This document shows, piece by piece, positions 1-55,166 of a stretch of 55,166 bases of DNA (position 1 is its first letter; every line of letters starts with the position of its first letter). The stretch spans positions 1 to 55,166 of the forward strand of contig CANJBZ010000029.1 of assembly GCA_947473475.1 (NCBI GenBank), written 5' to 3'. The translations under genes and the position numbers were made by a program. Source of the DNA: Alphaproteobacteria bacterium. GTDB taxonomy: Bacteria; Pseudomonadota; Alphaproteobacteria; Micropepsales; Micropepsaceae. Below the pieces are notes generated by a model, which did no database searches, was not told where the DNA came from, and was given only the letters and a program-made list of their open reading frames with translations.

Positions 1-51
1 CCGTCCTTCGCGGAACGGTATCTATCGACGGCGTTGTTTGAGGGGCTGTGA

Positions 52-2337
52 CTAAAATCTAAGTCCGGTGCCGAGGCGGAGCTGAATATCGGTGACGCCT
101 TTAAGGTTGTTGGCGTCTTGGCGCACGTTCAGCGACGCGGAGACATTGGTGTTCCCCCAGAACTTGGCGTAGCCGGTGGCGAAGTCGGTTTCGTTGCCGC
201 TGGGGTGCAGACCGGTGCGAGTCAGGCCCGTATGCGCGTAACCCTCACCGTCCACACTGGTTGTGACCAGATCGATGCTGCCGTCGAAGACGCGTAGCGG
301 CTTGGTGACGGAGAAGCTGGCGTGATCGTTTGCGCCGAACAGATTCTGCTGCACCAGCGCCATTCCGTATGACCGCGCCAATAGCGGGGTCGTGTCAGCG
401 ATCAAACCTTCGCCGCGCGCGCCTTGCGTCCGTGCCAGCACGGCGTTGAACAGGAGGCCGGTCCCCTCGCCAAGCTTCACCGCCAATGACAAACCCGCCG
501 ACATCGATCGGTGTTCGCGGCCGAGGCTGAACGCGCCGCCGCTCGTGTATTGCGCGCCGAGCAGGCCGTTTTCCTCACCCAGGAAGCTCATCGTCATGCC
601 CGCCGTCCAACCGGACGCAAGCTGCGTCGTTACACCTGCCGAAACAGCGGACGCATGCGGCATCAACCGTCTTGCCGACGGAACCGAATAGTCCGGCGCG
701 CCTGTCTCCGTGATGGAAAGGCCTACGCGCGTATGTTCGCCGGTGTCCATGCCGAGCGCCATGAAGTGACCGCCACCGGCCAGGCTCGACAGATCGGTGA
801 CGCCTTCCAGAGAATAAGACGCGCTGACGGCCAATGCGTCCTGTCCCCACATGGCTTCCGCAAAGGAGGTCGCCACCGGGAAGCCGTGCCCCACCGCGAT
901 GTTTACGCCCGAAGGATCGCTCAGGCTTGCGACCCACGCGCCCGTCGGCAGGCCGCGCGCATTGTCCGAGACCGCATTGCTGAGATTGTCCGCGCCCGGA
1001 TTGATTCCGTGCGGTACGATGCGGTCCGCACCCATCGAGAAGGCGAGCGTGCCGCCATTGGTCAATCGCGTGCTGCTGCTCAACAGAGCGGAAGACAACG
1101 ACGATGTGCCGGTGGCTTTGCTCCCGGACTGCTTCAGAAGACCGGAAAGATCCACGGTGAAGTTGCGCTGGAAGGAATCGAAGCTCGTGTAATTGGCGAG
1201 CAGCGGCGTGATGACGGACAGCGAGCCGAGTGCGCCGCTGGTGAGCGTGGTTGCGGTGAGCGAGCTTACGGCAATGGAGCCACCGCTCGCCGTTGTCACC
1301 GTCATCGCGCCGATCGGTTGGAAGGCGCGGCTGACGTTCAGAAGGCCATTGCCGTAAACATTGTCGATGCCGTTGGCGCCTAAATCCGTGGAGCTTTGAA
1401 AGAGCACGCGGGTTGCCGTGCCGTTACGTTGCAACACCGGCCAGGTGCTTTCCAGAAGCGCCAGCGCGCCCGACACGACGGGAGCCGCCATCGACGTGCC
1501 GCTCCAATAGGCGAACGCCGTCGATCCGTACTGAATTCCCGGCGCAATGATGCGCTCGCCCGGCGCCATCAGCCAGAGCGAGGCATAGGAGCTGCGCGCG
1601 CTGCCGGCTATGGCCGCGCCCGCGCCCGGCGTATTGCTGAAACTGGACAGCACGTTGGCGGAATTCACCGAGCCGACGAAAACCAAACGGTTGAGAGCGT
1701 CCTGCGTAAATCCCGTGCTGTTGGCGCCGCCGTTCAGAGCCAGCGAGGAGTTGCCTCCGGCAAAGACAATGATCGTGCCCTTGGAGGCGGCATAGTTGAT
1801 AGCGGTGACGACACCCGGCGTCGGCAGATAGGTCAGGCTGAGATTGACGACCTGCGCCCCGGCATTGACCGCCGCCACGATGCCATTGGCAACGTCGCTG
1901 TCATAGCCGCTGCCGCTGGCGTTCAGCACCTTCTCCGCGATGATCGTTGCGCGCGGTGCGACACCGGCCATACCTGCACCCCCGGATGTCGCTCCAGCGC
2001 CGATCGCAGCCGTCGCCGTGCCATGACCGTTGTCGTCGATATAGCCATTGGAGCAGCGGAAACTGACGGCAGCGCATTTGGACAGCGTCGATACACGTCC
2101 CGTGACGTCCATCTGCGTGGGCGCGATGCCGGTGTCGACGAAGCCGAGCTTGAAACCCGCCCCGCCGTTCGCCTGCGTTTCAATACCGGAGGTGACGCCG
2201 ATCTGACTGAACCACTGCGCCGAATAGCCGGTTGGCCAAACCGTCGTCGCCTCGGCCTCCACCGCTTGCGCCCAAGCCTGCCCATTGGCGGCAAGCACAA
2301 GCATGGATGCGCACACCAGATTTCGCTTCAGCGTCAT
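52..2337 (-). CDS. Exported subtilisin-like (S8) serine protease, probable autotransporter
   Basis: Predicted secreted serine endopeptidase of the subtilisin family, 761 residues. Residues 1-25 form a signal peptide ending in AQA. The catalytic set is visible: Asp ~68 (GFVDTGI), His ~105 (NGHGT), oxyanion Asn ~196 (FAGGNS) and Ser ~282 (SGTSMAAP). The last ~270 residues are rich in alternating polar and hydrophobic strands and end in GLRF. A C-terminal Phe is typical of outer-membrane beta-barrels, so a type V autotransporter that displays or releases its protease domain is the best reading. The barrel is inferred from composition, not from a recognised domain. The ATG at 2337 is chosen because it begins the signal peptide directly and has GGGGA just upstream; an in-frame start at 2370 would add 11 polar residues. 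It stands alone, reading toward the window edge. Substrate unknown. Confidence 0.85.
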   Translation of the reverse strand: MTLKRNLVCASMLVLAANGQAWAQAVEAEATTVWPTGYSAQWFSQIGVTSGIETQANGGAGFKLGFVDTGIAPTQMDVTGRVSTLSKCAAVSFRCSNGYIDDNGHGTATAAIGAGATSGGAGMAGVAPRATIIAEKVLNASGSGYDSDVANGIVAAVNAGAQVVNLSLTYLPTPGVVTAINYAASKGTIIVFAGGNSSLALNGGANSTGFTQDALNRLVFVGSVNSANVLSSFSNTPGAGAAIAGSARSSYASLWLMAPGERIIAPGIQYGSTAFAYWSGTSMAAPVVSGALALLESTWPVLQRNGTATRVLFQSSTDLGANGIDNVYGNGLLNVSRAFQPIGAMTVTTASGGSIAVSSLTATTLTSGALGSLSVITPLLANYTSFDSFQRNFTVDLSGLLKQSGSKATGTSSLSSALLSSSTRLTNGGTLAFSMGADRIVPHGINPGADNLSNAVSDNARGLPTGAWVASLSDPSGVNIAVGHGFPVATSFAEAMWGQDALAVSASYSLEGVTDLSSLAGGGHFMALGMDTGEHTRVGLSITETGAPDYSVPSARRLMPHASAVSAGVTTQLASGWTAGMTMSFLGEENGLLGAQYTSGGAFSLGREHRSMSAGLSLAVKLGEGTGLLFNAVLARTQGARGEGLIADTTPLLARSYGMALVQQNLFGANDHASFSVTKPLRVFDGSIDLVTTSVDGEGYAHTGLTRTGLHPSGNETDFATGYAKFWGNTNVSASLNVRQDANNLKGVTDIQLRLGTGLRF

Positions 2338-2464
2338 GGATTCCCCGCAACTCGACTGCGGGGCATTCAAAGAGAAGCGGCTTAATGGGCGCTCAACACG
2401 CCGTGCACATTGCTGGGAATGCTTGCCGGAGTATTGACGCGGTCCAGAAAGTTTTGCGCAAACC

Positions 2465-3277
2465 CTAGAGAAGCGGCTGCAGCAAATCCGGCCGGTCGGT
2501 ACAAAGGGCGTCGGCTCCGTGCGCGATGAGCCGCTGCATGCCGGCGGTCTCGTTTACGGTCCATACGGCGAAAGACAGCCCAAGCGCGTGGGCGGATGCC
2601 ACAGCTGGCGCGCTGGCATTCTCGATGGCGCAGAACCAGCCGTCGCCGCCGGCGGCCTGAACATCAGCCGCCGTGAGACCGGCATTTGGTTTGGTCGTGC
2701 ACCAGCAGATAATTTCCGGCGCAATTTTCTTGGCCTGGGCAAGCGCCCGCCAATCGAAGCCAACGAGAGTGCTGCGCGCCAGAAAATCATGGGCGCGAAG
2801 GTCTGCGATAACCGCCTCTGCCAGCGCTTCCGGCGAGGCAGACAGCGACGGATCGCCGGTGCTGGATTTCAGCTCCACATACAGGTGGAAGTCTTTGAAC
2901 GGCATCACGGCCGCGATCACCTGCGCCAGCGAAGGCATGTGCTCGCCTTCGCAAGGGCAAAGTGCGGGATGGTTCAGGGCATAAGCCGAGCCCGGCTTGG
3001 GGCGCCCCACATCGTAGCTTTGCAGTTCGGCAAGGGAGAGGTCGCGAACGCGCGGAAGGTCCCGGTCCGCGGAAAGCCATAGTCCCGTGGAATCGCGGCA
3101 GAGGACGGGGCTCAGTTGAAAGTCATGGAAGACCACAAGCCGGCCGTCACGGGTCAGTTGAACGTCGAGTTCAGCACCGGAAAAACCCGCTTTTGCCGCC
3201 GAAGTGAAAGCAAAAAGCGTGTTCTCGGGCCAAAGCCCGGCCCCACCACGATGGGCAATATTGAGGATTTGTCGCAT
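2465..3277 (-). CDS. ugpQ: Glycerophosphodiester phosphodiesterase
   Basis: Hydrolyses glycerophosphodiesters (deacylated phospholipids) to sn-glycerol 3-phosphate and an alcohol. The protein is 270 residues, the usual size for a cytoplasmic UgpQ-type enzyme, and has no signal peptide. It starts MRQILNIAHRGGAG: the HRG motif gives the catalytic His ~8 and Arg ~9, and PENT supplies the metal-binding Glu ~16. GAELDVQLTRDG (Glu and Asp near 36-38) and FHD (second His ~51) follow in the expected order, and an ELKSS element lies mid-protein. The C-terminus has the typical VWTVNE and DALCTDRPD barrel-end motifs. It is monocistronic, ends about 130 bp from the start of the upstream-facing protease, and diverges from the exported protein at 3382. 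The ugpQ symbol is by family only; there are no ugp transporter genes nearby. Confidence 0.9.
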   Translation of the reverse strand: MRQILNIAHRGGAGLWPENTLFAFTSAAKAGFSGAELDVQLTRDGRLVVFHDFQLSPVLCRDSTGLWLSADRDLPRVRDLSLAELQSYDVGRPKPGSAYALNHPALCPCEGEHMPSLAQVIAAVMPFKDFHLYVELKSSTGDPSLSASPEALAEAVIADLRAHDFLARSTLVGFDWRALAQAKKIAPEIICWCTTKPNAGLTAADVQAAGGDGWFCAIENASAPAVASAHALGLSFAVWTVNETAGMQRLIAHGADALCTDRPDLLQPLL

Positions 3278-3381
3278 TTCCTTGGCGCGATATTTGCCGC
3301 CGCGAACGAGGTTAACGAAAAAATACTATCCGCCCCAGCGACCCAGAGTATACAATTACACGGAGGTTTCAGCGAAACACC

Positions 3382-3846
3382 ATGCGCATCCTCAAGACTT
3401 TATCCCTTGCTTTGGTCCTGGCCTCCGGCGCCAGCGCCACCTATGCCGTCAATCTGCCCGTGGAAGATGCGAGCGGCGTGGTGCTGCACAGCACCTTGGG
3501 TTCGGTGATGGGAGACTACTCCGGTATCAGCGCCGCCGCGGAAGACGTTCAGCCGGGCGAGACGTTCATGATCACCGGCGCATGCGTGGCACGCGTTCAA
3601 TCGGCGGACAATCTTCGCGTCGTTCTCACCTTTGCCGATTCCGGCGCCGGTGCGGGCTATCGCTCGGTCGTCGCCACCGATCAGGAAATTCAATCCGAAG
3701 GGCTTGCCGTTCGCGTTCCGGATGTGCAGGGCGCCGCCAACCGCGTGTTCTCGGTGCGCGTGTTTCATCTCGGAAATGACACGCCTGAAGTTTGCGACGC
3801 GGGCAGCATCCGTATCGTCGGCACGACGCAAGGCAAGGTCGGGTAA
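3382..3846 (+). CDS. Small exported protein of unknown function
   Basis: I do not recognise a named family. The 154-residue product starts MRILKTLSLALVLASGASA, a clear Sec signal peptide with cleavage around residues 20-22. The mature part (~130 residues) alternates short hydrophobic strands and loops (SGVVLHSTLGSVMGDYSG, GETFMITGACVARV, VFSVRVFHLG) and looks like an all-beta periplasmic domain. Two Cys, in GACVARV and EVCDAGS, could form a disulfide. GGAGG lies 18 nt before the ATG (CGGAGGTTTCAGCG...), a long spacing. The upstream 60 bp is unusually AT-rich for this genome and contains TATACA, so a promoter there is likely. It is followed by a short dispersed repeat, then by the end of ubiB on the other strand. 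Probably a periplasmic accessory protein. Confidence 0.6.
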   Translation: MRILKTLSLALVLASGASATYAVNLPVEDASGVVLHSTLGSVMGDYSGISAAAEDVQPGETFMITGACVARVQSADNLRVVLTFADSGAGAGYRSVVATDQEIQSEGLAVRVPDVQGAANRVFSVRVFHLGNDTPEVCDAGSIRIVGTTQGKVG

Positions 3847-3867
3847 GCCACCCCTGTTAGATCGTGT

Positions 3868-3907
3868 GTGCTTCGAGGCTCGCTTCGCGAGCGCCTCAGC
3901 ATGACGG
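3868..3907. repeat. Dispersed intergenic hairpin repeat (CTTCGAGGC...GCCTCAGCATGA type)
   Basis: A short imperfect palindrome, GAGGCTCGC-TTC-GCGAGCGCCTC, is framed by TGTGCTTC and AGCATGACGG. Elements of this pattern are scattered between genes in many alphaproteobacteria (known in general from Bradyrhizobium and relatives). It lies between the convergent ends of the 3382 gene and ubiB, so it may also fold as a transcript end. It has no T-run. Confidence 0.55.
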
Positions 3908-3925
3908 GTATTTATAATAATCGAA

Positions 3926-5491
3926 TCATAATAGTCCGACGGCCAGGATTCCGAGGGCGCCGGCGGCTATCCATAGGGCGACGCGCACGTGGCGTGTTCG
4001 TCTGAGTTGCGACGTGGCAATTGCCCTGACCGAATCGGGATGCAGGCGTAAACCGCCGTCCGCCAATTGCGATGCGATGATTTCCGTATCGCGCAAGACC
4101 TGCGGGAGATTTTGCGCCAGCTTGCCCAGACTCGTCAGGCCGTCCGCCGCGTCGCGCAGCCGCGCCTCGGGTCCGAGATTTTCCACCATCCAGTTTTCGA
4201 TGACGGGGCGCGAAGACTCCCAAATGTCGAACGCCGGATCGAGCGTGCGCGCCACGCCTTCGACAACAACCATGGTCTTTTGCAGCATCACAAGCTGCGG
4301 CTGAAGCTGCATATCGAAACGGCGCGTCGTGTCGAACAATTGTTCCAGCAGCCGCGCCATCGAAACATCGCGCGCCGTCCGCCCGAAAATCGGTTCGCCG
4401 ACCGCGCGCAAGGCTTGGGCGAAAGTCTCGACATTGTGCACCTTTGGCACGAAGCCGTAATCGAAATGCACCTGCGCGACACGCATGTAGTCGCGCGCAA
4501 GAAAGCCTGCCAGCGTTTCCGCCATGAAACGGCGCATCGCCGGTTCAAGCCGGCCCATGATGCCGAAATCAACCGCGCACACGCGCCCGCGCGCATCGAC
4601 AAACAGATTTCCCGGATGCATGTCGGCGTGGAAAAATCCGTCGCGCAATGCTTGTGTCAAAAACGAACGCAGCACCGAGACCGCAATGCGCTTGGGATCG
4701 TGACCGGCCGCGCTCAGCGCCTCGGGATCGCGCAACGCGATGCCTTCCAGCCATTCCATGGTGAAAACCCGCGCGTTGGTTCGCGACCAGTCGAGCGTGG
4801 GGACGCGAAAATCCGGGTCGTCACGCGTATTTTCGGCGAGTTCGGAGGCAGCGGCGGCTTCCATCCGCAAATCGAGTTCAAGGGCGACCGAAGCGGCGAG
4901 CGTTTCGACGAGGGCGTTCAGCCGTAAGCGGCGGCCCTCCGCCGAATAGCGCTCGGCTATACCGGCGGCAAAGCGAAAGGCGTCGAAGTCACGGACGAAT
5001 TCGGCTTCGACACCGGGGCGCAGGATTTTGACGGCCACGCGGCTCGGCGGATCGTCCGTTGTTTGCGCTTCGTGGACTTGCGCGATCGAGGCCGCCGCGA
5101 CGGGCGGCCCGAAAGCGGAAAAGACCTGATCGATAGGGCGCGACAGTTCTGTTTCGACGATGCGCCGCGCTTCGCTTTCGGGAAAGGGCGGCAAGCGGTC
5201 CTGCAGCGTTTCCAGGCCGCGCGCGATCTCCGGGCCGACGAGGTCGGCGCGTGTCGCCAGCAATTGGCCAAGTTTGATGGCCGATGGCCCCATTTGTTCC
5301 AGCGCCTGCGCCAGCCGTTCGCCCGGGAGCAGCGCCCGTTCAAAGCGTTTCGGCCGGCCCAAAAAGCGGGCCGCCATCCGCAGCGATGCCGGCGCAAAGC
5401 GGGCGTATTCGTGCGGCACCAGCGCGTCGTGCACGGCCAGAATGCGCGCCATCCGCAGCAAGCGCCGGATTTTGGTCAGGGTACGGAACAT
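3926..5491 (-). CDS. ubiB: UbiB, ABC1/ADCK-family atypical kinase for ubiquinone synthesis
   Basis: Membrane-associated atypical kinase/ATPase required for ubiquinone biosynthesis; it is thought to extract or deliver coenzyme Q precursors to the soluble Ubi enzymes. The product is 521 residues, normal for UbiB. The family signature KLGQ motif is present (SAIKLGQLLATRADLV, ~75-90), followed by the Ala-rich nucleotide loop (AAASIAQVHEA), the invariant Lys region (VAVKILRPGVE), FFHADMHPGNLFVD and AVDFGIMGRL. The C-terminal ~20 residues (ALWIAAGALGILAVGLL) form a membrane anchor. It lies downstream of ubiE on the same strand, separated by a ~220-bp region filled by an inverted pair of dispersed repeats, so co-transcription is plausible but the repeats may attenuate it. 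The coaBC and dut genes that commonly follow ubiB in alphaproteobacteria are absent here. Confidence 0.95.
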   Translation of the reverse strand: MFRTLTKIRRLLRMARILAVHDALVPHEYARFAPASLRMAARFLGRPKRFERALLPGERLAQALEQMGPSAIKLGQLLATRADLVGPEIARGLETLQDRLPPFPESEARRIVETELSRPIDQVFSAFGPPVAAASIAQVHEAQTTDDPPSRVAVKILRPGVEAEFVRDFDAFRFAAGIAERYSAEGRRLRLNALVETLAASVALELDLRMEAAAASELAENTRDDPDFRVPTLDWSRTNARVFTMEWLEGIALRDPEALSAAGHDPKRIAVSVLRSFLTQALRDGFFHADMHPGNLFVDARGRVCAVDFGIMGRLEPAMRRFMAETLAGFLARDYMRVAQVHFDYGFVPKVHNVETFAQALRAVGEPIFGRTARDVSMARLLEQLFDTTRRFDMQLQPQLVMLQKTMVVVEGVARTLDPAFDIWESSRPVIENWMVENLGPEARLRDAADGLTSLGKLAQNLPQVLRDTEIIASQLADGGLRLHPDSVRAIATSQLRRTRHVRVALWIAAGALGILAVGLL

Positions 5492-5522
5492 ATACGTCTT
5501 GCGTTCAAGCTGGCGGCGACAG

Positions 5523-5691
5523 CTCCTCCCCCGTTCACGGGGGAGGGGGACCGCGAAGCGGTGGAGGGGGCTGCGAGCGACGGACGTTTGACGAACAATA
5601 AGCTGGGATATGACGGTAAAGGCGGCGTGTGAAACTGGCCCCCTCCACCATGCTTCGCATGGTCCCCCTCCCCCGCTTCGCAGGGGAGGAG
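5523..5691. repeat. Inverted pair of dispersed CCTCCCCC/GGGGGAGG repeats between ubiE and ubiB
   Basis: Two ~50-bp copies face each other. The left copy (5523-5570) contains CTCCTCCCCCG, CGGGGGAGGGGGACC and a GCGAAGCGGT segment. The right copy (5639-5691) reads CCCCTCCACCATGC, GGTCCCCCTCCCCCGC and AGGGGAGGAG. The reverse complement of one largely matches the other, so the spacer could fold into a very long hairpin. Related copies lie at 10247-10306 and 20597-20656. Confidence 0.8.
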
Positions 5692-5711
5692 CCGTTTGGG
5701 TAGCTCCGCCG

Positions 5712-6470
5712 TCATATTTTCCAGCCGGAGTGCATGGCGGCGATGCCGCCGGAGAGGTTGCGGAATTTGACCTGTGAGAACCCGGCTTTGACGATCATTT
5801 TGGCGAACGCAGTCTGTGAGGGAAACCGGCGGATGCTTTCCGCCAAATAGCGATAGGCCGCGCCATCTCCGGCGACCATCTCACCGAGCCTTGGAAGTAC
5901 GGCAAAGGAATAGACATCGTAAAGCCGGTCCAAGCCGGGCGCTGCGACCTTCGAAAATTCCAGGCACAGAAAGCGTCCGCCCGGCTTCAACACGCGATAG
6001 GCTTCCGACAAGACTTGATCCAGATGCGTCGTGTTGCGGATACCGAAGGCGATTGTGTAGGCATCCTGGCTTCCGGTTTCGACGGGAAGATTTTCCGCAT
6101 CGCCACAGACCCAGGTGATGCTGCTGTCGCTTGCCTCGGGACGCTTGACGCCTGCCTTCAGCATGGCAAGGTTGATGTCGCAGATGGTGATGGCTGCCGC
6201 GCCGCCCTTGGCGCGGGCACGCTTGGCCATGCGGAAGGCGATGTCGCCGGTGCCACCGGCCACGTCCAGAATCGCCATTCCTGGCTGCGGGTTCAGCCAA
6301 TCGACAAAGGCGTCCTTCCACAGACGGTGCACGCCGGCCGACATCAAATCGTTCATCAGGTCGTAGCGGGAGGCCACCGAGGAAAAGACCTCGCGCACCA
6401 ACCCCTTCTTTTCATCCGCCCCGACCTCGCGGAAGCCGAACGCGACCGTGTCTTCTTTGTGTTCGCTCAT
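5712..6470 (-). CDS. ubiE: UbiE, demethylmenaquinone/2-methoxy-6-polyprenyl-1,4-benzoquinol methyltransferase
   Basis: SAM-dependent C-methyltransferase of ubiquinone (and, where present, menaquinone) synthesis. From the ATG at 6470 it is 252 residues, the family's usual length. The N-terminus has FGFREV...[21 protein letters not shown], the classic UbiE opening. SAM motif I is [13 protein letters not shown], motif II is the CGDAENLP region, and [12 protein letters not shown] is the late Rossmann strand. The C-terminus ends [14 protein letters not shown], a strong UbiE hallmark. A TTG at 6497 would add nine residues without any family match, so the ATG is preferred. It is divergent from mutM with about 46 bp between starts, so both promoters must be packed there. 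It precedes ubiB on the same strand. Confidence 0.95.
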
Positions 6471-6516
6471 GGGGCGGACAATAGCCTCTGCGCTCAAAAC
6501 CGGCTACACGCGCTCG

Positions 6517-7392
6517 ATGCCTGAATTACCTGAAGTCGAAACCGTTCGATTGGGCCTTAAAGACGCGCTCGAAGGGCACGCGTTCGCCCGCGTAATCGCG
6601 CGCCGGCCCGACCTGCGCAAGGCCTTCCCTGACCGATTCGCGGAGCGGTTAACGGGCCGGCGGGTGCTTGGCCTGCGGAGGCGGGCGAAATACCTCCTGG
6701 CGGACCTCGATAATGGCGAAACGCTCATTGTCCATCTGGGCATGTCGGGGCGCCTCACCATTCACGGGCCGAAGGCGCGGCTGAAGCCGGGCAACTTCCA
6801 TCACAACACGCCCGATGACGGCAGCGGCGAGGGCAAACACGACCATGTCGTGTTCGATACGGACGAAGGCACGCGCATCGTCTTTACGGACCATCGCCGT
6901 TTCGGCCTGATGGACATCGAAAGAACTTACGCCCTTCCTCAGCATCCCCTGTTTAGAGGGCTCGGCCCCGAACCCTTGGACGCCGCCTTCACCCCCGCCG
7001 TCCTGAGCGCCGCGCTTAAGGGGAAGAAGACGCCCATAAAATCGGCGCTGCTGGATCAGCGTGTGGTTGCGGGGATCGGCAATATCTATGCGTGCGAGGC
7101 GCTGTTCCGCGCCGGCATTTCGCCCAAGCGCCTCGCCAAGACGGTCGCGGGCGCGCGCTGCGAGAAATTGGTCCTGGCGATCAAGACGGTGCTGAAAGAG
7201 GCGATCAAAGCCGGCGGTTCATCCTTGCGCGATTACGCGCGAGCGGATGGCGAGCTTGGATATTTCCAGCATTCTTTTGCCGTCTATGACCGCGAAGGCA
7301 AGCCGTGCCCAGGAGAAGGCTGCAAAGGCACAATCAAGCGCATCGTCCAAGCCGGGCGATCCACCTTTTACTGCCCAGCGTGTCAGAAATAG
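6517..7392 (+). CDS. mutM: MutM (Fpg), formamidopyrimidine-DNA glycosylase
   Basis: Bifunctional DNA glycosylase/AP lyase that removes 8-oxoguanine and ring-opened purines. The start is fixed by chemistry: the mature N-terminal Pro after Met is the nucleophile, and [14 protein letters not shown] begins at 6517; the longer open frame from 6448 adds residues that would block it. The product is 291 residues. The helix-two-turn-helix region includes [20 protein letters not shown]. The C-terminal zinc finger is [10 protein letters not shown]...[12 protein letters not shown], with the catalytic-loop Arg in GRST. The first Cys pair is spaced CX4C rather than CX2C, a variant I believe is common in alphaproteobacterial MutM. 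It is divergent from ubiE and ends exactly where prfC ends on the other strand (TAGCTA). Confidence 0.97.
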
Positions 7393-8979
7393 CTACGCCG
7401 CTTCGGCGGATTGGCTGCGCTCGCGTGTTTTCAGGAAACGGATGTTGGGGTATTTGCCGCCGACATAGCCCAATTCCCAATTGCTCTTGGCCAGGAACAC
7501 CGCAGCGCCGTCGCGGTCCTCGGCGATCTGGCCCTTGTTGGCATCGCGGAACTTGACCACCTCTTCCGGCGTGCCGCCGACCCAGCGCGCAGTCTCATAG
7601 GGGGAGGCTTCCAGATCGACCTCCAGCCCATATTCGGCCTGTAAGCGGCTTTTGAGCACATCGAGCTGCAACTGGCCGACAACGCCGATCGTCCATTGCG
7701 AACCGATGAGCGGCCTGAACACCTGGGTCACGCCCTCCTCCGCCAGACTCTCCAGCGCGCGCTTCAGATGCTTGGCCTTCATGGCATCGAACAGCCGCAC
7801 ACGGCGCAGAATTTCCGGAGCGAAATTGGGAATGCCGGTGAACACGAGATTGCTGCTCTCGGTCAGCGTATCGCCGACGCGCAAGACGCCGTGGCTGGGA
7901 ATGCCGATGATGTCGCCGGGCCATGCCTCGTCCACGATTTCGCGTTCCTGCGCGAAGAACAGAATCGGGTTGTGTATGCCGATGCTTTTGCCGGTGCCCG
8001 ATTGCTTCAGCCGCATACCGCGCCGGAACTTGCCGGAGCACAGGCGCAGGAACGCCACGCGGTCGCGGTGGTTCGGGTCCATGTTCGCCTGCACCTTGAA
8101 GACGAAGCCGGTGACTTCGTTTTCGCCGGGCGTGACACTGCGCGTGCTGGCCGGTTGCGGACGCGGCGGCGGCGCAATGCGCCCGATCGCCTGCAGCAGA
8201 TTGCGCACACCGAAATTTTTCAGCGCCGCGCCGAAGAACACCGGCGTCATGTGGCCGGCACGATAGGTTTCGAGATCGAACGGCGCGGAGGCGTGCCGCA
8301 CCAATTCGACATCTTCCTCAAGCTTGGCCCGAACATCGTCGGGCAGCGCGCTTAAATCCTTGGTCCGCGGTTCGCCGAGCGCGAATTTCGCGAATTCATC
8401 GCGTTCCAGATCGAACACGCCGTGGAAGTTCAGACCCGAACCGGCCGGCCAATTCAGCGGCGCGCATTCGAGCTGAAGCTGATCGGCGATTTCATCGACC
8501 AGCTCGAAGGGATCGCGCGCTTCGCGGTCCATCTTGTTGATGAAGGTCATGATGGGAATGTCGCGCAGGCGGCAAATCTCGAACAGCTTGCGCGTCTGGG
8601 TTTCGATGCCCTTGGCCGCATCGATCACCATGACCGCCGAATCCACCGCCGTCAGCGTGCGGTAGGTATCTTCGGAAAAGTCTTCATGGCCCGGCGTATC
8701 GAGCAGATTGAAAACCGCATCCTCGAATTCGAACGTCATGACAGCCGTGGTGACGGAAATGCCGCGTTCCTGCTCGATCCGCATCCAGTCCGAACGCGCC
8801 CGGCGTGCCTCGCCGCGCGCCTTGACCTGACCGGCCAAGCGAATGGCGCCGCCCAGCAGCAGCAATTGTTCGGTCAGCGTGGTCTTGCCCGCGTCAGGAT
8901 GGGAAATGATCGCGAAGGTGCGCCGCCTTTCGGCTTCGGCAGCCGGCGTTCCTTTCACTGCGGGGGTATCGGAGCTCAT
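7393..8979 (-). CDS. prfC: Peptide chain release factor 3 (RF3)
   Basis: GTPase that recycles RF1/RF2 from the ribosome after termination. From the ATG at 8979 it is 528 residues, typical for RF3. The G1 P-loop is HPDAGKTTLTEQ, followed by the RGISVTTA switch I region, DTPGHEDFSEDTYRT (G3) and NKMDREARD (G4). The RF3-specific second half includes LEFxR-like MRIEQERGI near the N-terminus and FEDAVFNLLDTPG. The longer open frame to 9048 adds 23 residues of low similarity, so MSSDTP at 8979 is the likely start. The N-terminus has an extra short linker (TPAVKGTPAAEAERRR) before the G domain. It is convergent with mutM with no spacer between stop codons. Confidence 0.96.
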   Translation of the reverse strand: MSSDTPAVKGTPAAEAERRRTFAIISHPDAGKTTLTEQLLLLGGAIRLAGQVKARGEARRARSDWMRIEQERGISVTTAVMTFEFEDAVFNLLDTPGHEDFSEDTYRTLTAVDSAVMVIDAAKGIETQTRKLFEICRLRDIPIMTFINKMDREARDPFELVDEIADQLQLECAPLNWPAGSGLNFHGVFDLERDEFAKFALGEPRTKDLSALPDDVRAKLEEDVELVRHASAPFDLETYRAGHMTPVFFGAALKNFGVRNLLQAIGRIAPPPRPQPASTRSVTPGENEVTGFVFKVQANMDPNHRDRVAFLRLCSGKFRRGMRLKQSGTGKSIGIHNPILFFAQEREIVDEAWPGDIIGIPSHGVLRVGDTLTESSNLVFTGIPNFAPEILRRVRLFDAMKAKHLKRALESLAEEGVTQVFRPLIGSQWTIGVVGQLQLDVLKSRLQAEYGLEVDLEASPYETARWVGGTPEEVVKFRDANKGQIAEDRDGAAVFLAKSNWELGYVGGKYPNIRFLKTRERSQSAEAA

Positions 8980-9061
8980 AGCGGGTCCATCCGTGAGCCG
9001 GAGTGCGTAGCAGCGGGGTGCGCGCCATGCAACGGCGGGGCCTGTCACGCCGCCCCTTTAA

Positions 9062-9087
9062 CCTTACCTCCCACGGGGGAGGTAAGG
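9062..9087. repeat. Perfect 11-bp palindrome upstream of prfC
   Basis: CCTTACCTCCC-AC-G-GGGAGGTAAGG can form an 11-bp stem with a 3-4 nt loop. It lies between the divergent prfC and amidohydrolase starts. It resembles the ends of the dispersed CCTCCC repeats and has no T-run, so it is more likely a mini-repeat than a terminator. Confidence 0.6.
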
Positions 9088-9239
9088 AGGTTCTCTCCGC
9101 CGCTTGCCGCTCGCCGGGGCGCTGGCTATGGTCCGCCGCGTTTTTAGATTTTCCGCAATGGACGACGCACCGCCGGTGAACAAGTCCCTGGCGAACGGCG
9201 CCATTCGCCTCAAAGTTGGTCTCAAAAGAGAGGGTTACA

Positions 9240-10217
9240 ATGAAGGGAAAGATTGCACTCGAGGAGCACTGGAGCCTTCCCGAGACGCTTGAGGATGCAC
9301 GCGGCTTCGTTGGTGGCTCGGCGGACTGGAAGCGGTTCGAACGGCAGATCCTCGATCTCGGCGACGAACGCGTCTCCGAAATGGAGAAGAACGGCATCGA
9401 CCACCAGATCGTGTCGCTCAACTCGCCCGCCATTCAGGCGATTGTCAGCACAAACGAAGCGATCGACCTCGCCAAGCGCGCCAACGATACAATGGCGCAA
9501 CTGGTGAACAAGAACCGCAAGCGTTTCTCAGGCTTCGCCGCTCTGCCGATGCAAGACCCGAAGGTGGCGGCCGACGAGTTGGAACGCTGCGTGAAGGAAT
9601 ACGGCTTTGTGGGCGCGCTGGTGAACAGCTTCACCCAAAAGGACAAGGCCGATACCGCGCTCTATTACGATCTGCCGGAATACCGGCCGTTCTGGAAGAA
9701 GGTTGCGGAGCTGGATGTGCCGTTCTACATCCATCCGCGCTCCCCGCTGCTCTCCAAGGCGCCGGAATACGAAGGCCATCCGTGGCTGATGAGCTCGCCA
9801 TGGGGCTTTGCGGCGGATACGGCGGTCCATTCGCTGCGGCTCTGCGGATCGGGTCTGTTTAAGGAATACCCGAATCTCAAGATCGTCATCGGGCACTTGG
9901 GCGAAGGCATCCCCTTCTTCCTGTGGCGCATCGATGCGCGCATGCGCTTTTCCCCGCGCGGCTATAAGGGCGGCGACTATCTGGGCGAGACCTTCGTCAA
10001 GAACTTCTGGATCACGACCAGCGGCAATTTCTGTACACCATCGTTCCAGTGCGCACTTTCGATGGTCGGCATCGATAAAGTTCTCTTCTCGGCCGACTAT
10101 CCGTTCGAAAGCAACAAAGACGCTGCCGACTGGTTCGACAGATTGGAGATTGCTGCTGCCGACAAGGAGAAGATCGGCCGCACCAATGCGCTTAAGCTGT
10201 TCAAACTCGATCTGTGA
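9240..10217 (+). CDS. Amidohydrolase-family metal-dependent enzyme, gamma-resorcylate/2,3-dihydroxybenzoate decarboxylase type
   Basis: Predicted cytoplasmic TIM-barrel enzyme of the amidohydrolase-2 (ACMSD-like) family, 325 residues. It opens MKGKIALEEHW, placing Glu ~8 and His ~10 where gamma-resorcylate decarboxylase has its metal ligands. Further ligands fall at the family positions: His ~165 (VPFYIHPRSP), His ~219 (VIGHLGEG) and Asp ~286 (LFSADYPFE). A non-oxidative, reversible aromatic-acid decarboxylase is therefore the best guess; a hydrolase of a related ring is possible. The ATG at 9240 has AGAGAGGG upstream; an ATG at 9216 in frame lacks this. It faces away from prfC and is convergent with the RPDF protein at 10311. 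Its association with the exported thiamine-diphosphate enzyme further right suggests an aromatic or keto-acid pathway. Confidence 0.85.
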   Translation: MKGKIALEEHWSLPETLEDARGFVGGSADWKRFERQILDLGDERVSEMEKNGIDHQIVSLNSPAIQAIVSTNEAIDLAKRANDTMAQLVNKNRKRFSGFAALPMQDPKVAADELERCVKEYGFVGALVNSFTQKDKADTALYYDLPEYRPFWKKVAELDVPFYIHPRSPLLSKAPEYEGHPWLMSSPWGFAADTAVHSLRLCGSGLFKEYPNLKIVIGHLGEGIPFFLWRIDARMRFSPRGYKGGDYLGETFVKNFWITTSGNFCTPSFQCALSMVGIDKVLFSADYPFESNKDAADWFDRLEIAAADKEKIGRTNALKLFKLDL

Positions 10218-10246
10218 TAGCGGGCTGAGCCACCGTTCAGGTGGCC

Positions 10247-10306
10247 GCCCCCTCCACCGCTTCGCGGTTCCCCTCCCCCGCTACGCAAGTGCTCCGCGGG
10301 GGAGGA
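10247..10306. repeat. Dispersed CCTCCCCC repeat between convergent genes
   Basis: One copy of the same family as at 5639-5691: CCCCCTCCACCGCTTCGCGG, CCCTCCCCCGCTACGC, CCGCGGGGGAGGA. It fills the 93-bp gap between the amidohydrolase stop and the stop of the gene at 10311. Confidence 0.75.
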
Positions 10307-10310
10307 TCAT

Positions 10311-11177
10311 TCAAAAGTCTGGGCGCGCGGCCGTCGGAATCGGTTCCAAGCCTTCACCGAAAATGTCGCCGTTGTTTTCGGCGCAGACCATTTCTTCCAT
10401 GGGTCCCTTCGGCACGCGTGGGTCGGCGGCGTCGCCCGCGGCGCCAATCCGGCGATAACGCTGGACGGCGTCCCACGGCATGGTGAAGGCGCCGGGGTCT
10501 TCGACATGCACGCGGGCTTCCAGCGTTTTGCCGCCGTCGATCAGGCGGAAGCGCTCCGTCACATGCAGCTTGTCGGTGTGCGGCGTCCGGTAATTGTCGA
10601 CGAAAGTTTTGGCGTTCAACCCTGTGGTGTCCACCACCAGCGTGTCGCCTTCGTAGCGGCCTACCGATTCGCCGAACCATGACGGCGTTAGCCGCGGCGA
10701 GTGCGGCTGATCGAGATAGATGTGGCGGACCTGATGATCCTCGGACCAGATCATCGTCACCTCTTTCGGCGTCTGCAGAAAATAGACCGGGAACACCGGA
10801 TACAGCAGGAAGCCGGGCATACCGATCGGCCAGCACCGCTCTTTGGGTGTGTAGGCCGCCTTGCCGGAGAGCGCCCGCTCATTGGCTTGGCGCAATGCAT
10901 CCCGCACCCAGGGCTGAAGGATTGGATTGGAGAGATCGGCGACCCGGAATTGCGGCCGTCCGGGCACCGGGCGGTGCGCCGGATCGGGCATAATCGGCCC
11001 GGGTCCGCTGGCCGGCGGCAAGAAGTCCTGTCCGGCGGCGATCCAGGCGGTCGAAGCATCCGGTGCGAAGTTCGGGACACCATCGCCCTGCGCCGCCGGA
11101 GCCGGCAGCGCAGCAACCGCGGCGGCAAAAACGCCCGCCACAATGGCTGGCGCGAAACGGCTTTCCATTTTCCGCAT
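10311..11177 (-). CDS. Exported 'RPDF-family' protein of unknown function, copy 1
   Basis: Function unknown; 288 residues with a Sec signal peptide (MRKMESRFAPAIVAGVFAAAVAALPAPAAQG). The ATG at 11177 is preceded by GGGAGGGG. It is one of three paralogues in this window (others at 31842 and 32707). Shared blocks are PNFAP near the mature start, PPASGPGPI, FRVADLSNPILQP, a Cys in ERCWPIG, TMIWSEDHQVRHI, WFGESVGRYEGDTLVVDT, TPHTDKLHVTERFR, VEDPGAFTMPW, a second Cys in MVCAEN, and the terminal ARPDF. The two conserved Cys suggest a disulfide in the periplasm. A related, widespread uncharacterised family with the WFGDSxGxxEGDTLVVDT theme occurs in Acidobacteria and Proteobacteria (from memory). 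It diverges from the thiamine-diphosphate enzyme operon across 180 bp, which suggests shared regulation. Confidence 0.7.
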   Translation of the reverse strand: MRKMESRFAPAIVAGVFAAAVAALPAPAAQGDGVPNFAPDASTAWIAAGQDFLPPASGPGPIMPDPAHRPVPGRPQFRVADLSNPILQPWVRDALRQANERALSGKAAYTPKERCWPIGMPGFLLYPVFPVYFLQTPKEVTMIWSEDHQVRHIYLDQPHSPRLTPSWFGESVGRYEGDTLVVDTTGLNAKTFVDNYRTPHTDKLHVTERFRLIDGGKTLEARVHVEDPGAFTMPWDAVQRYRRIGAAGDAADPRVPKGPMEEMVCAENNGDIFGEGLEPIPTAARPDF

Positions 11178-11359
11178 GACCCGCCCCTCCCAGGCTTCTT
11201 TCCCGGAAAAATAGCACAAACGAGCGGTTGAAGAATGCTCCCCTGCAACGGACAAGGACACGACAGTCTGATGGGACAGAATTGACGCTCGTGATATATC
11301 AGATGCCAGCGGTGCTGCCGGGAGGGCGCGCCGGGTACTGATCTGTCTGGGAGGGACTC

Positions 11360-13315
11360 ATGGCACGTAAGACGGGCACCGGCGTGGACCGGCGCAAATT
11401 CCTGGCCGGTGCGGCCGTAGCGGGCGCGGCAAGCGCGATTCCCGCCGTCGGCGCAAATGCGCAAGCAGCCAACCCGCCGAGCGCCGCGTTCGTGCGGCGG
11501 CCCTCGACGGCGGCGGCACAGGCCGAAATGGCCGGAAATGTTACCGCCTCTCCGGGGACGCTGTCGGGTCCCGCCGGATCGGACTTCATGGTGGATGTGC
11601 TGAAGTCCGTCGATATGGACTTCGTGTTCTCCAACCCGGCCTCTTCGGCCCGCGGCATCCACGAGTCGATCGTCAATTACGGCAGCAACAAGAAGCCCGA
11701 ATTCATCACCTGCCTGCACGAAGAATCCGCCGTCGCCATGACGCACGGCTACTTCAAGGTTGCCGGCAAACTCGCCGGCGCGCTGTGCCACGGCACCGTT
11801 GGCCTGCAGCATGCGGCGATGGCCGTCTACAATGCGTGGTGCGACCGCGCCGGCTCGTTCATCATGGTCGGCAACCGCATGGACGCGGATACGCGCCAGC
11901 CGGGCGTTCCCACCATTCATGCCGTCCAAGACCCTGGCTCGCTGATCCGCGACTTCACGAAGTGGGATGACAATCCGCAATCGCTGCAGCACTTCGCGGA
12001 AAGCGCGGTGCGCGCCTACAAGATCGCGATGACGCCGCCGCACGAGCCGGTATTGCTGGCGCTGGAAGAAAAGCTTCAGGAAGATGCGATTCCGAAAGGT
12101 CCCCGCCCGCTCGTCATTCCGAAGCTGAACATGGTTGCGCCGCCGAGTGGCGATCCGAACGCAGTCCGCGAAGCCGCGCGCCTGCTTGCCATGGCGGACA
12201 ACCCGGTCATTGTCGTCGATCGCCTCGCGCGCACGCCCGCCGGTGTGAAGCGTCTGGTGGAATTTGCCGAGACTCTGAACGCCCCCGTGGTCGATCAGCT
12301 CGGCCGCATGAACATGCCGAACAACCACCATCTCTGCGTTATCGGCGCCGGCAATCTGATCGAGAATTCGGACTGCATCCTGGGCCTGGAGCTCACGGAT
12401 TTCTGGGGCACGGTCAATGAAATGGACGACAGCGCCACAGCCGACTACCGGCCCAAGATTAAGGAGGGCACCAAGCTGATCAGCATTGGCGTCGCCGATC
12501 TTTACATCCGCGCCAATTATCAGGATTTCGAGCGCTATCAGCCGGTGGACATCGCCATCGGCGCGGATGCCGAAACCACGCTGCCCCTGCTCACCGAATA
12601 TGTGAAGCAAGCCATCCCCGCAGACCGCCGCGCCATGATTGCCGCACGAGGCGACAAGGCGAAGAAGGGGCAGGCCGCCGCCCGCGAGCGTATGCTCAAG
12701 GCCGCCGCCGACAATGCGTGGAACGCGTCGCCAATCAGCTCCTCGCGCTTCTCGGCGGAAATCTGGGCGCAGATCCGCAACGAGAACTGGGCCCTGGTGT
12801 CGCGCGATTCCAGCCCGTCGAACTGGCCGCATCGTCTGTGGACGTTCGATCAGCATCACCAGTTCATCGGCGGTCCCGGCGGCGCGGGCATCGGCTACGG
12901 TCTACCGGCGGCAGTGGGCGCAGCGTTCGCGCATCGCTCCATCGATCCAACACGTCTGTGCATCAATATTCAGAACGACGGCGACTCCATGTATGCGCCG
13001 GGCGCTCTGTGGACGGCGGCGCACCACAAGGTGCCGATGCTCACCATCATGTGGAACAACCGCGCCTATCATCAGGAGATCATGCACTTGCAGCGCATGG
13101 CCAACTGGCGGCAGCGCGATGCCAGCACGGCCTATATCGGCACGACGATCCGGAACCCGTTCATTCAATACGCGAAACTGGCGGAAAGTTTGGGCCATGT
13201 CGGCATCGGGCCGATCACCGATCCGAAGGACTTGGCTGCCGCCATCAAGCGCGGCATCGAAGCGGTGAAAATGGGCGAGCCCACGCTCATCGACGTCGTC
13301 ACGCAGCCGCGCTAA
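11360..13315 (+). CDS. Tat-exported thiamine-diphosphate-dependent enzyme (acetolactate synthase/benzoylformate decarboxylase fold)
   Basis: Predicted periplasmic ThDP enzyme of 651 residues. Residues 1-36 are a twin-arginine signal (VDRRKFLAGAAVAGAA...ANAQA), unusual because this superfamily is normally cytoplasmic. The N-terminal PYR domain has the cofactor-activating Glu ~121 in CLHEESAVAMTHGY. The C-terminal PP domain has NDG at 539-541 and NN at 566-567 with the Mg-binding Asp kept, i.e. the GDG-X24-NN motif with the first Gly replaced by Asn. The intervening ALWTAA matches the benzoylformate decarboxylase version. The middle domain (~265-390) lacks an obvious FAD-specific signature. GGGAGGG precedes the ATG. 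A cytochrome c gene follows after 15 bp and then a terminator, so these two form an operon. Decarboxylation of a 2-keto acid with electrons passed to the cytochrome is inference; plain decarboxylase or lyase activity is the alternative. Confidence 0.8.
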   Translation: MARKTGTGVDRRKFLAGAAVAGAASAIPAVGANAQAANPPSAAFVRRPSTAAAQAEMAGNVTASPGTLSGPAGSDFMVDVLKSVDMDFVFSNPASSARGIHESIVNYGSNKKPEFITCLHEESAVAMTHGYFKVAGKLAGALCHGTVGLQHAAMAVYNAWCDRAGSFIMVGNRMDADTRQPGVPTIHAVQDPGSLIRDFTKWDDNPQSLQHFAESAVRAYKIAMTPPHEPVLLALEEKLQEDAIPKGPRPLVIPKLNMVAPPSGDPNAVREAARLLAMADNPVIVVDRLARTPAGVKRLVEFAETLNAPVVDQLGRMNMPNNHHLCVIGAGNLIENSDCILGLELTDFWGTVNEMDDSATADYRPKIKEGTKLISIGVADLYIRANYQDFERYQPVDIAIGADAETTLPLLTEYVKQAIPADRRAMIAARGDKAKKGQAAARERMLKAAADNAWNASPISSSRFSAEIWAQIRNENWALVSRDSSPSNWPHRLWTFDQHHQFIGGPGGAGIGYGLPAAVGAAFAHRSIDPTRLCINIQNDGDSMYAPGALWTAAHHKVPMLTIMWNNRAYHQEIMHLQRMANWRQRDASTAYIGTTIRNPFIQYAKLAESLGHVGIGPITDPKDLAAAIKRGIEAVKMGEPTLIDVVTQPR

Positions 13316-13330
13316 CAGGAGCACTCATCC

Positions 13331-13714
13331 ATGCATAAGATTGTTTTCTCCGCTGCTGTCGTTGCTGCGTCTTTGTTCGGCATGTCCTCGGCATTCGCCG
13401 CGCAGGCCGCGCCGCAAGGCGATGCCGCCAAGGGGCAAGCGAATTTCGAACGCGTCGGCTGCTACCAATGCCACGGCCATGCCGGCCAGGGCGGACGCGA
13501 AGGCCCACGCATCGCCGACCCAGTGCCGCTGGCGTGGCCGGCTTTCCAGGCCTGGGTTCGCACCACGAGCGGCGACATGCCGCCCTATACGGCCAAAGTG
13601 CTGTCCGATCAGGAACTGACGGACATCTATGCGTATATCTCGTCAGTGCCGAAGGGCCCGGATTATAAATCGATCCCGCTGCTGACCGGGATGCAGAACA
13701 CCGCGACGCGCTAA
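13331..13714 (+). CDS. Exported monoheme c-type cytochrome, partner of the ThDP enzyme
   Basis: Periplasmic electron carrier of 127 residues. The first ~23 residues are a signal peptide (MHKIVFSAAVVAASLFGMSSAFA). One haem-attachment site CYQCH is at residues 44-48, followed by a Gly-rich stretch and GDMPPY, whose Met ~82 is the probable distal ligand. The C-terminal helix (LSDQELTDIYAYISSVPKG) is the usual class I cytochrome c ending. AACAGGAGCACTCATCC provides a GGAG ribosome site. It starts 15 bp after the ThDP enzyme and is followed within 25 bp by a strong terminator, so it is the last gene of a two-gene operon. It is the obvious candidate to accept electrons from, or deliver them past, the enzyme. 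Confidence 0.85.
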   Translation: MHKIVFSAAVVAASLFGMSSAFAAQAAPQGDAAKGQANFERVGCYQCHGHAGQGGREGPRIADPVPLAWPAFQAWVRTTSGDMPPYTAKVLSDQELTDIYAYISSVPKGPDYKSIPLLTGMQNTATR

Positions 13715-13736
13715 TCGTCATTATACGTACTTTCTT

Positions 13737-13766
13737 AAGACGGGGCTCGGGCCCCGTCTTTTTTTT
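13737..13766 (+). terminator. Strong rho-independent terminator after the ThDP enzyme-cytochrome operon
   Basis: Arms AAGACGGGGC and GCCCCGTCTT form a perfect 10-bp stem with TCGG loop (13747-13750), followed by six more T (13761-13766). The T-run is on the plus strand only, so it ends the operon that finishes at 13714 and not the minus-strand gene that ends at 13768. Confidence 0.92.
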
Positions 13767-13767
13767 G

Positions 13768-14598
13768 CTAATCCACCACGCGCCCAAGGGTGGCGATAAG
13801 GGCCTCGCGAGGGGCGGGCAACGCGATTTTGAAGTCGCGCTCCAGCACGGAGGCGACGTCATCCGGCCCGGGCAGTATGCGCCGCTCCGTGCGGCTATCC
13901 GGGTAATGGATTGAAAGCTGGTTGTTCAGAAGGCCGAGGCGGCGCGGGCCGTCGAAGCGGGACACCATCAGGCGCTTGGCGAAATAGGAATTTGGATTAG
14001 TGGAATGGTACCAATTGCAGACTTCGTAATCCTGCGACGTTTGCTCTTCCAAGGTGAAGCGGTAGAGGCTTTTCCAGTCACCTTCGATGAGCGCCTGTTC
14101 TTCCCAATAGGAGTCCACGCGCAGCAGCCGGTATAGACCGTGCGGCGTCTGCTGTTCGGCGCGTTCCTCCAGCCGCAAAGGCGCGCTCAAGGTGCGGCTA
14201 CCGAAACCGACATCGGCGATATGGGGCCCCTGCTCCGTCTCGACTTTTAGCAACATATGCGTGCGCGGCGTTGTGCCCGGCGCGTGCCCCAGCAAGGCGC
14301 GGCCCGATAGTCCGGTCACAGCAAATCCCAAAGCGCGCAGCACGCGCGACAGCAACCCGTTCACTTCGTAACAGTAACCGCCGCGTCCGTTATGGATGAG
14401 CTTACGCTGGATCGCCTCCGCATCGATGTGCACCGGCACGCGCATCAACGGATCGAGGTTTTCAAAGGCAATGGCTTGCGGATGCGCGGCATGAATGGCC
14501 TGCAGCACCGCAAGCGTGGGCTCGCGCGCGCCGTCATAGGCGATCCTGGCGAAATACGCGTCAAGATCGATCGTGGGTTCCATTGCAGCCGGTTCCAT
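13768..14598 (-). CDS. nat: Arylamine N-acetyltransferase
   Basis: Transfers acetyl from acetyl-CoA to arylamines, hydrazines or N-hydroxyarylamines. The 276-residue product is the family's usual length. The Cys-His-Asp triad is visible: Cys in RGGYCYEVN (~77), His in RTHMLLKV (~115) and Asp in ADVGFGSR (~130). QAIAFENLDPLMR near the N-terminus is also typical. RGGYC is followed by YEVN instead of the common FEQN, a conservative change. Two in-frame ATG codons at 14598 and 14583 are both possible starts. It is monocistronic and divergent from the antiporter gene with 85 bp between starts. Natural substrates in bacteria are usually unknown; detoxification of aromatic amines is inference. Confidence 0.92.
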   Translation of the reverse strand: MEPAAMEPTIDLDAYFARIAYDGAREPTLAVLQAIHAAHPQAIAFENLDPLMRVPVHIDAEAIQRKLIHNGRGGYCYEVNGLLSRVLRALGFAVTGLSGRALLGHAPGTTPRTHMLLKVETEQGPHIADVGFGSRTLSAPLRLEERAEQQTPHGLYRLLRVDSYWEEQALIEGDWKSLYRFTLEEQTSQDYEVCNWYHSTNPNSYFAKRLMVSRFDGPRRLGLLNNQLSIHYPDSRTERRILPGPDDVASVLERDFKIALPAPREALIATLGRVVD

Positions 14599-14683
14599 TG
14601 CGCCGTTTTAGGGGAAGGCTCGTACCGGCAGCAATTGCTTTCTGGCACTTGCGCGGACGCGGCATAAGCTCGAATGCTTAGCT

Positions 14684-16393
14684 ATGACGAACGCGCCGCT
14701 CATTTCCATGCTGGTCATCGGCCTCGGGCTGGCCTTCGTCTTCGGCACGCTGGCCCACCGGCTCAAGCTCTCGCCGATCGCCGGTTATCTGATGGCCGGC
14801 GTTGCGGTTGGTCCTTTCACGCCGGGGTTCATCGGCGATTCCTCCATTGCCCAGCAATTGGCCGACGTTGGCGTGATTTTGCTGATGTTCGGCGTGGGTC
14901 TGCATTTCTCCCTGAAAGATCTGCTTTCGCTGAAAAAAGCGGTCATCCCCAGCGTGTTCGGCCAAGTGGCGGTATCGGCCAGCCTCGGCGCCGCCGCTGC
15001 ATGGTTGTTTGGGTTGGGCATCGGCGCGGCCATTGTTTTTGGCATGTGCCTGTCCGTGGCCAGTACGGTCGTGCTGTTGCGGACCATGCAGAACCGCCGC
15101 CTGCTCGACACCGAGCGTGGCCGCCTCGCCATCGGCTGGCTGATTGTGCAGGACTTCATCACGGTGCTGGCGCTGGTGCTCATCCCGGTTCTGGCGGAAT
15201 GGCTGAAGGCGCAGGATTCCGGCGCAGCCTTCGACGCGGGGCGGCTGGTCCAAACCCTGGCCGTCACCTTCGGCACGCTGATCGCGTTTGTCGTGTTCAT
15301 GATGGTGGTCGGACGCCGCACCATTCCGGCGATCCTGCACTATGTGGCCCATTCGGGTTCACGCGAGTTGTTCCGGCTGGCGGTGTTATCGGTGGCGTTG
15401 GGCGTCGCGTTCCTGGCAGCCGAATTGTTCGGGGTATCGTTCGCGCTGGGCGCGTTCTTCGCGGGTATGATCCTTTCGGAGTCGCAACTCAGCGCCCGCG
15501 CGGCGGAAGAATCGCTTCCCCTGCGCGATGCCTTCGCGGTGCTGTTCTTTGTCTCCATCGGCATGTTGTTCAATCCGCTGGTGCTGGTGAACGACACGCT
15601 GGCGCTGGCCGTCTCGGTGGCGATCGTCATCGTGGTGAATGGCGCGGTGGCTTACAGCCTTACCCGCTTGAGCGGCTATTCCGTGGAAACCGCGCTGGTG
15701 ATGGCGGTGGGACTGGCGCAGATCGGGGAATTCTCCTTCATCCTTGCCGACCTTGGGATTGGCCTCGGCCTTCTGACGGAGCGGGGACGCGACCTCATTT
15801 TGGGCACCTCCATCCTGACCATCCTGGCCAATCCGTTTCTGGTGGCGCTTGCCACGCGCATTCATCCGGCGCATCCCGCCGGAGAACCCGTGGAGCCGGA
15901 CACGCCGCCCGAACTGCACCCAACGGCGCTCAGCCATCATGCGATCCTCGTCGGCTATGGACGTGTGGGGAGCCTCATCGGGCGCGCCTTAAAGGATCGG
16001 CATGAGCGGTTTTTGGTCATTGAGGACGCCGACCGGCTGGTCCTCTCGTTGCGGGAAGCCAGAATCGAGGTGATCCCCGGAAACGCCGTGGACCCGCATG
16101 TGCTGGAAGCAGCGAACATCAAGGAGGCGCGTTTGCTCCTCATCGCTATCCCCAATGGGTTCGAGGCCGGCCAGATCGTGCAGCAATCGCGTGCCAGGAA
16201 CCCGCAGCTTCATATCATCGCGCGCGCGCATTCCAACGACGAGGTCGAATATCTCCTGCGGCTCTCCGCCGACGATGTCATCATGGGTGAACGGGAAATC
16301 GCGCGCGGCATGATCGAGCAAGCCTATGGGCAAGCCGATGCCGCACCCAGGGCGGCAAGTCCGGCGCTGGCGGGCAGCGCGCCTCCGCCTTAG
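14684..16393 (+). CDS. CPA2-family cation/proton antiporter with TrkA-N domain (YbaL/KefB-like)
   Basis: Inner-membrane monovalent cation:proton antiporter or K+ efflux system, 569 residues. About the first 390 residues are 11-13 hydrophobic segments beginning MLVIGLGLAFVFGTLAHRL and including LSPIAGYLMAGVAVGPFTPG and GLAQIGEFSFIL, both characteristic of CPA2/Kef proteins. Residues ~415-545 form an RCK (TrkA-N) Rossmann domain: HHAILVGYGRVGSLIGRAL binds NAD(H), followed by FLVIEDA. The layout matches E. coli YbaL more than KefC; no KefF/G ancillary gene is next to it. The tail is Ala/Pro-rich. The exported hydrolase gene follows within 36 bp, so read-through is likely. Confidence 0.9.
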   Translation: MTNAPLISMLVIGLGLAFVFGTLAHRLKLSPIAGYLMAGVAVGPFTPGFIGDSSIAQQLADVGVILLMFGVGLHFSLKDLLSLKKAVIPSVFGQVAVSASLGAAAAWLFGLGIGAAIVFGMCLSVASTVVLLRTMQNRRLLDTERGRLAIGWLIVQDFITVLALVLIPVLAEWLKAQDSGAAFDAGRLVQTLAVTFGTLIAFVVFMMVVGRRTIPAILHYVAHSGSRELFRLAVLSVALGVAFLAAELFGVSFALGAFFAGMILSESQLSARAAEESLPLRDAFAVLFFVSIGMLFNPLVLVNDTLALAVSVAIVIVVNGAVAYSLTRLSGYSVETALVMAVGLAQIGEFSFILADLGIGLGLLTERGRDLILGTSILTILANPFLVALATRIHPAHPAGEPVEPDTPPELHPTALSHHAILVGYGRVGSLIGRALKDRHERFLVIEDADRLVLSLREARIEVIPGNAVDPHVLEAANIKEARLLLIAIPNGFEAGQIVQQSRARNPQLHIIARAHSNDEVEYLLRLSADDVIMGEREIARGMIEQAYGQADAAPRAASPALAGSAPPP

Positions 16394-16429
16394 GATGCGG
16401 GCTTGCGTTTGCTGACGATGGGGATGGTC

Positions 16430-17566
16430 ATGAAAATTTCGGCATTGCTCCGGCTGTGTGTTGCCGGTGTTGCGCTGGTTGCGGGCACGTCTGCCGCCAG
16501 GGCCGATGACGGCGAGCGCCTGCTGACCGTCGACCACTATGTGATGACGAAATCCATCGTGCCAGTCATCAAAGGGCAACCCGCCCAGATTTATGTGCGC
16601 GAGCGCGCCAAGGCGGCGACCGTTGCGCGCGGCGCAGCGGCGGACCGCGTGGTGCTGTTCATCCACGGGGCCGGCACTCCGGCCGAAGTCGGCTTCGATG
16701 TTCCGTATCAGGACTATAGCTGGATGGCCTATCTGGCGCGGGCCGGGTTCGACGTGTTCTCCATGGACACCACGGGCTATGGCCGTTCGACGCGCCCGTC
16801 GCCCATGAACGATCCCTGCAATCTCGCAGCCGAGCAGCAGCCCGGTCTTGCGCCGGCGCATTGCGAGGCGAGTTATCCCTATCAGCTCACGACGCTGGAA
16901 TCGGATTGGAACGATGTCGGCGCGGTCGTGGATTATCTACGCGGATTGAAGCACGTCGATAAAGTAAGCGTCGTCGCGTGGTCGCTGGGCGGGCCGCGCT
17001 CGGCCGGTTACGCCGCGCAGCATCCCGACAAGATCGCAAAACTGGTGCTGCTAGCCCCGGCCTACAGCCGCACCGCCGCCGCCAAATCGCCTGGCGATAT
17101 TCCGCTGAAGGGAGTGGCGATGAACACGCAATCGCGCGCGGAGTTCGACGCCAATTGGGACCGGCAGGTGGGCTGTCCCGATCAATATGACCGCGGCGCC
17201 TCGCAAGCGGTGTGGACCAATATGCTGGCGTCCGATCCTGTCGGTGCAACGTGGGGGCCGGGCGTGCGACGCGCACCAGTGACGACAAGCTGGGGATGGA
17301 CGACCGACGTGGTCAAGAAGACGATGATCCCGACGCTGATGGTGTCCGGCCAGCACGACAAGCAGGTGGATCAGAGCCGCGTGCGCGAAATGTATGAAGA
17401 CCTGGGCGCACCGCAGAAGGTGTTCATCGATCTGGCGTGTTCGTCCCACAACGCAATGTGGGAACGAAACCATATGCTGCTGTTTCAGGCGTCCTTGGAA
17501 TGGCTGCAGAAGGGAACCGTGAACGGAAGCAAGACCGGCATGCTGCGCTTCGGTTATCCGAAATAA
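16430..17566 (+). CDS. Exported alpha/beta hydrolase
   Basis: Predicted periplasmic or outer-membrane-side serine hydrolase, 378 residues from ATG 16430, chosen because GGGGA precedes it and a signal peptide (MKISALLRLCVAGVALVAGTSAARA) starts immediately. The fold elements are in order: oxyanion region VVLFIHGAGTPAEVG, nucleophile elbow VVAWSLGGPRS (Ser), acid in SGQHDKQVD and catalytic His in SSHNAMWE. A Cys-containing insert (NDPCNLAAEQQPGLAPAHC) lies before the nucleophile and could form a disulfide. Substrate unknown: an esterase, lactonase or C-C hydrolase are all possible. Its stop overlaps the dusA start (TAATG), so the two are translationally coupled despite unrelated roles. Confidence 0.85.
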   Translation: MKISALLRLCVAGVALVAGTSAARADDGERLLTVDHYVMTKSIVPVIKGQPAQIYVRERAKAATVARGAAADRVVLFIHGAGTPAEVGFDVPYQDYSWMAYLARAGFDVFSMDTTGYGRSTRPSPMNDPCNLAAEQQPGLAPAHCEASYPYQLTTLESDWNDVGAVVDYLRGLKHVDKVSVVAWSLGGPRSAGYAAQHPDKIAKLVLLAPAYSRTAAAKSPGDIPLKGVAMNTQSRAEFDANWDRQVGCPDQYDRGASQAVWTNMLASDPVGATWGPGVRRAPVTTSWGWTTDVVKKTMIPTLMVSGQHDKQVDQSRVREMYEDLGAPQKVFIDLACSSHNAMWERNHMLLFQASLEWLQKGTVNGSKTGMLRFGYPK

Positions 17567-18549
17567 TGAATTCTGCCGAAAAGATTTTTGCCGTTGCGCC
17601 GATGATGGATTGGACGGACCGGCATTGCCGGGTGCTTCACCGTCTTCTGTCGTCGCGCGCGCGGCTTTATACGGAGATGGTGACGGCGGACGCTATTTTG
17701 CATGGCGATCGCGAACGGCTGATCGGATTTTCGGGCATCGAGCATCCCGTGGTGCTGCAACTTGGCGGTTCCAATCCCAGGAAATTGGCTGAGGCGGCCC
17801 GCATCGGTGCGGAGCGCGGCTATGACGAAATCAATTTGAATGTCGGGTGTCCTTCCGACCGCGTGCAATCCGGCTGTTTCGGCGCCGCGCTGATGAAAGA
17901 GCCCGCGCTCGTTGGCGAATGCATGGCGGCGATGCGCGCCGCCGTGGCGGTGCCCGTAACCGTAAAGTGCCGTATCGGCGTGGATGAGCAGGAGCCTGCC
18001 GAGGCACTGCCTGCGCTTGTCGATGCTTGCACTGCGGCGGGTGTCCGCGTTTTCGCCGTTCATGCGCGCAAGGCATGGTTGTCGGGGTTATCGCCGAAGG
18101 AAAACCGCGATATTCCGCCACTGGATTATCCGCTGGTGTATGCGCTGAAACAGGCGCGCCCGGAGCTGACCATCATCATCAACGGCGGCATCGGATCGTT
18201 GGACGAAGCGGAAGCACATCTGCGGCACGTCGACGGTGTGATGCTTGGCCGCGCGGCGTATCAGACGCCTGCGCTTCTTGCCGATGTCGATCGCCGTTTG
18301 TTCGGTGAAGCGCCACGCGACATCAATGCCGCCGTCGATGCCTATGTGGGTTATATAGCTGCGCGCTTGCCTGAAGGCGTGCCGCTGAACGCGATGACCA
18401 AACACATGCTGGGGCTCTTCCACGGATTACCGGGGGCGCGCCTGTTTCGCCGGCATTTGTCGGAGAACGCAACCAAGAAGGGCGCTGGTGTTTCCGTGTT
18501 GCGCGACGCCCTCGGATTCATTGGCAAACCCCGCGCTGAAGCGGCGTAA
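17566..18549 (+). CDS. dusA: tRNA-dihydrouridine(20/20a) synthase DusA
   Basis: FMN-dependent reductase that makes dihydrouridine in the D-loop of tRNA. The product is 327 residues, close to E. coli DusA. It opens with the typical FAVAPMMDWTDRHCR, the flavin-site start of DusA. NLNVGCPSDRVQSGCFGAALM carries the catalytic Cys and is diagnostic for the A subfamily. VKCRIGVDEQE and FAVHARKAWLSGLSPKENR follow, then the phosphate-binding IINGGIGS and VMLGRAAY. The ATG at 17566 shares its A with the stop of the upstream hydrolase (TAATG). It is the last gene before the accessory region at 18.55-20.6 kb. Confidence 0.95.
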   Translation: MNSAEKIFAVAPMMDWTDRHCRVLHRLLSSRARLYTEMVTADAILHGDRERLIGFSGIEHPVVLQLGGSNPRKLAEAARIGAERGYDEINLNVGCPSDRVQSGCFGAALMKEPALVGECMAAMRAAVAVPVTVKCRIGVDEQEPAEALPALVDACTAAGVRVFAVHARKAWLSGLSPKENRDIPPLDYPLVYALKQARPELTIIINGGIGSLDEAEAHLRHVDGVMLGRAAYQTPALLADVDRRLFGEAPRDINAAVDAYVGYIAARLPEGVPLNAMTKHMLGLFHGLPGARLFRRHLSENATKKGAGVSVLRDALGFIGKPRAEAA

Positions 18550-19060
18550 CCAACGCCTCTTGCTGTCTTGGGCCGACTGAGGACATCCAGCCACTGCGCT
18601 TGAACAGCCAAGTGTTAATCGGTCGCTGTTTGATCTATGTCAATTAGAGAAGGCGACACTCGCGTCACTCCTAGCCTGCAAGAATTGGAATGCGGGGGAA
18701 TTGCAAGAGATTGCCCCAGGGGACATTCAACGCGGCTCCCTCGGCCGGAAAGCAATACTGCGACTCATCGTCAGTCACGGCTACGCAATCTGAAATCTTA
18801 ACTGGCAGAGAATTATACCAGTGGCCCAGAATATCGTCTCCTCGTGTCATGGCCCGCAAAAGCGGGCCATCCAGGAGAACGTAGGGCTCATCAGCGCGCT
18901 GACGCGCGCTTGCTGGATGGCCCTGTCAAGCAGGGCCATGACAAAAGAGGGCAGGATCAAAAGCCACTGGTATTAGTCTTGTTGGACATGAAAATCCGCG
19001 AAAATGACGCAGACACCATCACAATACGATTCAAAGTCAGTACAAGGGAGCGCAAGCACA
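18550..19060. other. 510-bp non-coding stretch upstream of the truncated haemoglobin
   Basis: No convincing gene. GC content is visibly lower than in flanking genes. A 62-codon open frame on the minus strand (18671-18859) begins inside the palindromic element and has no ribosome site or recognisable similarity, so I do not call it. The stretch contains the inverted repeat at 18846-18942. The last 100 bp before the globin presumably hold its promoter; TTGGAC at about 18979 is the only -35-like string I noticed, without a good -10. Confidence 0.6.
18846..18942. repeat. Long inverted repeat element (GTCATGGCCCGC... type)
   Basis: The left arm (18846-18874) starts GTCATGGCCCGC and ends GCGGGCCATCCAG. 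The right arm (18913-18942) starts CTGGATGGCCCTG and ends CAGGGCCATGAC. Each arm is itself a hairpin (GGCCCGC/GCGGGCC and GGCCCTG/CAGGGCC), and the two arms are inverted copies of each other about 38 bp apart. This nested architecture is that of a dispersed REP/BIME-like element, different from the CCTCCCCC family elsewhere in the window. Confidence 0.85.
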
Positions 19061-19426
19061 ATGCCAAGTCTTTATGAACGCCTCGGTGGTGCGCCAGCAA
19101 TTGGAGCAGCGGTCGATATTTTCTACCGCAAGGTTTTGAACGACGACCGTATCTCTCGCTTTTTCGACGATGTCGATATGGACCGGCAAGCTGCCAAGCA
19201 GAAAGCGTTCCTTACGATGGTTACGGGCGGCCCTTCCGCTTATTCCGGCAAAGACATGCGCGAAGGCCACAAACATTTGGTCACGCGCGGCCTAAACGAT
19301 TCCCATGTAGATGCCGTCATCGAAAATCTGGGGGCGACATTGAAGGAATTGGGTGTATCGCAAGCCGATATTGCAGAGGTCGCGGCGCTGGCAAACTCCG
19401 TTCGCAACGACGTACTGGGCCGCTGA
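19061..19426 (+). CDS. Group 1 truncated (2/2) haemoglobin
   Basis: Small haem protein of 121 residues, normal for a trHbN-type globin; group members bind O2/NO and can dioxygenate NO to nitrate. Tyr B10 is probably Tyr22 (DIFYRKVL). LTMVTGGPSAYSGKDMREGH is the group 1 signature and contains the proximal His ~70. ERLGGAPAIGAAVDIFY is the typical opening. An in-frame ATG at 19004 would add 19 residues, but the ATG at 19061 follows AAGGGAG at proper spacing. The stop is 11 bp before the GTG of a ferredoxin-type reductase. The pair would together recreate a flavohaemoglobin (globin plus FAD/NAD reductase) from two polypeptides. No NsrR or FNR box was recognised upstream. Confidence 0.93.
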   Translation: MPSLYERLGGAPAIGAAVDIFYRKVLNDDRISRFFDDVDMDRQAAKQKAFLTMVTGGPSAYSGKDMREGHKHLVTRGLNDSHVDAVIENLGATLKELGVSQADIAEVAALANSVRNDVLGR

Positions 19427-19437
19427 ACGGCAGCGCC

Positions 19438-20403
19438 GTGGTTTCCGTCACCTTCGAGGGGCTGCCGCTCGACATCAAGCCGGGCCAAACTGTGCTTGCC
19501 GCTTGCGAAGCGGCAGGCATCTTTCTTGAATCGTCCTGCCGGTCCGGCGTTTGCCAAACCTGCCTTGTCCAGGCGGTTGAAGGTCCCGTACCCGAAATTG
19601 CGCAAGCGGGATTAAGTCCGGCGCTCGCCACTCAAGGCTATTTGATGTCTTGCATGTGCGTGCCTGCCGCGCCCATGAAAATTATCCGGCAGGGACAAGC
19701 GCGACAGCGCGTCGAGGTCGCCGTGCAATCCATCGGCCGACTGTCGAGCTCCGTGGTCCGGCTGCGCCTGGAGCCGCTCTCACCATTTTCCTATCGGGCT
19801 GGACAATTTCTCGGCCTCGTCGCGCCAGGCGGGCTAATCAGAAGCTATTCCTTGGCGAGCTTGCCGGAGCGGGACTCGTTTCTGGAACTGCATATACGCC
19901 TCATCCCTGGCGGACGTATGAGCGATTTCATTGAAAAGCAGCTTGAAATCGGTGACCGCCTCTACGTTCAAGGCCCATCGGGCACTTGTTGTTATGACGG
20001 CATCTCCCCAGATCAACATATTGTTCTCGCCGGCACGGGGACGGGACTCGCGCCATTGTGGGCGATTGCACAAGATGCGTTGAGCCGCGATCATAAGGCC
20101 CCGATACGGCTTTACCATGGGGCACTGAACGCGAGCGGCCTCTATCTGGTCGACGATCTCGTGAGGCTTGCCAGGGAAAATCCCACTTTTACCTACACGC
20201 ATTGCATTCGCGACGGCGACGACACTACCTCGGGCGATCTAGCGGAAGCCGTAACCCACGCTGGCACGGAACTTACAAAGACCGATTACTTTCTGTGCGG
20301 CGACCCTGATCTGGTTCGGCGGATGAAACGAAGTCTCTTCTTGTCGGGTATTCGCCTCGATCGGATCAGAAGCGACGCCTTCGTGCCGGCCGCCGCCGGT
20401 TAG
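19438..20403 (+). CDS. [2Fe-2S] ferredoxin-FAD/NAD(P)H reductase, probable partner of the globin
   Basis: Electron-transfer flavoprotein of 321 residues. Residues 1-~85 are a plant-type [2Fe-2S] domain with SSCRSGVCQTC (CX4CX2C) and the last ligand in MSCMC. The FAD domain has RSYSLASLPE and GGRMSDFI, and the NAD(P)-binding domain has LAGTGTGLAPLWAI and the CGDPDLVRRMK late motif. This N-terminal-ferredoxin order is that of CDP-6-deoxy reductase, phenol hydroxylase P5 and toluate dioxygenase reductases. The start is GTG, 11 bp after the globin stop, so it is in the same transcript. No oxygenase is nearby, so reducing the haem of the truncated globin (NO dioxygenase role) is the simplest hypothesis. 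Confidence 0.88.
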   Translation: MVSVTFEGLPLDIKPGQTVLAACEAAGIFLESSCRSGVCQTCLVQAVEGPVPEIAQAGLSPALATQGYLMSCMCVPAAPMKIIRQGQARQRVEVAVQSIGRLSSSVVRLRLEPLSPFSYRAGQFLGLVAPGGLIRSYSLASLPERDSFLELHIRLIPGGRMSDFIEKQLEIGDRLYVQGPSGTCCYDGISPDQHIVLAGTGTGLAPLWAIAQDALSRDHKAPIRLYHGALNASGLYLVDDLVRLARENPTFTYTHCIRDGDDTTSGDLAEAVTHAGTELTKTDYFLCGDPDLVRRMKRSLFLSGIRLDRIRSDAFVPAAAG

Positions 20404-20435
20404 GGCCTGTTTCCAAAATGTAAGATTGTTCGCGA

Positions 20436-20576
20436 ACTAAGGGTTTGGAGCGCTCGTTCGACGTACGCCGCCTCTGGATCAAATCGGATGTGACCGTCAC
20501 CGGCGCCGTCAACGCGACGGATAAGGCCGGCATCAATTCGTGGGTGGTTTCGACGGCGGTTGCGTATCGATTCTGA
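20436..20576 (+). pseudogene. C-terminal remnant of an OmpW-family outer-membrane protein
   Basis: Reading the frame that ends at TGA 20574-20576 gives FDVRRLWIKSDVTVTG, then INSWVVSTAVAYRF at the end. This matches the last two or three strands of OmpW/AlkL-type barrels, which read roughly LDVKxLWIxTDV... and end PWVxxxGxGYRF. Only ~46 codons remain: an in-frame TAA lies at 20421, there is no start codon or ribosome site, and the rest of the ~200-residue protein is missing. It is therefore a gene fragment, not a small gene. The joining sequence just after the reductase stop (GGGCCTGTTTCCAAAATG) resembles an insertion-sequence end, which would explain the loss, but that is speculation. Confidence 0.7.
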
Positions 20577-20596
20577 GGTTGAAAACGCGGGGAGAG

Positions 20597-20656
20597 CGCC
20601 CCCCTCCGTCGTGCCGCATGGGCGGCACGACACCTCCCCCGTAACAACGGGGGAGG
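20597..20656. repeat. Dispersed CCTCCCCC/GGGGGAGG repeat
   Basis: Contains CCCCCCTCCGTC, an inner hairpin GTGCCGCATGGGCGGCAC, then CCTCCCCCG and CGGGGGAGG. It sits between the OmpW remnant and the end of the phosphomannomutase gene. Same family as the copies at 5523-5691 and 10247-10306. Confidence 0.75.
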
Positions 20657-20665
20657 AAAAGGTGG

Positions 20666-22165
20666 TTAAATCTTCTGGTCGTATTCACCGACTTCGGGAT
20701 GGTTGGACAGGCGCGTGTCGATGTCTTTGAACATCGCGCGCATCTGCGCATCAGAAGCGGGGCTTTCGACGACCACCACCAATGACGGCTTGTTCGAGGA
20801 CGCGCGCACCAAGCCCCAGGTGCCGTCTTCCAGCGTCACGCGGACGCCGTTCACGGTGACCAGGCGGACGATCTTCTGGCCGAGCACTTTCGCGCCGCTC
20901 TCGTAGAGTTTGGTGTATTCCTGCGTGATCAATTCCACGACGGTGTATTTGCGATCGTCGGGGCAATACGGCGCCATGGTCGGCGAGCCGTAAGTCTTCG
21001 GCAGGCCTTCCACCAATTGCGAGATCGTTTTGCCGCCCGCGCGGTCCAGCATTTCCAGCGTTGCGATGGCCGCTACGATGGAATCGTCATAGCCGTTTCC
21101 GATCGGCGGGTTGAAGAAATAGTGGCCGCTCTTTTCAAAACCCGCCAGCGCCTTCAACTCGGAGGTGCGGCGCTTGATGTAGGAATGACCCGTCTTCCAA
21201 TAATCCGTGACGACGCCGTTGGCCTTCAGCACCGGATCGATTTCGTAGATGCCGGTCGATTTCACATCGACGACGAATTTCGCGTTCTTGATCCGCGAAG
21301 ACAAATCGCGCGCAATCAGCACGCCCACTTTATCGGCGAAGATTTCGTGTCCTGTGTCGTCCACCACGCCGCAGCGGTCGCCATCGCCGTCGAAGCCAAG
21401 CGCAATCTCCGCCCCGTTGGCGCGCACCGCATCGCCCATGGCGTGCAGCATTTCCAAATCTTCCGGGTTCGGATTGTATTTGGGGAAATTCCAGTCGAGC
21501 TCAACGTCCATCGACACGACGTCGGCGCCGATGCGGCGCAGCGCTTCGGGCGCAAACGCGCCCGCCGTGCCGTTGCCGCACGCCGCGACCACGCGGATGG
21601 GGCGCGACAGACGATGGCCTTTGGTCACCGCTTCCAGATAGGTCTCGCGCATATTCTCGATGCGCGTGTAAGAGCCGCCGGGGCGCACCTTGCCCTGGTC
21701 GGAGAACACGATGTCCTTGAGGCGGTTGATTTCGTCCGGCCCGAAGGTGAGCGGCCGCTCGGCGCCCATTTTCACGCCGGTCCAGCCGTTTTCATTGTGG
21801 CTGGCCGTCACCATCGCCACGGCAGGCGCATCCAGCGCGAATTGCGCGAAATAGGCCACCGGCGAAAGCGCGAGGCCAATGTCCAGCACCTGGCAGCCCG
21901 CGCTCATCAGGCCGATGGTCAACGCCTGTTTGATCGTCTGCGAATAAGACCGGTAATCGTGGCCGACGACCACCTTGGGCTCGATGCCGCGTTCGTGGAA
22001 ATAGGTGCCGAGCGCCAGACCCAGCGCCTGCATGCCGACGAGGTTGATCTCTTTGGGGAACAGCCAGCGCGCGTCATATTCGCGGAAGCCGTTGGCCGTG
22101 ATCAGCGACTCGTTTTCGAATTCAAATGTATTGGGGAGGAGATTGTTTTTCGGCGCACCGAACAT
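20666..22165 (-). CDS. algC: Phosphomannomutase/phosphoglucomutase
   Basis: Alpha-D-phosphohexomutase that interconverts hexose 1- and 6-phosphates, feeding nucleotide-sugar and polysaccharide synthesis. The product is 499 residues, slightly longer than Pseudomonas AlgC. Four active-site loops are visible: TASHNENGWTGVKMG (phosphoserine loop), GFDGDGDRCGVVD (Mg2+ loop), the SGHYFFN sugar loop, and RASSNKPSLVVVVES (phosphate loop). The NG after TASHNE replaces the usual SHNP, which I think is the form typical of alphaproteobacterial enzymes. FREYDARWLFP at the N-terminus is also typical. It is monocistronic, and no exopolysaccharide cluster is nearby. The symbol algC is by homology; exoC/pgm are other names for the family. 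Confidence 0.92.
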   Translation of the reverse strand: MFGAPKNNLLPNTFEFENESLITANGFREYDARWLFPKEINLVGMQALGLALGTYFHERGIEPKVVVGHDYRSYSQTIKQALTIGLMSAGCQVLDIGLALSPVAYFAQFALDAPAVAMVTASHNENGWTGVKMGAERPLTFGPDEINRLKDIVFSDQGKVRPGGSYTRIENMRETYLEAVTKGHRLSRPIRVVAACGNGTAGAFAPEALRRIGADVVSMDVELDWNFPKYNPNPEDLEMLHAMGDAVRANGAEIALGFDGDGDRCGVVDDTGHEIFADKVGVLIARDLSSRIKNAKFVVDVKSTGIYEIDPVLKANGVVTDYWKTGHSYIKRRTSELKALAGFEKSGHYFFNPPIGNGYDDSIVAAIATLEMLDRAGGKTISQLVEGLPKTYGSPTMAPYCPDDRKYTVVELITQEYTKLYESGAKVLGQKIVRLVTVNGVRVTLEDGTWGLVRASSNKPSLVVVVESPASDAQMRAMFKDIDTRLSNHPEVGEYDQKI

Positions 22166-22230
22166 GATTTGCGCTCATCGAGGTTTTCGCCTCCCGGTCT
22201 AAAGCGCCGATGCCCGGAACTCCAGAAAAT

Positions 22231-22803
22231 TCAGCCGCCGCTGCCGAAGAAGGTACGGCCAACCGCCTGGAAAACAGGCTCAAAAAGCGTGCGATTGGCG
22301 GCGCCATTGGTAAATACCAGCGATTGCTGGAAGCGGATTGCGTCGGCGGTCGCGTCGTTGCCGTTGGGCAGCGCCAAGCCTTCGATCTGATAAAGCCGCT
22401 TCCGATTGTAAAAAACCGCGACAGAATCGTGACTGCCGTCGCGTCCGGTAATACTGAGCTGGCGTCCATACACCCGGCTTATGCGATGGGGAATGTTGAG
22501 CTTCACCTCGCCATCCCCCGTTAAGCTTTTAACCGCGTGATCGATCACCGCCTGCTCTTCCAGATTTTTGTCCGACAGGTCGACCACCATCATCCGCAAA
22601 ACGGAGTTTGGCTGAGTCACCGAATACACACGCGCCTGGGCGGAAGAGCCGTCCGCCGCCTGGTATGATTGCGTTTCCATCGCGGGGGGCGCCGGAAACG
22701 AAACCGCAAAGCCGAGGGAAGGATAGGTGTATTCCTTCCACGTCTGCGCCAGTGCCGGGACGGCAACGATCAAGCTGGCGAGGATGAGGGAAAATTTGCG
22801 CAT
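22231..22803 (-). CDS. Exported protein of unknown function, tandem copy B
   Basis: 190 residues with a signal peptide (MRKFSLILASLIVAVPALA). The mature part starts WKEYTYPSLGFAVSFPAPP and continues AMETQSYQAADGS, a pattern found again in the upstream neighbour (FPWPEYSFPESGFAAQYPVQP, AMETRDYQ). The two genes are thus diverged tandem duplicates, 21 bp apart on the same strand. Later shared elements are a central VYSVTQ/TYAVTSG strand, an acidic helix (DKNLEEQAVIDHAVKSL) and a YNRKRLYQIEGLALPN or DDKLYQIMVTYPK motif near the end. It looks like a compact alpha/beta periplasmic domain; the YPxxGFxxxFP opening recurs in exported proteins that I cannot name. It could bind a ligand or assist an envelope complex. 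Function unknown. Confidence 0.65.
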   Translation of the reverse strand: MRKFSLILASLIVAVPALAQTWKEYTYPSLGFAVSFPAPPAMETQSYQAADGSSAQARVYSVTQPNSVLRMMVVDLSDKNLEEQAVIDHAVKSLTGDGEVKLNIPHRISRVYGRQLSITGRDGSHDSVAVFYNRKRLYQIEGLALPNGNDATADAIRFQQSLVFTNGAANRTLFEPVFQAVGRTFFGSGG

Positions 22804-22824
22804 GGCGGTCCTCCCGTACGGCGG

Positions 22825-23361
22825 TCAGTTATTGTGCAACAGCCGGAATGCCTGCTGGAAGAAATGGATGCCGGATGAGCCGACGGGATCGGTGTTCACC
22901 TTCGGATAGGTGACCATGATCTGGTAGAGCTTGTCGTCGATGAAGAAGATGGCGTTGGTGTAGCTGGCGCCGTCGGCATCTTCGACGCGCACCTCACGGC
23001 CATAGTTGAAATCGATGCGGGCGCTCGATTCGTCGTGGGTGACCTTGCCCCGCACGGCGGTTTTCTTCACCGCTTCTTCGATGGTTTTGTCCTTGTCCGC
23101 CTTCGCTTGCGTAAAGTCCGCCACGTTGACCGTGTAGACAACCCCGCCGGAGGTGACGGCATAGGTCCGTTCGGCGACCTTGCCGCCCGGCGCAAGAGCG
23201 GTCTGGTAGTCCCGTGTCTCCATGGCAGGCTGAACCGGATACTGAGCCGCAAAACCGGATTCCGGGAAGCTGTACTCCGGCCAGGGAAAATCGCCGGTCG
23301 CGGCCAGAGCCGTTCCGAACGTGAAAACCGACAACGCCACCACAAGACCCCACAGCCGCAT
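22825..23361 (-). CDS. Exported protein of unknown function, tandem copy A
   Basis: 178 residues; signal peptide MRLWGLVVALSVFTFGTALA. The mature N-terminus FPWPEYSFPESGFAAQYPVQ and AMETRDYQ match the downstream copy at 22231. This is the first gene of a two-gene unit. The middle has VYTVNVADFTQAKADKDKTIEEAVKK, an amphipathic helix parallel to the one in copy B. The end FFIDDKLYQIMVTYPK... parallels VFYNRKRLYQIEGLALPN. A GGAGGA ribosome site is clear before the ATG (GAGGAGGATTCGAGG). About 140 bp separate it from the divergent cobA-type gene, a region containing the AT palindrome at 23467. Function unknown. Confidence 0.65.
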   Translation of the reverse strand: MRLWGLVVALSVFTFGTALAATGDFPWPEYSFPESGFAAQYPVQPAMETRDYQTALAPGGKVAERTYAVTSGGVVYTVNVADFTQAKADKDKTIEEAVKKTAVRGKVTHDESSARIDFNYGREVRVEDADGASYTNAIFFIDDKLYQIMVTYPKVNTDPVGSSGIHFFQQAFRLLHNN

Positions 23362-23466
23362 CCTCGAATCCTCCTCCGCCGCAATCGGGCGACATTGCCA
23401 TAAAACGCAAAGCTTGGCTTATCGCGAGGTCGTGAGAAGGACCGCTTTTAAACAACGGCATTGCGT

Positions 23467-23483
23467 GTTATTATTTTAATAAC
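23467..23483. promoter_or_regulatory. Perfect AT-rich palindrome upstream of the SUMT gene (candidate operator)
   Basis: GTTATTA-TTT-TAATAAC is a perfect 7-3-7 inverted repeat in one of the few AT-rich spots of the window. It ends 17 bp before the start of the methyltransferase. It sits as a 17-bp spacer between TTGCGT (-35-like) and AAAATT (weak -10), where a bound regulator would block transcription. No known regulator box is matched with certainty. Confidence 0.5.
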
Positions 23484-23500
23484 AAAATTTGGATGTATAA

Positions 23501-24382
23501 ATGGTCGACTCGGTTCTCGCTCTGGGCTCCGATAATCGGGCAGCAATTCGCCGCCTTGCGGATGCTCTCGCCCTTCCCCGGCTCGAAGCGGGTTGGGTCT
23601 GGCTTGCCGGCGCAGGTCCCGGCGATCCCGGTCTGGCGTCTCTGCACACGTTGAATGCCATCTCCGAGGCCGACGTGATCGTCCTGGATGCGCTCGTCAA
23701 CAAGGCGTTGCTGATTTTCGCCCGGCCCGATGCGGACATCGTGGATGCCGGCAAGCGCGGCGGCAAACCCTCGGCGGCACAATCTTCGATCTCGCGGCAG
23801 CTGATCGCCTACGCCAAAAAGGGGAAGCGCGTGCTGCGATTGAAGGGTGGCGATCCGTTTGTGTTCGGCCGCGGCGGCGAGGAAGCCCTGGCGCTGGTCC
23901 GCGCGGGCGTGCCGTTCCGCGTCGTGCCCGGCGTGACGGCGGGCATTGGGGGACTGGCCTATGCGGGCATTCCCGCGACGCATCGCGATACCAATCAGGC
24001 GGTCACGTTTGTGACCGGCAGCGGCGCCGATGGACAAGCGCCGGACCTCGATTGGGATGCAATCGCCAAGGGTTCTCCGACCATTGTTCTCTATATGGCA
24101 CGCCGACATGCCGGGGCGATTGCGGCGAAGCTGATTGCAGCCGGACGCAATGTCAGCGAGCCGGTGGCTATCGTCAGCAACGCATCGCTCGACGAACAAA
24201 CCACCATCGTGACGCGGCTGGCGACTTTGGGCGAAGCGGCGGCCGTCGCGGATACGCCCGCGATTATCGTTATCGGCGAAAACGTGCGGCTGGCGGCCGG
24301 CTTGGATTGGCTGGGCGCCCTATCAGGCCGATTGCTTAATCCCGATCCGCTTGGGCGCGAACGCCTGAGCGATGCCGGCTGA
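23501..24382 (+). CDS. cobA: Uroporphyrinogen-III C-methyltransferase (SUMT)
   Basis: SAM-dependent methyltransferase that makes precorrin-2, the branch point to sirohaem and cobalamin. The product is 293 residues. The tetrapyrrole methylase domain runs from ~residue 32: WLAGAGPGDPGLASLHTL, DADIVDAGKRGGK, RLKGGDPFVFGRGGEEA and PGVTAG are all hallmark motifs. The ~30 residues before it are an extra N-terminal stretch. There is no fused precorrin-2 dehydrogenase/ferrochelatase (CysG) part, so the pathway must be completed elsewhere. A perfect palindrome (23467-23483) lies in the promoter region. Divergent from the exported protein pair. cobA is the family name; a sirohaem role for sulfite/nitrite reductase is equally likely. 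Confidence 0.93.
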   Translation: MVDSVLALGSDNRAAIRRLADALALPRLEAGWVWLAGAGPGDPGLASLHTLNAISEADVIVLDALVNKALLIFARPDADIVDAGKRGGKPSAAQSSISRQLIAYAKKGKRVLRLKGGDPFVFGRGGEEALALVRAGVPFRVVPGVTAGIGGLAYAGIPATHRDTNQAVTFVTGSGADGQAPDLDWDAIAKGSPTIVLYMARRHAGAIAAKLIAAGRNVSEPVAIVSNASLDEQTTIVTRLATLGEAAAVADTPAIIVIGENVRLAAGLDWLGALSGRLLNPDPLGRERLSDAG

Positions 24383-24488
24383 CGGGCTCTTGCCTCTGCA
24401 AAAGCTTAACGAAACCCTGCCACCCCCTTCACCAAAGGTTAGCCGCTAGGACCTAAGACTCGCGCCTGAGGTCTGAGGGGAGAGCTCA

Positions 24489-25031
24489 GTGGCGCACGCA
24501 CAGTTTCACAAGAACCAACGTGTCTATGTCCGCCCGGTCGGAACGTGGACGCTCGTCGAACGCGTGGTTCCGCATTGGACCAAGGGGCTGAAAGAGCCGC
24601 TGCGCATTTTCTATGATGTCGGCCTGGGACGCGAATTTTCGGCGGACGAATTGCGCGCCGAAGCATCGGAGCCGCAGGGCTGTGATGATGACGAGCATTG
24701 GCGCGTGGTGCGCGCCGCAAACAAATGGCAATCGGCCAGGGAAACGGCGCACCATCCGCATCCGGGCACGCAGCCGGTCGTCATTACGGACGAGGCGGAA
24801 TGGGGCGGCTGGCGTGTGCCGGGCGCGGAATACGCAGCGTCGCCGGACCGGATTGAAAAGCAGGCGCGCACGATTGCTGCCGCGCCAAAACTCGTGTCAC
24901 TGGTCCGGAAAATCGCCGAATGGGCGCGCACAGAACCTATTCCCGAGTCTCTCATTGAACTTGCCGGATCGTGCGGCAAGATCGTCCGCTACCTCGATAA
25001 CAGCATCGAGGACACGCGAGGGAGGGTTTAA
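24489..25031 (+). CDS. Conserved hypothetical cytoplasmic protein
   Basis: Unrecognised family, 180 residues, starting at GTG with GAGGGGAG upstream. It has no signal peptide or membrane segment. The N-terminal ~55 residues (FHKNQRVYVRPVGTWTLVERVVPHW, LRIFYDVGLGREFSADEL) look like a small beta domain. The rest includes conserved-looking aromatic-rich strands (EAEWGGWRVPGAEY) and a C-terminal helical part (PKLVSLVRKIAEWARTEPIPE) rich in charged residues. I recall proteins opening with this 'GTWTLVERVVPHW' pattern in other alphaproteobacteria, but no function. It is followed after ~100 bp by the YjgN-like gene and may share its transcript. Cytoplasmic regulator or binding protein would be guesswork. 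Confidence 0.6.
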   Translation: MAHAQFHKNQRVYVRPVGTWTLVERVVPHWTKGLKEPLRIFYDVGLGREFSADELRAEASEPQGCDDDEHWRVVRAANKWQSARETAHHPHPGTQPVVITDEAEWGGWRVPGAEYAASPDRIEKQARTIAAAPKLVSLVRKIAEWARTEPIPESLIELAGSCGKIVRYLDNSIEDTRGRV

Positions 25032-25132
25032 CCCTGGCGATTGGTTGCGATGGCCAGCCTACTTAGGCCGTACGATTTACAACGCAAGGCGCAGCACGAA
25101 TACTCACCTCGACAGAGCGGGGGCTCCAATCG

Positions 25133-26203
25133 ATGGACGACATAGTAGTGCGGCCGCTCTCACCGGCCGGTGACAAACAGCTGCATCGTTTCGAGTTTCG
25201 CGGCAGCGGTGGCGAATTCTTCCGCATCTGGATCGTCAATATCGCGCTGTCCTTGGTCACGCTCGGAATCTATAGCGCGTGGGCAAAGGTCCGCACACGG
25301 CGTTATTTCTACGGCAACACGTTCGTCGCCGGGCATGGCTTCGACTATCACGCCTCTCCGGTGCGGATTTTGATCGGACGCATTATCGCGCTCGCTCTGT
25401 TCGGCGTTTACAATCTCCTTCTGGGCATCTCGCCCTTCGCTTTGATACCGGCCATGGTTTTGCTGGGCGCCGCAATTCCATGGTTCATCGTGTCGAGCCG
25501 CCGCTTTAACGCGCGCAACACGAGCTACCGCAATGTGCGCTTCAATTTCAGCGGCACGTATGGCGGCGCGTTCAAAGCCTATATCGCCTGGCCGTTTGCC
25601 GGAGCGCTCACGCTCGGCGGGCTTATGCCGCTGGCCCATCGCGCGCAGGATTATTATTACATCAACAATCACGCGTTTGGCGGGAAGCGGTTTGCGACAG
25701 TCTTCCCAGGATGGAGCATCTACAAAGTCTACTTGCTGGCGCTGCTGCTGTTTTTGGGATTGGTTGTCGGAACCTTGGCATTCCTTCTGCTGCTAAGTCC
25801 GTTTGCCGATTCTGCCGGCGGTTTTGGAGCTGGTGTCTCATTCGCCGGGATGATTGCTATCCTTATAATCATGCCTGGATGGCTCATCATCGTGAATTAC
25901 GTGAGGGCTGCAGGCCTCGTACTGGCTCTGGAAAACACTGCGCTCGACAATCGTCACACGCTCCAATCCGAAATCGAGCCGGGCAGTCTGGTGTGGATCA
26001 TGACGTCTAACGTCTTTCTGATCCTGATAACGTTCGGGTTGTTCTATCCCTGGGCGCGGGTGCGCGCTGCCCATTACATGGCGGATCATCTGAGCCTACT
26101 TGCGGCTTCCAATCTCGATGAATTCACCTCGGAAACCTTCGCCACACAGGGTGCGATCGGCGAGGAAATCGCCGGCTTCTTCGATTATGATATCGGCTTA
26201 TGA
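25133..26203 (+). CDS. YjgN-family (DUF898) integral membrane protein
   Basis: 356-residue inner-membrane protein of unknown biochemical role. The DUF898 signature is clear: HRFEFRGSGGEFFRIWIVN then LVTLGIYSAWAKVRTRRYFYGNT, repeated later as LVWIMTSNVFLILITFGLFYPWARVRAAHYMADHL. These two half-repeats suggest an internal duplication. About six to eight hydrophobic segments are present, e.g. ILIGRIIALALFGVYNLLL and VYLLALLLFLGLVVGTLAFLLLL. Its stop overlaps the ATG of a zinc metalloprotease (ATGA, 26200-26203), so the two are translationally coupled. YjgN-type genes next to M48 proteases are a recurrent arrangement (known from other proteobacteria, from memory), which points to a shared envelope function. 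Confidence 0.9.
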   Translation: MDDIVVRPLSPAGDKQLHRFEFRGSGGEFFRIWIVNIALSLVTLGIYSAWAKVRTRRYFYGNTFVAGHGFDYHASPVRILIGRIIALALFGVYNLLLGISPFALIPAMVLLGAAIPWFIVSSRRFNARNTSYRNVRFNFSGTYGGAFKAYIAWPFAGALTLGGLMPLAHRAQDYYYINNHAFGGKRFATVFPGWSIYKVYLLALLLFLGLVVGTLAFLLLLSPFADSAGGFGAGVSFAGMIAILIIMPGWLIIVNYVRAAGLVLALENTALDNRHTLQSEIEPGSLVWIMTSNVFLILITFGLFYPWARVRAAHYMADHLSLLAASNLDEFTSETFATQGAIGEEIAGFFDYDIGL

Positions 26204-27228
26204 GCGAGGCTGTCGCAGGGCGTTACTTCTTTCCGGGCACCACGCGTTTTGTTGCCGCGCGCGCCGTTGCGGAAGGCGACATTCTGCGGGTCGAGGATGA
26301 AAGCGGGACGGTGCTCGCCCATGTTGCGCTGGAGCTTGTGGAAATATCGCCACGGCTGGGGACTCTGCGGCGCCGCTTTACCTTCATGGATGCGGGCTGC
26401 TTCGAAACGGAAGACAGCGACGCCGCCGATTGCCTGCTAATGGGTAAGCGCAAAGGAGTTTCGGCGCACCACTTGGAACGATCATGGCAATGGGCAGCCG
26501 TTTCGGTGCTCTTTGCTGCCGCCGCCATGTTTGCCTTCGTGGTCTACGGGATACCGGGGATTGCGCTTTGGTTGGCGCAGGAGACTCCCCCGTCCTTTGC
26601 TGCCACCCTTTCCGAACAGACCCTTGCGACATTGGACAAGACTGTTCTGAAACCATCGGCGCTCCCGAGTCCTGACCGGCTGAGGGTGGAGGCCCTGTTC
26701 GCACGGGCCGCCGGGCATGGCAGACGCGGCGCCGGACATTACAAATTGCTCCTTCGTTCCGCGGCCAGTTTGGGTCCTAACGCTCTGGCGCTTCCCGATG
26801 GAACCATCGTCATGACCGACCAGCTTTGGCCCTTCGTGAAAGCGGACGATGAAGCGATAGGCGTTTTCGCGCATGAAATTGCGCATGTGGACCATGCCCA
26901 TTCGCTGCAGGCCGTTTATCAGGCAGCGCTCGTGCCGGCGGCCATCGCAGTCGTCACCGGCGACATTTCACAGATCAGCCAAATGGCGGCAATTCTGCCG
27001 GGCGTCCTGATTCAGGCGGCCTATTCCCGCGGCCTGGAGCAGCAGGCCGACGACGATGCGGCCATGACGGTTCGGCAACTCGGAGGGAACCCTGCCCATA
27101 TGGCCGACCTATTGGAGCGCCTGGACACAAAATTGTGCGGCAAAGCCGGATGCCCAGCCAATTGGCTTGGAACGCATCCACAGACCGCAGCCCGGGCCGC
27201 CCATCTCAGGAACGCCGGCACAAAATAG
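26200..27228 (+). CDS. M48-family zinc metalloprotease, membrane-anchored
   Basis: Predicted zinc endopeptidase, 342 residues. The first ~85 residues are a soluble beta domain (RYFFPGTTRFVAARAVAEGDIL...). A hydrophobic anchor follows (~95-125: AAVSVLFAAAAMFAFVVYGI). The protease domain has the HEIAH zinc motif (GVFAHEIAHVDHAHSL, ~225-240), and the third ligand lies in GLEQQADDDAAM, the family's E-x3-D. THPQTAARAAHLR is the usual M48 C-terminal substrate-cleft motif. It overlaps the YjgN-like gene by 4 nt. The topology puts the active site probably in the periplasm. BepA/HtpX-like quality control is a plausible role, but this is inference. Confidence 0.9.
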   Translation: MSEAVAGRYFFPGTTRFVAARAVAEGDILRVEDESGTVLAHVALELVEISPRLGTLRRRFTFMDAGCFETEDSDAADCLLMGKRKGVSAHHLERSWQWAAVSVLFAAAAMFAFVVYGIPGIALWLAQETPPSFAATLSEQTLATLDKTVLKPSALPSPDRLRVEALFARAAGHGRRGAGHYKLLLRSAASLGPNALALPDGTIVMTDQLWPFVKADDEAIGVFAHEIAHVDHAHSLQAVYQAALVPAAIAVVTGDISQISQMAAILPGVLIQAAYSRGLEQQADDDAAMTVRQLGGNPAHMADLLERLDTKLCGKAGCPANWLGTHPQTAARAAHLRNAGTK

Positions 27229-27312
27229 TGCCAAGACGGCCGACAGGCGGCGGCGTTACAGAGGCGTCATTCCGCGTTATACCTGCCGAACGCTTCTAAC
27301 TTCCGGACACAC

Positions 27313-29952
27313 ATGAAAACCGCTGAACCGCGCGCCATCCATCTTAAGGATTACGCGCCCCCTCCGTACCGCATTCCTGAAGTCACGCTTGGTTTTGCGC
27401 TGGACGGGAAGGCCACGCGGGTCACCGCGACCATGAAGGTCGAACGCCGTGCCGTTGCGCCCGAAGCATTGGTTCTGGATGGCAACCGGTTGAAACTCGT
27501 TTCCGTCGCCATCGACGGAGCGGCGCTGGGAAGTTCGGCCTATGTGGCCGATGCCGAGAAGTTGACGATCTTTGCCCCGCCGGAGCGGTTCACGCTTGAG
27601 GTAGTCACCGAGATCGCGCCCGCCGAGAACACCGCGCTCGAAGGGCTGTACATGTCCAACGGCATTTATTGCACGCAGTGCGAGCCGGAAGGATTTCGCT
27701 CGATCACCTATTTCCTCGACCGGCCTGACAATCTCGCCAAATTCGAGACACGGGTTGAGGGTGACAAACAAGCCGCGCCGGTTCTGCTGTCCAACGGCAA
27801 TCTGGTTGAATCCGGCGATCTTCCGGGCGGCAAACATTACGCCGTGTGGCGCGATCCGTTTCCCAAGCCGTCCTATCTGTTCGCACTGGTGGCGGGCGAT
27901 CTCGGGCATGTCAGGGATACTTATACGACGCTTTCGGGGCGAGACATCGACCTGCGTGTCTATGTGGAGCACGGCAATGAGGGGCGCGCCACCTACGCGA
28001 TGGACTCGCTCAAGCGTTCCATGCGCTGGGACGAAGAGGCTTATGGCCGCGAATACGATCTGGACATCTTCATGATCGTGGCCGTGTCGGCGTTCAATTT
28101 CGGCGCGATGGAAAACAAGGGCCTCAACATCTTCAACGATAAGGTGCTGCTGGCCAGTCCCGAAACCGCGACGGACGACGATTACGCGCGTATCGAGTCG
28201 GTGGTCGGCCATGAGTACTTCCACAATTGGACGGGCGACCGCATCACCTGCCGCGATTGGTTTCAGCTTGCACTGAAAGAGGGCCTGACGGTTTTCCGCG
28301 AAACCGGCTTCGCCGGTGACATGCGCTCGCACGCCGTGCGCCGTATCACTGATGTGAAGGATTTACGTTTGCGTCAGTTCCAGGAAGACGCGGGTCCCCT
28401 CGCCCATCCGGTGCAGCCGCAGTCCTATATCACCATCGACAATTTCTATACCGCGACGGTCTACGAGAAGGGCTCCGAAGTCATCGGCATGCTGAAGACC
28501 ATTGTCGGCGCGGAAACATTCCGCAAAGGCATGGATTTATATTTCGACCGCCACGACGGAGAGGCCGCGACCGTCGAAGAGTTTGTCCTCTGCTTTGAGG
28601 AAGTTTCCAGGCGCAGCCTCGATCAGTTCCGCTTGTGGTATTCGCAGGCCGGTACGCCCGAACTTCATGCCGATGGCGCATACGACGCCGCACTTAAAAC
28701 CTTCACGCTGGATCTGCGCCAGAACGTGCCGCCGACACCGGGACAGCCCGAGAAAAAGCCCATGCAGATCCCGCTGGCGCTTGGCCTGATCGGCAGAAAG
28801 AGCGGCACGCCGCTGCATCTGACCCTGGAAGGCGAGAACGCCACCGGACCGCAGGAGCGGGTTCTGGAGCTGACGGAGGCGCAACAGCGATTTGTCTTCA
28901 CCGGGTTGGACGAAGAGCCGGTGCTGTCGCTGGCCCGTAATTTTTCGGCGCCCGTTAACATCCGTACAAAGACCGATTCCGCAACACGCGCCTTTCTGAT
29001 GAGCAAGGACACGGATGCGTTCAACCGCTGGGAAGCCGGTCAGCAGCTTTCGACCGAGATGCTTCTGCGCATGGTCCGCGAGGTTCAGCTTGGCAAAAGC
29101 CCGCAGCCTGATCCGATCTATATCGAGGCCATCGGCGGCGTTTTGGCGCGCGCTGAGGAGGATTACGCCTTCACCGCCTTGATGCTGTTTCCGCCAAGCG
29201 AGAGCGAGCTTGCACTGTGTGTAACGCCGATCGACCCGGAAGCCATTCACAACGCGCGCAAAGAGCTCATTCGGCATGTGGCGGCCGCGCATGGCGCAGC
29301 TATGGCGCCGCTGTACCGCAAACTGGAAGCGCGCGGCGCATTCAGTCCCGACTCCGTATCCGCCGGGCAGCGTTCGCTGCGCAATGCGCTGCTGCGCTTC
29401 CTGACCGTGGCCGACGATGAAAATGCCGCGGAGCTTGCCGATAATCATTACCGCATCGCCACCAATATGACGGAGATGACCGCAGGGCTGGCCGCTCTGG
29501 CGCGCATGGACACGCCCCGGCGCGACGCGGCGTTCGCGCATTTCCACGATCGCTTCCGCACCGATCCGCTCGTGCTCGACAAATGGATGGGCATGCAGGC
29601 TTTGTCGCCTCGCGCCGACACGATGGAAAAGGTGCGCTCGCTGATGAGCCATCCCGTCTTCTCCATGAAAAATCCCAACCGCGTGCGAGCGCTGATCGGC
29701 GCTTTTGCCATTGGCAACCCGCTGCGCTTCCACGACCGCAGCGGCGCAGGGTACCGGCTGGTACGGGAAGTCGTGCAGACGCTGGATTCGCTGAACCCGC
29801 AAACCGCCGCACGCATGGCGGCGGCGTTCGAAACCTGGCGCCGCTACGACGCCGAGCGGCAGCGTCTGATGCGGGCGGAATTGGAAGCCATTGCGTCCGG
29901 CACCGGCTTGTCGGCCAATCTCTACGAGATGGTCAGCAAGATGCTGGGCTAA
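27313..29952 (+). CDS. pepN: Aminopeptidase N
   Basis: M1-family zinc aminopeptidase that removes N-terminal residues from peptides; 879 residues, matching E. coli PepN. The GAMEN exopeptidase motif (FGAMENKGLNIFN) and the zinc site HEYFHNWTGDRITCRDWF followed by LKEGLTVFRE are intact. The N-terminal beta domain begins ~residue 10, and the C-terminal helical DUF3458 part ends at SANLYEMVSKMLG, a typical PepN ending. The start is the ATG at 27313. No signal peptide, so cytoplasmic. Separate transcript from the M48 gene (84 bp gap) and likely monocistronic. Confidence 0.97.
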   Translation: MKTAEPRAIHLKDYAPPPYRIPEVTLGFALDGKATRVTATMKVERRAVAPEALVLDGNRLKLVSVAIDGAALGSSAYVADAEKLTIFAPPERFTLEVVTEIAPAENTALEGLYMSNGIYCTQCEPEGFRSITYFLDRPDNLAKFETRVEGDKQAAPVLLSNGNLVESGDLPGGKHYAVWRDPFPKPSYLFALVAGDLGHVRDTYTTLSGRDIDLRVYVEHGNEGRATYAMDSLKRSMRWDEEAYGREYDLDIFMIVAVSAFNFGAMENKGLNIFNDKVLLASPETATDDDYARIESVVGHEYFHNWTGDRITCRDWFQLALKEGLTVFRETGFAGDMRSHAVRRITDVKDLRLRQFQEDAGPLAHPVQPQSYITIDNFYTATVYEKGSEVIGMLKTIVGAETFRKGMDLYFDRHDGEAATVEEFVLCFEEVSRRSLDQFRLWYSQAGTPELHADGAYDAALKTFTLDLRQNVPPTPGQPEKKPMQIPLALGLIGRKSGTPLHLTLEGENATGPQERVLELTEAQQRFVFTGLDEEPVLSLARNFSAPVNIRTKTDSATRAFLMSKDTDAFNRWEAGQQLSTEMLLRMVREVQLGKSPQPDPIYIEAIGGVLARAEEDYAFTALMLFPPSESELALCVTPIDPEAIHNARKELIRHVAAAHGAAMAPLYRKLEARGAFSPDSVSAGQRSLRNALLRFLTVADDENAAELADNHYRIATNMTEMTAGLAALARMDTPRRDAAFAHFHDRFRTDPLVLDKWMGMQALSPRADTMEKVRSLMSHPVFSMKNPNRVRALIGAFAIGNPLRFHDRSGAGYRLVREVVQTLDSLNPQTAARMAAAFETWRRYDAERQRLMRAELEAIASGTGLSANLYEMVSKMLG

Positions 29953-30081
29953 GCAGCCCATCACTCCGTTTGGATTTGATTAAAACTGTATCCAATTCGG
30001 CTGCGGCATCACACGAGGCGTTAACGCGCCGGCGTTACGTTGGGCGCGGGCTGTTGCCCGCCAGATGCACGCGCCGGAACC

Positions 30082-30876
30082 ATGGGACTGCTCATTCCGC
30101 TTTTGGGACTTCGAGACGCGCTTCTCGCAGCCCCCTTGTTCATTGGACTGGAACGCGCGCTTCCCAAAGAGCGCGGGCAGAAACTGCTGCGTCCTGATTG
30201 GGTCAACGACGCGGCCTATCTCATCTTCAATCGCTGGTTCATCAGCTTCGGCACCGCGCTGTTGCTTCTGCCGGTCCTGGCCTATCCGCTTGTGCCAGCA
30301 TCGGTTCGAGCGGCGGTCGGCGCGCAGAACGAGTGGCTGCAGGTTTTCGAAATCGTCGTGCTGGCGGACTTCTTTTTTTATATCGCGCACCGTGCCTTTC
30401 ACACGGTTCCGTGGCTATGGCGTTTTCATGCCATCCATCACAGCATTGAGCACATGGATTGGCTTGCCGGGAGCCGGGTTCACCCTATCGATCAAATTCT
30501 GACCAAGGGCGGATCGTTCGTTCCGTGCATCGTATTGGGCTTTTCCAATGAGGCGCTGGCTACCTATGCGACCCTCTATTTCCTGCACTCGGTACTGCTG
30601 CATTCGAATGTGCGCATCAGCCTAGGTCCGTTACGCTGGCTGATCGCAGCGCCGCAATTCCACCATTGGCATCACAGCCGCGAACCGGAAGCGTGGAACA
30701 AGAATTTCGCCGGGCAGATCGCGCTGTTCGACGTTCTGTTCGGCACTGCCTATATGCCGTCCGGCCAGTGGACGAAGGCGTACGGCATCGACGATCCGGT
30801 ACCGCACACCTATGTCAACCAACTCGCCTATCCGTTCCGCAGCGAACGCAACCGCCTGGAAATTCCGGCCGAATAG
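30082..30876 (+). CDS. Fatty acid hydroxylase/sterol desaturase superfamily membrane protein
   Basis: Di-iron membrane hydroxylase family, 264 residues from ATG 30082 (an in-frame TTG at 30040 would add 14 residues). Four hydrophobic segments surround the eight-His cluster: HRAFH (~115), FHAIHHSIEHMDW (~128) and FHHWHHS (~197), spaced as in the family (HX3-4H, HX2HH, HX2HH). The second-to-last membrane segment is AALYATLYFLHSVLLHSN-like. Substrate unknown: hydroxylation of lipid acyl chains, carotenoids or hopanoids are known roles of relatives. It stands alone between pepN (same strand) and the metallo-beta-lactamase gene (convergent). Confidence 0.85.
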   Translation: MGLLIPLLGLRDALLAAPLFIGLERALPKERGQKLLRPDWVNDAAYLIFNRWFISFGTALLLLPVLAYPLVPASVRAAVGAQNEWLQVFEIVVLADFFFYIAHRAFHTVPWLWRFHAIHHSIEHMDWLAGSRVHPIDQILTKGGSFVPCIVLGFSNEALATYATLYFLHSVLLHSNVRISLGPLRWLIAAPQFHHWHHSREPEAWNKNFAGQIALFDVLFGTAYMPSGQWTKAYGIDDPVPHTYVNQLAYPFRSERNRLEIPAE

Positions 30877-30901
30877 GTTTCCGCAGCTTCCGATAGAGGA
30901 C

Positions 30902-31831
30902 CTATTTCGCGGCGGCTTTGCGCTTCTCGTCTTCCAGATTTTTCACCGCGCCGTCTTTCGCCATTTTCAGCCATTGCTGCCAGGCGGCCGCATCGACGAA
31001 AGGATTGGGCTCACCGGGCTTACGCGCCTTCAATTTGATCTCGCGCTCCAGAATGCCGCCGCCCGGATAGGGATAAGACGTCAGCCAGCTGTGAACGTTG
31101 ACGGCGACTTCGATGCCGGGGATTTTCGAAATCCGCTCCATGCTTTCGATGAATTGCGCGCCGCCGGTCGCGCCGTTGCGCGGCCCCGGCCCACCGAACA
31201 GAAACGCCTTATGCGGCGTGCCGTTGTCGTAGACGGTGAATTCCGCCGACAGCGAACCTGGCGTATGACCCGGGTGCTTGTAGATTTTCAGCGACGTATT
31301 CCCCAGCGTCAGAACATCGCCTTCTTTCACGACCATGTCGCGCTTGGGTGCGGTGTCCATCCACGCGCCTTTGCCCTGCTTGGTGCCGAACTGCTCCATC
31401 ATCTTCCAGTCTTCATCGAGCGCCGCCACTTTTGCGCCCGACAATTGCTGAATGCGCGCCGCGCCGCCGAAATGGTCGAGATGCCCGTGCGAGAGGACGA
31501 TGTATTTAATGTCCTTAGGATCGAAGCCCTCTTTCTTGATGCTGTCGATGATGTGGTCGACATAGGGCTCTTGCGCCGTGTCGACCAGAATGAGGCCCGC
31601 CGAGGTCGGGATTAGCCACACCGACACATAGCCGGGGCCAACGTAATAGAGGTTATCGAACATCTTGAAGGGAGCGATCTTCTGATAGGCGACGTTGTCG
31701 CGCTGACTGCCGCGATAGGATTCGCTAAGTTCTTCCTTCCTTTGTTCAGCGGCAAAGGCCGTTGCCGTTCCGCTTACTATCAGCATGGCCGCAAAAGCGG
31801 CAGCGGCAAATGTCGTCACGCGATTCATCAT
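30902..31831 (-). CDS. Exported metallo-beta-lactamase-fold hydrolase, subclass B3-like
   Basis: 309 residues with signal peptide MMNRVTTFAAAAFAAMLIVSGTATAFA. Metal site: SHGHLDHFGG (HxHxDH, His115/117, Asp119, His120), later GHTPGSLSAEF (third His). VDTAQEPYVDHIIDSIKKEGF is typical of the B3 group. It could be a carbapenemase-type beta-lactamase or, more likely in this setting, a lactonase or other hydrolase; motifs alone do not separate these. Ribosome site GAGGAAA sits just before the start. It begins 10 nt after the stop of the RPDF-family gene at 31842 and is the last of a probable four-gene unit with the RPDF genes and the diheme cytochrome. Convergent with the fatty-acid hydroxylase gene. 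Confidence 0.85.
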   Translation of the reverse strand: MMNRVTTFAAAAFAAMLIVSGTATAFAAEQRKEELSESYRGSQRDNVAYQKIAPFKMFDNLYYVGPGYVSVWLIPTSAGLILVDTAQEPYVDHIIDSIKKEGFDPKDIKYIVLSHGHLDHFGGAARIQQLSGAKVAALDEDWKMMEQFGTKQGKGAWMDTAPKRDMVVKEGDVLTLGNTSLKIYKHPGHTPGSLSAEFTVYDNGTPHKAFLFGGPGPRNGATGGAQFIESMERISKIPGIEVAVNVHSWLTSYPYPGGGILEREIKLKARKPGEPNPFVDAAAWQQWLKMAKDGAVKNLEDEKRKAAAK

Positions 31832-31841
31832 GGTTTCCTCT

Positions 31842-32693
31842 TCAAAAATCGGGGCGTGCCGCCGTCGGCACCGGTTCGAGATCCTGGCTGAAATGGTCGG
31901 CGTTGTTTTCGGCGCAAACCGTCTCGGGCATGGGGCCGTTTTCCATACGGCGGTAGCGCTGAATGGCGTTCCAGGGCGTGGTGAAGGCGCCGGGGTCTTC
32001 GACGTGCAGGTTTACTTCCAGCGTCTTGCCGCCGTCTATCATGCGGTAGCGTTCGATGACGTGCAGCTGTGCGGTGTGCGGAGTCAGATAATTGTCGACA
32101 AAAGTGCGATCGTTCAGGCCGATGGTGTCCACCACCAGCGTGTCGCCTTCGTAATGGCCGACGGATTCGCCGAACCAGGCCGGTTTGGGTTTTGCGGTAT
32201 GCGGCACGTTCATGAAGACGTGGCGGACTTGATGATCCTGCGTCCAGATCATCGTCACTTCTTTTTCGCCCTGCAGGAAATAGACCGGCGTTGCGGGAAG
32301 CAGCGAGAACGCCGGCACGCCGACCGGCCAGCAGCGTTCTTTGGGAAGGCCGACATACTTCCCCGACAACGATTTCTCGTTGGCCTTGCGCAACGCCTCA
32401 CGCGTCGCGGGCAGCAGGATCGGATTGGAAAGATCGGCGACGCGAAATGTCGGCTTCGGATTCGTCGGGAAGCGGTAGAAGCTGGTGTAAGGATGCGCCG
32501 GATCGGAAACGATGGGGCCCGGTCCGCTGGGCGGCGGTATGAATTCGTCGTCGGACAATTGCCAGCCGACTGCGGCCGACGGCGCGAAATTGGGAATGGT
32601 ATCGGCGCCGTTTGCGGACGGCGCCGTCAGGAACGCCAGCGACAGCGCGACACCGGCAGCAGCGTTCTTCCAGCCTTGGGATGATGCGGGCAC
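31842..32693 (-). CDS. Exported 'RPDF-family' protein of unknown function, copy 2
   Basis: Function unknown; 283 residues. The start is most likely the GTG at 32693, which has AAGGAGC at ideal spacing and opens a signal peptide (VPASSQGWKNAAAGVALSLA...SANGA); the ATG at 32744 would overlap the upstream gene. Closest relative in the window is copy 1 at 10311: both have PPxSGPGPI, a Cys in ERCWPVG, TMIWTQDHQVRHV, WFGESVGHYEGDTLVVDT, TPHTAQLHVIER, VEDPGAFTTPW, a second Cys in VCAENN and end ARPDF. It lies 13 nt after copy 3 and 10 nt before the metallo-beta-lactamase gene, so it is in an operon. Likely a periplasmic beta-rich protein with one disulfide. Confidence 0.75.
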   Translation of the reverse strand: MPASSQGWKNAAAGVALSLAFLTAPSANGADTIPNFAPSAAVGWQLSDDEFIPPPSGPGPIVSDPAHPYTSFYRFPTNPKPTFRVADLSNPILLPATREALRKANEKSLSGKYVGLPKERCWPVGVPAFSLLPATPVYFLQGEKEVTMIWTQDHQVRHVFMNVPHTAKPKPAWFGESVGHYEGDTLVVDTIGLNDRTFVDNYLTPHTAQLHVIERYRMIDGGKTLEVNLHVEDPGAFTTPWNAIQRYRRMENGPMPETVCAENNADHFSQDLEPVPTAARPDF

Positions 32694-32706
32694 CGCGTCA
32701 GCTCCT

Positions 32707-33612
32707 TCAAAAATCCGGCCTGTCCGAAACCGGAATGGCAACATGCGAATAATATTCGAAGGTGTTCTCAGCGCACACCCGTTCTTCCCAGGCGTTGGCT
32801 GCGCGCAAATAGGTGACGGTGCCCTTCCAGGGCGTCGTGAACATCACCGGGTCTTCCACCGTGAATTCCACATGCAGGCCTTTGCCTTTGTAGCTGTAAT
32901 CGACGAACACACCGTCGGCCGCCGGCCCATCGGCGCGGCCGTATTCGCGGTCGTTCTTCGCGCTTAACGCCTTGGCTTGTTCGTCGGGCAGCAGGGTGTA
33001 GCGCTCGATCACATGCAGCTGATCGCTGTGGGGCGTGCCGTACTGGTCCACCATCGAGATCGGCCCGACTTTGATTCCAACGGTGTCGATCACCAGGGTA
33101 TCGCCCTCATAGTGGCCGACGGAATCGCCGTGCCATGTCGGCTTGACGTCCTTGGGATGCGCGCCGTTCATCCGTATGCGGCGGAACTGATGATCCTGCA
33201 TATACATGATGGTGACGATGTCCGCCTTTTGGGCCATCTGCATTTCGTTCGCGCGCAGGATGTAAGGAACGCCCATGGAAATGCATTGGTTGGACGGATC
33301 GGGATAGGCGATTCCGGCGCGCGAGTCGTCGGCATGCCGGCGCACGACGGCGGCGGCATTCGGCTTCAGAATCGGATTGTTGTAATCACCGGCCAACATC
33401 TGGGCGTCACTGATGCCATTGGGACGGCGTTGGAGATTCTTCAGCGGGCCTGGGCCGGATTCGGGGAAACCCCAGCCGAAGGTGCTGCGCGCCCAAATGC
33501 CTGAGAAATCCGGCGTAGGCCCCGCATCGGCCACTGCCGAAGAGGCAAGCGTCAGAACGCAGCACAGTCCAGCAGCGGCGGCTGCCATCGTTTTACCAAC
33601 GGCACTGAGCAT
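32707..33612 (-). CDS. Exported 'RPDF-family' protein of unknown function, copy 3 (divergent)
   Basis: Function unknown; 301 residues. The ATG at 33612 is preceded by GGGAGGTTTG and starts the signal peptide MLSAVGKTMAAAAAGLCCVL. Shares with copies 1 and 2 the blocks SGPGPLKNL, a Cys in NQCISMGVP, IMYMQDHQFRRI, WHGDSVGHYEGDTLVIDT, TPHSDQLHVIER, VEDPVMFTTPW, VCAENTFEYY and the terminal DRPDF. It differs by an insert of about 25 residues (NDREYGRADGPAADG...) before VEDP. First of the RPDF genes in the run toward 30902; the diheme cytochrome lies 120 bp upstream. The conserved His in LHVIER and the two Cys would be first targets for mutation if the family is an enzyme. Confidence 0.75.
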   Translation of the reverse strand: MLSAVGKTMAAAAAGLCCVLTLASSAVADAGPTPDFSGIWARSTFGWGFPESGPGPLKNLQRRPNGISDAQMLAGDYNNPILKPNAAAVVRRHADDSRAGIAYPDPSNQCISMGVPYILRANEMQMAQKADIVTIMYMQDHQFRRIRMNGAHPKDVKPTWHGDSVGHYEGDTLVIDTVGIKVGPISMVDQYGTPHSDQLHVIERYTLLPDEQAKALSAKNDREYGRADGPAADGVFVDYSYKGKGLHVEFTVEDPVMFTTPWKGTVTYLRAANAWEERVCAENTFEYYSHVAIPVSDRPDF

Positions 33613-33732
33613 CAAACCTCCCGGCCTGAACGAGGTGACGGGACTATATCGTGGCTTCGCGGGCCACGAAAACAATTCGGCCGGTCTCGCTCACACGAAA
33701 CCGGCCGATTGCTTGCCCCATCCGGCAGCCGC

Positions 33733-34743
33733 TTAGAGCGGCGCCCCAGGAATGGCGATCTGGTCGCCCGTCGGGCCCGGTTTGATCATCGGCTTCTCCC
33801 ACATGATCATTCCGCGCAGATTGTCCTTCTGCGTGCCGGGCTTGGAGAGCGTGATGGTGTAGCTCTGCTTGTCGCGCGGACCGGCTTTGGGCCAACTCCA
33901 CTCGGCAACCTGCGCCTGCTCCTTGTCATCCTTGCGGACGCCCTTGTAGCCGGCGCCCGTTGCAGCCACGACCTGCGAGCCTTCCGGGATGACAAGGCGA
34001 ACCGTGACGCCTTCGGCACCCAAGCCCTTACCAGCCAAGCCCAGATTTTGGACGTCCAAGGTATATGTCACGCCCTTCTCGCCCGGCTGCCCCTTGGTCA
34101 AACGGCCGCGCATGGCGGCGCGGAAGCCAACGTCGGATTTGATCCAGTCGAGGATTTGCGCGAGCTGCGCTTCCGTCACGCGGTCGGGGTTGAAGTTGCC
34201 CATGTGCGGTCGCGCCGGGCCGTTGCCCGTACCAACCGCCTGGGCATGGCGCTTGATGCCGTCCACGTGGTTATAAACGAGGTCCTTCAGCCAATTGATG
34301 TCGGCATTGACCGCGCCCATGTCGTCGCGCGGACCGATCAGCACGTTGCCATGGCACTGACCACAGCCGACGGAGATCATCGTGCGCTGACCGGCGGGGG
34401 CATTGGCCGGGACTTCGGTCTTCCACGGGCCGGGCTGCGCTGGCTTCGGCATGGAGGCGAAGTAAGCGGTGAGATTGTTGATTTCCTGATCGCTGACCTG
34501 CACATCCGTGAACATCGGCATGATGCCCCACGGCTTGCGGATAGCCTGGCGAACCTGCGCCGCGCTCAATCCACGGCCGGCCAGATCAGGCCCAAAAGCG
34601 CCTTCGGCCACGCCACCATGGCAGTCTTTGCAGCGAAGCTCATCAGCCCACAGAGTCTTTCCCGCGGCGGCATCGCCCTGTTGGGCAGCAGCCATCCCAG
34701 CGGTCAGCGGCAGCATGGCAAGCGCAAGCAATAGTTTTTTCAT
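33733..34743 (-). CDS. Exported diheme c-type cytochrome with C-terminal beta domain
   Basis: Periplasmic electron carrier of 336 residues, signal peptide MKKLLLALAMLPLTAGMAAA. Two haem sites: CKDCH (38-42) and CGQCH (127-131). Met ligands may be in MPMFTD and HMGNF. Residues ~220-336 form a separate non-haem beta-strand domain (GVTYTLDVQNLG..., VTVRLVIPEGSQVV, QSYTITLSKPGTQ) resembling an Ig-like domain with an alternating strand pattern, which is not common for simple cytochromes. GGGAGGGAAATCAC precedes the ATG. It is the first gene of the minus-strand run with two RPDF genes and the metallo-beta-lactamase, with a 120-bp gap after it. Its role is unclear: donor or acceptor for a periplasmic dehydrogenase is likely. 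Confidence 0.85.
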   Translation of the reverse strand: MKKLLLALAMLPLTAGMAAAQQGDAAAGKTLWADELRCKDCHGGVAEGAFGPDLAGRGLSAAQVRQAIRKPWGIMPMFTDVQVSDQEINNLTAYFASMPKPAQPGPWKTEVPANAPAGQRTMISVGCGQCHGNVLIGPRDDMGAVNADINWLKDLVYNHVDGIKRHAQAVGTGNGPARPHMGNFNPDRVTEAQLAQILDWIKSDVGFRAAMRGRLTKGQPGEKGVTYTLDVQNLGLAGKGLGAEGVTVRLVIPEGSQVVAATGAGYKGVRKDDKEQAQVAEWSWPKAGPRDKQSYTITLSKPGTQKDNLRGMIMWEKPMIKPGPTGDQIAIPGAPL

Positions 34744-34977
34744 GTGATTTCCCTCCCAGGAGGCTCCCTTTTGGCTAGGAGCCGATCACGAAGAGTTTAA
34801 CCCGCCCAGGCCCTCGCCTGCAACGCGAAACGCCGGTAATCGGCCTTCCCCGCTCCGCCGCAGACTTTTGGCAAATCGCGCGTTGACCCCGGGCCCTCCA
34901 CTCCCCACCTTAGGCTACAGCTTTTGTGAACGGACCGAGCGAGACGTCGCTTCGAGTCGCCTTGAAAGGAGACCGTT

Positions 34978-35586
34978 ATGCGTTGGTTACCCCGGTTCTC
35001 GAGCCCGGCAGGAAGCGGGGCCGCCGCGTTGGTGATTGTGCTCGCGGTCATGCTAACCGGCTGCGGCATCAACACGATCCCCACCAAGGAAGAAACCGCC
35101 AAGGCCGCCTGGAGCGAGGTGCAGAACCAGTATCAGCGGCGCGCCGACCTGATCCCCAATCTGGTCAACACCGTGAAGGGCTACGCCACGCAGGAGCAGA
35201 CGGTACTGACCGAAGTGACCCAGGCACGGGCGAAGGCGACCCAGGTCCAGGTCAATGCCAATCAGCTCACCGACCCGGAAGCCATCCGCCGCTTCCAGGA
35301 AGCCCAAGCGCAACTCTCCGGTTCGCTGGGGCGCTTGCTTGCCATCAGCGAGCAGTATCCCGATCTCAAATCGAACCAGAACTTCCTGGCGCTGCAGTCG
35401 CAGCTGGAAGGGACGGAGAACCGCATCACCGTTGCGCGCCGCGACTACATCTCGGCGGTGCAGGACTTCAACACGGAAGTGCGCACGTTCCCCGGTCGAT
35501 TGTGGGCCGGCATGTATGGCGCCAAGCCGATGGCGGCCTTCACGACGACGGAACAGAATCAAAGCGCACCTTCGGTCAAATTCTAA
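34978..35586 (+). CDS. lemA: LemA-family lipoprotein-like protein
   Basis: 202 residues. LemA proteins form long helical bundles; function unknown. Here the N-terminus is a lipoprotein-type signal (ALVIVLAVMLTGCGIN, Cys ~36), then the family helix KAAWSEVQNQYQRRADLIPNLVNTVKGYATQEQTVLTEVTQAR is recognisable. The end TEVRTFPGRLWAGMYGAKPMAAF is the LemA C-terminal motif. AAAGGAGA sits before the ATG. It is followed by a TPM-domain gene after 10 bp; the lemA-tpm order is a standard operon. Divergent from the diheme cytochrome with 234 bp between starts, with no repeat in the gap. Confidence 0.92.
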   Translation: MRWLPRFSSPAGSGAAALVIVLAVMLTGCGINTIPTKEETAKAAWSEVQNQYQRRADLIPNLVNTVKGYATQEQTVLTEVTQARAKATQVQVNANQLTDPEAIRRFQEAQAQLSGSLGRLLAISEQYPDLKSNQNFLALQSQLEGTENRITVARRDYISAVQDFNTEVRTFPGRLWAGMYGAKPMAAFTTTEQNQSAPSVKF

Positions 35587-35596
35587 AGGCGGTCCC

Positions 35597-36361
35597 GTGC
35601 GCGCGTTTTTCTCGTTCTTCTTCGCCTTCGTGTTGTGGAGCGGTTTGGCGGTTGCTGCCGAGCCGCAATTCCCTGCTCTGACGGGGCGCGTGGTCGATCA
35701 GGCGCGCGTGCTCGACGCAAACACGCGCGCCGACGTCGATCGCAAACTCGCCGCGTTGGGATCCAAGACCGGCACGCAGTTGGTCGTGGTGACGCTCGCC
35801 TCGCTGCAGGGCTACGAGATCGAGGAATTTGGTGTTGGTCTCGGCCGCGCCTGGGGCATCGGGCAGAAGGGCAAGAACAACGGCGCGTTGCTGATTATCG
35901 CGCCGAACGAACACCGTGTCCGCATCGAGGTTGGCTATGGCCTTGAAGGCACGCTGACCGATGCGATTTCGCGCCTGGTGATCGAGAACGGAATTCTGCC
36001 GCGGTTTCGCGCCAACGATTATCCCGGCGGCATCGAACGCGGTGTAGACGATCTGACCCAAGTCCTGAGCGGCGATGCGAAAGAATTTCAGCAGCGCGCG
36101 GTGGCCCGCGACCGCGGCGCGGCCAGCCCGAAGGATCTGCAAGGCCTCCTTTGGATGGTCTTCATTGTCGGCATCTGGCTGTTCCTGGCGTTCCGTTCGA
36201 GCCGCAACCGGCTTAACGGCCGCCGCGGCGGCATGCCGTGGATCGTACCGATGCCGATGGGTGGCGGATGGCGCGGCGGCGATTGGGGTGGCGGCGGTGG
36301 CGGCGGCTTTTCCGGGGGCGGCGGTTCGTTCGGCGGCGGCGGCGCGTCGGGCCGATGGTGA
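35597..36361 (+). CDS. Exported TPM-domain (YgcG-like) protein
   Basis: 254 residues from a GTG (GGCGGTCCC upstream). It has a signal peptide (FFSFFFAFVLWSGLAVA), then the TPM domain: FPALTGRVVDQARVLD, then QLVVVTLASLQGYEIEEFGVGLGRAWGIGQKGKNNG, typical of TLP18.3/Psb32/MOLO-1 proteins, some of which bind metal. A membrane segment follows (GLLWMVFIVGIWLFLAF), and the tail is a Gly/Trp-rich low-complexity stretch (GGGWRGGDWGGG). The gene is second in the lemA operon. Its end overlaps the next gene by 7 nt (ATGGTGA). The family's function is unknown; acid-phosphatase-like activity has been reported for plant homologues. Confidence 0.9.
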   Translation: MRAFFSFFFAFVLWSGLAVAAEPQFPALTGRVVDQARVLDANTRADVDRKLAALGSKTGTQLVVVTLASLQGYEIEEFGVGLGRAWGIGQKGKNNGALLIIAPNEHRVRIEVGYGLEGTLTDAISRLVIENGILPRFRANDYPGGIERGVDDLTQVLSGDAKEFQQRAVARDRGAASPKDLQGLLWMVFIVGIWLFLAFRSSRNRLNGRRGGMPWIVPMPMGGGWRGGDWGGGGGGGFSGGGGSFGGGGASGRW

Positions 36362-36996
36362 CGGGCCCGCTGCTTTCCGCCGAAGACCATAAGCGTTTGA
36401 GCGAAGCCATCCGCGCGGCGGAGGCAAACACATCCGGCGAGATTTACGTTGTCGTCGCGGAGCACGCGGACGGTTTTCGGCTTGTGCCGGTGTTATGGGC
36501 TGCGCTGTTGGCGTTGCTGCTGCCCTGGCCGCTGATCTACGCCACAACGCTATCCATCACGCAGATTCTCACACTGCAGGGCTTTGCTTTTGTTGTGGCG
36601 GGCGCGGTGTTGTCGCTACCCCAATTGCGCTATCGCCTCATTCCGCCCAGCATTGCGGACGAGGCTACGCGCGCCTCCGCGGAGCTGCATTTCTCCGCCC
36701 ACGGCATTCATCTGACGGCAGAGCGAACCGGCGTGCTTCTTTACATCTGCATGAAGCCGCGGCGGATCGAGGTGCTGGCCGATTCCGGCATTCACAGCAA
36801 GGTCGATCCGGCGACGTGGGAGCACATGGTTGAGAAAATTGCTTCGGGCGGACGCCAGGGGCGTTTGGCGGATGGTCTCGCCGCCGCCATCCACAGCACG
36901 GGCGAGCTTCTGGCGCAGCATTTCCCGCGCCGTACCGACGATCGCAACGAACTGCCCGACCGTGTTGTCGAATATCGCGGACGTACGGTGCACTGA
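36355..36996 (+). CDS. TPM-domain membrane protein, second copy
   Basis: 213 residues beginning at ATG 36355, overlapping the previous stop. The N-terminal TPM-like segment LSAEDHKRLSEAIRAAEANTSGEIYVVVAEHAD is followed by two hydrophobic segments (PVLWAALLALLLPWPLIYAT and GFAFVVAGAVLSL), so the family domain is split by membrane spans. VLLYICMKPRRIEVLADSGIHSKVD is the second half of a TPM domain (strand and DSGI motif). Probably forms a complex with LemA and the first TPM protein in the inner membrane. It ends 2 bp from the convergent DUF6152 gene. Confidence 0.85.
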   Translation: MVTGPLLSAEDHKRLSEAIRAAEANTSGEIYVVVAEHADGFRLVPVLWAALLALLLPWPLIYATTLSITQILTLQGFAFVVAGAVLSLPQLRYRLIPPSIADEATRASAELHFSAHGIHLTAERTGVLLYICMKPRRIEVLADSGIHSKVDPATWEHMVEKIASGGRQGRLADGLAAAIHSTGELLAQHFPRRTDDRNELPDRVVEYRGRTVH

Positions 36997-36998
36997 CT

Positions 36999-37400
36999 TC
37001 AGTTTTCGCTGGAACCGTTCAGCTGCTTGAAGCGGTCGACTGCGAAGGTCCTGCCGTCCATCGTTGTCACCGCGATGAAGAAACCCGCGGCACTGCCGTC
37101 GCGGCGCGGATTGTAGGCGACCTTGATCTTGTCGCCCGCACCGAAGGCATCCTTGATGAAGCCGCCATTTGTCAGCCGCCCGATGCTGCCGCCTTCGAAT
37201 TCAAATTGCGTGCTGCGGCCCGCGTCATTGACGACAACGAGGCTGAGCTTGGCGTGCGGGTTCATCCACTGCCAGCTCTTCACAGTGCCTTCGACCGTTT
37301 TGTAGGTGCCCATATTGTAAGCCGCGAGCGAATGATGCGCGGACGCGGGCAACGCGCCACACGCGACGCACATTGCAGCGATAGCAAAAGACCGTTTCAT
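36999..37400 (-). CDS. Exported DUF6152-family protein
   Basis: 133 residues with signal peptide MKRSFAIAAMCVACGALPASA. The mature protein starts HHSLAAYN, then GTVKSWQWMNPHAKLSLVVVNDAG and VAYNPRRDGSAAGFF. The HHS opening and WxNPH strand are the DUF6152 signature, a small beta-barrel-like periplasmic domain. The family has no assigned function. In other genomes I recall it close to families like the RPDF proteins present here, consistent with a periplasmic theme, but this neighbour relation is from memory. Convergent with the TPM genes; monocistronic or co-transcribed from the GS-like gene side across 75 bp. Confidence 0.8.
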   Translation of the reverse strand: MKRSFAIAAMCVACGALPASAHHSLAAYNMGTYKTVEGTVKSWQWMNPHAKLSLVVVNDAGRSTQFEFEGGSIGRLTNGGFIKDAFGAGDKIKVAYNPRRDGSAAGFFIAVTTMDGRTFAVDRFKQLNGSSEN

Positions 37401-37474
37401 GCCCTACCTCCCGCGCGCTCACCGGCTTTGTGCAAGCTTAGCGAAAATCGCAGGGCAAGAAAATGCCAGGGTAG

Positions 37475-38869
37475 CTACAGGTACCACTCATATTCTTCCG
37501 CCGTGATGATCTTACGGAAGCGCTGAAGTTCTTTGGACTTGGTTTCGCGATAGAGTGCTATCGCCTCGGCGCCAAAATAGCCCGGAAGAACAGCAGCGTT
37601 CTCGAGCCGCTTCAGCGCCTCGCCAAGCGAGAAGGGTAGCGCCAGATCCGGCTCGCGCGAAACATTGCCCACAGCCAGCGGACCCGGCTCGATGCGGTGA
37701 ACGAGGCCGTGATGCATGCCGGCAAGAATGGCCGCCATCACCAGATAGGGATTGGCGTCGGCGCCGGCACAGCGATGCTCGACGCGCCGCGCCGCCGACG
37801 GCCCCACCGGCACACGCAACCCCGCCGAGCGGTTGTTGATGCCCAGGCGGCGATTTACCGGCGCGAACATGTCCGGCTGAAACCGGCGGTAGGCGTTCAG
37901 ATTGGGCGCAAAGAACGCCATGCTCTCGGGCATCAGCGCCGCCAAGCCGCCGGCAGCAAAGCGCAAGCTGTCGCTGCCTTCCGCCGTGCCGTTGTCGAAA
38001 ATGTTCCGGCCGTTCTTATCGACGAGGCTCACATGCACATGCTGGCCGGAGCCCAGCCCTTCCGCATAGGGCTTCGACATAAAGCTGGCCTGAAAGCCCT
38101 GACTGAGCGCGGCGGACTTGACGATCTGGCGCAGGAAAATGGCGTGATCCGAGGCGGCCAGAACATTGGTCTGGTGCCGCAGATTGGCCTCGAATTGGCC
38201 CGGCGAATATTCCTTGCTGGTGGCAGTCAGCGGCACGCCTTGGACGACTGCGGCTTCGGCGAGCGCGGTGAGAAAACCCTGGTAGCGGTTAAGGTCTTCT
38301 ATTCCGTATACAGACGGGGTGTTCTCGCGCTTTCCCGTACGCGGGCTTATGGGCGGCAGCGGCCCGCCTTTCTCGTCGCGCGCGGCGTCGATAAGATAAA
38401 ATTCCAGCTCGTGCGCTGCGACCGGCGTAAGGTCCAGTTCGCGGCATCGCGCCAGCACACGTTCCAGGATGGCGCGCGGGTCGTAACTGAGCGGCGCGCC
38501 GGCGGTATCATGCAAGCTCATCAGTATCTGCGCACGGGGCAAGTCGGCGCCCCACACGGGCGAGGCGGTGCCCGGAATGGGCCACGCGGTTCCGTCCGGA
38601 TCGCCATCGGAATAGCCGCGCCCTTGCGGGTTCATCATTTCCCCGCGCACGTCCATCAGATGGAGTGACATGGGAATCTGCATCCCGGATTCAAACAATT
38701 TGACCGCATCGGACACTGCTATGCGCTTGCCGCGCAGCGCGCCGCAGATGTCGGCAATGGCGGCATCGACAAACCGGATGTTCGGATTGGCAAGCAGCAC
38801 CGCTTCCAGCTCGGCCTGGGCGGCGGCGTGCGGGTTCATTTCCTTGGCAGGGTTCGTTTGCTGGTTCAT
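37475..38869 (-). CDS. Glutamine synthetase-family ligase (PuuA-like)
   Basis: 464-residue ATP-dependent ligase of the glutamine-synthetase superfamily. N-terminal RFVDAAIADICGALRGK is the beta-grasp region. Catalytic motifs: EFYLIDA, EYSPGQFEANLRH, GSGQHVHVSL, NRRLGINNRSAGLRVP and RVEHRCAGADANPYL. It lacks the Tyr-adenylylation region of GlnA-I (no NLYDLPPEE stretch) and matches gamma-glutamylputrescine synthetase or other gamma-glutamyl-amide ligases (GS type III/PuuA class). No puu genes are adjacent, so the amine substrate is unknown. The start ATG 38869 lacks a strong ribosome site; ATG 38839 is an alternative. It ends 75 bp from the DUF6152 gene. Confidence 0.88.
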   Translation of the reverse strand: MNQQTNPAKEMNPHAAAQAELEAVLLANPNIRFVDAAIADICGALRGKRIAVSDAVKLFESGMQIPMSLHLMDVRGEMMNPQGRGYSDGDPDGTAWPIPGTASPVWGADLPRAQILMSLHDTAGAPLSYDPRAILERVLARCRELDLTPVAAHELEFYLIDAARDEKGGPLPPISPRTGKRENTPSVYGIEDLNRYQGFLTALAEAAVVQGVPLTATSKEYSPGQFEANLRHQTNVLAASDHAIFLRQIVKSAALSQGFQASFMSKPYAEGLGSGQHVHVSLVDKNGRNIFDNGTAEGSDSLRFAAGGLAALMPESMAFFAPNLNAYRRFQPDMFAPVNRRLGINNRSAGLRVPVGPSAARRVEHRCAGADANPYLVMAAILAGMHHGLVHRIEPGPLAVGNVSREPDLALPFSLGEALKRLENAAVLPGYFGAEAIALYRETKSKELQRFRKIITAEEYEWYL

Positions 38870-38991
38870 GGAGCTAGGTTAACGCAGAAGCGGCGAAAAG
38901 GCTGTATCTGCCGTTTCCTGTCAATATTTCCTTGATTCACCGTCCTCACTTCTGGGGATTGCACGCGCGGCGCGGCGTAAAGCGCCCTCAA

Positions 38992-39149
38992 TTCCCTCGC
39001 CCCCGCAGGGGGAGAGGGTCAGGGTGAGGGGGCGGTCTCACCGATGCACAGACGCACGAAATTCTTGGCACCATGCGCCCGCATCGAATTCGTCAATTGA
39101 AGCATCTCCCCCTCACCCCAGCCCTCTCCCCCGCTGGGGGCGAGGGAGA
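38992..39149. repeat. Inverted pair of CCCTC/GAGGG dispersed repeats (CCCTCACCCC type)
   Basis: Left arm 38992-39034: ATTCCCTCGCCCCCGCAG, GGGGGAGAGGGTCAGGGTGA, then GGGGGCGG. Right arm 39105-39149: CTCCCCCTCACCCCAG, CCCTCTCCCCCGCTGGGG, GCGAGGGAG. The arms are inverted copies ~70 bp apart. This is a common alphaproteobacterial intergenic element and can form a long hairpin. It fills most of the 285 bp between the GS-like gene and the PrpD gene; otherwise nothing is visible there. Confidence 0.8.
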
Positions 39150-39154
39150 TCGCG

Positions 39155-40621
39155 TTAAACTTGGATAAGCGGGCGGAGTTCGGTGATGGATTTCACTGTT
39201 TCCAGCGCGAAGATTTTTTCGACGAGGCGACTGTATTTTTCGGCGCCGAGGATGGGCACGCAGAGGTCGCGGCCCTTGGCGATCATCTCTTCGCGGGTCA
39301 TCGGGTTGCCGGAGGTGCCGCGCACGGTTTCGACGCGTTCGGAAACGGTTTTGCCGTCCATGGTCGTCACTTCCACAACCGCGGCGCGCTTGGGCAGAAG
39401 CTTGTCCAGCGAAGCGTCGCCGACCAGGGTCACCTTCGCGCGCTGTTTCAGAATGTTGGCGTCTTTCATGCGCGCGACATCGTGGGCGGCGCGGAAGCTG
39501 GCGGTCTTGTCGATGAGCATGACGGCCAGCATGTGCTGCAGGCAGATGTCGGGGATTTCGCGATTGTCGACGACCGTGGCTTCGTGGCTGGCCACGCGCG
39601 CGACGATTTTCTGCACATTATCGGGCGTCAAATTGTTCTTCTTGATCAGCGCTTCCAAAGCATCCAGCGGCGCTTGAATGGGCGAACCGACGGTCCATTT
39701 CTTCACGTCGGTGCGCATGATTTCGTAGCGCTCGCCCAGACCGTCGATCAGCACGGAAGGATTATTCATAGGCTGATAGGCTTCGATGAAACTGTCCGCG
39801 CCCGAGAGCACGTCTTCCACGCCGGTGCCGCCTGCTTGCACCAGCAGCGCGGCGGTCAGGCCGTTGCGCGCGGGCATGCCTGCGAAATCGAAAGACTTTT
39901 CGATGTGCTGGGTGTCGCGCTGCCAGGAGCCGATGCCCGACGCCGACTGCGCCGTGTAAGACAACAGCCAGCGCATTTGCTGCGCCGACAATCCGGCGAT
40001 CGATCCAGCAGCAGCAGCCGCGCCGAACGTCCCGGCGATGGCGTGCGTGCTGCGGTGCGTGGCGGCCATATATTCCTGCTTGCCGAGCATTGCGGTGATA
40101 CGTGGGCCGATGTCGTAGCCGAGCGCCACGGCGCGCAGGAACCGCTCGCCGCTGACGCCCAATTTCTCGCCCATCGCGAGAGATGACGGCAACACGGCAG
40201 AACCCGGATGCGATAGCGAGCCGGGATGCGTATCGTCGGTTTCATCGGAATGCGCGAGCAGGCCATTGACCAGCGCCGCTTCAATCGGCCCGCACAGCAG
40301 ATTGGAGGCAGGAATGGTGCTGCTGCGCTCGCCCGGATTGAGCTTGGCGAAGTTGAGCGCGAATTTTCCCGGCGGCAATTCGGCGCCGGAAATCATCGCG
40401 CCAAACGTATCGAGGATCGCCTGTTTGGTGCGTTCGACCACCGCGTCGGGAAGTTTGCGGTTTGCCGCGTCCGCCATATAGGTGGACAGTTTGGTCATCA
40501 GCGGGCTGATACCCGACGATGCAGCGCGCGCAACGCGCGGAAGCGCCGTTGCCGCCGCCAACGCCGTTCCGGTCCGCAGGACATTGCGGCGGGATAGCGC
40601 CGCCGGTTTTTTGTCGATCAT
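39155..40621 (-). CDS. Tat-exported MmgE/PrpD-family protein, copy A
   Basis: 488 residues. The family includes 2-methylcitrate and aconitate-related dehydratases and isomerases (PrpD, itaconate-forming CAD1). A twin-arginine signal is present: LSRRNVLRTGTALAAATALPRVARA, unusual because PrpD is normally cytoplasmic. MmgE/PrpD blocks: AILDTFGAMISGAELP, AHSDETDDTHPGSLSHPGSAVLPSSLAMGEKLG, YDIGPRI, FGAAAAAGSIAGL, and KWTVGSPIQAPLDAL. PHLLR-type His and Asp residues of the active cleft are kept (SDETDDTHPG). GGGAGG with 5-nt spacing precedes ATG 40621. It is the second gene of a tandem pair, 20 nt after its paralogue. Physiological substrate unknown. Confidence 0.88.
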   Translation of the reverse strand: MIDKKPAALSRRNVLRTGTALAAATALPRVARAASSGISPLMTKLSTYMADAANRKLPDAVVERTKQAILDTFGAMISGAELPPGKFALNFAKLNPGERSSTIPASNLLCGPIEAALVNGLLAHSDETDDTHPGSLSHPGSAVLPSSLAMGEKLGVSGERFLRAVALGYDIGPRITAMLGKQEYMAATHRSTHAIAGTFGAAAAAGSIAGLSAQQMRWLLSYTAQSASGIGSWQRDTQHIEKSFDFAGMPARNGLTAALLVQAGGTGVEDVLSGADSFIEAYQPMNNPSVLIDGLGERYEIMRTDVKKWTVGSPIQAPLDALEALIKKNNLTPDNVQKIVARVASHEATVVDNREIPDICLQHMLAVMLIDKTASFRAAHDVARMKDANILKQRAKVTLVGDASLDKLLPKRAAVVEVTTMDGKTVSERVETVRGTSGNPMTREEMIAKGRDLCVPILGAEKYSRLVEKIFALETVKSITELRPLIQV

Positions 40622-40641
40622 TTTTTCCTCCCGGAAATTCA

Positions 40642-42126
40642 TCAGGCCGTCAGCAGCGGCCGCAGCTTGCGCACGTCATCCAACATCTCAAGCGTGTTGA
40701 TCTGTTTGATCAGGGCTTCTGTTTTGTCCTTGCCCAGAACAGGTCCCATAAGATCGCGCACTTTGGCGTTCACGCCTTCCGTGTTGAGCGGGCTTTCCTT
40801 GGTGCCGGGCGGATATTTGGTGAGGTGGCTTACCTTCTTGCCGTCCTTCATCGTCACTTCGACGAAGCCGGCGCGCGGTGCTTCTTGCGTTTGCAACGCT
40901 TTATCGGCGACCAATTCGACGCGCTTGCGCAGATCCAGCAGCACGCGATCCTGCATCAGGGGGCGCGAATGGCTGTCGTCGAAGGAAACGGCGCCCTTTT
41001 GCAGGGCCACGGCGATCAGGTGCTGCACGTTCACGTCGGGCATGGCGTTGTTGTTCACGATCCCCGCGCCATCGGGCGGCAGACGCACCTGCACATGCTG
41101 CACATTGTCGGGCGTCAGATTGTTCTGCCGCCGCAGCGTCAGAAACGCATCCAGCGGCGCTTGGATCGGATAACCGACGGAAAAGGTCTTGATCGCGGTC
41201 TCCGTGACGTAGAAGCGCTTGCCCAGATCGGCGACCATCTCTTCCGGCTTTGGTTGCGTGGAAAGCGCAATCAGCAAATTGTGCTCGCCTTCCAGCACGT
41301 CGGGCACGCCGGAAAATCCAGCCATGACCATGCTGGCGGCGGTCACGCCGTTACGCGCGCCCATTCCAGCGAAATCGAAGGCTTTCTCGACGTGCTCTTC
41401 GTCGCGCACCCAGCTCCACAGGCCCGATACCTGTTGCGCCGCATAGGAAATCGCAAAGCGCATGCCCATTTCATCGAGCCGCGCCATGGAAGCCGCAGCG
41501 CCGACTGCGCCGAATGTTGAGCTTGTTCCTTCCGCGCTGCGATGCGTGCCGCGCACAAGGTCGGGTCCTAGCGCCACCAGCAGGCGGCAGCAAAGATCGT
41601 AGCCGAGCGCGACGGCGCGGATCATTTCAGGGCCGGATCGTCCCAACTTTTCACCCATTGCCAGGGCAGAGGGGACCACCGAGCAGCCGGGATGGGCTTT
41701 GGTGACCGGCTCGAAATCGTCGGTCTCATCGGCGTGCGCGCACATGGCGTTGGCGAGCGCCGCATTGACGGCGGTCGTGCGGAACGGACTGGCGACAACG
41801 GAGGCTTCCTGTACCCCGCCTTGGCTTTGCACGAATTGCAGCGCCATCTGACCGGGCTTCAGGCGGGCGCCGGAAATCATCGCGCCGAGCGTATCCAGAA
41901 TACGGTGCTTGCATTCGATGAGAACCTGCGGCGGCAACTCGCGCGCGCGGGCCTGCACCATATAGCGGGCAAGCCGGCCCGTGACGTCGGCTCCCTTCGC
42001 CGCCGCCGGGGCAGTGGCAGGAGCGGCATTCACAGCGTTTGGCAATGCCGCGGCAGCGATCAGCCCCCCGGCGCCCTGCAACATCGTGCGCCGCGCAAAA
42101 CCCGGCTTTTGTTCCGTTTCGCTCAT
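40642..42126 (-). CDS. Tat-exported MmgE/PrpD-family protein, copy B
   Basis: 494 residues from ATG 42126; a further upstream frame to 42261 is not family-like. Twin-arginine signal FARRTMLQGAGGLIAAAALPNAVNAA. Family blocks: HRILDTLGAMISGARLKPG, AHADETDDFEPVTKAHPGCSVVPSALAMGEKLG, GYDLCCRLL, STFGAVGAAASMARLDE and SVGYPIQAPLDAF. Parallel to copy A but clearly diverged (for example DFEPVTKAHPG in place of DTHPGSLSHPG). First gene of the pair. A periplasmic dehydratase or isomerase heterodimer is a tempting model because PrpD proteins are dimers. Divergent from the small membrane protein at 42291. Confidence 0.88.
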   Translation of the reverse strand: MSETEQKPGFARRTMLQGAGGLIAAAALPNAVNAAPATAPAAAKGADVTGRLARYMVQARARELPPQVLIECKHRILDTLGAMISGARLKPGQMALQFVQSQGGVQEASVVASPFRTTAVNAALANAMCAHADETDDFEPVTKAHPGCSVVPSALAMGEKLGRSGPEMIRAVALGYDLCCRLLVALGPDLVRGTHRSAEGTSSTFGAVGAAASMARLDEMGMRFAISYAAQQVSGLWSWVRDEEHVEKAFDFAGMGARNGVTAASMVMAGFSGVPDVLEGEHNLLIALSTQPKPEEMVADLGKRFYVTETAIKTFSVGYPIQAPLDAFLTLRRQNNLTPDNVQHVQVRLPPDGAGIVNNNAMPDVNVQHLIAVALQKGAVSFDDSHSRPLMQDRVLLDLRKRVELVADKALQTQEAPRAGFVEVTMKDGKKVSHLTKYPPGTKESPLNTEGVNAKVRDLMGPVLGKDKTEALIKQINTLEMLDDVRKLRPLLTA

Positions 42127-42290
42127 GCCGTCCCCTATCCCCCGGTATCGTTTGGTTGGTTTGTACCAGTTCTGCAGGCCGCGTGGCACCGCTAGCCCGC
42201 GCCTTTCCCGCGTCCGTGAATGGCAATTTTGCCCCTTGCAACGGCAACCCGGGGGCCTCAAAACCTGAACAGACAGAAACAGGGGGCTAC

Positions 42291-42482
42291 ATGGGCCGCG
42301 CGTGGCAGTTCTGGGGGACGGTTTTGGTCGTCACCGCAGCGATGGCCGTCATGTATTTTTCGTCCGGCTATTATGCCGAACGGACGGCGAATGGCGGCAA
42401 ATCCCCAGCCGCCTCGGAATCGACCGAACCTGCCGAAGGTCAACCGGCGGCGAGCGGCACTCCTGCCCCGTCTGGCGAATAG
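42291..42482 (+). CDS. Small single-span membrane protein
   Basis: 63 residues: MGRAWQFWGTVLVVTAAMAVMYFSSGYYAERTA begins with one hydrophobic segment, probably an uncleaved membrane anchor, followed by a Ser/Pro/Glu-rich soluble tail of about 30 residues. Ribosome site AGGGGGC precedes the ATG by 5 nt. No family recognised. It lies 165 bp from the divergent PrpD gene and 27 bp before the next exported protein, so it may be translated with it. Confidence 0.55.
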   Translation: MGRAWQFWGTVLVVTAAMAVMYFSSGYYAERTANGGKSPAASESTEPAEGQPAASGTPAPSGE

Positions 42483-42509
42483 CTCCGGGGATACGAGAGA
42501 GAGGTCAGC

Positions 42510-42953
42510 ATGCGTTCTTTGTGGCTGGCTTTGGGGTTGATAGCCGCGACGGCAGCAGGCGCACTCGCCGCGCCTGCCCCACGCGACACGCTGATCGAGC
42601 CGGGGATGCGGGTTGGGCCGATTGCGATCGGCATGTCAGCCGATGAGCTGAACGCGTCCGTCGGCGTAGCCGGCACCGAACGGCAGGAAGGCGGCGCGAC
42701 CGTATATTCCTGGGGCGACGTCGCGGCGCAGATGAGCAAGCCGCCCGCCACCGTCGACACCATCGTGGTGAACGATCCGCGATACGAGACAGCCGAACAC
42801 CTTCATGTCGGGCTTGCCTCGCTTGCCGTGGTCGTAGTGCTGGGCCAACCGCCAAACGTCACGACGCCTCCGGGCACCCGCAATTACGAATATGAAGGCA
42901 TGACGGTTGTTACCCGGAACAATCTGATCGTTCAGATTCGTGTTCATAAATGA
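42510..42953 (+). CDS. Exported protein of unknown function
   Basis: 147 residues with signal peptide MRSLWLALGLIAATAAGALAAPA. The mature domain is short alpha/beta: GPIAIGMSADELNASVG (a helix following a strand), ERQEGGATVYSWGD, then VVVVLGQPPNVTTPPGTRNYEYEGMTVVTRNNLIVQIRVH, an alternating pattern close to domains of the SmpA/OmlA (BamE-like) type, in which a GMS/GMT helix is typical. This similarity is a suggestion only. ATG preceded by GAGAGAGGTC. Its TGA overlaps the annotated ATG at 42950 of the permease gene (ATGA). Confidence 0.6.
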   Translation: MRSLWLALGLIAATAAGALAAPAPRDTLIEPGMRVGPIAIGMSADELNASVGVAGTERQEGGATVYSWGDVAAQMSKPPATVDTIVVNDPRYETAEHLHVGLASLAVVVVLGQPPNVTTPPGTRNYEYEGMTVVTRNNLIVQIRVHK

Positions 42954-42991
42954 CGATCGGTGAACTTGTGGCAACCGCCCCCTCCCCCCTT

Positions 42992-43015
42992 ACCCCCTCC
43001 CGCGAGGGGAGGGGG
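42992..43015. repeat. Short CCCCCTCCC/GGGGAGGGGG palindrome at the start of the permease gene
   Basis: CCCCCTCCC-GCG-A-GGGGAGGGGG, with extra CCCCTCCCCC upstream (42979-42989). It is a short form of the dispersed repeats elsewhere. Its right arm lies where a ribosome site would be, 6-7 nt before GTG 43022. Confidence 0.65.
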
Positions 43016-43021
43016 AAAATT

Positions 43022-44665
43022 GTGCGGCTGAGCGGACTGGATGTCTTTGCGCTGCTGTTGTCGCTGACGCTTGTCATCCCGATTGTATCGGTCTGTTTGA
43101 GCGTGTTGTCGGGTCAGAGCGCGGTGTTCGTGCATCTCGCCGAGACGGTGCTGCCGGAATATGCGGGGAACACGCTGCTCCTCACGGTGCTGGTGGTGTT
43201 TGGCGTTCTTGTCGTCGGCGTGCCCGCGGCATGGCTGACGGTGATGTGCGAATTTCCCGGGCGGCGCGTGTTGGAAGCGGCGCTGATCTTGCCGATGGCG
43301 GCGCCGGCCTATGTGCTCGCCTATGCCTATGCCGGATTTTTGTCCGCCTACGGACCGGTTCAGGAGGCCTTGCGCGCCGCGACGGGCTGGGAAACCGGCG
43401 ATTACTGGTTTCCCGATGTGCGTTCTCTTCCCGGCGCGGCGCTGATGCTGGTGCTGACGCTGTATCCCTATGTCTATCTGCTGGCCCGGGCGCGTTTCTT
43501 GAACGAGTCGGCCAGCGCGCTGGAAGCCGCGCGGCTGCTGGGGCGGAGCCCTTGGGGCTCGTTCTTCTCTGTTTCCTTGCCGCTGGCGCGTCCAGCTTTG
43601 GTGGCGGGCGCCACGCTTGCCGCCATGAACACACTCGCCGATTACGGCACCGTCTCTTATTTCGGCGTGCCGGTGTTCACCACGGGCATTTACAGCGCCT
43701 GGTTCTCCTTTTCCGACCAGATCGCGGCGCGCGAGTTGGCGGCGGTATTGATCGCCTTTGTCGGAGCCGCGCTGCTTGCCGAGCATTATTTCCGGGGCCG
43801 CGCGCGCTTTCATGAAACCGGGCGGCATGAGCGGCGGCCCTCGCGTTACACGCTGTCGGCCGCGCAGTCGGCCGGTGCAGCCGTGGCCTGCGTCTTGCCG
43901 CCGCTGCTAGGTTTTGCGGTGCCAGCCCTTGTGCTGTTGGAGCTTCTTCTCGAATCGGGCGGACCGACGCGGGATTTTTCCAAGCATTTGTTCAACACGC
44001 TGACGCTGGCGGGCTCAGCCGCCGTCATTGTCACCGCAGGTGCCCTCGTGCTCGGCTTCGCGCGGAAGGAGCGCCCCGGCGGTATTGCAGCCAGCGCGGC
44101 AGGATTCACCGCGCTTGGCTATGCCGTGCCGGGATCGGTTATTGCGGTGGGCGTGCTGGTGCCGTTCGCCATGTTCGACAATTGGTTTGCGGACTTGGCG
44201 AAGGCTGCGTTCGGCGTTTCACCGGGGTTGCTGCTGACCGGCGGCATTGCCGCGCTGCTCGTCGCGTATACGGCGCTTTATCTGGCCGTCGCGCTGCAAA
44301 GCGTGAACGCCGGCTTCGAGCGCATAACGCCGTCAATTCAAGCTGCCGCCCGGCTGCTCGGACGCGGACAGATGGATGCGCTGCGGCGTGTGCATCTGCC
44401 GCTGATCGCGCCGTCGGTGTTGACGGCGGCGCTGCTTGTCTTCGTCGATGTAATGAAGGAATTGCCCGCGACACTCATGCTGCGTCCCTTCAATTTCGAC
44501 ACGCTGGCGATTGCGGCAAATAATTATGCTTCGGATGAACGGCTGTCCTGGGCGGCAGCGCCGTCGCTCGCCATCGTCGCGGTCGGGATCATTCCCTGCG
44601 TCCTACTGATCCGCGGCATCGCCACCGCGGCGCAACGCGGCGGCGAGCCCCTGCCGCTGCCGTAA
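43022..44665 (+). CDS. fbpB: Fe(III) ABC transporter permease (FbpB-type), two fused BPD domains
   Basis: Inner-membrane permease for ferric iron, ~547 residues with about 12 hydrophobic segments in two halves. Each half has the permease coupling loop: EAARLLGRSPWGSFFSVSLPLARPALVAG in the first, AAARLLGRGQMDALRRVHLPLIAPSVLTA in the second. FbpB/AfuB-type proteins have this duplicated arrangement. Two starts are possible: ATG 42950, overlapping the previous stop, or GTG 43022, which begins the first membrane helix and follows GGGGAGGGGG; 43022 is preferred because the 24 residues before it are encoded by the repeat. The ATPase fbpC is not in this window. It is convergent with its presumed binding protein, with only 5 nt between stops. 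Confidence 0.85.
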   Translation: MRLSGLDVFALLLSLTLVIPIVSVCLSVLSGQSAVFVHLAETVLPEYAGNTLLLTVLVVFGVLVVGVPAAWLTVMCEFPGRRVLEAALILPMAAPAYVLAYAYAGFLSAYGPVQEALRAATGWETGDYWFPDVRSLPGAALMLVLTLYPYVYLLARARFLNESASALEAARLLGRSPWGSFFSVSLPLARPALVAGATLAAMNTLADYGTVSYFGVPVFTTGIYSAWFSFSDQIAARELAAVLIAFVGAALLAEHYFRGRARFHETGRHERRPSRYTLSAAQSAGAAVACVLPPLLGFAVPALVLLELLLESGGPTRDFSKHLFNTLTLAGSAAVIVTAGALVLGFARKERPGGIAASAAGFTALGYAVPGSVIAVGVLVPFAMFDNWFADLAKAAFGVSPGLLLTGGIAALLVAYTALYLAVALQSVNAGFERITPSIQAAARLLGRGQMDALRRVHLPLIAPSVLTAALLVFVDVMKELPATLMLRPFNFDTLAIAANNYASDERLSWAAAPSLAIVAVGIIPCVLLIRGIATAAQRGGEPLPLP

Positions 44666-44670
44666 TCGGC

Positions 44671-45693
44671 TTACCGCCAGCCGGCGCGGTCGAAGATGGT
44701 TTGGGCTTGCGCTTGGTTCAGGCCGTAATACGACACATTCAGCGGGTCGGGTTTGAATGTGCCGAGCTTTTTCAGTTCGGGCGTCGTCGCCACGCTTTGC
44801 ACGGCGGGGAATTCGTAGTTGGCGCCGGCGATGATGTTTTGCGCGGCATCGCCGGCCATGAATTCCAGGAAGCGCACTGCCGTCGCCTTGTGCGGCGCAG
44901 ACGCCATCATGCCGCCGCCAGACACGTTCACATGCGTGCCGTAACCGTCCTGGTCGGGGAAGATCAGCGTCAGTTTGGCGGCAGTGTCGCGTTCGGACTT
45001 CACCTTCGAATTGACCAGCCGTTCATAATAATAGTGATTGGCAATGGTGACGCCGCATTCGCCCGCCGCCACGCTTTGCAGCAGCGTCGTATCGGCGCCT
45101 TGCGGGGCACGCGCGAAATTCTTCACGACGGCGCGGACCCAGGCTTCCGCCTTTTGCGCGCCCATGTGCTGCACCATCGCGCCTAGCAGCGAGAGATTGT
45201 AGACGGCCGAGCTTGACCGCATGCAGATCTGGCCCTTCAGCCGCGGATCGGCCAAATCCTCATACGTTCCCACAATCTTGGGATCGACCTTTTTCGCATT
45301 CACGAAGATCAGGCGCGCCCGCGTGGAAAATCCGAACCAGAGATTCTTGGGGCTTTTCAGCGAAGCGGGAATGCGCGCGTCTAGAATTTTGGACTGCGTG
45401 GGCTGAAAAAGGTTTTCCTTTTCCGCCAGCCAGAGGTTACCGGCATCCACTGTCAGGAATACGTCGGCGGGCGAGTTCTTCCCTTCCGCCTTCATGCGCG
45501 CCAGAAGCTCCGGCCCGTCGCCCTCAATAACGTTCACGGGGATGCCCGTCGCCTTCTGGAACCCGTCGTAGAGCAGCTCGTCCGAATCATAATGGCGGGC
45601 CGAATAGATATTCAGGGCTTCGGCCGCAGCCGCCGGAACAGCGGCGGCGCAAAACCCGAGCGCGAGCAGGACTTTGGCGAACGACAAACGCAT
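44671..45693 (-). CDS. fbpA: Fe(III) ABC transporter periplasmic binding protein (FbpA-type)
   Basis: 340 residues. Signal peptide MRLSFAKVLLALGFCAAAVPAAAA ends near residue 24. The mature protein begins LNIYSARHYDSDELLYDGFQKATGIPV, the classic iron(III)-binding protein start. Iron ligands are probably Tyr residues in the SARHYDSD region and the double Tyr in NHYYYERLV. VDAGNLWLAEKENLFQP, GFSTRARLIFVN and YEDLADPRLKGQICMRSS are diagnostic. A Fur-like palindrome lies just upstream (45710-45730), placing it under iron control. The reading frame runs farther upstream to 46125 without a signal peptide, so ATG 45693 is chosen. Convergent with fbpB. Confidence 0.93.
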   Translation of the reverse strand: MRLSFAKVLLALGFCAAAVPAAAAEALNIYSARHYDSDELLYDGFQKATGIPVNVIEGDGPELLARMKAEGKNSPADVFLTVDAGNLWLAEKENLFQPTQSKILDARIPASLKSPKNLWFGFSTRARLIFVNAKKVDPKIVGTYEDLADPRLKGQICMRSSSAVYNLSLLGAMVQHMGAQKAEAWVRAVVKNFARAPQGADTTLLQSVAAGECGVTIANHYYYERLVNSKVKSERDTAAKLTLIFPDQDGYGTHVNVSGGGMMASAPHKATAVRFLEFMAGDAAQNIIAGANYEFPAVQSVATTPELKKLGTFKPDPLNVSYYGLNQAQAQTIFDRAGWR

Positions 45694-45709
45694 GGCTGGT
45701 ATCACAATT

Positions 45710-45730
45710 TGCGAATGATTATCATACGCA
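45710..45730 (-). promoter_or_regulatory. Fur-like box in the fbpA promoter
   Basis: A near-perfect palindrome, core ATGATTATCAT (45715-45725), extended by TGCGA on one side and ACGCA on the other, with one mismatch over 10 pairs. The core matches the Fur consensus inverted repeat (ATGATNATCAT type). It lies 17-37 nt upstream of the fbpA ATG, where a repressor would block transcription. Fur or a Fur-like regulator (Mur, Irr) is expected to bind when metal is replete. Confidence 0.8.
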
Positions 45731-45883
45731 CAGCGGTGGACTGGCGCAATCGCAAAAAGGCCGCGATCTCTGACGTAATTCCGCCCGGTTCCCTTAAGAC
45801 GATTAACCGCTCTAAGGAGAATGGCTGATAGAGCAGCCACCCATCGACGCCGTAAAGCTGGTTCGTCTCGCGTAAGGATTTTC

Positions 45884-47806
45884 ATGAGCCGTAGCACTTG
45901 GATTAATCTGACCATTGGCGCCGTCATTCTGCTCGTTTTGGCGACGCCCTTTTTGATCCCGCTCAATATGTACCGCGGCCAGATCGAGGCGGCGGCGAGC
46001 CGAGCTTTGGCGCGTGAGGTCCACATCAAGGGACCTCTGCACCTCACGGTGTATCCGTTTGGGCTATCGGTATCGGACATCACGGTCGCGAATGTTGAGG
46101 GTGCGCATGATCCCCAGATGATCACGGCCGACGAGCTGGTGGTCGGCGCCGAGGTGATGCCGCTCTTTTCCGGGCGGCTTCAAGTGACCGGCCTGACGCT
46201 GGAAAGACCGGTTATCCACCTGGAAGTCGCCAAAAGCGGCACGCCGAATTGGTCGTTCAGTAAAGAACCCAATTCCAAACAGCCCGCAGACGCCGCGGCG
46301 CTCGACCGCATCGGATTCTCGCATCTGGACGTAAAGGACGGCTCCGTCACCTATTACGATGCGGGCACCGGCAAGACCGCCGCGCTTACGGCTGTCTCGC
46401 TGTCCCTGAATATGCCCGAGGTATCCCGGCCGACGCTCAAGCTGCCGCTGACCATGCGGGGCGAGCTCACCTACAACAATGAGAAGCTGAAGATCGACGG
46501 CCGTTTCGACAGTCTGGGCAATCTGATGAGCGCCAAGACAACGGGTGGGCGCATCGCCATCGGTTCCAACGTCATCAATACAGAGTTTACCGGTCAGTTC
46601 GGTGGCGATGGGAGTTTGTCCGGCGCGCTGAAGCTCGGCGCCCATTCCGTACGCAGCCTCGCAGCGTGGCTGGGCAGTCCGATGCCCGCGGGAAATGGGT
46701 TCGGCCTGATGGCGCTCGAGGGCCAGTTCAGCGCGCGCGATGGCGTGTATTCGCTTCGCCAGACGCACCTTGCCTTCGATGGGATGAACCTGAATGGCGA
46801 TCTTGCCTTCGACACCAACCCGAAGGTCCTGACCCTGAACGGTCATCTCGCGATCGACCGTATCGACACCCGTCCCTACCTTGCGCCGGGCGCCGAAGCC
46901 GACACGACCAAGGCCGCCAAGGCCAAAGCAGCCAATCCCGGCGCGCCGCTTTCGCTCGATGGCTTGAAGGCCGTAAACGCCAATTTGAATCTGCAGGTTG
47001 GCGAACTGGTTCTGCCGCAGCTAACGCTCAATCAGGCCATCGTCACAGCCTCGCTCGAAAACGGTGTCCTTATTGCCGGCATGAGCAAGGTGAACGTCTA
47101 TGGCGGCAACGGAAGCGCCACGCTGACGGTTGACGCCGGCAGCGCGATTCCGAGCTTCAAAAGCACGCTGAACGTCAAAGACATCAAGGTGCAGCCGTTC
47201 CTCGTCCAGCTTACCGGCGTGAAGAACATTACCGGCAAAGGCGCGGTGCGTTATGATTTGGTTTCACGCGGCAGCACAACAGCTGACATTATAAAGGGGC
47301 TGGCCGGCAAAGGCGAAGTCCGCTTCACCGACGGCGAAATCGAAGGCGCCGATTTAGTGGCCATCTCCCGCGTGGTTCAGTCGATGGTCACGCTGGAAGC
47401 TCTCAGCACCGCGCTCGGTAATGAGGCGAAAACCCCGTTCGGCCGCATGGGTGCAACCTTTGCGATCGACAAAGGCATGCTGCACACAAACGATTTCGCG
47501 CTGGTCAATCCCACAGTGGAGATGACCGGCCAGGGCGATGTGGATTTCTCCGCCGAAACCCTGGAATTTCACTTCGTGCCAAAAGCGGTGAAAGGCATCC
47601 CCGGGCTCAAGCTCGTCGACATCGGCGTGCCGTTTTACCTGAAGGGACCGTGGGCCAAGCCGGGCTATGGTCCCGACGCACGCGCGCTTGCCAAGACCAT
47701 CGTGCAAAAGTTGGAAGACGGGGTGACATCGCCGTTGGACCTGATCAAGAACCCCGGCTTGTCACTGAAATCCATTTTCGGTACCCAGAAGCCGGCTACC
47801 AAATAA
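45884..47806 (+). CDS. AsmA-family envelope protein
   Basis: 640 residues from ATG 45884, which follows AAGGATTTTC. Its signal anchor INLTIGAVILLVLATPFLI is followed by IEAAASRALAREVHIKGPLHLTVYPFGLSVSDITVAN, the AsmA N-terminal repeat. The long body is beta-strand rich with repeated DGSLSG/GALKLGAHSV and DIKVQPFL motifs, and the C-terminus has the AsmA-C domain (GKGEVRFTDGEIEGADL). AsmA-like proteins of this class bridge the periplasm and are thought to carry phospholipids to the outer membrane. An in-frame ATG at 45821 would add 21 basic residues; its ribosome site is too close. The next gene starts 12 bp after the stop. Confidence 0.9.
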   Translation: MSRSTWINLTIGAVILLVLATPFLIPLNMYRGQIEAAASRALAREVHIKGPLHLTVYPFGLSVSDITVANVEGAHDPQMITADELVVGAEVMPLFSGRLQVTGLTLERPVIHLEVAKSGTPNWSFSKEPNSKQPADAAALDRIGFSHLDVKDGSVTYYDAGTGKTAALTAVSLSLNMPEVSRPTLKLPLTMRGELTYNNEKLKIDGRFDSLGNLMSAKTTGGRIAIGSNVINTEFTGQFGGDGSLSGALKLGAHSVRSLAAWLGSPMPAGNGFGLMALEGQFSARDGVYSLRQTHLAFDGMNLNGDLAFDTNPKVLTLNGHLAIDRIDTRPYLAPGAEADTTKAAKAKAANPGAPLSLDGLKAVNANLNLQVGELVLPQLTLNQAIVTASLENGVLIAGMSKVNVYGGNGSATLTVDAGSAIPSFKSTLNVKDIKVQPFLVQLTGVKNITGKGAVRYDLVSRGSTTADIIKGLAGKGEVRFTDGEIEGADLVAISRVVQSMVTLEALSTALGNEAKTPFGRMGATFAIDKGMLHTNDFALVNPTVEMTGQGDVDFSAETLEFHFVPKAVKGIPGLKLVDIGVPFYLKGPWAKPGYGPDARALAKTIVQKLEDGVTSPLDLIKNPGLSLKSIFGTQKPATK

Positions 47807-47818
47807 TATAAGGCGCGT

Positions 47819-48913
47819 ATGAGACTTCCCCGCTGGCTCGCCGCGACTCTGATTGTGGCTGCCCTTCTCGGCGGAGGTTTCTATTGGGCCATGCGGCCCA
47901 ATCCCTCCATCACCGTGGTGAGCTGGGGCGACGTCTATGGCCGGGCGCAGACGCTCGCCATGTTCCATCCGTATACGGATAAAACGCATGTGGATGTGAG
48001 CGTCGCCAATTATGGCGGCGGGCTGAAGGAATTGCAGCAACAGGTGTCGTCCGGCCGCATCGACTGGGACGTCATGGACATGGAAGTGGAAGATGCCGCC
48101 GCCGCCTGCCGCGCGGGGCTGCTGGAGCCGCTTCTAGGCATTGAGCTTCCCGCCGGGGCGAACGGCGCCAGCGCCACGCGCGATTTCGTGCCGGGCGCGA
48201 TCGGCCCGTGCTGGGTGGCGAGCGTTGCCTACAGTCAGGTGATCGGCTACGACGCGGCGCAATTTGAAGAGCGCCAACCGCGCACGGCGGCCGATTTCTT
48301 CGATCTCGCGCGCTTTCCGGGTCCTCGGGGCCTGCGCGACGGCGGGCCGAAATTCAACCTAGAGCTGGCGCTGATTGCCGATGGCGTTCCGCCCTGGCAG
48401 GTCTACGGCGTGCTGGGCACGAAGGCGGGAGCGGATCGTGCCTTTGCTAAGCTCGACAGCATCAAATCCAGCATCAAATGGTGGCGGCGCGCCGCCGAGC
48501 CCGCCGAATGGCTGGCGCGCGGCGATGTGGCGATGAGTACCGTTCTGAACGCGCGGATTTTCAGCGTCGATCCAGAGCCGAAAATCCGCACCGTGTGGGA
48601 CGGTCAGCTTTACCAATTCGACGTCTTCGCCATTCCCAAGGGCGATCCGAACAAGAAGCGGGCGCTGGATTTCATCAAATTCGCGACAGGGGCAAAGCCG
48701 CTGGCCGGCGTTTCGCAGCTTTTGCCCTATGGGCCGGCGCGGCAGTCAGCGGTGGCGCTGGTCGGGCGCAATCCCGAAACCAATGCGGAGATGCGGCCGC
48801 ATCTTCCGACCGCGGGGTTCAATTTCCGGCGAGCGCTGGCGGTCGATCCCGATTGGTGGGCCAACCGTGGCACAGCCCTCCAGGCGCGCTGGGAGGAATG
48901 GCGGAAGCAATAG
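47819..48913 (+). CDS. Polyamine/spermidine-type ABC solute-binding protein (PotD-like)
   Basis: Periplasmic binding protein of 364 residues. An N-terminal hydrophobic anchor (LAATLIVAALLGGGFYWAM) precedes the mature domain: ITVVSWGDVYGRAQTLAMFHPYTDKTHVDV, a PotD-like beginning. LVAPE-type lobes: RIDWDVMDMEVEDAAAACRAGLLEPL and GPCWVASVAYSQVIGYD, then WRRAAEPAEWLARGDVAMSTVLNARIF and LYQFDVFAIPKGDPNKKRALDFI. The anchor may be an uncleaved signal because no clear cleavage site is visible. The permease and ATPase genes for it are not adjacent, so it is either orphan or served by distant subunits. Linked to AsmA by a 12-bp gap. Confidence 0.8.
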   Translation: MRLPRWLAATLIVAALLGGGFYWAMRPNPSITVVSWGDVYGRAQTLAMFHPYTDKTHVDVSVANYGGGLKELQQQVSSGRIDWDVMDMEVEDAAAACRAGLLEPLLGIELPAGANGASATRDFVPGAIGPCWVASVAYSQVIGYDAAQFEERQPRTAADFFDLARFPGPRGLRDGGPKFNLELALIADGVPPWQVYGVLGTKAGADRAFAKLDSIKSSIKWWRRAAEPAEWLARGDVAMSTVLNARIFSVDPEPKIRTVWDGQLYQFDVFAIPKGDPNKKRALDFIKFATGAKPLAGVSQLLPYGPARQSAVALVGRNPETNAEMRPHLPTAGFNFRRALAVDPDWWANRGTALQARWEEWRKQ

Positions 48914-49261
48914 CGTCACGTGGCAGTCCGGACGGGAGTAAGTTTCGGGCAGCCTCCCCCCACCCGAAATTGTTCGCGAAAGGCGCGATCAATTTCGGCC
49001 TCCCTGCAAGGGGGAGGCGATTTCGAGACGTTTCTTTGTTCGGCTGGAGCCGTTTCTCCGTCCCGGCCACGATTCACGCGCGCGTCGCGCGCAGGCGCGG
49101 TCAAGGCTGGCCGTCAGGCCACCGCGAAGCGGCGCGCAGCGGCCTTGACGGCGCTGAGCACGGCGCAACGCTGTTTGGCTGGGCGGAACCCGCATTGACT
49201 TTGCCGGGCGGCTCGACAAGCTTGGGCTTCCGCAGGCAGTCCCGGGAACCATAGTCAGTCC
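48914..49261. other. 348-bp intergenic stretch with hairpins before oppB
   Basis: No gene on either strand. A short palindrome GCCTCCC-TGCAA-GGGGGAGGC (about 48999-49019) belongs to the dispersed family. Farther right, GGTCAAGGCTGGCC (~49108) and GGCCTTGACGGC (~49141) form an inverted pair that looks like a second repeat type. TTGACT at ~49195 is a possible -35, but the matching -10 is weak. A long minus-strand open frame crosses this and oppB (48989-49960) and is a shadow. Confidence 0.5.
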
Positions 49262-50206
49262 ATGCTTTTTTACGCGATCCGGCGAGTCCTCGGCGCCATT
49301 CCGACCCTCTTGGTCATCATTACGCTGTCGTTTTTCCTGATGCGTCTGGCGCCGGGCGGGCCGTTCGCGGGTGACCGCGTGCTGCCGCCGGAAATCGCCC
49401 GCAACATCGCCGCCGCTTACGATCTGGATAAGCCGCTGTGGCAGCAGTTCCTGATCTATCTCGAACGGCTGGCGCATGGCGATTTCGGCCCGTCTTACAA
49501 AATCCGCGATTTCACCGTGACGCAGCTCATCATGAATGGGTTTCCGGTGAGTCTGAAACTGGGTTTGCTGGCGATTACACTGGCGGTCGCGGTCGGTACG
49601 ACGCTGGGTATTCTGGCGGCGCTGCGGCAGAACCGGCCGGCCGATTATTCCGTGATGACACTGGCGATGATCGGAATCACCATCCCATCGTTTGTCACCG
49701 CGCCGCTGCTGCAGCTCATCTTTGGGATTTATGGTCTGCACATTTTCGGCCTGAACCTTTCGCTGCCCGTGGGAGGCTGGAATGGCGGGGCGGCACAGAA
49801 CCTCGTCTTGCCGGTGATCGTGCTGGCGCTGGGGCCCATCGCCGTGATCGCGCGCATCACGCGCGGCAGCATGGTCGAGGTGCTGCGCTCTAACTTTATC
49901 CGCACGGCGCGCGCGAAGGGCCTGCCGACGTGGCGCATCATCGTCCATCACGCGCTGCATGCGGGGTTGTTGCCGCTGGTCAGCTATTTAGGTCCGGCCA
50001 TTGCCGACATCGTCAGCGGCTCGTTGATCGTGGAGCAGATTTTCGGGCTTCCCGGCATTGGCCGTTATTTCGTACAGGCCGCTCTGAACCGCGATTACAC
50101 GCTGGTAATGGGCGTGACCATCTTCTACGCCGCGCTGATCATCACGCTGAATTTGCTGGTCGATCTGCTCTATGGCGTGCTCGATCCGAGGGTCAGGCTT
50201 AAATGA
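49262..50206 (+). CDS. oppB: Oligopeptide ABC transporter permease OppB
   Basis: Inner-membrane permease of a peptide ABC importer, 314 residues with six hydrophobic segments. Starts MLFYAIRRVLGAIPTLLVIITLSFFLMRLAPGGPF, the typical OppB/DppB opening. The coupling motif FIRTARAKGLPTWRIIVHHALHAGLLPLVSYLG is clear, as is the end VDLLYGVLDPRVRLK. It overlaps oppC by four nucleotides (ATGA) and is the first gene of an oppB-oppC-oppDF-oppA unit. The preceding 348 bp hold the presumed promoter. Confidence 0.95.
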   Translation: MLFYAIRRVLGAIPTLLVIITLSFFLMRLAPGGPFAGDRVLPPEIARNIAAAYDLDKPLWQQFLIYLERLAHGDFGPSYKIRDFTVTQLIMNGFPVSLKLGLLAITLAVAVGTTLGILAALRQNRPADYSVMTLAMIGITIPSFVTAPLLQLIFGIYGLHIFGLNLSLPVGGWNGGAAQNLVLPVIVLALGPIAVIARITRGSMVEVLRSNFIRTARAKGLPTWRIIVHHALHAGLLPLVSYLGPAIADIVSGSLIVEQIFGLPGIGRYFVQAALNRDYTLVMGVTIFYAALIITLNLLVDLLYGVLDPRVRLK

Positions 50207-51150
50207 TACCCGGCCGCACGCCCGCTCACCCCGACGCGCAATTGATGGAAAAGGCGCAAGCCGTCAAAGGACGCAGCCTGCTGGCCGATGCGCGCCGCAG
50301 ACTGTTCCGCAACAAGGCCGCAGTCGCGAGCATGGTGCTGTTGGCGCTCATCGCTTTAATGGCCGTTTTTGTGCCAGTCGTTTCGCCTTACGCCTTCGAC
50401 GCCCAGGATTACAGCAAGATTTCCTGCGCTCCGAGCTGGTGGACCGCCGATGTACCGACATGTCCTGGTGGCGCGGGAGGGACGCATTGGTTCGGCACCG
50501 ATCCCATCGGGCGCGATCTCTTTGTGCGGTCGTTTTACGGCGCGCGGATTTCCTTGGCCGTCGGCATCGTCGCCACGCTCGTCAGTCTGGCGATCGGCGT
50601 GCTGTATGGCGCGGCATCCGGTTTCATCGGCGGGCGCACCGACGCGTTCATGATGCGCATCGTCGATGTTCTCTATTCGCTGCCCTTCATCTTCCTGGTC
50701 ATCATCCTCATGGTGATTTTCAATCAGAATTTCATTCTGCTGTTTGTCGCCATCGGCGCGGTTTCGTGGCTGACCATGGCGCGCATTGTCCGTGGACAGA
50801 CGTTATCGGCCAAGCAGAAGGAGTTCGTGGAAGCAGCGCGCGCCGCGGGCGTCGGCACGTTTGGGATCATCACGCGCCACATCGTACCCAATGTGGTGGG
50901 GCCGGTGATTGTTTATGTGACGCTGACGATTCCTGGCGTCATTCTGGCGGAAAGCTTTCTTTCGTTTCTCGGCCTTGGTATTCGCGAGCCGTTCACGTCC
51001 TGGGGCGTTCTGATTTCCGAAGGCGCGGGCGAAATGGAAACCGCGCCCTGGGCGCTGATTTTCCCCGCGGCGCTAATGGCGATAACGTTGTTCTGCTTCA
51101 ACTTCATCGGCGACGGTCTGCGCGACGCGCTCGACCCGAAGGATCGGTGA
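50203..51150 (+). CDS. oppC: Oligopeptide ABC transporter permease OppC
   Basis: 315 residues, six membrane segments. DARRRLFRNKAAVASMVLLALIALMAVFVPVVSPY is the OppC opening, and WFGTDPIGRDLFVRSFYGARISLAVG is diagnostic. The coupling motif is KEFVEAARAAGVGTFGIITRHIVPNVVGP. An unusual short loop with two Cys (ISCAPSWWTADVPTCPGG) sits on the periplasmic side between the first helix and the FGTD motif; it could form a disulfide. The start overlaps the oppB stop. Confidence 0.95.
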   Translation: MIPGRTPAHPDAQLMEKAQAVKGRSLLADARRRLFRNKAAVASMVLLALIALMAVFVPVVSPYAFDAQDYSKISCAPSWWTADVPTCPGGAGGTHWFGTDPIGRDLFVRSFYGARISLAVGIVATLVSLAIGVLYGAASGFIGGRTDAFMMRIVDVLYSLPFIFLVIILMVIFNQNFILLFVAIGAVSWLTMARIVRGQTLSAKQKEFVEAARAAGVGTFGIITRHIVPNVVGPVIVYVTLTIPGVILAESFLSFLGLGIREPFTSWGVLISEGAGEMETAPWALIFPAALMAITLFCFNFIGDGLRDALDPKDR

Positions 51151-51154
51151 GCCG

Positions 51155-52966
51155 ATGACGCACCCGGTTCTCTCCGTAAAAAATATTGATGTGCGGTTTG
51201 CGACGCAGGACGGCGAGGTGCATGCCGTCAAGAACGTCAGCTTCGACGTCAACCAAGGCGAAGTGATCGGCGTGGTCGGGGAATCAGGCTCGGGCAAGAG
51301 CCAGCTTTTTCTTGCCGCGAACGGCCTACTCGCCGGGAACGGCAGGGTGACGGGCAGCGTCTTGTACCGTGGCACGGAATTAGTCGGCGCACGCCCTGCC
51401 GCGCTCAATGCCATTCGCGGCTCCAAGATCACCATGATCTTTCAAGACCCGCTGACATCGCTGACGCCGCATATGCGGGTGGGCGATCAGATCATGGAAA
51501 CCTTGCGCGTACACAAGCACATGAGCCGCGAAGCGGCTGCCCAACGCGCGGTCGAAACGCTGGAATTGGTGCGCATTCCCGAAGCCAAGCGCCGCATGCG
51601 GCAATATCCGCATGAGTTGTCCGGCGGCATGAGGCAGCGGGTGATGATCGCCATGGCGACGGCCTGCGGACCCGACCTGTTGATTGCGGATGAGCCGACG
51701 ACCGCGCTCGACGTGACTGTGCAGGCGCAGATTCTGGAAATCATGCGCGATCTGAAACGCGAGTTGAACACCTCCATCGTGCTCATAAGCCACGACATGG
51801 GTGTTATCGCCGGCATGTGCGACCGCGTGCAGGTGATGCGGCACGGCGAGTTTGTCGAAAGCGGCCCGGTAGACGAGATTTTCTACCGGCCGCAGCACCC
51901 CTATACGCAGATGCTCCTCGATGCCATGCCGCGCATCGATACGCCGGTACGCAAGGGTCATATCAATCTGAAGCCAGAAGACGCGAATGCGCCGACGCTG
52001 CTGTCGGTAGACGACGTGAAAGTGCATTTTCCGGTTGCGGCCGGCGGCGGTATTTTTCCGAAGTACAAGCCTTTACGCGCCGTCGACGGTGTCAGCTTCA
52101 CGCTGAAGCAGGGCGAGACGCTGGGCATTGTCGGGGAATCCGGCTGCGGAAAATCCACGCTGGCGCGCGCGGTCATCAAGCTGCTGCCCAAGACGGCAGG
52201 CACCATCGTGTGGTGCGGGAAAAATCTCGGAGACGCGTCGAACGAGGAAATCCGTGCCTTGCGCAAGGAATTCCAGATCGTCTTTCAGGATCCGCTCGCC
52301 TCGCTCGATCCGCGCATGACCATCGGCCAATCCATCGCCGAGCCGTTGCGCTCGCTCGAACCGCTGACGTCGCGCCACGATGTGGATGCGCGCGTCCGCG
52401 CCATCATGGAAAAGGTCGGACTCGATCCGGCCTGGATCAACCGCTATCCGCACGAGTTTTCCGGCGGGCAGAACCAGCGCGTCGGTATCGCGCGCGCCAT
52501 GATTTTCAATCCCAAGCTCGTCATCTGTGACGAGGCGGTCAGCGCGCTCGACGTTTCGATCCAGGCGCAGATCATCGATCTGATCCTGGCGCTGCAGGCC
52601 GAATTCGGCATGTCACTGATCTTCATCAGCCATGATCTGTCGGTCGTCCGCCAGGTGGCGCACCGGGTCATGGTGCTGTATCTGGGGCGCATCGTGGAGT
52701 TGGCCCCGCGCGATGCCATCTACACCGATGCCCGGCATCCCTACACTAAGGCGCTTATTTCGGCCGTGCCCATCCCCGACCCGAAGCTGGAGCGCGCCAA
52801 GGCGAAGCGGCTGCTGCCGCCGGAACTGCCCTCCCCGCTCGATACCCGTTCGGCGCTGATGTTCCTGAAATCCAAGCGCATCGACGACCCGGACGCCGAG
52901 CAATACCGCCCCCGGTTGATCGAAGAGACGCCCGGTCATTTCGTGGCCGAACACGACCCTGTGTGA
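51155..52966 (+). CDS. oppD: Fused OppDF ABC ATPase
   Basis: Cytoplasmic ATPase of 603 residues joining two nucleotide-binding domains that are separate OppD and OppF proteins in many bacteria (YejF/GsiA type fusion). Domain 1: Walker A GESGSGKSQLF, signature LSGGMRQRVMIAM, Walker B LLIADEPTTALDVTVQAQ, H-loop ISHDMG. Domain 2: GESGCGKSTLARA, FSGGQNQRVGIARAM, LVICDEAVSALDVSIQAQ and ISHDLS. Walker A of domain 1 is GSGSGKSQ, with Gln where Thr/Ser usually follows (Lys-Ser kept). Both domains carry the oligopeptide C-terminal tails (YRPQHPYTQMLLDAMPR, YTDARHPYTKALISAVP). Starts 4 bp after oppC. Confidence 0.95.
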   Translation: MTHPVLSVKNIDVRFATQDGEVHAVKNVSFDVNQGEVIGVVGESGSGKSQLFLAANGLLAGNGRVTGSVLYRGTELVGARPAALNAIRGSKITMIFQDPLTSLTPHMRVGDQIMETLRVHKHMSREAAAQRAVETLELVRIPEAKRRMRQYPHELSGGMRQRVMIAMATACGPDLLIADEPTTALDVTVQAQILEIMRDLKRELNTSIVLISHDMGVIAGMCDRVQVMRHGEFVESGPVDEIFYRPQHPYTQMLLDAMPRIDTPVRKGHINLKPEDANAPTLLSVDDVKVHFPVAAGGGIFPKYKPLRAVDGVSFTLKQGETLGIVGESGCGKSTLARAVIKLLPKTAGTIVWCGKNLGDASNEEIRALRKEFQIVFQDPLASLDPRMTIGQSIAEPLRSLEPLTSRHDVDARVRAIMEKVGLDPAWINRYPHEFSGGQNQRVGIARAMIFNPKLVICDEAVSALDVSIQAQIIDLILALQAEFGMSLIFISHDLSVVRQVAHRVMVLYLGRIVELAPRDAIYTDARHPYTKALISAVPIPDPKLERAKAKRLLPPELPSPLDTRSALMFLKSKRIDDPDAEQYRPRLIEETPGHFVAEHDPV

Positions 52967-53046
52967 GCCGTAGCTTCCTTTGAAAAGCGTGGGTACGCTG
53001 TTGTAAGTTGTCTGAAAGCTCCTCTTGGACAACGAGACCCCATTCC

Positions 53047-54729
53047 ATGATCCGATTGCCGACGACCCGCCGCGTCTTCCTGACTTCGGCCTGCAGCGCC
53101 GTGGTGCTTCCGTTGATCGGCTGCGGCGATGGCGGGGGAGCCAACACGGCCGCCGGGCCAGCGGGAGGCACCGCCCCATCGGCAGCGCCAGGGTTGGCCG
53201 TGCTCAACCGGGGCAACGGGGCCGAACCCAAGACGCTGGACCCTCATCACACCGAAGGCACCTGGGAAAGCAATGTCGTGGGCGAACTTCTGCTCGGCCT
53301 GACGACGGAGGACGAAAACGCCAATCCGGTGCCAGGCGCCGCCTTGTCGTGGGATACGTCGTCGGATGGCAAAACCTGGACGTTCCATCTGCGCGATCAT
53401 CAGTGGTCGGACGGTATGCCGGTAACCGCGCAGGATTTCGTCTATGCCTGGCAGCGCATTCTTAATCCCAAGACGGCCGCGCAATATGCCTCGCTGCTGT
53501 ACATCTTTAAAAATGCCGAAGCGATCAATGGCGGCAAGATGCCGGTGGAGTCGCTGGGCGCCAAAGCCATCGACGACAAAACGCTGCAGCTCGAATTGGA
53601 GCATCCCGCACCGTACATCCCCGAGATGCTGATGCACCAGACGACCTATCCGGTGCCGCGCCATATTGTCGAAGCGCAAGGCGAAGGCTGGACCAAGCCG
53701 GGGATGTATGTGGGCAACGGCGCATTTCTGCTGAAGGAATGGATTCCCAACGATCACATCACCATCGAGAAGAACCCAAAATTCTACGACGCCGCCAATG
53801 TGAAGCTGGACCGCGTCGTGTACTACCCAACGGTCGATGCCGACGCCGCGCTGAAGCGCTTCCGCGCGGGTGAGCTTGATGTTCAAGACCCGCTGCCGAT
53901 TTCGCAGCTGGATTGGCTGAAGACCAATATGCCCGACGTATTGGAAATCGGGCCCTATATGGGTTTGAGCTACATCGTGCTGAATCAATCGCGCAAACCG
54001 TTCGACGATGTGCGCGTGCGCGAAGCCCTGAGTTTGGCGTATGACCGCGAAACGATGGCGGACAAGATCATCCGCTTGGGACAGAAGCCGGCCTACAGTT
54101 TCGTGCCGCCTGGCGTCGCCAATTATCCGGGCGATAACAGCTTCGGTTTCAAGTCGATGCCCTATGCGGACCGGCTGAAGCGGGCGCAGGATTTGATGAA
54201 GCAAGCCGGGTTCGGCCCCGATAAGCGCCTGAAGAAAAGTTACAACATCTCCACATCACCCGATGCCAAACGTACCGCTGCGGTGCTGCAGCAGATGTGG
54301 AAGCAAATCTATGTCGATGTCGAATTGCAGCAGAGCGAAGTGCAGATCAATTATACGAAGCTGCAAAATGGCGACTTCGACATCGGCGGCGCCGGCTGGA
54401 TCGCCGATTTCAACGACGCGCGCAACTTCCTGTTCCTGCTGATGACGAACAATGGCGGGTTCAATTACGGCCGCTACAAGAATCCGAAATTCGACGCGCT
54501 GATGGAGCAGTCAGATCAGGAACCCGACCTGATGAAACGGGGGCAGCTGATGTCGCAAGCCGAAGCGATTGCGCTAACGGACTTCGCGGTCCTGCCGACG
54601 CTGTTCCAGGTGACGAGCAATCTCGTCCGCCCCTATGTGAAGGGCTGGAAAGCCAACATCCACGACTTCCACCGCATGCGCTACGTCAACATCGACGCCG
54701 AGGCAAAAGCCAAGACGGCGCACGCGTAG
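53047..54729 (+). CDS. oppA: Oligopeptide-binding lipoprotein OppA, Tat-type signal
   Basis: 560 residues. Start MIRLPTTRRVFLTSACSAVVLPLIGCG: a twin-arginine-like RRVFL followed by a lipobox LIGC, so the mature N-terminal Cys ~27 is probably lipidated and the protein is anchored in a membrane. A TTG start at 53008 is a less likely alternative. SBP family 5 motifs: PKTLDPHHTEGTWESNVVGELLLGL, VPGAALSWDTSSDGKTWTFHLR, WSDGMPVTAQDFVYAWQRILNP, GNGAFLLKEWIPND, and DDVRVREALSLAYDRE. Last gene of the opp cluster (80 bp after oppDF). Convergent with the broken MFS gene. Confidence 0.93.
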   Translation: MIRLPTTRRVFLTSACSAVVLPLIGCGDGGGANTAAGPAGGTAPSAAPGLAVLNRGNGAEPKTLDPHHTEGTWESNVVGELLLGLTTEDENANPVPGAALSWDTSSDGKTWTFHLRDHQWSDGMPVTAQDFVYAWQRILNPKTAAQYASLLYIFKNAEAINGGKMPVESLGAKAIDDKTLQLELEHPAPYIPEMLMHQTTYPVPRHIVEAQGEGWTKPGMYVGNGAFLLKEWIPNDHITIEKNPKFYDAANVKLDRVVYYPTVDADAALKRFRAGELDVQDPLPISQLDWLKTNMPDVLEIGPYMGLSYIVLNQSRKPFDDVRVREALSLAYDRETMADKIIRLGQKPAYSFVPPGVANYPGDNSFGFKSMPYADRLKRAQDLMKQAGFGPDKRLKKSYNISTSPDAKRTAAVLQQMWKQIYVDVELQQSEVQINYTKLQNGDFDIGGAGWIADFNDARNFLFLLMTNNGGFNYGRYKNPKFDALMEQSDQEPDLMKRGQLMSQAEAIALTDFAVLPTLFQVTSNLVRPYVKGWKANIHDFHRMRYVNIDAEAKAKTAHA

Positions 54730-54751
54730 ATGGAGTTGTAGCTCTTCGAAT

Positions 54752-55034
54752 CTAAAGCGTCTGATGCTTCGTCAATGGCCCCAAAATGCCGACCGCAAGT
54801 GCAACAGCCACCCAACACGCAGCGATGTAGGCGAAAACGCTGAGATAGCCATAGTTCGAGAAAAGAAAAGCGATGACGAGCGGACTTGCCGTGTTCGCGA
54901 GCCTGCCGATGCCGTAGGTGAAGCCTGTTCCGGAACTGCGAATTTCCGTCGGAAAGCATTCCGCCGTGTAGGCGTAGAGTATGGGCGCGAAGCACCAGAT
55001 GAACATCGTCACCAATGTCCTATAAATCGCGGGA
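54752..55034 (-). pseudogene. MFS transporter C-terminal part, 5' end disrupted by an IS21-type element
   Basis: The C-terminal ~95 codons of a major facilitator transporter are visible: LVTMFIWCFAPILYAYTAE, CFPTEIRSSGTGFTYGIGRL and ANTASPLVIAFLF. This is the sugar-porter-type loop and the last three helices. It ends at the TAG near 54752. To the right the coding sequence runs into IS-like sequence: residues encoded near 55016-55035 no longer look like MFS, and the repeat GCAAAGTGTACC starts at 55035. The rest of the gene (upstream) is not in the window. Unless the remaining part lies beyond the element, the gene is dead. Confidence 0.8.
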
Positions 55035-55166
55035 GCAAAGTGTACCACTGAACCGGCTTTGATTTGGCTGCTGGAAGGCGGCGGCAAAGTGTACCGGTCC
55101 TGCTAGGCCGTCTTTATGTCTTGAAGGGCATGGAGGGGCTGGAAGGATGTTCACAGTGGAACTTTA
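55016..55166 (+). mobile_element. Left end of an IS21-family insertion sequence
   Basis: Two direct repeats GCAAAGTGTACC at 55035-55046 and 55084-55095, 49 bp apart, are typical of the multiple terminal repeats of IS21-type elements. The first ~130 bp have no gene, then an ORF begins at 55147 with the IstA opening. The exact tip is uncertain: the MFS reading stays good up to codon Leu at ~55013, and TGTCC at 55016 is a reasonable IS21-like tip, so the element probably begins between 55016 and 55035. The remainder lies outside the window. Confidence 0.75.
55147..55166 (+). CDS. istA: IstA transposase, first residues only (partial)
   Basis: ATG TTC ACA GTG GAA CTT TA encodes MFTVELY, the start of many IS21 IstA proteins (MFTVELYxxxRRAV...). 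GGAAGG lies immediately before the ATG. Only 20 nt are present. Confidence 0.65.

Follow-up and report, generated by a model that had tools for sequence, protein, structure and literature searches.

A twin-arginine-signal thiamine diphosphate enzyme family paired with a small cytochrome c

A gene for a thiamine diphosphate (ThDP) enzyme carrying a twin-arginine (Tat) signal is followed, in the window (the whole 55,166-nucleotide stretch analysed here), by a gene for a monohaem cytochrome c. Judged by sequence distances, enzyme and cytochrome co-inherit as pairs across a family of relatives, even among paralogues of one genome. On balance we lean towards the view that the pair performs oxidative decarboxylation of a 2-oxo acid in the periplasm, with the cognate cytochrome c as the acceptor. 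The ThDP protein would fold and load ThDP and Mg2+ in the cytoplasm and then leave by Tat, while the cytochrome would be exported by Sec and receive its haem in the periplasm. There the ThDP protein would add to the 2-oxo acid (an aryl 2-oxo acid, at a guess), CO2 would be lost and the ThDP enamine would form. Oxidation of the enamine by the cognate cytochrome in two one-electron steps, either directly or via a cofactor as yet unseen, would leave an acyl-ThDP, from which hydrolysis frees the carboxylic acid, and the electrons would pass to the respiratory chain. A wider reading is possible, if tentative: a flavin-free exported ThDP family in which a dedicated cytochrome c oxidises the enamine directly, giving periplasmic 2-oxo-acid decarboxylation without NAD, flavin, lipoate, ferredoxin or quinone, with the copies presumably serving different substrates.

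The gene pair in the window

The enzyme gene (11360..13315, forward strand) encodes 651 aa; its open reading frame starts MARKTGTGVDRRKFLAGAAVAGAA, with GGGAGGG immediately 5' of the start. The protein opens with a twin-arginine signal peptide (11360..11465, forward strand), in which DRRKFLAG precedes a hydrophobic stretch and, by eye, an AxA-like cleavage site. A gap of 15 bp (13316..13330) containing AGGAG, which resembles a ribosome-binding site, separates it from the cytochrome gene on the same strand (13331..13714). An intrinsic terminator follows (13737..13760, forward strand), recognised by a terminator scan and by folding (–18.9 kcal/mol, z –3.2) as a 10-pair stem and a T run; the end given in the preliminary description, 13766, includes it. 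A sigma-70 scan of the locus found no promoter.

The open reading frames, the Pfam matches and the stem with its T run bear out the closed unit that the preliminary description had proposed, and the twin-arginine signal it reported proves to mark a whole clade. The RR signal is present in 74 of 78 distinct relatives, the other four being read from truncated or late starts that leave no readable N-terminus; it is also present in 44 of 44 aligned relatives, rows that were chosen after an RR screen. A TatC gene was found in the genome of the window, and the enzyme is probably exported by Tat in vivo.

The 127-aa cytochrome passes the Pfam cut-offs for both Cytochrome_CBB3 and Cytochrom_C and has the features of a class I cytochrome c, namely CYQCH and a downstream methionine ligand in MPPY; its N-terminus looks Sec-like by eye. 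All 68 paired cytochromes keep one Gly, one Arg and the haem Met-Pro pair, while CxxCH, the criterion of the search, is present in them by selection. Genes for cytochrome c assembly were found in the genome of the window. Upstream, on the reverse strand, lies a divergent gene (10311..11261) for a secreted-looking protein that has no Pfam match; relatives of this protein occur near other Tat-ThDP/cytochrome pairs, an association only.

Distribution and co-inheritance of the pair

We collected 78 distinct relatives with 41–100% identity from the window's genome, its order, Acidobacteriota and two plasmids, p3 of Caballeronia zhejiangensis A33_M4_a (NZ_CP084287) and one of Novosphingobium sp. KACC 22771 (NZ_CP117882). 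Duplicates by the last 400 residues were left out of the counts, as were matches that spanned fewer than 480 query residues or stopped short of query residue 640, among them a copy with an in-frame stop (G292:C37); the counts cover those family places for which a locus was fetched. A cytochrome was counted as paired when a CxxCH frame lay on the same strand within 500 bp downstream. The haem position was read in three frames, since a rule based on overlap of open reading frames missed cytochromes whose frames extended upstream.

By this measure 65 of the 72 members with enough downstream sequence have a cytochrome. The frequency exceeds chance: a CxxCH frame follows only 6 of 292 other open reading frames of the same loci, a mechanical control set of at least 200 aa each rather than verified genes. 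The two-gene order thus recurs as the preliminary description predicted, in Alphaproteobacteria, Acidobacteriota and one betaproteobacterial record, and homologues lacking the cytochrome are uncommon (7 of 72, one of them, G000:C15, in the window's own genome). Its expectation of many alphaproteobacteria was not borne out, however, since the distribution is patchy. Matches above 37% identity occur in only two of 289 genomes of the class (G000, the window's own, and G140; at most four candidates were scored per genome). Within the order, 13 of 96 genomes, the window's own included, have a match at the thresholds used, and so do 12 of 297 Acidobacteriota, the centre included. Where the family is present it can be numerous. 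The window's genome holds six copies of the enzyme, with three pairs inside 13 kb, and G293 has as many as ten, nine with their own cytochrome. Arrays repeat the whole pair, four times in one contig (G293:C132) and three times each in two others (G292:C3 and G294:C1).

Distances between ThDP enzymes correlate with those between their cytochromes (r = 0.63, 68 pairs). When cytochromes were shuffled only among the paralogues of one genome, none of 2000 shuffles reached this value and the highest gave 0.53. On the tree the Tat label changes once. The cytochrome label changes eight times, which fits one gain and seven single-tip losses, though the tree does not distinguish gains from losses. That neighbouring genes are inherited together is no proof that enzyme and cytochrome touch, and adjacency with vertical inheritance would by itself also yield the distance correlation. 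The cytochrome might then be co-expressed for redox sensing, as an electron donor or through plain operon inheritance, and not be the acceptor at all. We regard this as quite improbable: the pair can evidently be broken, as in the seven single-tip losses, yet 65 of 72 members retain it across large divergence, and none of the nine non-exported sister enzymes with room downstream has a cytochrome.

These sisters (among them C12:74049 in the window's genome and Phyllobacterium zundukense WP_262291239) are the nearest relatives outside the clade, with 31–37% identity and the same domain span, but none of ten carries the RR signal. Both of the sisters whose surroundings were inspected have a tripartite tricarboxylate transporter upstream and an NAD(P)-type dehydrogenase downstream (annotated in one locus, L087, and read by eye in the other, L025).

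Fold, catalytic residues and the proposed fate of the enamine

All three Pfam domains of the ThDP enzyme pass their cut-offs (TPP_enzyme_C, 79 bits versus 21.9; TPP_enzyme_N, 58 versus 26.8; TPP_enzyme_M, 46.5 versus 30.4), and the AF2 model has a pLDDT of 87.7 and a pTM of 0.87, with residues 1–47 below a pLDDT of 50. All 44 aligned relatives share the catalytic Glu121 and the Mg2+/ThDP-binding D540-G541...N566-N567; the window enzyme has Asn in place of the first Gly of GDG, at a position that varies across the family. The fold resembles that of benzoylformate decarboxylase (BFD). VIA-align matches the three-domain ThDP fold to BFD (Pseudomonas putida 1BFD; 4Q9D) and to 4-hydroxybenzoylformate decarboxylases (6QSI, 7ORX) with Z of 36–37; for BFD, Z is 36.2–37.4 and rmsd 2.5–2.8 Å over 505–517 residues.

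With BFD the enzyme shares the equivalents of Glu47, Ser26 (kept in 41 of 44 relatives) and His70 (42 of 44), as well as the DG...NN metal/ThDP motif. It differs in its low identity (∼19–23%), its RR signal, an N-terminal extension of ∼70 residues and its cytochrome partner. It also lacks His281, whose equivalent is Thr351 in a loop that aligns weakly; with the same reservation about the loop, the four commonest residues here over 44 relatives are Thr (17), Ala (9), Leu (6) and Val (5). The histidine of the BFD motif FPTRHP was considered as His281 and ruled out by numbering, being His246. His281 of BFD was once implicated in protonation of the enamine, a role disputed in PMC6028569, where BFD is described as non-oxidative.

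Profile searches place the enzyme less exactly. PRK07092, the curated benzoylformate decarboxylase model, gives 147 bits against a cut-off of 493, and no model among the matches listed (25 of 47) reaches its curated NCBIfam cut-off. Models of pyruvate oxidase and acetolactate synthase are among the weak matches, and Foldseek, in disagreement with the VIA-align order, ranks glyoxylate carboligase first. Together with existing precedents for flavin-to-cytochrome c transfer, these matches speak for a pyruvate-oxidase-like enzyme with FAD in its middle domain, in which electrons would run from ThDP to FAD and on to cytochrome c. We find this improbable. VIA-align favours BFD (best Z 37.4, versus 34.9 for the best acetolactate synthase), a weak argument given the Foldseek ranking, and the absence of a pyruvate oxidase row among the matches listed excludes nothing. 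In an informal look we recognised in the window enzyme none of what we take to be the FAD motifs of acetolactate synthase.

Several observations count against the cytochrome as acceptor: the closest solved folds by VIA-align are non-oxidative decarboxylases, seven of 72 members have no cytochrome downstream, and neither a flavin nor an FeS relay can be seen. The fold match would also suit a periplasmic enzyme that acts non-oxidatively, as decarboxylase or carboligase, and sets an aldehyde free. An aldehyde dehydrogenase or a neighbouring RR-type flavin amine oxidase, for instance, would then carry out a later oxidation served by the cytochrome c. In support of such a partner, four of the six genus genomes searched (G000, G289, G292 and G294) have their only or best PF01593 amine oxidase (E ≤ 1e–20) 1.4–3.8 kb away from a family member. 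In the other two, G290 and G293, amine oxidases and pairs are on different contigs, although these assemblies are fragmented. The unit in the window contains no dehydrogenase gene, the ThDP gene itself has the cytochrome behind it in 65 of 72 loci, and the two vary together within genomes; we judge a non-oxidative enzyme unlikely.

Known systems and neighbouring genes

The closest precedent for electron transfer to the cytochrome comes from flavin amine oxidoreductases, among which a Tat signal and an operonic cytochrome c predict cytochrome-c-using dehydrogenases, a rule validated kinetically (PMC12224317). As described there, NicA2, Pnao and their relatives combine a Tat-signal enzyme with a small adjacent operonic cytochrome c. 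A few Tat members lack the cytochrome, and non-Tat relatives have none, much as in the present family. Fused enzyme-cytochrome proteins are also reported there, whereas none was noticed in passing among the members collected here. The precedent makes electron transfer likelier than the sequence alone would, although it was measured in that group and is proposed here by analogy, and the fold here is of the ThDP decarboxylase type rather than that of an FAD amine oxidoreductase. A Pfam search found no PF01593 (Amino_oxidase) match in the window proteins; the pair may work like this group without being a member of it.

ThDP enzymes are known as cytoplasmic catalysts, with lipoate, flavin or iron-sulfur partners taking the electrons from the oxidative ones. 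PoxB also feeds the respiratory chain by ThDP-dependent oxidative decarboxylation, as we propose for the window pair, but it is cytoplasmic and FAD-dependent and reduces quinone, whereas the window enzyme has an export signal and a cytochrome c. We know of no ThDP enzyme that reduces cytochrome c directly, and the matches listed by a literature search, mostly outside subscription papers, include none on a ThDP enzyme that is exported and has a cytochrome c partner. Public records name family members by cofactor alone, as 'thiamine pyrophosphate-binding protein'. Our data suggest that soil bacteria have an undescribed route for keto-acid oxidation beyond the inner membrane. If true, it would be a new respiratory entry point for 2-oxo acids, keto acids would feed respiration without import, and the Tat-plus-cytochrome rule would extend from flavin to a different organic cofactor. 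The family offers enzyme/acceptor pairs ready to test, including those on the Caballeronia and Novosphingobium plasmids.

Among other neighbours, a single-linkage 'MFS transporter' cluster was rejected, being mixed with ABC proteins. None of 18 TIGR00895 matches in the window's genome lies within 5 kb of a family member. The transporter and amine-oxidase associations involve few loci, the window copy not among them, and were noticed post hoc. Overall, six of 123 matches to aromatic acid/H+ symporters (TIGR00895), all below the curated cut-off, have one of the 84 family places no more than 5 kb away, versus 1.4 expected (P = 0.003, post hoc and with approximate genome sizes).

Pairing of a Tat-signal ThDP enzyme with a cytochrome c

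The gene pair proposed in the preliminary description is present in all its parts. On the forward strand, a thiamine-diphosphate (ThDP) enzyme of 651 aa with the twin-arginine start DRRKFLAG (11360–13315) is separated by a 15-bp gap carrying AGGAG (between 13315 and 13331) from a 127-aa cytochrome c with a CYQCH motif (13331–13714), downstream of which lies a terminator, a 10-pair hairpin with a T run (13737–13760). In Pfam the ThDP protein matches TPP_enzyme N, M and C, and its partner matches cytochrome c models. Among the best 25 of 47 NCBIfam models the ThDP protein reaches no curated cut-off, the top score being that of PRK08327 (213 of 456 bits).

From fetched loci we kept 78 distinct family members (cut 39% identity, lowest 40.6%), which are a collection, many of one genus, rather than a random sample; RR followed by a hydrophobic stretch is found in 74 of them, and for the remaining four the reading began at a truncated or late start. 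Downstream sequence of 600 bp or more is available for 72 members. In these, a CxxCH on the same strand occurs within 400 bp of the stop in 62 cases and, if the limit is set at 500 bp, in 65. The six members with shorter flanks add three more, for a total of 68 pairs. As a control, among 292 further ORFs no shorter than 200 aa, taken from 51 of these loci, only 6 are followed by CxxCH. The nearest non-exported sisters have RR in none of 10 and a cytochrome in none of the 9 with room. Seven of the 72 members are without a downstream cytochrome (L124, L077, L125, L129, L075, L024 and L030:2961); L024 is a copy from the window's own genome, and at L030:2961 the sole cytochrome lies upstream, behind another ThDP copy. 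All 68 paired cytochromes, for which CxxCH was the search criterion, share an Arg, a Gly and, where the sixth ligand is expected, a Met-Pro pair. The own genome encodes TatC and two cytochrome c assembly proteins, so both exports would be possible.

Besides the window copy, this 3.87-Mb genome (99% complete) contains five more full-length copies (45–52% identity), four of them with a cytochrome paralogue immediately downstream, and one 35% relative without Tat. The same gene order had been expected in many alphaproteobacteria; it does recur in the order, in Acidobacteriota and on two plasmids, but the distribution is patchy and within the class (289 genomes) clade members occur only in the own genome and G140, the other four hits being of the non-exported sister group. 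Matches were found in 13/96 genomes of the order (E ≤ 1e–120, own included) and 12/297 of Acidobacteriota (E ≤ 1e–125, centre included), while in an even draw of 398 Pseudomonadota genomes (E ≤ 1e–125) the own genome is the sole match; three or four candidates were scored per genome in the large draws. Nine MAG contigs with relatives are titled Micropepsaceae, Hyphomicrobiales, Alphaproteobacteria, Acidobacteria or Acidobacteriia. Among 16 plasmid records that gave a match, two carry family relatives: Caballeronia zhejiangensis p3, annotated as ‘thiamine pyrophosphate-binding protein’, 8 bp, then ‘c-type cytochrome’ (206 aa, two haem motifs), and a plasmid of Novosphingobium sp. KACC 22771 with an RR-ThDP ORF, 2 bp, a cytochrome c and then a second one. 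One other record examined, from Phyllobacterium, has neither RR nor a cytochrome at its match.

Common inheritance of the two genes

The non-exported sisters form one side of a single branch (support 95) in an 89-row FastTree tree, which means a single change of the Tat label. The cytochrome label changes eight times, which fits one gain and seven single-tip losses. ThDP and cytochrome distances correlate (r = 0.63, 68 pairs), and since shuffling cytochromes among same-genome paralogues never reaches this value (mean 0.28, max 0.53, 2000 trials), each ThDP gene is inherited together with its particular cytochrome. This shows that the two genes are one unit of inheritance; physical contact is not thereby shown.

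A pair 79% identical to that of the window lies on a 5.3-kb contig titled Acidobacteria (QHWJ01000167.1). In the tree it clusters with rows from the window and from Alphaproteobacteria, a placement that suggests mis-binning or recent transfer.

Pairs also form arrays: three inside 13 kb in the own genome, three each in G292:C3 and G294:C1, and four in G293:C132, where they stand head-to-tail at 6319–15585 (G293 has ten family matches). In the own genome, locus G000:C4:22000–41999 has three pairs adjoining the only PF01593 amine oxidase (E ≤ 1e–20, RR-type start), together with a solute-binding-like protein and a 651-aa receptor-like protein noticed by eye. One family copy (G292:C37:34186–36123) has an in-frame TAG with a CxxCH ORF still adjacent, and is perhaps a decaying pseudogene.

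Fold and proposed reaction

Glu121, D540-G541, N566-N567 and both Tat arginines are invariant in an alignment of 44 members, whose rows were chosen after the RR screen. The window protein as modelled with AlphaFold2 (46 rows; pLDDT 87.7, pTM 0.87) has no confident structure at residues 1–47. The model's best VIA-align matches are benzoylformate decarboxylases (BFD; Z 36.2–37.4, rmsd 2.5–2.8 Å), which also lead when the sequences of solved structures are searched by profile; in Foldseek the first places go to glyoxylate carboligase, HKA synthase and benzaldehyde lyase. By profile alignment, equivalents of Pseudomonas putida BFD Ser26, His70 and Glu47 are kept in 41/44, 42/44 and 44/44 members. 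The predicted fold is BFD-like, but the window protein scores below the cut-off of the BFD model and has no His281: at this position, in a weakly aligning loop, it carries Thr, and other members have mostly Thr, Ala, Leu or Val. His281 was at first assigned a role in enamine protonation, which was disputed later (PMC6028569). If the weakly aligned loop is read correctly, loss of this His would fit an enzyme that oxidises its enamine instead of protonating it.

The family has the same anatomy as the Tat/cytochrome-c flavin amine dehydrogenases, but is not one of them as it has no Amino_oxidase domain. For those enzymes kinetics showed that two signposts, Tat and an operonic cytochrome c, predict dehydrogenases using cytochrome c, and the authors propose applying the same signposts to other flavoprotein families (PMC12224317). 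Both are present here on a ThDP enzyme family, which favours a cytochrome c acceptor; by this analogy, it seems somewhat more likely than not that a 2-oxo acid is oxidatively decarboxylated in the periplasm and that the cognate cytochrome serves as acceptor. Direct electron transfer from the ThDP enamine to haem is a more tentative proposal; if shown, such a step would go beyond variation on a known kind. Among the literature matches listed, with subscription papers mostly outside coverage, there is no report of an exported ThDP enzyme–cytochrome c pair.

Substrate context and other window features

TIGR00895 aromatic acid/H+ symporters gave 123 matches in 26 genomes, none above cut-off; six are found 5 kb or less from a family member versus 1.4 expected (P = 0.003, post hoc), none of the six in the own genome. 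In 4/6 genomes of the genus the only or best PF01593 amine oxidase lies 1.4–3.8 kb from a family member, and these neighbours have an RR-type N-terminus by eye; in G290 and G293 the oxidase is on contigs other than those of the pairs. A relative of family-3 solute-binding proteins stands between oxidase and pair in G292 and G294 loci and, by eye, in the own genome. These weak hints make reasonable a pathway in which an amine or amino-acid oxidase would supply a 2-oxo acid to the ThDP enzyme and the aromatic acid product would be imported.

The window copy has neither symporter nor amine oxidase beside it; its neighbours are an amidohydrolase, an arylamine N-acetyltransferase-type gene and a secreted-looking protein without Pfam match (10311–11261, minus strand), relatives of which (36% over 268 aa, 54% over 134 aa) are found close to Tat-ThDP pairs elsewhere in the genus (L074, L079). 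The minus strand also encodes, 20 kb from the pair, another c-type cytochrome, a 336-aa protein that matches cytochrome c domains (33733–34743), and side-by-side MmgE/PrpD paralogues (39155–42261; 39155–40642 and 40642–42261). Opposite the ThDP gene, the minus strand has an open frame of 700 codons (10757–12859) that looks like a GC-rich shadow frame rather than a gene.
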